Origin: Aliarcobacter butzleri
GTDB lineage: Bacteria; Campylobacterota; Campylobacteria; Campylobacterales; Arcobacteraceae
Direction: 5' to 3'
Length of the DNA stretch: 23,473 bases
NCBI GenBank assembly: GCA_012522985.1
Contig: JAAYJJ010000076.1
Span: 1 to 23,473, forward strand
The notes below the pieces were generated by a model, which worked only from the letters and a program-made list of their open reading frames with translations, was not told the origin of the DNA and ran no database searches. The position numbers and the translations under genes were made by a program. Of this stretch, positions 1 to 23,473 are shown one piece after another (positions within the stretch are counted from its first letter, which is position 1; each line of letters opens with the position of its first letter).

Positions 1-108
1 GGACATGAATATAGATATAAGTCTTTATTTATATCATCACCTTTATGTACAAAAGCAAAAAATGGTTTTTTAGAACAAAAATGGAAAGTATATAATGATT
101 TTATGTGA
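1..108 (+). CDS. C-terminal fragment of an upstream gene, possibly a CbiA/CobB-type amidotransferase
   Basis: The window opens inside a reading frame that gives 35 residues and stops at TGA 106-108. It starts GHEYRYKSLF and ends KVYNDFM. The GHE-aromatic-x-Tyr string resembles the GHEFHYS motif of cobyrinate a,c-diamide synthase glutamine amidotransferase domains. The ending KVYNDFM resembles the stretch before the final SYLHLHF of that family, but that His-containing end is absent here. The frame overlaps the coaX start by 14 bases, so it would be translationally linked to coaX. That it is coding is likely. The family assignment rests on about ten residues and is tentative. Confidence 0.45.
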   Translation, partial: GHEYRYKSLFISSPLCTKAKNGFLEQKWKVYNDFM

Positions 109-721
109 TATTGGCAATAGTACAATAAGTTTTTTTTATAATAATGATATTCAAAAAATAGATATACAAAGTGACTCTTTTCCTCTATTTGATACAAAAA
201 AAACTATCTATTATATAAGTGTCAATGAAATAGGAAAACAAAATCTATTAAAACACTATCCCTTAAGTAAAGATTTATCAAGCCATATTAAACTAAATAC
301 ACAATATATAGGTTTGGGCGTTGATAGAGCAGTACTTTGTAGTTTTATTCAAGAAGGAGTTATTATAGATGCAGGAAGTGCTATAACTGTAGATATAATG
401 AAAAATTCTTCTCATTTAGGTGGATATATCTTACCAGGGATTAAAGCTATGTGTAAAATCTATCCAAATATCTCTTCTAAGTTAGAAGTTGATTTAGAAT
501 TTAAAGAGTACAACTCTATACCAAATAACACAAAAGATGGGATAAACTATGCTATATTTAATGCTATAATTTTACCTTTATTAAAAACCTCTGGTTTATC
601 CAATAATATTTATATAACAGGTGGTGATGGTAAGATGATTTTACCACATATTAACAATGCAATCTATGATGAGGCTTTAATCTTTAAAGCAATGAAAAGC
701 TTAACAAAGGATATATTATGA
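95..721 (+). CDS. coaX: Type III pantothenate kinase
   Basis: Phosphorylates pantothenate in the first step of coenzyme A synthesis in the cytoplasm. The protein has 208 residues, at the short end of the family but usual for Campylobacterota. The acetate/sugar kinase-type fold signatures are all visible: DIGNS phosphate loop at residues 5-9, GVDR at 75-78, the IDAGSAITVD strand with the catalytic Asp at 91-100, GGYILPGI at 109-116, and ITGGDG near the C terminus. Type III enzymes need a monovalent cation and are not feedback-inhibited by CoA (family knowledge). The start overlaps the end of the preceding frame by 14 bases. The stop overlaps the hisG start as ATGA. Together these suggest one transcript with translational coupling. 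Confidence 0.93.
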   Translation: MILCDIGNSTISFFYNNDIQKIDIQSDSFPLFDTKKTIYYISVNEIGKQNLLKHYPLSKDLSSHIKLNTQYIGLGVDRAVLCSFIQEGVIIDAGSAITVDIMKNSSHLGGYILPGIKAMCKIYPNISSKLEVDLEFKEYNSIPNNTKDGINYAIFNAIILPLLKTSGLSNNIYITGGDGKMILPHINNAIYDEALIFKAMKSLTKDIL

Positions 722-1326
722 TAACTATAGCTTTACCAAAAGGAAGAATAGCTGAAGAGACTTTAGATATTTTCGAAAAAGCATTTAATGAAAAATTTAT
801 ATTTGAAGATAGAAAACTTATTTTAGAAAAATCTGGATTTAAATTTTTAAATGTAAGAAACCAAGATGTCCCTACTTATGTAGAGTATGGTAGTGCTGAT
901 TTAGGCGTTGTAGGACTTGATGTCTTAGAAGAAAAAGAGTTTGATCTTATTAAGCTTTTAGATCTTCAAATAGGCAAATGCAAAGTCTCTATAGGACTAA
1001 AAGAGCAAGATGAGCTTGATTGGAGCAAAAGTGAGCTTAAAGTTGCTACAAAACATGAAAAAATAGCAAAAAAATATTTTGAACAAAAAGCAATGGCTGT
1101 AGAGATAATCAAACTATATGGTTCTATTGAACTAGCCCCTTTAGTTGGGCTAAGTGACTGTATAGTTGATATAGTTGATACAGGTGCTACTATGAAACAA
1201 AATGGGCTTAAAGTAGGTGAGACTATTATGTATAGTTCAGCACATCTAATAGCCAATAAAAACTCTTATTATCTTAAAAAAGAGGCTATTTTAGATCTTA
1301 AAAACAAATTAGGAAAATATATATGA
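718..1326 (+). CDS. hisG: ATP phosphoribosyltransferase, short form (catalytic subunit)
   Basis: Catalyses the first step of histidine synthesis, joining ATP and PRPP. At 202 residues it is the short HisG_S type and lacks the C-terminal regulatory domain of the roughly 300-residue long form. Family signatures are the N-terminal IALPKGR (residues 4-10), the YGSADLGVVGLDVL segment (57-70), and the PRPP-binding loop DIVDTGATMK (151-160). Short HisG enzymes work as a hetero-octamer with HisZ, a histidyl-tRNA synthetase-like partner. No HisZ gene lies in this window, so it must be elsewhere if the enzyme is regulated in the usual way. It overlaps coaX and the next gene by ATGA at each end, giving a tight three-gene unit. 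Confidence 0.95.
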   Translation: MITIALPKGRIAEETLDIFEKAFNEKFIFEDRKLILEKSGFKFLNVRNQDVPTYVEYGSADLGVVGLDVLEEKEFDLIKLLDLQIGKCKVSIGLKEQDELDWSKSELKVATKHEKIAKKYFEQKAMAVEIIKLYGSIELAPLVGLSDCIVDIVDTGATMKQNGLKVGETIMYSSAHLIANKNSYYLKKEAILDLKNKLGKYI

Positions 1327-2015
1327 ATGGTTTAGAACTTTATGCAAAAATAGAGCAGTATCTTGATTTTAGTGATGAAGTAGCAAAACTTCATAATCTT
1401 TTTTTAGGTATAGTTGATGAGATTTCACCAAAAACTCTACTTGATATAGGATGTGGACAAGGTGGATTTTTAAATCAACTTGATAGCTCAATAGAGAGTT
1501 TTGGTATAGATCTAAGCCAAAACCAAATCACTATAGCAAAATCCAAGAATCTTTGTGTTGAGTGTATGGATCTAAAAGAACTAAATAAAAACTTTGATAT
1601 GCAAACAGCTATTTTTGATGTTATTAACTATATTCCACCAAAAGAGCTAAATAGTTTTTTTAACAAATGTTATCAAACACTAAATCTAAATGGGTATTTT
1701 GTATTTGATATCAATACCCTTTTTGGTTTTGATGAGATAGCTCAAGGAAGCTTAGCTATAGATAAAGATGAGATATTTATATCTGTAGATGCTTATTTTG
1801 AAGATAATATTTTAAATACACATATTACTACATTTAATAAAAACAGTGATAATTGCTACACCAAAGAGCAAGGTACTATCAAACAATATTACCATACAAA
1901 TGAGTTCTTAAAAAAAGAGCTTTTAAAAATTGGTTTTGAAATAGAGCAAATACTAGATTTTAGACTTCATAGTATAAACAAAGCAGATAAACAGATTTTT
2001 ATTTGTAAAAAATAG
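1323..2015 (+). CDS. Class I SAM-dependent methyltransferase, substrate unknown
   Basis: A 230-residue soluble protein with a Rossmann-like methyltransferase domain. Motif I is LLDIGCGQG (residues 39-47), the acidic end of strand 2 is GIDLS (61-65), and the post-motif segment is AIFDVINYIPP (96-106). The closest general resemblance is to the small-molecule Methyltransf_25/UbiG-like group, but nothing here fixes the substrate. Its start overlaps the hisG stop (ATGA at 1323-1326), so it is the last gene of the coaX-hisG unit. It converges on alaS. A degenerate heptamer stretch and a hairpin follow its stop. Confidence 0.8.
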   Translation: MNGLELYAKIEQYLDFSDEVAKLHNLFLGIVDEISPKTLLDIGCGQGGFLNQLDSSIESFGIDLSQNQITIAKSKNLCVECMDLKELNKNFDMQTAIFDVINYIPPKELNSFFNKCYQTLNLNGYFVFDINTLFGFDEIAQGSLAIDKDEIFISVDAYFEDNILNTHITTFNKNSDNCYTKEQGTIKQYYHTNEFLKKELLKIGFEIEQILDFRLHSINKADKQIFICKK

Positions 2016-2047
2016 ACCATTAACTACAAACTATAGTTAATAGTGTT
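2016..2047. repeat. Degenerate heptamer stretch with orientation switch
   Basis: Directly after the methyltransferase stop, three heptads of form ACYANNN can be read: ACCATTA 2016-2022, ACTACAA 2023-2029, ACTATAG 2030-2036. Two heptads of the complementary form TAGTNNN follow: TAGTTAA 2034-2040 and TAGTGTT 2041-2047. The switch passes through the palindrome ACTATAGT. As a result ATTAACTA (2019-2026) and TAGTTAAT (2034-2041) form an 8-bp stem. A longer array of the same heptad lies after dxs (19136-19184). The reading is by eye in AT-rich DNA, so chance contributes. Confidence 0.5.
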
Positions 2048-2051
2048 GTAA

Positions 2052-2090
2052 ACTTAAAGCTTTACCCAAAAAGGTAAAGCTTACATAAGT
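2052..2090. terminator. Bidirectional hairpin between methyltransferase and alaS
   Basis: AAGCTTTACC (2057-2066) and GGTAAAGCTT (2073-2082) form a perfect 10-bp stem with a CAAAAA loop. An outer ACTTA/TAAGT helix (2052-2056 with 2086-2090) adds five pairs across a three-base bulge. It lies between two convergent genes and includes the alaS stop codon (2081-2083). Neither strand has a strong U-run directly after the stem, so it is a terminator-like hairpin rather than a textbook intrinsic terminator. Confidence 0.6.
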
Positions 2091-4633
2091 TTTAGTATAT
2101 ATTCATAAGCTGCTTTTTTGGCCTCTTCTATCTTAGATATATCTTTACCACCAGCTTGAGCAAAATCAGCTCTTCCGCCTCCGCCTCCACCTACAATTGG
2201 AGCTATATTTTTAATCCAATCACCAGCATTTGCTTCAATTCCTTTGATACCACAAGCTAACATTACTTTATCATCTTTTGCTTGAAGCAAAAATATTGCA
2301 ACTTTATCATATCCATTTTTATAATCATCAATTATAGCTTTAATATCTCCACCATCTACAATATCAACTACTACTTTTATTCCGTTGATATCCTCCTCTT
2401 GAACCTTTGATTTTGTTTGTGATAGTGCATTTGAGAGTTCAACTTTAAGCTGTTTTATTTGATCTTTTAATTTTTGTACACCACCCAATAAATCTGGGTT
2501 TCTAAGCTCATCTAAAAGCTTATTTTGTGTTTCTACTATTGATCTTACATAATTTGTAGCACTTATTCCTACAACAGCCTCTATTCTTCTAACTCCTGCA
2601 CTTACTCCACTTTCTTTTGTGATATAAAAGCTTCCTATATCAGCACTATTTCTTACATGAGTCCCACCACAAAACTCTATACTTACCCCTCCAAAATCGA
2701 TAACTCTTACTATATCACCATATTTTTCACCAAACATAGCAATAGCACCTAGCTTTTTGGCTTCATCTATAGGCAACTCTTTAATATCAGCTGGTATAGC
2801 TCTTGCTATCATAGAGTTTACCATATCTTGTACTTCATCAATTTGCTCTTTTGTAAGAGCTTTTGGATAAGTAAAGTCAAATCTAAGTCTAGTAGCATCA
2901 TTGCTACTTCCAGCTTGTGATACACCCTCACCCAAAACCATTCTAAGAGCAGAGTGAAGTAGGTGTGTAGCAGAGTGATGTTTTGCTATCTCACTTCTAT
3001 TTGCGACAACAGCATAAACCTTTTCTCCTACTTTAAGTGAAGATTTAACAGATACTCTAGATAAATTCATATCAAAAAACTTTTTTGTATCTTCAACAAA
3101 AGCAACCATACTACTTCTTTCTATAACACCTATATCACCACATTGCCCGCCTGATTCTGCATAAAAAGGAGTATTATCTAACATAACCCACCCTTTTTCA
3201 CCAGTATCTAGAGTATCTACTAGATTAAAATCATCATCCATTAAAGCCAAAATCTCAACTTCATATGAAAGGTTAGTATATCCTACAAAATTATTTTTGC
3301 CATATTTTTCTAAAAGCTTTTTAAAATCACCCTCTTTTGAGCTATCTCCACTACCTTTCCAAGAAGCTTTTGAAGCAGATTTTTGCTCATCCATAAGTTT
3401 ATCAAATGTTAAAATATCAACTTTTAGATTTTTGCCCTTTAACATATCTTGCGTTAAATCTAATGGAAAACCATAAGTATCATATAGCTTAAAAGCAACC
3501 TCTCCACTAAAAATCTCTTTTGAATTTGCTAATTCATCTTCAAATATACTCATTCCACTTGCAATAGTTTTGAAGAATCTCTCTTCTTCAAAAAACATTT
3601 GCTCTTTTATAAACTCTTTTTTTTCATTTAAAAACTCATAATGCCCAGCCATTGTGTTGCACAAAGGATCTACTAGTTTTGACATAAAAGGCTCTTTAAT
3701 ACCTAGTAAATATCCATGTCTTATAGCACGTCTTGCTATTCTTCTAAGTACATAACCTCTTCCTTCTTTATCAAAAAGAACTCCTTGAGCTAACAAAAAC
3801 CCAACAGCTCTTATATGATCAGCTATTACTCTAAAACTTGCTATGTTTTTATCACTTTTTTTATTAGGGCTAAGTTTTTCTATTGCACCAATCAACTCTT
3901 CAAAAATAGATGAGTCATAGTTATTATAAACACCCTCTTTAATAGCTGTAATTCGCTCTAGTCCCATACCTGTATCTATAGAAGGTTTTGGAAGAGGCTT
4001 TAGCTCACCTTTGCTATCTCTTTCATATTGCATAAATACAAGATTCCAAATCTCCAAAAATCTATCACCATCCCCACCCATACAATCATCTTCACTATTG
4101 AAGTGTTCACTTCCTTGATCATAAAATATCTCACTACAAGGTCCACAAGCTCCTGTATCTCCCATAGCCCAAAAGTTATCGGCATCTCCCATTTTGTAGA
4201 TTCTATCTTTTTCTATATGCTCTTGCCACAATATATATGCCTCATCATCACTATCATGTACTGTTACATATAGTTTCTCTTTTGGTAGCTTAATAACTTC
4301 AGTTATAAACTCCCACGCATAAGCAATAGCCTCTTTTTTGAAATAATCTCCAAAAGAGAAGTTACCAAGCATCTCAAATAGTGTATGATGCCTACTTGTA
4401 TAACCAACATTTTCCAAATCATTATGTTTTCCACCAGCTCTTAAACAAAGTTGGCATGAAGCAGCTTTAGGATTTGGTGGTATTGGAACTGCACCTGTAA
4501 ATATATCTTTAAACTGTACCATACCTGCATTTGTAAACAATAATGTAGGATCATCTGGCACTAAAGGCATACTATTATATATATTATGTTGTTTTTTTTC
4601 AAAAAACTCTAAAAACTCTTTTCTTATATCCAT
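2081..4633 (-). CDS. alaS: Alanyl-tRNA synthetase
   Basis: Class II synthetase that charges tRNA-Ala and edits mischarged Ser/Gly. It has 850 residues, near the usual bacterial length of about 875. The N-terminal catalytic domain begins [14 protein letters not shown] and carries [13 protein letters not shown] and the [20 protein letters not shown] segment (here [17 protein letters not shown]). The editing domain has the two zinc/editing motifs HxxxH (HSATH, near residue 552) and CGGTH (near 656). The C-terminal part has a coiled-coil-rich segment and the glycine-rich [16 protein letters not shown] typical of the C-Ala domain. The start at 4633 fits the conserved N terminus. It is divergent from trxA, with 104 bases between them holding promoters for both. 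Confidence 0.98.
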
Positions 4634-4702
4634 TTTCTTTATTCCATCTATAATTTTTTAACTTTAATATTTTATCTAAAAATCTTTTAAAGTTTAAATA
4701 GG

Positions 4703-4708
4703 TATAAT
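4703..4708 (+). promoter_or_regulatory. -10 box of the trxA promoter
   Basis: A perfect TATAAT lies 29 bases before the trxA ATG, in AT-rich DNA without an obvious -35 box, as is usual for sigma-70 promoters in this phylum. The implied start is near 4715, giving a leader of about 23 nt that contains the AAGGA ribosome-binding site. No matching strong -10 box was seen for alaS on the other strand. Confidence 0.65.
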
Positions 4709-4737
4709 TTCTAACATTAAATAATTAAGGAAATAAA

Positions 4738-5055
4738 ATGGGTAAATATATAGAATTAACAAGTGCAAATTTTGAAGCAACAGTAGGTAAAGGTGTTTCT
4801 ATGGTTGATTTCTGGGCTCCTTGGTGTGGACCTTGTAGAATGATAGCTCCAGTTATAGATGATTTGGCGGTTGATTTTGAAGGAAAAGCAAATATTTGCA
4901 AAGTAAATACTGATGAAGAGCAAGATTTAGCTGTAAGATTTGGTGTTAGATCAATTCCAACTATTTTATTTATGAAAGATGGTGAAGTAGTTGATCAAAT
5001 GATTGGTGCAGCTTCAAAACAAGCTTACGCTGATAAATTAAACTCACTACTATAA
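4738..5055 (+). CDS. trxA: Thioredoxin
   Basis: A 105-residue cytoplasmic dithiol reductant that supplies electrons to ribonucleotide reductase, peroxiredoxins and other targets. The active site is WCGPC at residues 29-33 and the conserved cis-Pro is in RSIPT (71-75). The C-terminal GxxxK-like end (GAASKQAYADKL) is also normal. An AAGGA ribosome-binding site precedes the ATG. A hairpin terminator follows, so trxA is probably a short monocistronic unit although its reductase gene trxB is the next gene downstream. Confidence 0.97.
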   Translation: MGKYIELTSANFEATVGKGVSMVDFWAPWCGPCRMIAPVIDDLAVDFEGKANICKVNTDEEQDLAVRFGVRSIPTILFMKDGEVVDQMIGAASKQAYADKLNSLL

Positions 5056-5060
5056 TATTA

Positions 5061-5085
5061 AGCCAAGAGAATTACTCTCTTGGTT
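5061..5085 (+). terminator. Hairpin terminator after trxA
   Basis: AGCCAAGAGA (5061-5070) pairs with TCTCTTGGTT (5076-5085), one pair being G-U, around a five-base ATTAC loop. A T-rich tract follows. It lies five bases after the trxA stop, fitting an intrinsic terminator. Confidence 0.65.
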
Positions 5086-5102
5086 TATGTGTTTATATAA
5101 AC

Positions 5103-5164
5103 AACAATAAGTAATCTGAAACAAGAGATAAAAGAGGTTCTGCTTTTTTAGATTAGTTATTGTT
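5103..5164. repeat. Long imperfect inverted repeat between trxA and trxB
   Basis: Nineteen-base arms at 5103-5121 and 5146-5164 pair at 18 of 19 positions. Seventeen are Watson-Crick, one is G-U, and one is a G/G mismatch at 5111/5156. The loop is 24 bases (5122-5145) and a run of six T (5144-5149) runs into the 3' arm. It starts 17 bases beyond the trxA terminator stem and ends about 100 bases before trxB. The 3' arm overlaps an alternative small hairpin (GTTAT 5162-5166 with ATAAC 5173-5177), so the two cannot form fully together. It could be a leader structure, a processed small RNA or a decayed mobile repeat. Confidence 0.6.
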
Positions 5165-5202
5165 ATAAAGTGATAACTTCTTAAAATTAATCAAAATTAT
5201 TG

Positions 5203-5208
5203 TATTAT
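5203..5208 (+). promoter_or_regulatory. Possible -10 box for trxB
   Basis: TATTAT lies in the T-rich context ATTATTG-TATTAT about 55 bases before the trxB ATG and beyond the trxA terminator. It is a five-of-six match to TATAAT with no clear -35 box, so it is only a candidate. If used, the long hairpin at 5103-5164 would lie outside the trxB leader. Confidence 0.35.
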
Positions 5209-5262
5209 ATCAAATACAATAAAATAAACTTGCTTTTATGCAATATCAATGGAGTATATATT

Positions 5263-6192
5263 ATGTTAGATTTAGCTATTATTGGTGGTGGCCCAGCTGG
5301 ACTTACAGCAGGACTTTATGCAACTAGAGGTGGACTTAAAAATGTTACTATGTTTGAGATGGGTATGCCTGGTGGACAAATAACACAAAGTAGTGAAATA
5401 GAGAACTATCCTGGACAAGTTGGTATTATGACTGGTATGGAGCTTATGCAAAGTTGGCCTGAACAGTGTCAAAGATTTGGACTAAAACATGAGATGGTAA
5501 TGGTTGATAAAGTTACTAAAAGTGGTGATATTTTTACTCTTATGTTATCTGATGGCAAAGAAGTAGAAGCAAAAACAGTTCTTGTTGCAACTGGTAGTGT
5601 TCCTAAAAAAGCAGGTTTCAAAGGTGAAGATGAGTTTTTTGGAAGAGGAGTTAGTACTTGTGCAACTTGTGATGGATTTTTCTACAAAAACAAAGAAGTA
5701 GTAGTTTTAGGTGGTGGTGATGCTGCACTTGAAGAGGCTGCTTATCTAGCTAAAATCTGCAAAAAAGTATATTTAGTACATAGAAGAGATACATTTAGAG
5801 CAGCTCCAAATACTGTAGCTCATGCTCAAAAACAAGAAAATATTGAGTTTATTTTAAATAGTGAAGTAGATGAAGTTTACGGTGATGCTATGGGTGTAAA
5901 TGGAGTTAAAATCAAAAATAGAGATAATGGGACTATAACAGATTTACCAGTTCCTGGTATATTTGTTTTCGTTGGAAGAGATATATTAAATAGTGTTCTA
6001 AAGCAAGATGATAACTCATATCTATGTGATCTTAACTCAAATGGTGAGGTAATAGTAGATCTATCTATGAAAACATCAACAGCTGGACTATTTGCAGCAG
6101 GAGATCTAAGAATTGAGGCTCCTAAACAAGTTGTTTGTGCAGCAAGTGATGGTGCTATAGCAGCTTTAAGTGTTATTAGTTATTTAGGATAA
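5263..6192 (+). CDS. trxB: Thioredoxin reductase
   Basis: FAD enzyme passing electrons from NADPH to thioredoxin. The start is placed at ATG 5263 because GGAG at 5251-5254 lies eight bases before it and the FAD strand [12 protein letters not shown] follows at once. An in-frame upstream ATG at 5200 would add an unlikely 21-residue leader. The resulting protein has 309 residues, normal for the low-molecular-weight family. FAD motif GGGPAG is at residues 8-13, redox-active CATC at 133-136, the NADPH-binding [10 protein letters not shown] starts near 150, and the C-terminal FAD motif [11 protein letters not shown] is near 270-280. It heads the run trxB-dapB-purF, with dapB nine bases downstream. 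Confidence 0.96.
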
Positions 6193-6201
6193 GGATTAAG
6201 T

Positions 6202-6975
6202 ATGACAAGAATAGGAATACTTGGAAGCACAGGAAGAGTTGGAAGTTTACTAATAGATGATTTAAGTGAACACAATGAAGCTTGTGTTGGAGCAGTTCAT
6301 GTATATGATGAGATAAAAAAAGCTCTTCCAAAAGAGTGTGTAGTAACAAATGATATCAAAACACTACTAGAAAATTGTGATGTAGTAGTTGATTTTTCAG
6401 CACCAACAGCAACTCAAGCTCTTTTAGATAGCATAATAGAGCATAATATCAAAAAACCTCTAGTTATTGCTACTACAGGGCTAAGTAAACATCAACAAAA
6501 TCTTCTTATTGAGGCAAGTAAAATAACTCCTATTTTATATGCTACAAATATGAGTCTAGGTGTTGCGGTTTTAAATAAACTAGTAGCCCTAGCCTCTAAA
6601 GCTTTAAGAGATTTTGATATAGAAATCATTGAACAACACCATCGGTACAAAGTTGATAGCCCTAGTGGTACAGCTTTGACGTTGGCAAACAGTGCTGCAC
6701 ATGCTAGAGAACTTGATCTAGATAGTGTAAGGATCAGTGGTAGAGATGGACTAATAGGTGCTAGAAGTAAAGATGAAATAGCAGTTATGGCACTTCGTGG
6801 TGGTGATATTGTTGGCCGTCATACGGTTGGGCTTTATAATGATGGTGAATTTATAGAGCTAAACCATACAGCAACGGCTAGGAATACATTTTCAAAAGGT
6901 GCTATAAGAGCAGCTTTATGGCTTAGAAATCAAGAAAATGGATTATATTCAATCAACGACTGTTTAGGGTTATAA
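6202..6975 (+). CDS. dapB: 4-hydroxy-tetrahydrodipicolinate reductase
   Basis: Reduces the DapA product to tetrahydrodipicolinate in lysine and meso-diaminopimelate synthesis. It has 257 residues, the usual length. The dinucleotide-binding GILGSTGRVG is at residues 5-14 and the ATTG nucleotide contact at 89-92. The family signature EQHHRYKVDSPSGTA (about 143-157) includes catalytic His145/His146, Lys149 and the substrate-binding SGT. A second conserved block, IAVMALRGGDIVGRHTV, follows. An AAGGA ribosome-binding site sits between the trxB stop and this ATG, consistent with an operon. The neighbouring genes have unrelated pathways, so the grouping is positional. Confidence 0.96.
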   Translation: MTRIGILGSTGRVGSLLIDDLSEHNEACVGAVHVYDEIKKALPKECVVTNDIKTLLENCDVVVDFSAPTATQALLDSIIEHNIKKPLVIATTGLSKHQQNLLIEASKITPILYATNMSLGVAVLNKLVALASKALRDFDIEIIEQHHRYKVDSPSGTALTLANSAAHARELDLDSVRISGRDGLIGARSKDEIAVMALRGGDIVGRHTVGLYNDGEFIELNHTATARNTFSKGAIRAALWLRNQENGLYSINDCLGL

Positions 6976-7001
6976 TCTAATCTTTAAAACAAAGGAAAAC
7001 A

Positions 7002-8345
7002 ATGTGTGCTATAGTAGGAATTCACGGCAATGATGATGCCGCCAAACTCGCCTCTATCGCTCTTTTTGCGATGCAACATAGAGGTCATGAGTCAAGCGGA
7101 ATAAGTAGTGGTTATAATAACAAAATATATACCATCAAAGGCAAAGGTTTCGTAAAAGATGTATTTAGTGAGAAATCTTTTGAAACACTAAAAGGTGATA
7201 TTGCCATAGGGCATAACCTTTATGCAACTTCGGGCAGTGATCCTGTTACAGATGCACAACCTATCCACGCTAGGTACAAGCTTGGTGAGATTTCAGTTGT
7301 ACAAAATGGTAGTCTTATCAATAAAAAAGAGGTAAGAACTAGACTTATAGAAGAAGGTTCCATATTTCAAACCAATATGGATACAGAAAACATTATACAC
7401 CTAATAGCAAAATCTACAAAAAACAAACTCCAAGATAGAATCATAGAAGCATTAGATGAAATAAAAGGCGTATATAACCTTATTATCCAAAGTAGAAGTA
7501 AACTTTTTGTTATAAGAGACAAACATGGTGTAAGACCACTTAGTCTTGGTAAACTAAGAAGTGGCGGATGGATAGTCTCTAGCGAAACTTGTGCTTTTGA
7601 TATAGTTGATGCTGAGTTTATAAGAGATGTAAGACCAGGGGAGATGCTGATTTTTAGAAAAAACAGCGAACCAGAATCTATACAACTTCAAGAACCTGAT
7701 TTTAGACCATGTGCTTTTGAATATATCTATTTTGCTAGACCAGATAGTGATATAGATGGTAAAAATGTATATACTACTAGACAAAATATGGGTAGAGCCT
7801 TAGCTAGACAAGATAAAGATCTTGATATAAAAGCTGATATGGTTATTCCTGTTCCTGATAGTGGTGTACCAGCAGCTTTAGGATATGCCAAAGAAAGTGG
7901 AATACCTTTTGAGTATGGTATTATTAGAAATCACTATGTTGGAAGAACTTTTATAGAGCCAACTCAAGAGATGAGAGAACTAAAAGTCAAAATGAAACTA
8001 AGCCCTATGCCATCTTTGATAAAAGATAAGGTGATTATTGTTATTGATGACTCTATAGTAAGAGGTACAACTAGCAAAAAAATAGTAAGAATGCTTAAAA
8101 ATGCTGGAGCTAAAGAGGTTCATGTTAGATCAGCAAGTCCTATGATTAAATTTCCATGTTTTTATGGTATAGATACTCCTACAACAAAAGAGCTTATCAA
8201 TGCACAAATGAGCAAAGAAGAAGTAAGAGAGTTTATAGAAGCAGATTCATTAGATTATCTTAGCCTAGATGATTTGATAGATAGTATTGGAAGAGATAGA
8301 AACTACTCTGTTCCTAGTTTTACTGGTGAGTATTTTATAAAGTAA
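7002..8345 (+). CDS. purF: Amidophosphoribosyltransferase
   Basis: First committed step of purine synthesis: glutamine amide nitrogen is moved to PRPP. Met1 is followed directly by Cys2, the nucleophile of the N-terminal glutaminase (CAIVGIHG), so there is no propeptide. The glutaminase motifs MQHRGHESSGI and GHNLYATSG follow. The PRPP loop VIVIDDSIVRGTTS is at about residues 347-360. The length is 447. Cysteines at about 237 (PCAFEYIYF) and 385 (FPCFYGID) sit where the Bacillus subtilis enzyme has two 4Fe-4S ligands. The C-terminal pair is replaced by Ser436 and Ser439 (SVPSFTG), so a cluster is unlikely. The next gene starts three bases after the stop. Confidence 0.96.
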   Translation: MCAIVGIHGNDDAAKLASIALFAMQHRGHESSGISSGYNNKIYTIKGKGFVKDVFSEKSFETLKGDIAIGHNLYATSGSDPVTDAQPIHARYKLGEISVVQNGSLINKKEVRTRLIEEGSIFQTNMDTENIIHLIAKSTKNKLQDRIIEALDEIKGVYNLIIQSRSKLFVIRDKHGVRPLSLGKLRSGGWIVSSETCAFDIVDAEFIRDVRPGEMLIFRKNSEPESIQLQEPDFRPCAFEYIYFARPDSDIDGKNVYTTRQNMGRALARQDKDLDIKADMVIPVPDSGVPAALGYAKESGIPFEYGIIRNHYVGRTFIEPTQEMRELKVKMKLSPMPSLIKDKVIIVIDDSIVRGTTSKKIVRMLKNAGAKEVHVRSASPMIKFPCFYGIDTPTTKELINAQMSKEEVREFIEADSLDYLSLDDLIDSIGRDRNYSVPSFTGEYFIK

Positions 8346-8347
8346 TA

Positions 8348-9337
8348 ATGCAAAAAAAGCTAAAAATTCTCAATACCATAGGTAGGTATTTTCGAAACAA
8401 ATTTGGACAAACAGTCTATAAAGTACCTATTAGTATAAGTGGATTTACTTGTCCAAATATAGATGGTACTGTAGCAAAGGGTGGATGTACTTTTTGTGAA
8501 AATGACTCTTTTAGTCCAAATTTGACTAAAACAAAAGAGAAATTTAAACTTCATCCAAACAAAAAGGAAAATCCATACCTTGAGCTACAAGTAGAGCAGC
8601 TTAAAATGCAATATTATGCTACAAAAAATAGATTAAACCAAAAATTCAAAGCAAAGCAATTTATAGTATATTTTCAATCATTTACAAATACCTATGCCCC
8701 TATAGAGACCCTAAAAAGACTCTATATGGAGGCTTTAAATCTAGATGATGTAGTAGGTATTAGTATAGGTACAAGAAGTGATTGCGTTAGTATTGAGATT
8801 TTAGAGTTTTTAGATGAGTTATCCAAACAAATCAATCCAAATTCAAAACAAAACAATGAAATTTGGGTAGAGTATGGAGTACAATCTATTTATAATGAAA
8901 CCTTAGATCTAATCAATAGAGGACATAACTATGAAAATATAGAAGAGTGGATAAAAAAAACACAAAAATATAATCTCAAAATTTGTGCACATATCATTTT
9001 TGGGTTACCAAACGAAACAAAAGAGATGATGTTAAATACAGTTAAGAGAATTATTGAATTAAATGTAGATTCCATTAAGATACATCCTTTATATGTAACA
9101 AATAATACTCAACTAGCAATAGATTATAAGAATAAAAAATTTACTCCTATTAGTGAAGAAGATTATATCAAAACTACCGTAGAATCAATACAAATGCTCA
9201 CTGATGATATCATAAACCAAAGAGTAACAGCAGGGATTGATAACGACTCTTTAATAGCACCTTCTTGGTGTAAAAATAAACATTTACTTATAAATAAGAT
9301 AAAAAAACTCCTTTTTAAAAATAATATTTTATACTAA
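8348..9337 (+). CDS. Radical SAM protein of the YhcC/YtqA (TIGR01212) family
   Basis: A 329-residue Elp3-like radical SAM protein. The cluster cysteines are Cys35, Cys47 and Cys50 in CPNIDG...GGCTFC, the atypical long-spaced motif that defines this family. The following FQSFTNTYAP, GISIGTRSDC, WVEYGVQSI and HIIFGLPNET segments are the usual radical SAM barrel strands. The Bacillus homologue YtqA has been linked to wobble-uridine (mnm5s2U) tRNA modification under the name MnmL. Whether that applies here is an inference, since other members (E. coli YhcC) lack a firm role. It begins two bases after the purF stop and is the last gene before the petABC promoter region. An all-AT inverted repeat at 9339-9357 may weakly end the transcript. 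Confidence 0.85.
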   Translation: MQKKLKILNTIGRYFRNKFGQTVYKVPISISGFTCPNIDGTVAKGGCTFCENDSFSPNLTKTKEKFKLHPNKKENPYLELQVEQLKMQYYATKNRLNQKFKAKQFIVYFQSFTNTYAPIETLKRLYMEALNLDDVVGISIGTRSDCVSIEILEFLDELSKQINPNSKQNNEIWVEYGVQSIYNETLDLINRGHNYENIEEWIKKTQKYNLKICAHIIFGLPNETKEMMLNTVKRIIELNVDSIKIHPLYVTNNTQLAIDYKNKKFTPISEEDYIKTTVESIQMLTDDIINQRVTAGIDNDSLIAPSWCKNKHLLINKIKKLLFKNNILY

Positions 9338-9382
9338 TAAATAATTATTATTTATCTCTTTATTACAATTCTACCCTCTACT

Positions 9383-9396
9383 TTGACTTAAGTCAA
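9383..9396. promoter_or_regulatory. Perfect Crp/Fnr-type palindrome upstream of petABC
   Basis: TTGACTTAAGTCAA is a perfect 14-bp palindrome with half-sites TTGAC and GTCAA, close to the FNR/DNR-type consensus TTGAT-N4-ATCAA. Its centre lies between 9389 and 9390. With the -10 box at 9419-9424 and +1 near 9431, the centre is at -41.5, the standard position for class II activation by this family. The regulator itself is not in the window. Confidence 0.65.
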
Positions 9397-9418
9397 TAAG
9401 TTTTAAGCAAAAAAGAAC

Positions 9419-9424
9419 TATAAT
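9419..9424 (+). promoter_or_regulatory. -10 box of the petABC promoter
   Basis: A perfect TATAAT lies 32 bases before the petA ATG, implying a start near 9431 and a leader of about 26 nt containing an AAGGAAGGA ribosome-binding site. There is no good -35 hexamer at the usual spacing, and the Crp/Fnr palindrome occupies that region, as expected for an activator-dependent promoter. Confidence 0.65.
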
Positions 9425-9456
9425 GTGCCGTTTAAATTTATAATTAAGGAAGGAAA

Positions 9457-9948
9457 ATGTCTGACAATGTAAAAAGACGAGACTTTCTTGGTTACTCATT
9501 TGCAGCAGTTGCTGCTGTAGGTGGGGCTGCTTCATTGGTAGCTATGAAACAAACTTGGGATCCGCTTCCAAGTGTTTTGGCTGCTGGATTTACAGAAGTA
9601 GACCTATCAAATGCGAAACCAGGAACACCAAGTACTGTAACTTGGAGGGGTAAACCTATATTTATCCTGAAAAAAACTGATGCCATGGAACAAAGTGGGA
9701 GAGACTTAGTTATAGGTAGCGATAGATACACTGTAGCTATAGGACTTTGTACACACTTAGGATGTATTCCTGCATGGAAAGATGAGATGTGGAAATGTGC
9801 ATGTCATGGTGGAGAATTTAATTCTAGTGGAGTAAATACATTTGGACCACCTCCAAGACCACTTGATATTCCTCCATTTAGTGTAAAAGGAACTGTAATC
9901 GTTTTAGGCGAAGAGGGTCCAGAATACAAACAAATGGCACAGGCATAA
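9457..9948 (+). CDS. petA: Rieske iron-sulfur subunit of the cytochrome bc1 complex
   Basis: The 2Fe-2S subunit that takes the first electron from (mena)quinol at the outer side of the membrane. It has 163 residues. The N terminus has a Tat-type signal-anchor: KRRDFLG (residues 6-12) followed by the hydrophobic stretch to about residue 29. The cluster-binding boxes are CTHLGC (98-103) and CACHGG (114-119). By family rules Cys98, His100, Cys114 and His117 are ligands and Cys103-Cys116 form a disulfide. It is the first gene of the pet operon behind an activator-type promoter. petB starts 11 bases downstream. Confidence 0.96.
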   Translation: MSDNVKRRDFLGYSFAAVAAVGGAASLVAMKQTWDPLPSVLAAGFTEVDLSNAKPGTPSTVTWRGKPIFILKKTDAMEQSGRDLVIGSDRYTVAIGLCTHLGCIPAWKDEMWKCACHGGEFNSSGVNTFGPPPRPLDIPPFSVKGTVIVLGEEGPEYKQMAQA

Positions 9949-9959
9949 GGAGATAAGGT

Positions 9960-11210
9960 ATGGCTCAATTTACAAAAGCGAACTCAGTTGGTGAGTGGTT
10001 TGACCAAAGGCTTGCTACAAACAAGTTTATGAAAGTTATGATGACGGAATATTGGATTCCAAAAAATGTAAACTTTTTATGGGCAATGGGTGTTGTTCTA
10101 GCTGTTACATTTGGGATCTTAGTTATCTCCGGAATTTTCTTGATGATGTATTATAAGCCTGATGTAAATCTTGCGTTTAATAGTGTAAACTATACAATTA
10201 TGCAAGAAGTTGCTTATGGTTGGTTGTTTAGACATATGCACGGTGTTGCTGCGTCTGTTGTCTTTTTAGTTATCTATATACATATGCTAACTGGTATTTA
10301 TTATGGTTCATATAAAAAAGGTAGAGAAATGATCTGGATCAGTGGTATGTTATTGTTTGTAACATTCTCAGCTGCTGGTTTTTCTGGTTATATGCTTCCT
10401 TGGGGACAAATGAGTTACTGGGCTGCAATGGTTATTACTAACCTTTTTGGTGGTATTCCATTTATAGGTGATGCTCTTGTTGTTTGGATCAGAGGTGACT
10501 TTAACGTTGCTGATGCTACTTTAACAAGATTTTTTATGTTGCACGTATTTTTACTTCCTATGGTTATTTTGGGAGTTATAGCTCTACACTTCTACTCTTT
10601 AAGAGTTCCTCACGTAAACAATCAAGAGGGTGAAGAGATAGATTTTGATACTGAAGCAGAAAAATATCTAGCTGGAAACAAAAAAGAATCAAAAGTTATT
10701 CCATTTTGGCCTGTATTTTTAAGTAAAGACTTCGCTGTACTTGGAATTTTCTTTATATTCTATTTTTATTTGGTTTTCTACCACTATAGTTTTGCTATGG
10801 ATCCAATTAACTTTGAACCTGCTAACTCTATGGTTACACCTCCACATATCTATCCTGAGTGGTATTTCTTATGGAGTTATGAAGTTCTTAGAGGTTTCTT
10901 CTTTGATATAGCTGGTATAAAAGCATTTGACTTAGGGCTTATGGCATTTGGTGTTGCAAATATTATATTCTTCTTGTTACCTTTTATTGATAGAGATCCA
11001 GAAGTTCTTCCAGCACACAAAAGACCTAGATTTAATATCTGGTTTTGGATATTGATGGTAGATTTGATTGTTCTTACAGTTTATGGTAAACTACCTCCAA
11101 CAGGTGTAAATGCGTGGGTAGGATTCTTCTCATCTATTACATTTTTGGGATTATTTATAGCATTACCTTTTGTTACAAAAGCTGATGCAAAAGCAAGGGG
11201 TGCTCTATGA
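9960..11210 (+). CDS. petB: Cytochrome b subunit of the bc1 complex
   Basis: Integral membrane diheme cytochrome carrying the Qo and Qi quinone sites. At 416 residues it is the full-length single-chain form, not split into b6 and subunit IV. Heme ligands are His94 and His108 (RHMHG...YIH) and His195 and His210 (MLHVFL...ALHFY). The second pair has 14 intervening residues, the spacing seen in b6-type and epsilonproteobacterial proteins. The Qo-site PEWY motif is present at about 299-302 (YPEWYF). Eight or so hydrophobic helices are visible. A strong AAGGAGATAAGGT site precedes the ATG. The stop overlaps petC as ATGA. Confidence 0.97.
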   Translation: MAQFTKANSVGEWFDQRLATNKFMKVMMTEYWIPKNVNFLWAMGVVLAVTFGILVISGIFLMMYYKPDVNLAFNSVNYTIMQEVAYGWLFRHMHGVAASVVFLVIYIHMLTGIYYGSYKKGREMIWISGMLLFVTFSAAGFSGYMLPWGQMSYWAAMVITNLFGGIPFIGDALVVWIRGDFNVADATLTRFFMLHVFLLPMVILGVIALHFYSLRVPHVNNQEGEEIDFDTEAEKYLAGNKKESKVIPFWPVFLSKDFAVLGIFFIFYFYLVFYHYSFAMDPINFEPANSMVTPPHIYPEWYFLWSYEVLRGFFFDIAGIKAFDLGLMAFGVANIIFFLLPFIDRDPEVLPAHKRPRFNIWFWILMVDLIVLTVYGKLPPTGVNAWVGFFSSITFLGLFIALPFVTKADAKARGAL

Positions 11211-12076
11211 GAGAATTAAAAATATTTGCTGTTGTAGTTGTTATAACACTTATTACATATTGGGGTATTGAGCCTTTTGCTCATTCGCAAATGCACCCAT
11301 CAGTAGAACCAGCTGAATATAGTTTTGGTGATGTTGATGGATTAAAAGGTATGAATGGTAGTGCTTCAAACGGTGCAGAACTTGTAGCTTCTAACTGTAC
11401 AGCTTGTCACTCTATAGAGTCTCAAGGATTTCCAGCAGTTATGGATCATGAAACTGCAGCTGCTAGTTATGGTGTAGTACCTCCTGATTTAGGAAGCTCT
11501 GGTTTAATCTATGATAAAAACTATCTTGCTGCGTTTATCAAAGATCCAGTAACTGCATCAAAACTAAATCATGTTTTTGGTGACGACAAAGCTCACCCAA
11601 TGCCAGGTTATGATTGGATGAGTGATGAAGAGATAGCTGATGTTGTAGCTTATTTACAATCAATAGCACCAGCTTCTATGACAAACAAAGAGGTTTTTAC
11701 AGATGCTTGTCAAAGATGTCATAGTATTCACTATGGTGATATGATGGGTGGAAGTATGGCTGCTTATACTCCAAAAGCTGAAATAACTGCTTATATGGGT
11801 AAATTGCCACCAGATATCTCTCAACATGTTATAAGTAGAGGTGAAAAATACTTACATGAGTTTATCAATGATCCTCAAAAACATCTTGAAGGTACAGCTA
11901 TGCCAAGAGTTGGACTTACACAAGATAGTGAAGCTCAAGTTATAGCATATATGTCTGAAGTAGGTGATAGCAATAAAGATGAAAGAAATTCTCTAGGTGT
12001 AAAAGTTCTTGCTTACTTAGTAATTTTTGCAGTATTTGCATGGTTATGGAAAGCAAAAATCTGGAGAGATCTATAA
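11207..12076 (+). CDS. petC: Diheme cytochrome c subunit of the bc1 complex
   Basis: The cytochrome c1-equivalent subunit passing electrons from the Rieske protein to soluble cytochrome c. It has 289 residues with an N-terminal hydrophobic segment (about 6-20), two heme c sites CTACH (64-68) and CQRCH (168-172), and a C-terminal membrane anchor (VLAYLVIFAVFAWLW). Candidate Met ligands lie in HPMPGYD and TAMPRVG. Two tandem c-type domains replace canonical c1, which is characteristic of Campylobacterota. The gene is translationally coupled to petB through an ATGA overlap, and a fourth small cytochrome gene begins right after it. Confidence 0.95.
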   Translation: MRELKIFAVVVVITLITYWGIEPFAHSQMHPSVEPAEYSFGDVDGLKGMNGSASNGAELVASNCTACHSIESQGFPAVMDHETAAASYGVVPPDLGSSGLIYDKNYLAAFIKDPVTASKLNHVFGDDKAHPMPGYDWMSDEEIADVVAYLQSIAPASMTNKEVFTDACQRCHSIHYGDMMGGSMAAYTPKAEITAYMGKLPPDISQHVISRGEKYLHEFINDPQKHLEGTAMPRVGLTQDSEAQVIAYMSEVGDSNKDERNSLGVKVLAYLVIFAVFAWLWKAKIWRDL

Positions 12077-12078
12077 TC

Positions 12079-12474
12079 TTGAAGGTAAAAAAGATTTTAT
12101 TAGCAGGGATAGTAACACTATCTCTTGCTAATGCTGATGATGTCTTACAAAAGTCTATGTCTATTATGCAAAAAGGTATAGATTCTATTACATTTGGATT
12201 TATGCACAATGAAGTAGATAATATCAAAGAGGGATTAGAGCTATTAAGAGAAGGAAACAATATGTTTTCTGATAAAAAACTTATAGAACAATACCTTCCA
12301 CATGATAAAAAACATATGGTAAATGTTGCAGAAAATCAATCAAAAAGAATAACACTCGATAGCAATGTCTTAGAGATAAACTTAGATCAAAAGGCATATA
12401 TTGATGCTGCTAATGCTTACTCTGATATAATTAATGCTTGTTCAAGATGTCATGCTATAGTAAGGGAGTGGTAA
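12079..12474 (+). CDS. Small periplasmic monoheme cytochrome, cytochrome c'/c-556-like
   Basis: From TTG at 12079 the product is 131 residues starting MKVKKILLAGIVTLSLANA, a clean signal peptide ending in an ANA-type cleavage site. An in-frame ATG at 12040 would place non-signal residues in front and lie deep inside petC. GGAG at 12063-12066 is a somewhat distant ribosome-binding site. The single heme motif CSRCH (121-125) is only six residues from the C terminus, and the rest looks all-helical. That late position is the hallmark of class II cytochromes (c' and c-556). A GxxxF/M-rich helix near residues 20-45 could supply the sixth ligand. It lies two bases after petC, so it is probably co-expressed with the bc1 complex. 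The function is unproven. Confidence 0.75.
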   Translation: MKVKKILLAGIVTLSLANADDVLQKSMSIMQKGIDSITFGFMHNEVDNIKEGLELLREGNNMFSDKKLIEQYLPHDKKHMVNVAENQSKRITLDSNVLEINLDQKAYIDAANAYSDIINACSRCHAIVREW

Positions 12475-12488
12475 GATAAAAGTCTTAC
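12471..12488. terminator. Small hairpin across two convergent stop codons
   Basis: GTAAGA (12471-12476) and TCTTAC (12483-12488) form a six-base stem with a six-base loop. It spans both the stop of the cytochrome gene (12472-12474) and the stop of the convergent peptidase gene (12485-12487). It lacks a U-run on either strand, so it is at best a weak bidirectional terminator. Confidence 0.4.
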
Positions 12489-13504
12489 AAAATCACTGCT
12501 TTACCATTTTGGATAGCTACACTATCTTCTATTCTTACTCCAAATTTATCGTCTAAATATATACCTGGTTCTATAGTAAAAACCATATTCTCCTCTATAA
12601 CAATATCACTTTTTTGGCTAATAATAGGGTATTCATGAATATCAAGCCCTACTCCATGTCCTGTACTATGAATAAAATATTTACCATATCCAGCATCTTC
12701 TATAACACTTCTAGCTAGTTTATCTATTTCGTTTGCTTTCATACCAGCTCTAGCTTTGCTTATAGCTTTTTCTTGTGCTTTTAGTACTATATCATAGATT
12801 TTTTGCTTAAATGGATCTTTGAATTTTTGTTTTCTATTAGCTATATCAAGATTTGATTTATAGTTTAATGTTACTGTTCTATCACTACAATATCTTTTAT
12901 ACTTAAGCCCTGCATCTATTAAAAGTAGATTATTTTTGTAAAGTTTTGTTTTCATAGGCAAGGCATGAGGTTTGGCAGCATTTGCTTCAATAGCTGTTAT
13001 TGGATCAAAGCTAAGATCATATAAACCTTTGTGTGAAAGAGCCTCTTTTGCTAAATAGTTTATATCAAACTCACTCATTCCTTTATCTAGCCTTGTAGCA
13101 AGATTTAAAAAACCCTCTTTACCTAATAGTGATGCTTTTTTCAGTAGTTTTATCTCATCATCACTTTTGATTATTCTTTTTATTTTTGAAAACTCTTTTT
13201 TAGGATTTAGAAACAAAGTTGTGATTTTACTAATTTCTAAATAATCACCATAACTTATATCCAAAGGATTAAAGAAAAGTTTTTTAATATTGTTTTTTCT
13301 TATTATATTCCTAAGGCTTTTATATAAATCTTTTGTCTCAACAACCTCTATCCCCTCTTTTACACACTCTTTTGCTTCACTTGAATATCTAGGATCAGTT
13401 ATAAAAAACTTCTCACGCCCCAAAGATAGAAAAAACACATTATCACAGCTAAAACCGCTTTCATAATATATAGCATTTTCATTTTTTAAAAGATAATTAT
13501 TCAT
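12485..13504 (-). CDS. M24B metallopeptidase, Xaa-Pro aminopeptidase/dipeptidase type
   Basis: A 339-residue pita-bread metallopeptidase that removes N-terminal residues before proline (PepP) or splits Xaa-Pro dipeptides (PepQ). The sequence does not decide between these. The start is set at ATG 13504 because AAAAGGG lies seven bases upstream on this strand. An in-frame ATG at 13525 has no such site and would include it. The N-terminal creatinase-like domain is short. Metal ligands are visible in IDAGLKYKRYCSDRT (two Asp), HSTGHGVGLDIHEYP (His), FTIEPGIY (Glu) and VRIEDSV (Glu). It is divergent from aroQ and converges on the pet operon. Helicobacter also keeps a similar peptidase gene beside aroQ (from memory). 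Confidence 0.88.
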   Translation of the reverse strand: MNNYLLKNENAIYYESGFSCDNVFFLSLGREKFFITDPRYSSEAKECVKEGIEVVETKDLYKSLRNIIRKNNIKKLFFNPLDISYGDYLEISKITTLFLNPKKEFSKIKRIIKSDDEIKLLKKASLLGKEGFLNLATRLDKGMSEFDINYLAKEALSHKGLYDLSFDPITAIEANAAKPHALPMKTKLYKNNLLLIDAGLKYKRYCSDRTVTLNYKSNLDIANRKQKFKDPFKQKIYDIVLKAQEKAISKARAGMKANEIDKLARSVIEDAGYGKYFIHSTGHGVGLDIHEYPIISQKSDIVIEENMVFTIEPGIYLDDKFGVRIEDSVAIQNGKAVIL

Positions 13505-13542
13505 ATTTTCCCTTTTCAAAGTCAATTTTATATAAATTAATG

Positions 13543-13548
13543 TATAAT
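13543..13548 (+). promoter_or_regulatory. -10 box of the aroQ promoter
   Basis: TATAAT preceded by ATG (ATG-TATAAT) lies 44 bases upstream of the aroQ start in the 88-base divergent gap, implying a leader of about 38 nt. This promoter could drive the whole run to dxs, since no internal terminator was seen. Confidence 0.6.
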
Positions 13549-13592
13549 ACTAGCTAATTTTAAATAAAACTACATATGCAAAAAGGATAAGT

Positions 13593-14090
13593 ATGAAAAT
13601 AGCAGTAATTCAAGGACCAAATATCAATATGTTAGGAGTTAGAGAACAACATCTTTATGGTGGAACAAGACTAGAACATATACATGAGCAACTTCAAGCA
13701 ACAGCAGAACAAAATGGTTTTGAAATAGAGTTTTTTCAAAGCAACCTTGAGGGTGAAATAGTTGATAAAATCCAAGAGTGTTTGGGTACAGTTCAAGGTA
13801 TTATTATCAATCCAGCAGCTTATACACATACAAGTATAGCTATAAGAGATGCTCTAGCAGCAGTAAACCTTCCAGCAGTAGAGGTACATATTACAAATCT
13901 ATACAAAAGAGAAGAGTTTAGACAAAAATCCCTAACAGCAGCTAGTACAACTGGGATAATATCTGGATTTGGACCACTTGGATATCATCTAGGACTTATT
14001 GCTATTATGCAAGTTTTAAATGAGATCAAAGCTTATCAAGAAGCTCAACAACAAGCAAATCAAGCATTACAAAAACAAGATCAAGAGTAA
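13593..14090 (+). CDS. aroQ: 3-dehydroquinate dehydratase, type II
   Basis: Dehydrates 3-dehydroquinate to 3-dehydroshikimate in the shikimate pathway. It has 165 residues, slightly longer than the usual 145-160 because of a Gln-rich tail ([16 protein letters not shown]). Signatures are [16 protein letters not shown] (residues 8-23, with catalytic Tyr22), FFQSNLEG (47-54), [10 protein letters not shown] (72-81) and VEVHITN (96-102, with catalytic His99). The lid Arg is in YKREEFR. The AAGGA site before ATG is well spaced. The next gene starts two bases after the stop. Confidence 0.96.
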
Positions 14091-14092
14091 AA

Positions 14093-15319
14093 ATGACCAT
14101 AATTCAGGCTAACTATATTGTTACTTGTGATGAAGATAGCACCATTATAAATGATAGTGCTATAGTATTTGATACAAAAATCATAGATATAGATACTATA
14201 GCAAATATCAAACAAAAATATCCAAATACATCTATAAAAAATTTAGGACTTAATAGTGTTATTTTACCAGGGCTTATCAACTCTCACACTCATTTAGAGT
14301 TTAGTGCAAATCAAACAACTCTAAGATATGGTAACTTTATATCATGGCTTTATAGTGTGATAGCAAATAGAGAAGAGCTTATAGAAAAAGCAACCACATC
14401 TTTGATAGAGCAAAAACTAACTAATATGCTTCAAAGTGGTACTACAACTATAGGAGCAATAAGTAGCTATGGATTTGACTTAGAAGCTTTAAAAAATGCT
14501 AAACAAAATATAGTCTATTTTAGTGAAATAATAGGTAGCAATCCTGCTATGATAGATACTTTATTTGATGATTTTAAAGCTAAACTAAAAAATGCAAAAG
14601 AGTTCAAAAGTGATAGATTTATACCAGCTATTGCTATACATTCACCCTACTCTGTTCACCCTTTTTTGATAAGAGAGACACTAAAACTAGCTAAAGATGG
14701 TAGTTTACCTATAACTGCACACTTTTTAGAAAGCTCTGAGGAGTATGAGTGGCTTGAATCTTCAAGTGGAAAAATGAGTGAGTTTTTTAAAGAGTTTTTA
14801 AACCAAACTCAAAGTTTAACAACCAAAGAGGATTTTTTAAATCAATTTAAATCTTATGAAAAGCTAAGCTTTACGCATTGTTCATATGCAAAAGATGATG
14901 ATTTAAAGTTAATAAAAAGCTTAGATGCAACTATTATACACTCCCCTGTATCAAATAGATTTTTAACAAATAATACGATTGATTTTACAAATCTTTTAGA
15001 TGAAAACTTTGCCATAGGAACTGATGGACTTAGCTCAAACTACTCTTTATCACTTTGGGATGAGATGAGAAATGCTCTTTTTATTCATAAAAATATAGAT
15101 ATTCATCTTTTAGCTCAAAAGTTAATATTAGCTACAACAAAAGGTGGAGCAAAGGCTCTTGGATTTAGTGATAAAGGAAGCCTTAAAAAAGGTTTTAATG
15201 CAGACATTATAAGTGTAACTTTACCTGATAGTTGCCAAAAAGAGGATATATTATTGCAATTGATTCTACATACAAAAAAAGTAGATACTCTTTATATCAA
15301 AGGAGAAAGGCTTGTTTAG
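14093..15319 (+). CDS. mqnX: Aminodeoxyfutalosine deaminase (amidohydrolase)
   Basis: A 408-residue metal-dependent hydrolase of the ATZ/TRZ-like amidohydrolase superfamily. Metal ligands are His65 and His67 in SHTHLE, a His in ITAHFLES, a His in SFTHCSY and an Asp in IGTDGLSSN. The C-terminal small beta domain ends KVDTLYIKGE. In Campylobacter and Helicobacter the homologue beside this locus (Cj0067/HP0267 type) deaminates 6-aminodeoxyfutalosine in the futalosine route to menaquinone. The assignment here rests on family resemblance and the aroQ-deaminase-sppA order, which I recall for Campylobacter jejuni. Related enzymes deaminate S-adenosylhomocysteine or guanine, so the substrate is inferred. 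The end overlaps sppA by eight bases. Confidence 0.78.
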   Translation: MTIIQANYIVTCDEDSTIINDSAIVFDTKIIDIDTIANIKQKYPNTSIKNLGLNSVILPGLINSHTHLEFSANQTTLRYGNFISWLYSVIANREELIEKATTSLIEQKLTNMLQSGTTTIGAISSYGFDLEALKNAKQNIVYFSEIIGSNPAMIDTLFDDFKAKLKNAKEFKSDRFIPAIAIHSPYSVHPFLIRETLKLAKDGSLPITAHFLESSEEYEWLESSSGKMSEFFKEFLNQTQSLTTKEDFLNQFKSYEKLSFTHCSYAKDDDLKLIKSLDATIIHSPVSNRFLTNNTIDFTNLLDENFAIGTDGLSSNYSLSLWDEMRNALFIHKNIDIHLLAQKLILATTKGGAKALGFSDKGSLKKGFNADIISVTLPDSCQKEDILLQLILHTKKVDTLYIKGERLV

Positions 15320-16187
15320 AGGGCTATTTAATACTATAAAATCTATTTTTGATTTTATGTTAAAGTACTTTAAGGTTATTGTTTTTTTGACTATTTTATT
15401 TTTGATTTTATCTCCAACAAAAGAGATAACAAATCCAGCAAATTTGGCTAAAATAGAGCTTAGTGGTCCTATTATGGATAGCTCTAAAATAGTAGATAAA
15501 CTACAAAAAGCACAAAATGATACAAATATCAAAGGTGTTTTGTTTGTTATAGACTCCCCTGGTGGAGCAGTAGCACCAAGTGTAGAGATAGCTTATGCTA
15601 TCAAAGAACTAAAACACTTCAAACCTGTTATAGTATATGCTAGTGGGATTATGGCTAGTGGTGGATATTATTCTGCTATTTGGGGAGATAAAATTATAGC
15701 AAACCCTGGTAGTATGATAGGAAGTATTGGGGTTATTTTTCAAAGTTTTAATATAGAAGAACTTATATCAAAACTAGGTATCTATCCTCAAACACAAAAG
15801 ATGGGTAAATACAAAGAATCAGGTACTCCTTTTAGAAAATGGGAAGAGTATGAAAAAGAGGAGATTCAAAAGGTTATATCTCAAACATATGATCTATTTG
15901 TAAGTGATGTATGTAGTGCTAGAGGATTAGATCCAAAAGATCATACAAAGTTTGCTGATGCTCATATTTTTACCTCTTTTGGAGCAAAAGAGGTAGGACT
16001 TATAGATGAAGTAGGAACCTTATCTTTAGCTCAATATGAACTTAAAAACTTAAGTGGTGTAAGTGAGGCTGTTTGGCAAAAAGAAGATGAGTTTGAGAAG
16101 TTTGTAAATAAAATCTTAGAAAATAGCATACAATTTGTAATAAAGTCATTTAGCTCTGGGCTAAGTGCAAAAGCTGATTTTAACTAA
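15312..16187 (+). CDS. sppA: Signal peptide peptidase SppA, short (36K) type
   Basis: A membrane-anchored serine protease of family S49 that degrades cleaved signal peptides. It has 291 residues, the short single-domain form. It starts with TTG at 15312, supported by AGGAG six bases upstream and by overlap with the preceding gene. One N-terminal membrane helix spans about residues 21-34. The S49 signatures are [11 protein letters not shown] (77-87) and [14 protein letters not shown] (109-122), with the nucleophile Ser116. The general-base Lys is expected in [12 protein letters not shown], probably Lys168. It sits between a menaquinone-pathway gene and hisC in what looks like one transcript. 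Confidence 0.93.
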
Positions 16188-16197
16188 TTGGAGTAAT

Positions 16198-17295
16198 ATG
16201 AAATTCAACACTGTTTTAGATGATGTAGTAAGCTATGAAGCTGGAAAGCCTATAGAGCTTGTAGTAAGAGAGTTTGGTATAGATAGTAAAGATGTAGTAA
16301 AACTTGCATCCAACGAAAACCCTTATGGTACTTCACCAAAGATAATAAAAAAGCTTCAAGAGATATCAAATAAAGCTTTTTTATATCCTGACGATAGTTT
16401 TTTTGAGCTAAAAGATGCACTAGCTTCTAAGTTTGATGTAAAAAGTAGCAATATCATCATAGGATCTGGTAGTGATCAAATACTAGAGTTTTGTGTAAAC
16501 TCAAAATGTAACGATAAATCAAAAGTACTTATGAGTCAAACAACATTTGCTATGTATGCGATTTATTCTAAACTAACAGGAGCTACGATACTAAGAACTC
16601 CTAGTCATGAACACAATCTTGATGAGTTTAAAGAGCTTTATAAACAAAAAGGAGCTGATGTTATATTTTTGTGTTTACCAAATAACCCTCTAGGAGAGTG
16701 TTTAGATACAAAAGATGTATATGAGTTTTTAGATAGCATAGATAGTGACACTTTGGTTATACTTGATTGTGCTTATGGTGAATATGCAAAATATAAAGAT
16801 AAAAACAAAGAAATCGTTGCAAAAGATGTAATCACAAAATATCCAAACACTATCTATCTAGGAACTTTTTCAAAAGCCTATGCCCTAGGTGGTATGAGAG
16901 TAGGATATGGTATAGCAAATGAGGAGATTATTAAAGTTTTACACAAACTAAGACCTCCTTTTAACATCTCCACACTAAGTCTAGCTGCAGCCATAGAAGC
17001 ACTAAAAGATGAAGAGTTTGTAGATGAGTGTATAGCAAAAAACTTTGAGCAAATGAGTAGATATGAAGAGTTTGCAAAAGAAAACAGTATCAAATATATA
17101 CCTAGCTATACAAACTTTATTACTTATTATATGGAAAATCACTCTTCTAAAGATATAGCAAATCAGCTTCTTCAAAAAGGTATAATTATAAGAGATCTTA
17201 CAAGCTATGGACTCAATGCCATAAGAATAACGATTGGTACAAATGAACAAAATAATAGATTTTTTGAGACTTTTAGTAAGATCATCAAAGACTAA
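16198..17295 (+). CDS. hisC: Histidinol-phosphate aminotransferase
   Basis: PLP-dependent class I/II aminotransferase of histidine synthesis. The start is placed at ATG 16198, preceded by TTGGAG at the proper distance. An in-frame upstream start at 16165 would overlap sppA and lacks a site. The protein has 365 residues, typical. Signatures are [13 protein letters not shown] near the N terminus, the NPLGECL cofactor/substrate segment, [11 protein letters not shown], and the PLP Lys in [19 protein letters not shown] (Lys at about 226). The Arg that holds the substrate phosphate lies in the C-terminal RITIGT block. In some relatives it also serves phenylalanine or tyrosine transamination. hisG is in the window too, but 15 kb away, so his genes are scattered here. 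Confidence 0.94.
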
Positions 17296-17316
17296 AAGGC
17301 TAGCGAAGGTTTGACA

Positions 17317-19131
17317 ATGCAAAATTTAGAGATTAAAAACAAAACAACAGATGAGCTAAAAGATATAGCACAGACTTTAAGAGATAGGATTATAGAAGTT
17401 GTTAGCTGTAGTGGTGGACATTTTAGTTCTACTTTGGGGGCTGTTGAGCTTATTGTTGGGATGCATTATGTTTTTGATGTCGAAAATGATCCATTTATAT
17501 TTGATGTAAGCCATCAATGCTATGCTCATAAACTTCTTACAAATAGATGGGATGAGTTTGCTACTATTAGACAATTTGGCGGACTTAGTGGATTTACAAA
17601 GCCTAGTGAAAGTAGTGCTGATTATTTTGTAGCTGGACATAGTTCTACATCTATTTCACTTGCTGTTGGAGCTGCAAAAGCTTTTAGACTTAAAAAAGAG
17701 TCCAAAATACCAGTTGTTATGATAGGTGATGGGAGTATGAGTGCTGGTATGGTATATGAAGCACTAAACGAACTAGGTGATATTAAACTACCAGTTGTGA
17801 TCATATTAAATGACAATGAAATGAGCATAGCCAAACCAATAGGAGCTATAAGTAAGCATTTAAGCAAACTTCTTGCTGGTAAAACCTACCAAAATTTCAA
17901 AGAGATAGTTGATGGATTTTTGAAAAAAAACTTCCCTGATGGAACTACTTATCTAGCCAAAAGATTTGAAGAAAGCCTCAAGCTTATCACCCCTGGGATA
18001 CTCTTTGAAGAGCTAGGACTTGACTATATAGGACCTATTGATGGGCATGATATAGAAGAAGTTATAGAGACTTTACAAATAGCAAAGCAGATGAAAAAAC
18101 CAGTAATTGTTCATGCCAAAACCATCAAAGGCAAAGGCTACAAAATAGCCGAAGGCTGTCATGAACAGTGGCATGGTGTAGGACCTTTTTGTATAGAAAC
18201 TGGTGAGTTTGTCAAAAAATCAGGCTCAAAAAGTGCAACTTTGGTCTTTAGTGATAAGCTTTTAGAACTTGCAAAAGAGCATGAAAACATTGTAGGTGTA
18301 ACAGCAGCTATGCCAAGTGGAACTGGTATGGATCAGCTAATCTATCACTACCCAGATAGATTTTGGGATGTAGCAATAGCAGAACAACACGCCGTAACAT
18401 CTATGGCTGCTATGGCAAAAGAGGGATTTAAGCCATTTATTACTATCTATTCTACATTTTTACAAAGAGGATTTGATCAAATAGTCCATGATGTATGCTT
18501 GATGGATTTGCCAGTTGTTTTTGCTATAGATAGAGCTGGTATTGTAGGTAACGATGGTGAGACTCATCAAGGAGCTTATGATATCTCATTTTTAAGGTTT
18601 ATTCCAAATATGACTCTTTTTGCTCCTAGAGATGATAAGACTTTAGAGCTAGGACTAGAGTTTGCTTATAAGTGCAAGACTCCTTGTGCTATAAGATATC
18701 CTAGAGGATCTTTTGCAAAGCTTGATTTTAAGCCTAGTACTTTTGAGCTTGGTAAAAGTGAACTTTTACAAGAAAGCAGTAGTGATATTTTGTTTATTGG
18801 ATATGGTAAAGGAGTCTCAAGAGCTATAGAAACATCATCATATTTAGATGATAAAGTTGCTATTTTGGACTTGAGATTTGTAAAGCCACTTGATGAGCAG
18901 ATGCTATTAAGCCTTAGCCAAAAATATAAAACTTGGTATGTTTTTAGTGATTCAGCAAAGCAAGGTGGTGTTGCTAGTGCTATATTGGAGTTTTTAAGTC
19001 AAGAAAAGATTAGTGATATAAATATCACATCTTTTGAGTATGAAGATAGCTTTATCACTCATGGTGAAACTAGTGATGTAGAGTATAGCTTAGAGCTTCA
19101 TCCAAAACAACTTGCTAAAAAGATAAAATAG
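17317..19131 (+). CDS. dxs: 1-deoxy-D-xylulose-5-phosphate synthase
   Basis: Thiamine diphosphate enzyme that condenses pyruvate and glyceraldehyde 3-phosphate, the first step of the MEP isoprenoid pathway. ATG 17317 is preferred over in-frame TTG 17311 because GAAGG at 17305-17309 is seven bases from the ATG and only one from the TTG. The product has 604 residues, near the usual 620. Signatures are DVSHQCYAHKLLT, VAGHSSTSIS, the ThDP-binding GDGSMSAGM...LNDNEMSI (from about residue 137), and the catalytic-Glu motif IAEQHAVT (about 353-360). The C-terminal transketolase domain is complete. It closes the aroQ-dxs run and is followed by the repeat-rich gap at 19132-19461. Confidence 0.97.
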   Translation: MQNLEIKNKTTDELKDIAQTLRDRIIEVVSCSGGHFSSTLGAVELIVGMHYVFDVENDPFIFDVSHQCYAHKLLTNRWDEFATIRQFGGLSGFTKPSESSADYFVAGHSSTSISLAVGAAKAFRLKKESKIPVVMIGDGSMSAGMVYEALNELGDIKLPVVIILNDNEMSIAKPIGAISKHLSKLLAGKTYQNFKEIVDGFLKKNFPDGTTYLAKRFEESLKLITPGILFEELGLDYIGPIDGHDIEEVIETLQIAKQMKKPVIVHAKTIKGKGYKIAEGCHEQWHGVGPFCIETGEFVKKSGSKSATLVFSDKLLELAKEHENIVGVTAAMPSGTGMDQLIYHYPDRFWDVAIAEQHAVTSMAAMAKEGFKPFITIYSTFLQRGFDQIVHDVCLMDLPVVFAIDRAGIVGNDGETHQGAYDISFLRFIPNMTLFAPRDDKTLELGLEFAYKCKTPCAIRYPRGSFAKLDFKPSTFELGKSELLQESSSDILFIGYGKGVSRAIETSSYLDDKVAILDLRFVKPLDEQMLLSLSQKYKTWYVFSDSAKQGGVASAILEFLSQEKISDINITSFEYEDSFITHGETSDVEYSLELHPKQLAKKIK

Positions 19132-19135
19132 TTTT

Positions 19136-19184
19136 TAGTCTATAGTCTATAGTTATTAGTAAGTGGTGAATAGTGATTGGTACT
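19136..19184 (+). repeat. Seven tandem degenerate heptamers TRGTNNN
   Basis: Beginning four bases after the dxs stop, the sequence divides without gaps into TAGTCTA, TAGTCTA, TAGTTAT, TAGTAAG, TGGTGAA, TAGTGAT and TGGTACT. Positions 1, 3 and 4 are invariant, position 2 is A or G, and positions 5-7 vary. The complementary strand reads NNNACYA. A shorter version follows the methyltransferase gene at 2016-2047. Seven units in one register are unlikely to be chance. Confidence 0.65.
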
Positions 19185-19186
19185 TT

Positions 19187-19209
19187 GGAAGTGAGGTTTC
19201 AACCTCACC
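19187..19209 (+). repeat. REP-like hairpin element, copy 1
   Basis: GGAA, then an 8-bp perfect stem GTGAGGTT/AACCTCAC with a two-base TC nominal loop, then C. The motif RATTCAAAAAA follows directly and is shared with copy 3, making a 34-bp near-identical unit. The GGAAG foot beside a short perfect hairpin recalls REP elements, which have a conserved GTAG/GGAG foot. Confidence 0.75.
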
Positions 19210-19314
19210 GATTCAAAAAAGTATAAATTGATATTTAAGAATGAGTGACATTACTTTTGCTAGGATGATGAGCTTTTAATAGCTTTAAAAATGTAGGACT
19301 AGTTTTAGTTTTTT

Positions 19315-19337
19315 GGTGACAATAAATTGTCACTTCC
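19315..19337 (-). repeat. REP-like hairpin element, copy 2 (inverted)
   Basis: On the minus strand it reads GGAA, then stem GTGACAAT/ATTGTCAC with a TT loop, then C. It has the same length and the same outer bases (GGAAGTGA and TCACC) as copy 1. The inner stem is different, and each change is balanced by the pairing base. It lies 26 bases before copy 3 in the opposite direction. Confidence 0.7.
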
Positions 19338-19363
19338 TAAAGAGAAAGTTTATTTACTATGGT

Positions 19364-19386
19364 GGAAGTAAGGTTTCAACCTTACC
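19364..19386 (+). repeat. REP-like hairpin element, copy 3
   Basis: GGAA, then stem GTAAGGTT/AACCTTAC with the same TC loop as copy 1, then C and the same ATTCAAAAAA tail. It differs from copy 1 in the stem by one G-to-A and the partner C-to-T, a compensated pair change. Confidence 0.75.
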
Positions 19387-19461
19387 AATTCAAAAAAACA
19401 TTACTGAAGCTGATTGTTAGCAAATCTATAAACCACTAACAAAATAATAACAAGCTATATA

Positions 19462-19821
19462 TCACTTATTATCCAAAACAACTGCTACAACAGCTATTGC
19501 AAAGCCACCATCATGTGCTATTGATAAAGATATGGATTTGATATTAAACTTCTTTTTTAAATGCGGAGTTAGCACAATATAGGGTTGATTTTTGCTAGTT
19601 TTAGCTATAAATATATCCAAAAAGCTAAGCTCAGCCCCTATCCCACAACCAAGAGCCTTACTAAAAGCCTCTTTTGCAGCCCAAAAACCAGCAGCTGTTG
19701 AGCTACTTTTAATAAGCTCTATTTCACTCTCATTTAGATATCTTTTATAAGCTTTATCACCAAACTTTTCAAAAAGCCTTTCTATTCTTGAGATTACTGT
19801 TATATCAGTGCCTATTAACAC
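19462..19821 (-). CDS. acpS: Holo-[acyl-carrier-protein] synthase
   Basis: Transfers the 4'-phosphopantetheine group of CoA to apo-ACP, activating fatty acid synthesis. It has 119 residues, the usual AcpS size. The Mg-binding residues are Asp6 in IGTDI and Glu51 in WAAKEAFSKALG. The C-terminal SLSIAHDGGFAIAVV block is typical. Its start lies inside the end of ruvX (17-base overlap), so it is the last gene of the metF-ruvX-acpS unit. It links functionally with coaX at the start of the window, since CoA is its substrate, though the two are not neighbours. Confidence 0.95.
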   Translation of the reverse strand: MLIGTDITVISRIERLFEKFGDKAYKRYLNESEIELIKSSSTAAGFWAAKEAFSKALGCGIGAELSFLDIFIAKTSKNQPYIVLTPHLKKKFNIKSISLSIAHDGGFAIAVVAVVLDNK

Positions 19822-20191
19822 TAAGATACCTTTTTAGTATAATAGATGCAGCAATAGAGTCATTTTTGCCATCTTTTTTGTGTCTAAAGACTCCTTTTGT
19901 GGACTCTTCAGCTTCTATAGAGCTCATATCTTCATCTATATAGCAAATCTCTTTATCAAAGCTCAACAAAGAGATAAAGTAAGTGATTCTTTTTTGCATA
20001 TCGGGGCTACTTTTGGGAAAGCCAACTATTAGCTTATCTATATCATTTTCTTTTAAAAAGCTATCTACATCTTTGGCTGCTTGATCTCTGTTTTGTCTTA
20101 AAATAGGCTCTTTTGGAGTGATAATATCACTAAATACACAAGTAGCTAAACCTATTCTTTTAAGACCTATATCTATAGCACAAAGTCTCAA
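19805..20191 (-). CDS. ruvX: YqgF/RuvX-family RNase H-fold nuclease
   Basis: A 128-residue RNase H-like protein, called a putative pre-16S rRNA nuclease or Holliday junction resolvase. Bacterial YqgF is linked to 16S rRNA 5'-end maturation. The catalytic Asp is in AIDIGLKRIG (residues 5-14). Further family marks are LIVGFPKS, the YIDEDMSSIEAEE segment, and the C-terminal KNDSIAASIILKRYL that supplies the last acidic residue. It overlaps metF by ATGA (20188-20191) and acpS by 17 bases, so all three are probably translated as a coupled unit. Confidence 0.92.
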   Translation of the reverse strand: MRLCAIDIGLKRIGLATCVFSDIITPKEPILRQNRDQAAKDVDSFLKENDIDKLIVGFPKSSPDMQKRITYFISLLSFDKEICYIDEDMSSIEAEESTKGVFRHKKDGKNDSIAASIILKRYLSVNRH

Positions 20192-21102
20192 GACAATAAC
20201 TCTTTTGCTACATCAAACCTATTTGCCGTCATAATATGCACTTTAGGGTGAAGCTCTAGTATCTTTTGATATAGGTCTTGACTTAGACTCATACCTACTT
20301 TATACTCTTCATCTTCGTCTATTTTAGAAGCTTCACTGAGTGCATCTATCCAGCTAATAGGTACATAAATCCCTGGTACATGAGCACTTAAAAACTGTGC
20401 AGTTCTTAGCTTAGTAATAGGAAAAAGCCCCAAAATAAGGGTAGATTTAGCTCTTTCATCATCGAAGCTCTTTTTTACCTCATCAAAAAGCTCTACTAGT
20501 TTAGTAGCATGATCTAGATCAAAAACTGGTTGAGTTATAATGCCTATTGCACCATCTTCTACCTTTTTGTAGAGTCTTTTTTGTAAACTTTGCATATTTT
20601 TTGCATATGAGTTACTAACAGCAAAGGGATATATTGGCTTTGGCTCACTTTTAAAAACTCTTCCTGCATAATCCATAGAGTGGTTAAAAGATCTAATTAT
20701 CTGCAAAAGCATACTACTATTTCCTTCAAAAACACCCTTTGTATGAGGCTGATCAGACATCTTAGCAGGATCTCCTGTAAGAGCCAAAATAGCTCTTACA
20801 TCAAAATCATTTGCCCCTAATAGGTCTGATTGTAAGGCTATTTTGTTTTTGTCCCTCATACTCATAGTAGCAAGGCATGGTTTTGCAAAGCTTTGTTGAA
20901 GCTTTAGTGCTGCAAAAAGTGAGCTATATTTCATCTTTGCTAGTGGACTATCAGTCACACTAAATCCATCTACTATCTTATCAAGCCCCAAAGAGGCTAC
21001 TTTGGATACTATTTTATCTATACTTGGCTCATGTGCTGGTGTAGTCTCTAATGTAATATATTTATCACTACCTTGAAGCTTGTGAACTAGATTATCAAAC
21101 AT
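20188..21102 (-). CDS. metF: Methylenetetrahydrofolate reductase family protein
   Basis: A 304-residue TIM-barrel flavoprotein expected to reduce 5,10-methylene-THF to 5-methyl-THF for methionine synthesis. The barrel carries VTDSPLAKMKYSSL, MSMRDKNKIALQSDLLGA, ILALTGDPAKM and the late IITQPVFD segment, all typical of the family. The first strand is ITLETTPAHEP rather than the canonical FEFFPPK of E. coli MetF. Glu19 is the likely catalytic acid, and this variant resembles the reductase half of YitJ-like fusion proteins. The redox partner may therefore differ from NADH alone (inference). RBS AAAGGGAG precedes the ATG. It heads the metF-ruvX-acpS unit and is divergent from serB. Confidence 0.82.
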   Translation of the reverse strand: MFDNLVHKLQGSDKYITLETTPAHEPSIDKIVSKVASLGLDKIVDGFSVTDSPLAKMKYSSLFAALKLQQSFAKPCLATMSMRDKNKIALQSDLLGANDFDVRAILALTGDPAKMSDQPHTKGVFEGNSSMLLQIIRSFNHSMDYAGRVFKSEPKPIYPFAVSNSYAKNMQSLQKRLYKKVEDGAIGIITQPVFDLDHATKLVELFDEVKKSFDDERAKSTLILGLFPITKLRTAQFLSAHVPGIYVPISWIDALSEASKIDEDEEYKVGMSLSQDLYQKILELHPKVHIMTANRFDVAKELLS

Positions 21103-21143
21103 ATACTCCCTTTAAACTATATAATTGTGTGATATTTTATCTA

Positions 21144-21157
21144 ATTTTAGCTAAAAT
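21144..21157. promoter_or_regulatory. Palindrome with overlapping divergent -10 boxes (metF/serB)
   Basis: ATTTTAGCTAAAAT is a perfect 14-bp palindrome in the 86-base divergent gap. It contains TAAAAT on the plus strand (21152-21157) and TAAAAT on the minus strand (21144-21149), each a five-of-six match to TATAAT at a workable distance from its gene. It could be two facing -10 boxes or an operator. A second plus-strand TAAAAT at 21170-21175 is an alternative for serB. Confidence 0.4.
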
Positions 21158-21188
21158 AAGCCAAAACAATAAAATAATGGGAAAATAG

Positions 21189-21809
21189 ATGAAACTAGCT
21201 GTATTTGATTTTGATTCTACCTTAATGGATGGAGAGACTATTGATTTTTTGGCAAAAGAACTAGGTCTTGAAGAAAAAGTAGCAAGTATTACACATCTTG
21301 CTATGAGTGGAAAACTTGATTTTTTTGAGTCTTTGATCACTAGAGTAGCACTTTTAAAGGGTTTACCTTATGATCAAGTCTTAAAAATCTGCAAAGATTT
21401 ACCATTGATGACGGGAGCTTATGAAGCTGTAAAAGGACTAAAAGAAAGAGGCTATAAGGTAGTTTGCTTTAGTGGTGGTTTTAGAGAGGCTACTTCTCCA
21501 GCAGCCAAAAAGCTAGGAATTGATGCTGATTTTGCTAATTTTCTTCATCATAAAGATGGGATACTAAGTGGGCAAGTAGGCGGGGATATGATGTTTGGCT
21601 TTAGCAAAGGTGATATGCTACACCGCCTTCAAAAACTTCTTGGAGTAAGTGTCAAAAACACTATAGCTGTAGGTGATGGAGCAAATGATAAAAGTATGTT
21701 TGAGTTTGCAAACAAAAAGATAGCCTTTTGTGCAAAAGATGTGCTTAAAAAAGAGGCAAATATTATCATAGATACTAAAGATCTATCTTTGATTTTAAAT
21801 GAAATATAG
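21189..21809 (+). CDS. serB: Phosphoserine phosphatase
   Basis: HAD-family phosphatase for the last step of serine synthesis. It has 206 residues, the single-domain form without an N-terminal ACT domain. Motif I is FDFDST (6-11, nucleophile Asp7 and acid Asp9), motif II FSGGF (94-98), motif III Lys140 in GFSKGD, and motif IV GDGANDKSM (162-170). The substrate-specificity Glu is in the MDGET segment (13-17). GGGA lies six bases before the ATG. tal begins eight bases after the stop, so the two are probably co-transcribed. A related HAD phosphatase specificity is possible but less likely. Confidence 0.93.
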   Translation: MKLAVFDFDSTLMDGETIDFLAKELGLEEKVASITHLAMSGKLDFFESLITRVALLKGLPYDQVLKICKDLPLMTGAYEAVKGLKERGYKVVCFSGGFREATSPAAKKLGIDADFANFLHHKDGILSGQVGGDMMFGFSKGDMLHRLQKLLGVSVKNTIAVGDGANDKSMFEFANKKIAFCAKDVLKKEANIIIDTKDLSLILNEI

Positions 21810-21817
21810 GGGTTATT

Positions 21818-22801
21818 ATGAATTTAAGAAAAGATTACAACTACTCTATTTGGTGTGATTTTATAGAAAGAGAGTTTTTAGATGGCAAGTTTAAAGAGCT
21901 TTTAAATAGTGCTACTATACACGGTGCTACTAGCAATCCTGCTATATTTGAAAACTCTATTACTACCTCAAAAGCATATATTGATGATATCAAATCTATG
22001 CAACACCTAAGCCCAAAAGAGATTTATGAAGCCCTAGCCATAGCAGATATCAAAAAAGCTGCTCAAATAATGCTAACTTTATATGAAAAAGATCAAAATG
22101 ATGGATTTATCTCTATAGAAGTAGATCCTAGGCTTTGTGATGATGCATTTGGTACTATAGAAGAAGGAACTAGACTCTTTAAAGAGATAAATATGCCAAA
22201 TGTTATGATCAAAGTACCCGCTACACAAGCAGGATATATAGCTATGAAAGAGCTTACATCTATGGGTATCAATGTCAATGCAACGCTTATCTTTAGTCTA
22301 GATCAAGCTAAACAATGTGCAAAAGCACTTGATGAGGGTATTAAACAAAGCCCAAATTCTCCAAAAGCAGTAATATCTATTTTTGTTAGTAGATTTGATA
22401 GAGTTTGTGATGAGCTATGCAAGGCAAAAGGACTCCCAAGTGCCAAACTAGGTATTATCAATGCAAGAAAATGTTATATAGAAGTAGAAAAACTACAAAA
22501 TCCAAACATTAGAACACTCTTTGCTAGTACTGGTGTAAAAGGTGATGATCTACCAAAAAGCTACTATATAGATGAGCTTATCTATCCAAACACTATCAAC
22601 ACAGCTCCACTAGATACTATCAATGCATATATATATAGTGGCAAAAAAAGAGTTTTAGAAATAGATGATCAATACGACGACTTTATACAAACTCTAAAAT
22701 CACACGATATAGATATAGATAATATATCTTCAACACTCCTAAAAGATGGACTTGAAGCTTTTAAACTCTCTTTTGCAAATATGTTAGACAAAATCAAATA
22801 A
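21818..22801 (+). CDS. tal: Transaldolase
   Basis: Pentose phosphate pathway enzyme moving a dihydroxyacetone unit between sugar phosphates. It has 327 residues, usual for the TalA/TalB-like epsilonproteobacterial form. Signatures are IHGATSNPAIFENSI (34-48, matching the family TSNPTLF-type box), the Schiff-base Lys132 in NVMIKVPAT, NVNATLIFSL (conserved Asn-Thr), and VSRFDR. AGGGG lies seven bases before the ATG. The next reading frame starts 12 bases after the stop, so a common transcript with the kinase is likely. Confidence 0.95.
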   Translation: MNLRKDYNYSIWCDFIEREFLDGKFKELLNSATIHGATSNPAIFENSITTSKAYIDDIKSMQHLSPKEIYEALAIADIKKAAQIMLTLYEKDQNDGFISIEVDPRLCDDAFGTIEEGTRLFKEINMPNVMIKVPATQAGYIAMKELTSMGINVNATLIFSLDQAKQCAKALDEGIKQSPNSPKAVISIFVSRFDRVCDELCKAKGLPSAKLGIINARKCYIEVEKLQNPNIRTLFASTGVKGDDLPKSYYIDELIYPNTINTAPLDTINAYIYSGKKRVLEIDDQYDDFIQTLKSHDIDIDNISSTLLKDGLEAFKLSFANMLDKIK

Positions 22802-22813
22802 AAAGGTTTAGTT

Positions 22814-23473
22814 TTGGATAATTTGGCTAAAACTCTACAAGAGTGTAAAAAAGAACTAGCACTTAAAGATGAGAAAATAGCCAAACTCCAAAAAGCCTTA
22901 GATGAAAAAAACAATACAAACTATCAAGAAAAAAAACCTTTAGAACAAGATGAACTTATCAAAATCCATACTAGACAAGCTTTGATGGGAGAGATGATAG
23001 AGATGATCTTACACCAATGGCGTCAGCCTCTTAGTACCTTTGCTCTTGCGACTTCAACACTGCAACTTTTTAAAGAAACTGGTGATTTAAATGATACTAT
23101 ATTTGAAAAATATACAGATATAATGATGAATAATGTCTATTTTTTAAATGAAACCATCTCTATTTTTAGAGATTTTTTTGATAATAAACAAGAAATCAAA
23201 AAAACAAAACCATCAGTAATAATGCATAAAATTTTTATTTTAATCTCCCCTATTATAAAGCAATATAATGATATTTTCTCAATAGAGTTTAAAAATGATA
23301 TATGGTTTACTATAGATGAAAATGAACTTATTCAAGTTTTATTAAATATTTTCAAAAACTCTATGGATGAGTTTAACAAAAAAAAGACTCCAAATCCATC
23401 AATACAAGTTCGATTTATTTTAGAAAATAAATATATAAATATTGAAATTGAAGATAATGCTGGAGGTATAGAA
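22814..23473 (+). CDS. Sensor histidine kinase, partial, cytoplasmic, no N-terminal sensor domain visible
   Basis: 220 codons are open to the window edge, so the C-terminal end is missing. The start is TTG at 22814, with AAAGG seven bases upstream. An in-frame stop (the tal TAA) lies 15 bases above it, so no longer N terminus is possible. Residues 2-34 form a charged heptad-rich coiled coil (LAKTLQECKKELALKDEKI). The H-box is LHQWRQPL with phospho-acceptor His67. The N-box LLNIFKNSMDEF begins at Leu176, and the G1 box DNAGGI starts at Asp214. There is no membrane helix or PAS domain. This H-box form is very common among Campylobacterota kinases. Its response regulator, if adjacent, would lie beyond the window. 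Confidence 0.88.
   Translation, partial: MDNLAKTLQECKKELALKDEKIAKLQKALDEKNNTNYQEKKPLEQDELIKIHTRQALMGEMIEMILHQWRQPLSTFALATSTLQLFKETGDLNDTIFEKYTDIMMNNVYFLNETISIFRDFFDNKQEIKKTKPSVIMHKIFILISPIIKQYNDIFSIEFKNDIWFTIDENELIQVLLNIFKNSMDEFNKKKTPNPSIQVRFILENKYINIEIEDNAGGIE

Follow-up and report, generated by a model that had tools for sequence, protein, structure and literature searches.

Three hairpins between dxs and acpS

The window, that is, the whole 23,473-nt stretch of Aliarcobacter butzleri DNA that was analysed, contains a pair of convergent genes, dxs on the forward strand (17311–19131; Pfam DXP_synthase_N, 2.8e-100) and a gene for an acpS-like phosphopantetheinyl transferase on the reverse strand (19462–19821; Pfam ACPS, 6.3e-16). 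By pattern search and placement, the gap between them holds a BIME-like cluster of three hairpins in + − + order (19187–19386). Copy 1 (19187–19209; hairpin 19187–19208 plus a C; forward strand) has the foot GGAA, the stem GTGAGGT/ACCTCAC and the loop TTCA. Copy 2 (19315–19337; hairpin 19316–19337 plus a C; reverse strand) carries the same foot with the stem GTGACAA/TTGTCAC and the loop TTTA, and copy 3 (19364–19386; hairpin 19364–19385 plus a C; forward strand) combines GGAA with the stem GTAAGGT/ACCTTAC and the loop TTCA. The 22-nt sequence of copy 1 was found again elsewhere in the host and in other genomes, and an Rfam scan of the window returned no family over its gathering score.

A preliminary description, made from the letters of the window, had placed three elements with the outer bases GGAAGTRA...TYACC at these positions, and both the window sequence and the pattern search agree with it. 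It was also correct that copies 1 and 3, which have the inner stem GGT/ACC in common, differ by one G-C to A-T change of a stem pair, and that copy 2 is inverted, with an inner stem of its own (CAA/TTG) but the same length and foot. Its 8-bp stem holds if the outer T and A of the loop are counted as paired, leaving a 2-nt loop; otherwise the stem has 7 bp and the loop is TTYA. Of the GGAAG foot that it proposed, GGAA is retained and the following G is better read as the first stem base, because both the fourth foot base and the start of the stem vary beside the REP-associated tyrosine transposases (RAYTs) described below.

In relatives, acpS was located in all eight cases, and dxs lies near it in only one of them (locus L272 of genome G005), where the dxs-like stretch stands at a contig end and continues in one frame into unrelated sequence. 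A usable empty site is therefore absent. With regard to the junction itself (19131–19462), dxs was not found beside acpS in the loci of three genus mates, so that the convergent dxs/acpS junction with its hairpins may be a site of rearrangement.

A genome-wide hairpin family

The host assembly (1.59 Mb in 216 contigs, 95.7% complete) was searched with the strict pattern GGAAGTRA-NNN-TTYA-NNN-TYAC, using the reversed pattern as a control. The strict pattern gave 60 matches (31 and 29 on the two strands) against none for the control (0 and 0), and a loose pattern gave 71 (39 and 32) against 2 (1 and 1). Furthermore, 155,645 bases of host regions chosen for their matches contain 60 perfect GGAA hairpins, and each of 20 dinucleotide shuffles contained none. 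The genome-wide search proposed in the preliminary description thus yielded a many-copy family, and these counts contradict both a pattern limited to the one locus and a copy number at the level of shuffled sequence. The three hairpins are confirmed as real and as members of a genome-wide family.

A whole-genome search with no foot imposed returned 47 matches on each strand, compared with 15 and 12 for the control. Within the regions chosen for GGAAG matches, 67 perfect TTYA hairpins were found in this foot-free manner, with the foot GGAA in 60, GGAG in 4 and another in 3; the characteristic tag is accordingly GGAA (60/67), not GTAG or GT[AG]G. All four GGAG-footed hairpins in these regions have the stem GTGAGGT. 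Among the 63 host copies, selected for the foot GGAAG and for 6 or more paired positions out of 7 in the stem, the inner stems are GGT (16), CAT (10), GAC (10), CAA (10), CAC (4) and GAT (4), together with seven others that occur once or twice each, one of them with a mismatch. The outer stem is GTGA in 47, GTAA in 13 and GTGG in 3, and the loop is TTCA in 48, TTTA in 13 and different in 2. The flanks are also biased: position −2 is T in 46 of 61 cases, −1 is A or T in 60 of 61 and +1 is C in 55 of 61. The repeat unit consists of a GGAA foot, 7 bp of stem and a loop reading TTYA.

Several local arrangements were observed along the way. At four places (host contigs C16, 585–656 and 2918–2985; C51, 4921–5010; C183, 8893–8935) a GGAG-footed GTGAGGT hairpin stands inverted directly after a GGAA hairpin, and in three of them another GGAA hairpin then comes. 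On C26 (7068–7217) an inverted hairpin pair occurs twice, 101 bases apart, while C97 holds two copies of an identical 28-base stretch of hairpin plus flanks (594–621 and 2772–2799), which suggests a duplicated stretch near REP copies.

Pairing across the family was assessed by pattern search and pair counts in place of a covariance model. In the 59 strict host matches examined, the free NNN triplets are complementary in 57, with pairing not imposed and about 1 in 64 expected for each. This unselected count complements a pair count based on 25 distinct rows, the majority of which had been preselected for pairing; there, pairing is seen in 98.9% of cells, 5 of the 7 stem pairs vary on both sides, and double changes affect 39 cells. 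The covariation score of the 25 rows was reached by 0 of 500 shuffles, and two of the five measures were weak, the number of both-side-changed pairs being reached in 9 of 500 shuffles and that of further pair types in 446 of 500. Compensated stem changes, noted earlier for three copies, therefore extend across the family. The preliminary description had taken the kept pairing to imply selection for the hairpin; the compensation stands, but alone it is no proof of selection on each copy, since hairpin-templated correction, or the spread of several subfamilies that were perfect beforehand, would look identical.

None of the 63 copies lies inside an ORF of at least 90 aa, though 88% of the regions is coding, and 31 of 36 neighbours less than 300 bases apart are inverted. 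The proposed count of intergenic copies thus came out as expected, with alternating orientation in addition. The features by which REPs and BIMEs are recognised are found in the host: a many-copy short palindrome, extragenic position, alternating clusters and stems kept through compensated changes.

Outside the host, the strict pattern has no match in any of three genus mates, two of which are 86% complete, and occurs 12 times in a genome of a different family (G043). Any pattern match was seen in 37 of 398 genomes of the order, 16 of which were judged to carry the perfect 7-bp hairpin. A stem-restricted pattern matched 87 stretches of named genomes; among the 80 listed, 65 are from Campylobacterota and 15 from others, namely Marithrix, Thiomargarita, other Gammaproteobacteria including Methylococcales, Ghiorsea and one Aminicenantes MAG. 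One scan of viral contigs with a stem-restricted pattern gave no stretch. In a genome of the host's family (G139), the 600-base stretch round one match is identical to Arcobacter cryaerophilus LMG 9065.

Transposases flanked by the same hairpin design

In Sulfurimonas sp. RIFOXYB12_FULL_35_9 (locus L175; G227:C8), the gene for P0001, a Y1 protein of 172 aa, has GGAA-GTGAGGT-TTTA-ACCTCAC copies on either side, a sequence also present in the host, and inverted GGAA-NCGAGGT hairpins lie about 10 bases from these copies. P0001 and five relatives all exceed the Pfam Y1_Tnp cut-off (6/6). NCBIfam REP_Tyr_transpos is the best match for four of four clade proteins, yet at scores under its cut-off (58.7–72.2 vs 80 bits). 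Against the sequences of solved structures, P0001 matched seven, among them TnpArep (4er8, E 6.6e-6), and it has the Y1 HUH domain related to TnpAREP by which a RAYT is recognised.

The RAYTs of this clade are about 175 aa long. Relatives of P0001 at E ≤1e-20 occur in 22 of 398 genomes of the order; at E 0.001, 137 genomes match, mostly partially and with other Y1 classes. Five genomes have both perfect hairpins and a member of the P0001 clade, out of 16 with the former and 22 with the latter among the 398 (Fisher p 0.0009, with related genomes treated as independent). At ≤1e-30, a profile built from 17 clade proteins (A1) matched in two families, in 27 of 228 genomes of the first and 23 of 175 of the second. 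With no foot imposed, a search up to 700 bases from 60 distinct clade RAYTs for TTYA hairpins with a perfect 7-bp stem containing two or more G or C gave 43 hairpins at 15 of the 60 loci. Their feet are GGAG (16), GGAA (12), GGGG (9), GGAT (5) and GGGA (1), all of the form GG[A/G]N. The cut-out RAYT flanks contained 42 such hairpins, whereas 50 dinucleotide shuffles averaged 0.04, and 22 control loci contained none. No 7-bp TTYA hairpin lies within 700 bases of the remaining 45 clade RAYTs, a few of which have other hairpins. In the host's own genus, a P0001-clade RAYT (L226, genome G003) lies near GGAAC-CCCAG... hairpins, with a GGAA-like foot and a different stem.

RAYT genes flanked by such hairpins were thus seen in relatives, with the same sequence beside P0001 and the same design at the 15 clade loci; none was seen in the host assembly, where searches for Y1_Tnp, P0001-like and clade-profile matches found none. 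Contig ends fall within 500 bases of hairpins in 8 of 23 cases against a simulated mean of 3.8 (p 0.02), so a RAYT gene lying between hairpin clusters may be missed in the assembly. In the 44 hairpin-bearing genome entries (41 distinct genomes and three repeats), which left G227, G160 and G346 with their clade members outside the set, the clade was detected in 5 at E <1e-50; copy-rich G043 and G410–G413 had no match at that threshold.

Other Y1 types were also surveyed. Scanned with no foot imposed, none of 47 Y1 loci of hairpin-bearing genomes is directly flanked by GGAA-GTRA hairpins. Five of them (L255, L257, L263, L354 and L363, two being near-copies) have GTAG-foot, TTYA-loop hairpins beside RAYTs with the motif WQK[KR][YF]YEH[TA]IR. 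Since these GTAG-foot RAYTs share the TTYA loop with the GG[A/G]N-foot clade, the foot tracks RAYT type in this order and the loop does not. The genomes of the five GTAG loci also contain GGAA hairpins.

Two further loci of the 47 (L342 and L343, G418), from Candidatus Thiomargarita nelsonii, contain Y1 genes with the motif WWNYWDYCPRD, and long arrays of longer TTYA hairpins stand beside these genes; the array stems are AGTCCAAAGC and TCCAAGA/TCCAAAA, preceded by GG or GGAG-like bases, and the two loci perhaps represent a third RAYT type with GGA-like feet. A 262-aa Y1 protein of G043 was rejected as a flanked partner, lying about 1.4 kb from a hairpin. Of 30 Y1 loci (L239–L268), 2 (one genome, a duplicate entry) have a single GGAAG hairpin, far from the Y1 gene. 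In G023, from the host's family, 17 Y1_Tnp matches, many of equal score, indicate a multi-copy IS200-like element.

Comparison with known REP systems

The REP of Haemophilus influenzae, GTAGGGTGGGCTTYAGCCCACC, resembles the host unit in its 4-nt foot, 7-bp stem, TTYA loop and length of 22 nt and is paired with a RAYT, but its foot is GTAG where the host has GGAA (Nunvar et al., 2010; PMC2817692). The Marinomonas REPtron Mb likewise has a TTTA loop and loop and stem rules like those of the host; unlike the host, its GTAG foot stands two bases off a 5-bp stem (Corneloup et al., 2021; PMC8266576). The GTAG/CGTC REP superfamilies share with the host short stem-loops, a fixed unpaired end tag and complementary stem changes, and also form head-head and tail-tail dimers, with many TY loops, whereas their tags are GTAG or CGTC instead of GGAA; the string GGAAG is absent from the main text of that account (Di Nocera et al., 2013; PMC3733652). 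The TnpAREP/RAYT subclasses resemble the P0001 clade in a Y1 HUH domain, NH.H, a tyrosine motif of the YI.NN[P/A] kind and multi-copy flanking hairpins; their canonical foot is GT[AG]G, with CnGA in class 3 and atypical structures in subclass 2.6 (Quentin et al., 2018; PMC6006769). Judged by its motif, the P0001 clade looks nearest to subclass 2.4 (YI.NNP).

REPs, BIMEs, TTYA loops, complementary stem changes, tags other than GTAG (CGTC, CnGA) and the partnership with RAYTs are already known. The small dispersed repeats of Nostoc, associated with Elhai and co-workers (2008), are reportedly also short and presumed mobile, with compensated hairpin stems, and differ in sequence and host. No GGAN foot paired with a separate RAYT clade was encountered in the parts consulted of PMC6006769, PMC8266576, PMC3733652 and PMC2817692 or in literature searches, the supplements and most subscription papers being outside their reach. 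Because the cited REP literature is built mainly on a GTAG-type foot, GTAG-based searches miss the GGAN family.

Proposed foot recognition and mechanism

Residues of the E. coli protein that contact GTAG include W94, Q95, E100, H101 and R104 (Quentin et al., 2018; PMC6006769). Matched by eye, the counterpart of this foot-contact stretch in the P0001 clade is mostly FW[A/E/Q]..Y[YF]DK.[IV]R. Where the fourth foot base is mostly G, 6 of 7 RAYTs have E directly after W; where it is A or T, all 8 have A or Q there. The G-foot RAYTs include two near-copies and form a single clade (97/97), so that the association between foot base and residue counts as one event. Moreover, in the E. coli protein the last two bases of the foot are reported to be contacted by C-terminal residues (Corneloup et al., 2021; PMC8266576). 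That disfavours a direct reading of the foot by the residue following W.

In a TTTA-loop REP with a GTAG foot, positions 1, 2 and 4 of the loop are required while position 3 tolerates change; mismatching the stem is harmful, its sequence has little weight, and an altered foot shifts the cut site (Corneloup et al., 2021; PMC8266576). The rules seen in the host (TTYA loop, paired stems, free inner sequence and fixed foot) agree with this biochemistry, and several inner stems under one foot and loop are what would be expected if stem sequence is hardly read. In the mechanism proposed here, the GGAA strand, when single-stranded, would fold into the 7-bp hairpin, and a RAYT of the P0001 clade (Y1/HUH) would recognise the TTYA loop of the folded strand in a strand-specific manner, needing a paired stem and not one fixed stem sequence. 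The foot would guide the cut site, predicted by a pairing rule published for one GTAG system as TT (or TC) for GGAA, CT for GGAG and AT for GGAT. The RAYT would then move or copy hairpins, singly or as inverted pairs, into intergenic DNA, and the host copies may be relics or be served by a RAYT absent from the assembly.

Origin of the host copies

The earlier REP/BIME-like reading with a RAYT link is supported by a many-copy, intergenic, alternating and covarying family and by RAYTs flanked by the same design in relatives. The hairpins are probably REP elements in a BIME-like cluster, a variant in which GGAA replaces GTAG as the foot, proposed to be mobilised by a RAYT; the host copies are perhaps relics or RAYT-served. 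Chance palindromes or an assembly artefact could be considered given the shortness of the elements, but 60 matches against none in the control, none in 20 shuffles and the same hairpin in many independent records make this extremely improbable. Integron attC, DGR hairpin and DNA-uptake readings were provisionally set aside on length and layout. It is also quite unlikely that the hairpins are immobile now and were selected by the host as RNA or DNA structures, such as mRNA 3'-end stabilisers, bidirectional terminators or nucleoid/gyrase sites between convergent genes. Such a role would suit their position: of the distinct hairpin gaps that have a gene on either side, 12 of 20 lie between convergent genes, whereas this holds for 20 of 126 gene junctions across those regions. 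Other REPs, too, are described as RNA elements located after genes (Di Nocera et al., 2013; PMC3733652). Yet few copies have at least 6 T in the 10 nt past the stem, namely 2 of 63 when the GGAA strand is read and 6 of 63 for the opposite strand, a search for terminator-like sites at 18900–19700 found none, and the unpaired foot, the strand-specific TTYA loop and the same design beside RAYTs would be left unaccounted for.

Spread by an enzyme outside the P0001 clade, for example another Y1 class, would make the RAYT-flanking hairpins a look-alike family; in several genomes rich in hairpins, the only Y1 proteins are of other types or there is no match, but with none of the 47 other Y1/RAYT loci directly flanked by GGAA-GTRA hairpins and five carrying GTAG instead, we regard this as unlikely. 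A special case of the REP explanation, differing from it in present activity, is that the host copies are relics of a RAYT lost in the lineage, now decaying or kept by hairpin-templated correction. This has a real, if less than even, chance of being right. It accords with the lack of a RAYT match in the host assembly and of the strict hairpin in the three genus mates (two at 86% completeness), while the uniformity of the copies, 57 of 59 being perfectly paired, suggests recent spread, and the tendency of contigs to break near hairpins means that a RAYT could drop out of the assembly.

Biological significance

Returning to the REP reading, we tentatively suggest, at somewhat below even confidence, that GGAN-foot REPs and their RAYTs may be a recoded REP system beside the GTAG one, in which the TTYA loop rule and the stem rule (7 bp of largely free sequence) are common to both and the foot, the cut site and the reading residues changed together. 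The GGAN family offers a natural comparison within one order, where loop and stem length are equal, and the foot and the transposase residues linked to foot contact differ. In this way, the choice of hairpin and cut site by a RAYT becomes testable with a few proteins and oligonucleotides. If the suggestion is true, the recoded GGAN system would represent a readable and swappable specificity code.
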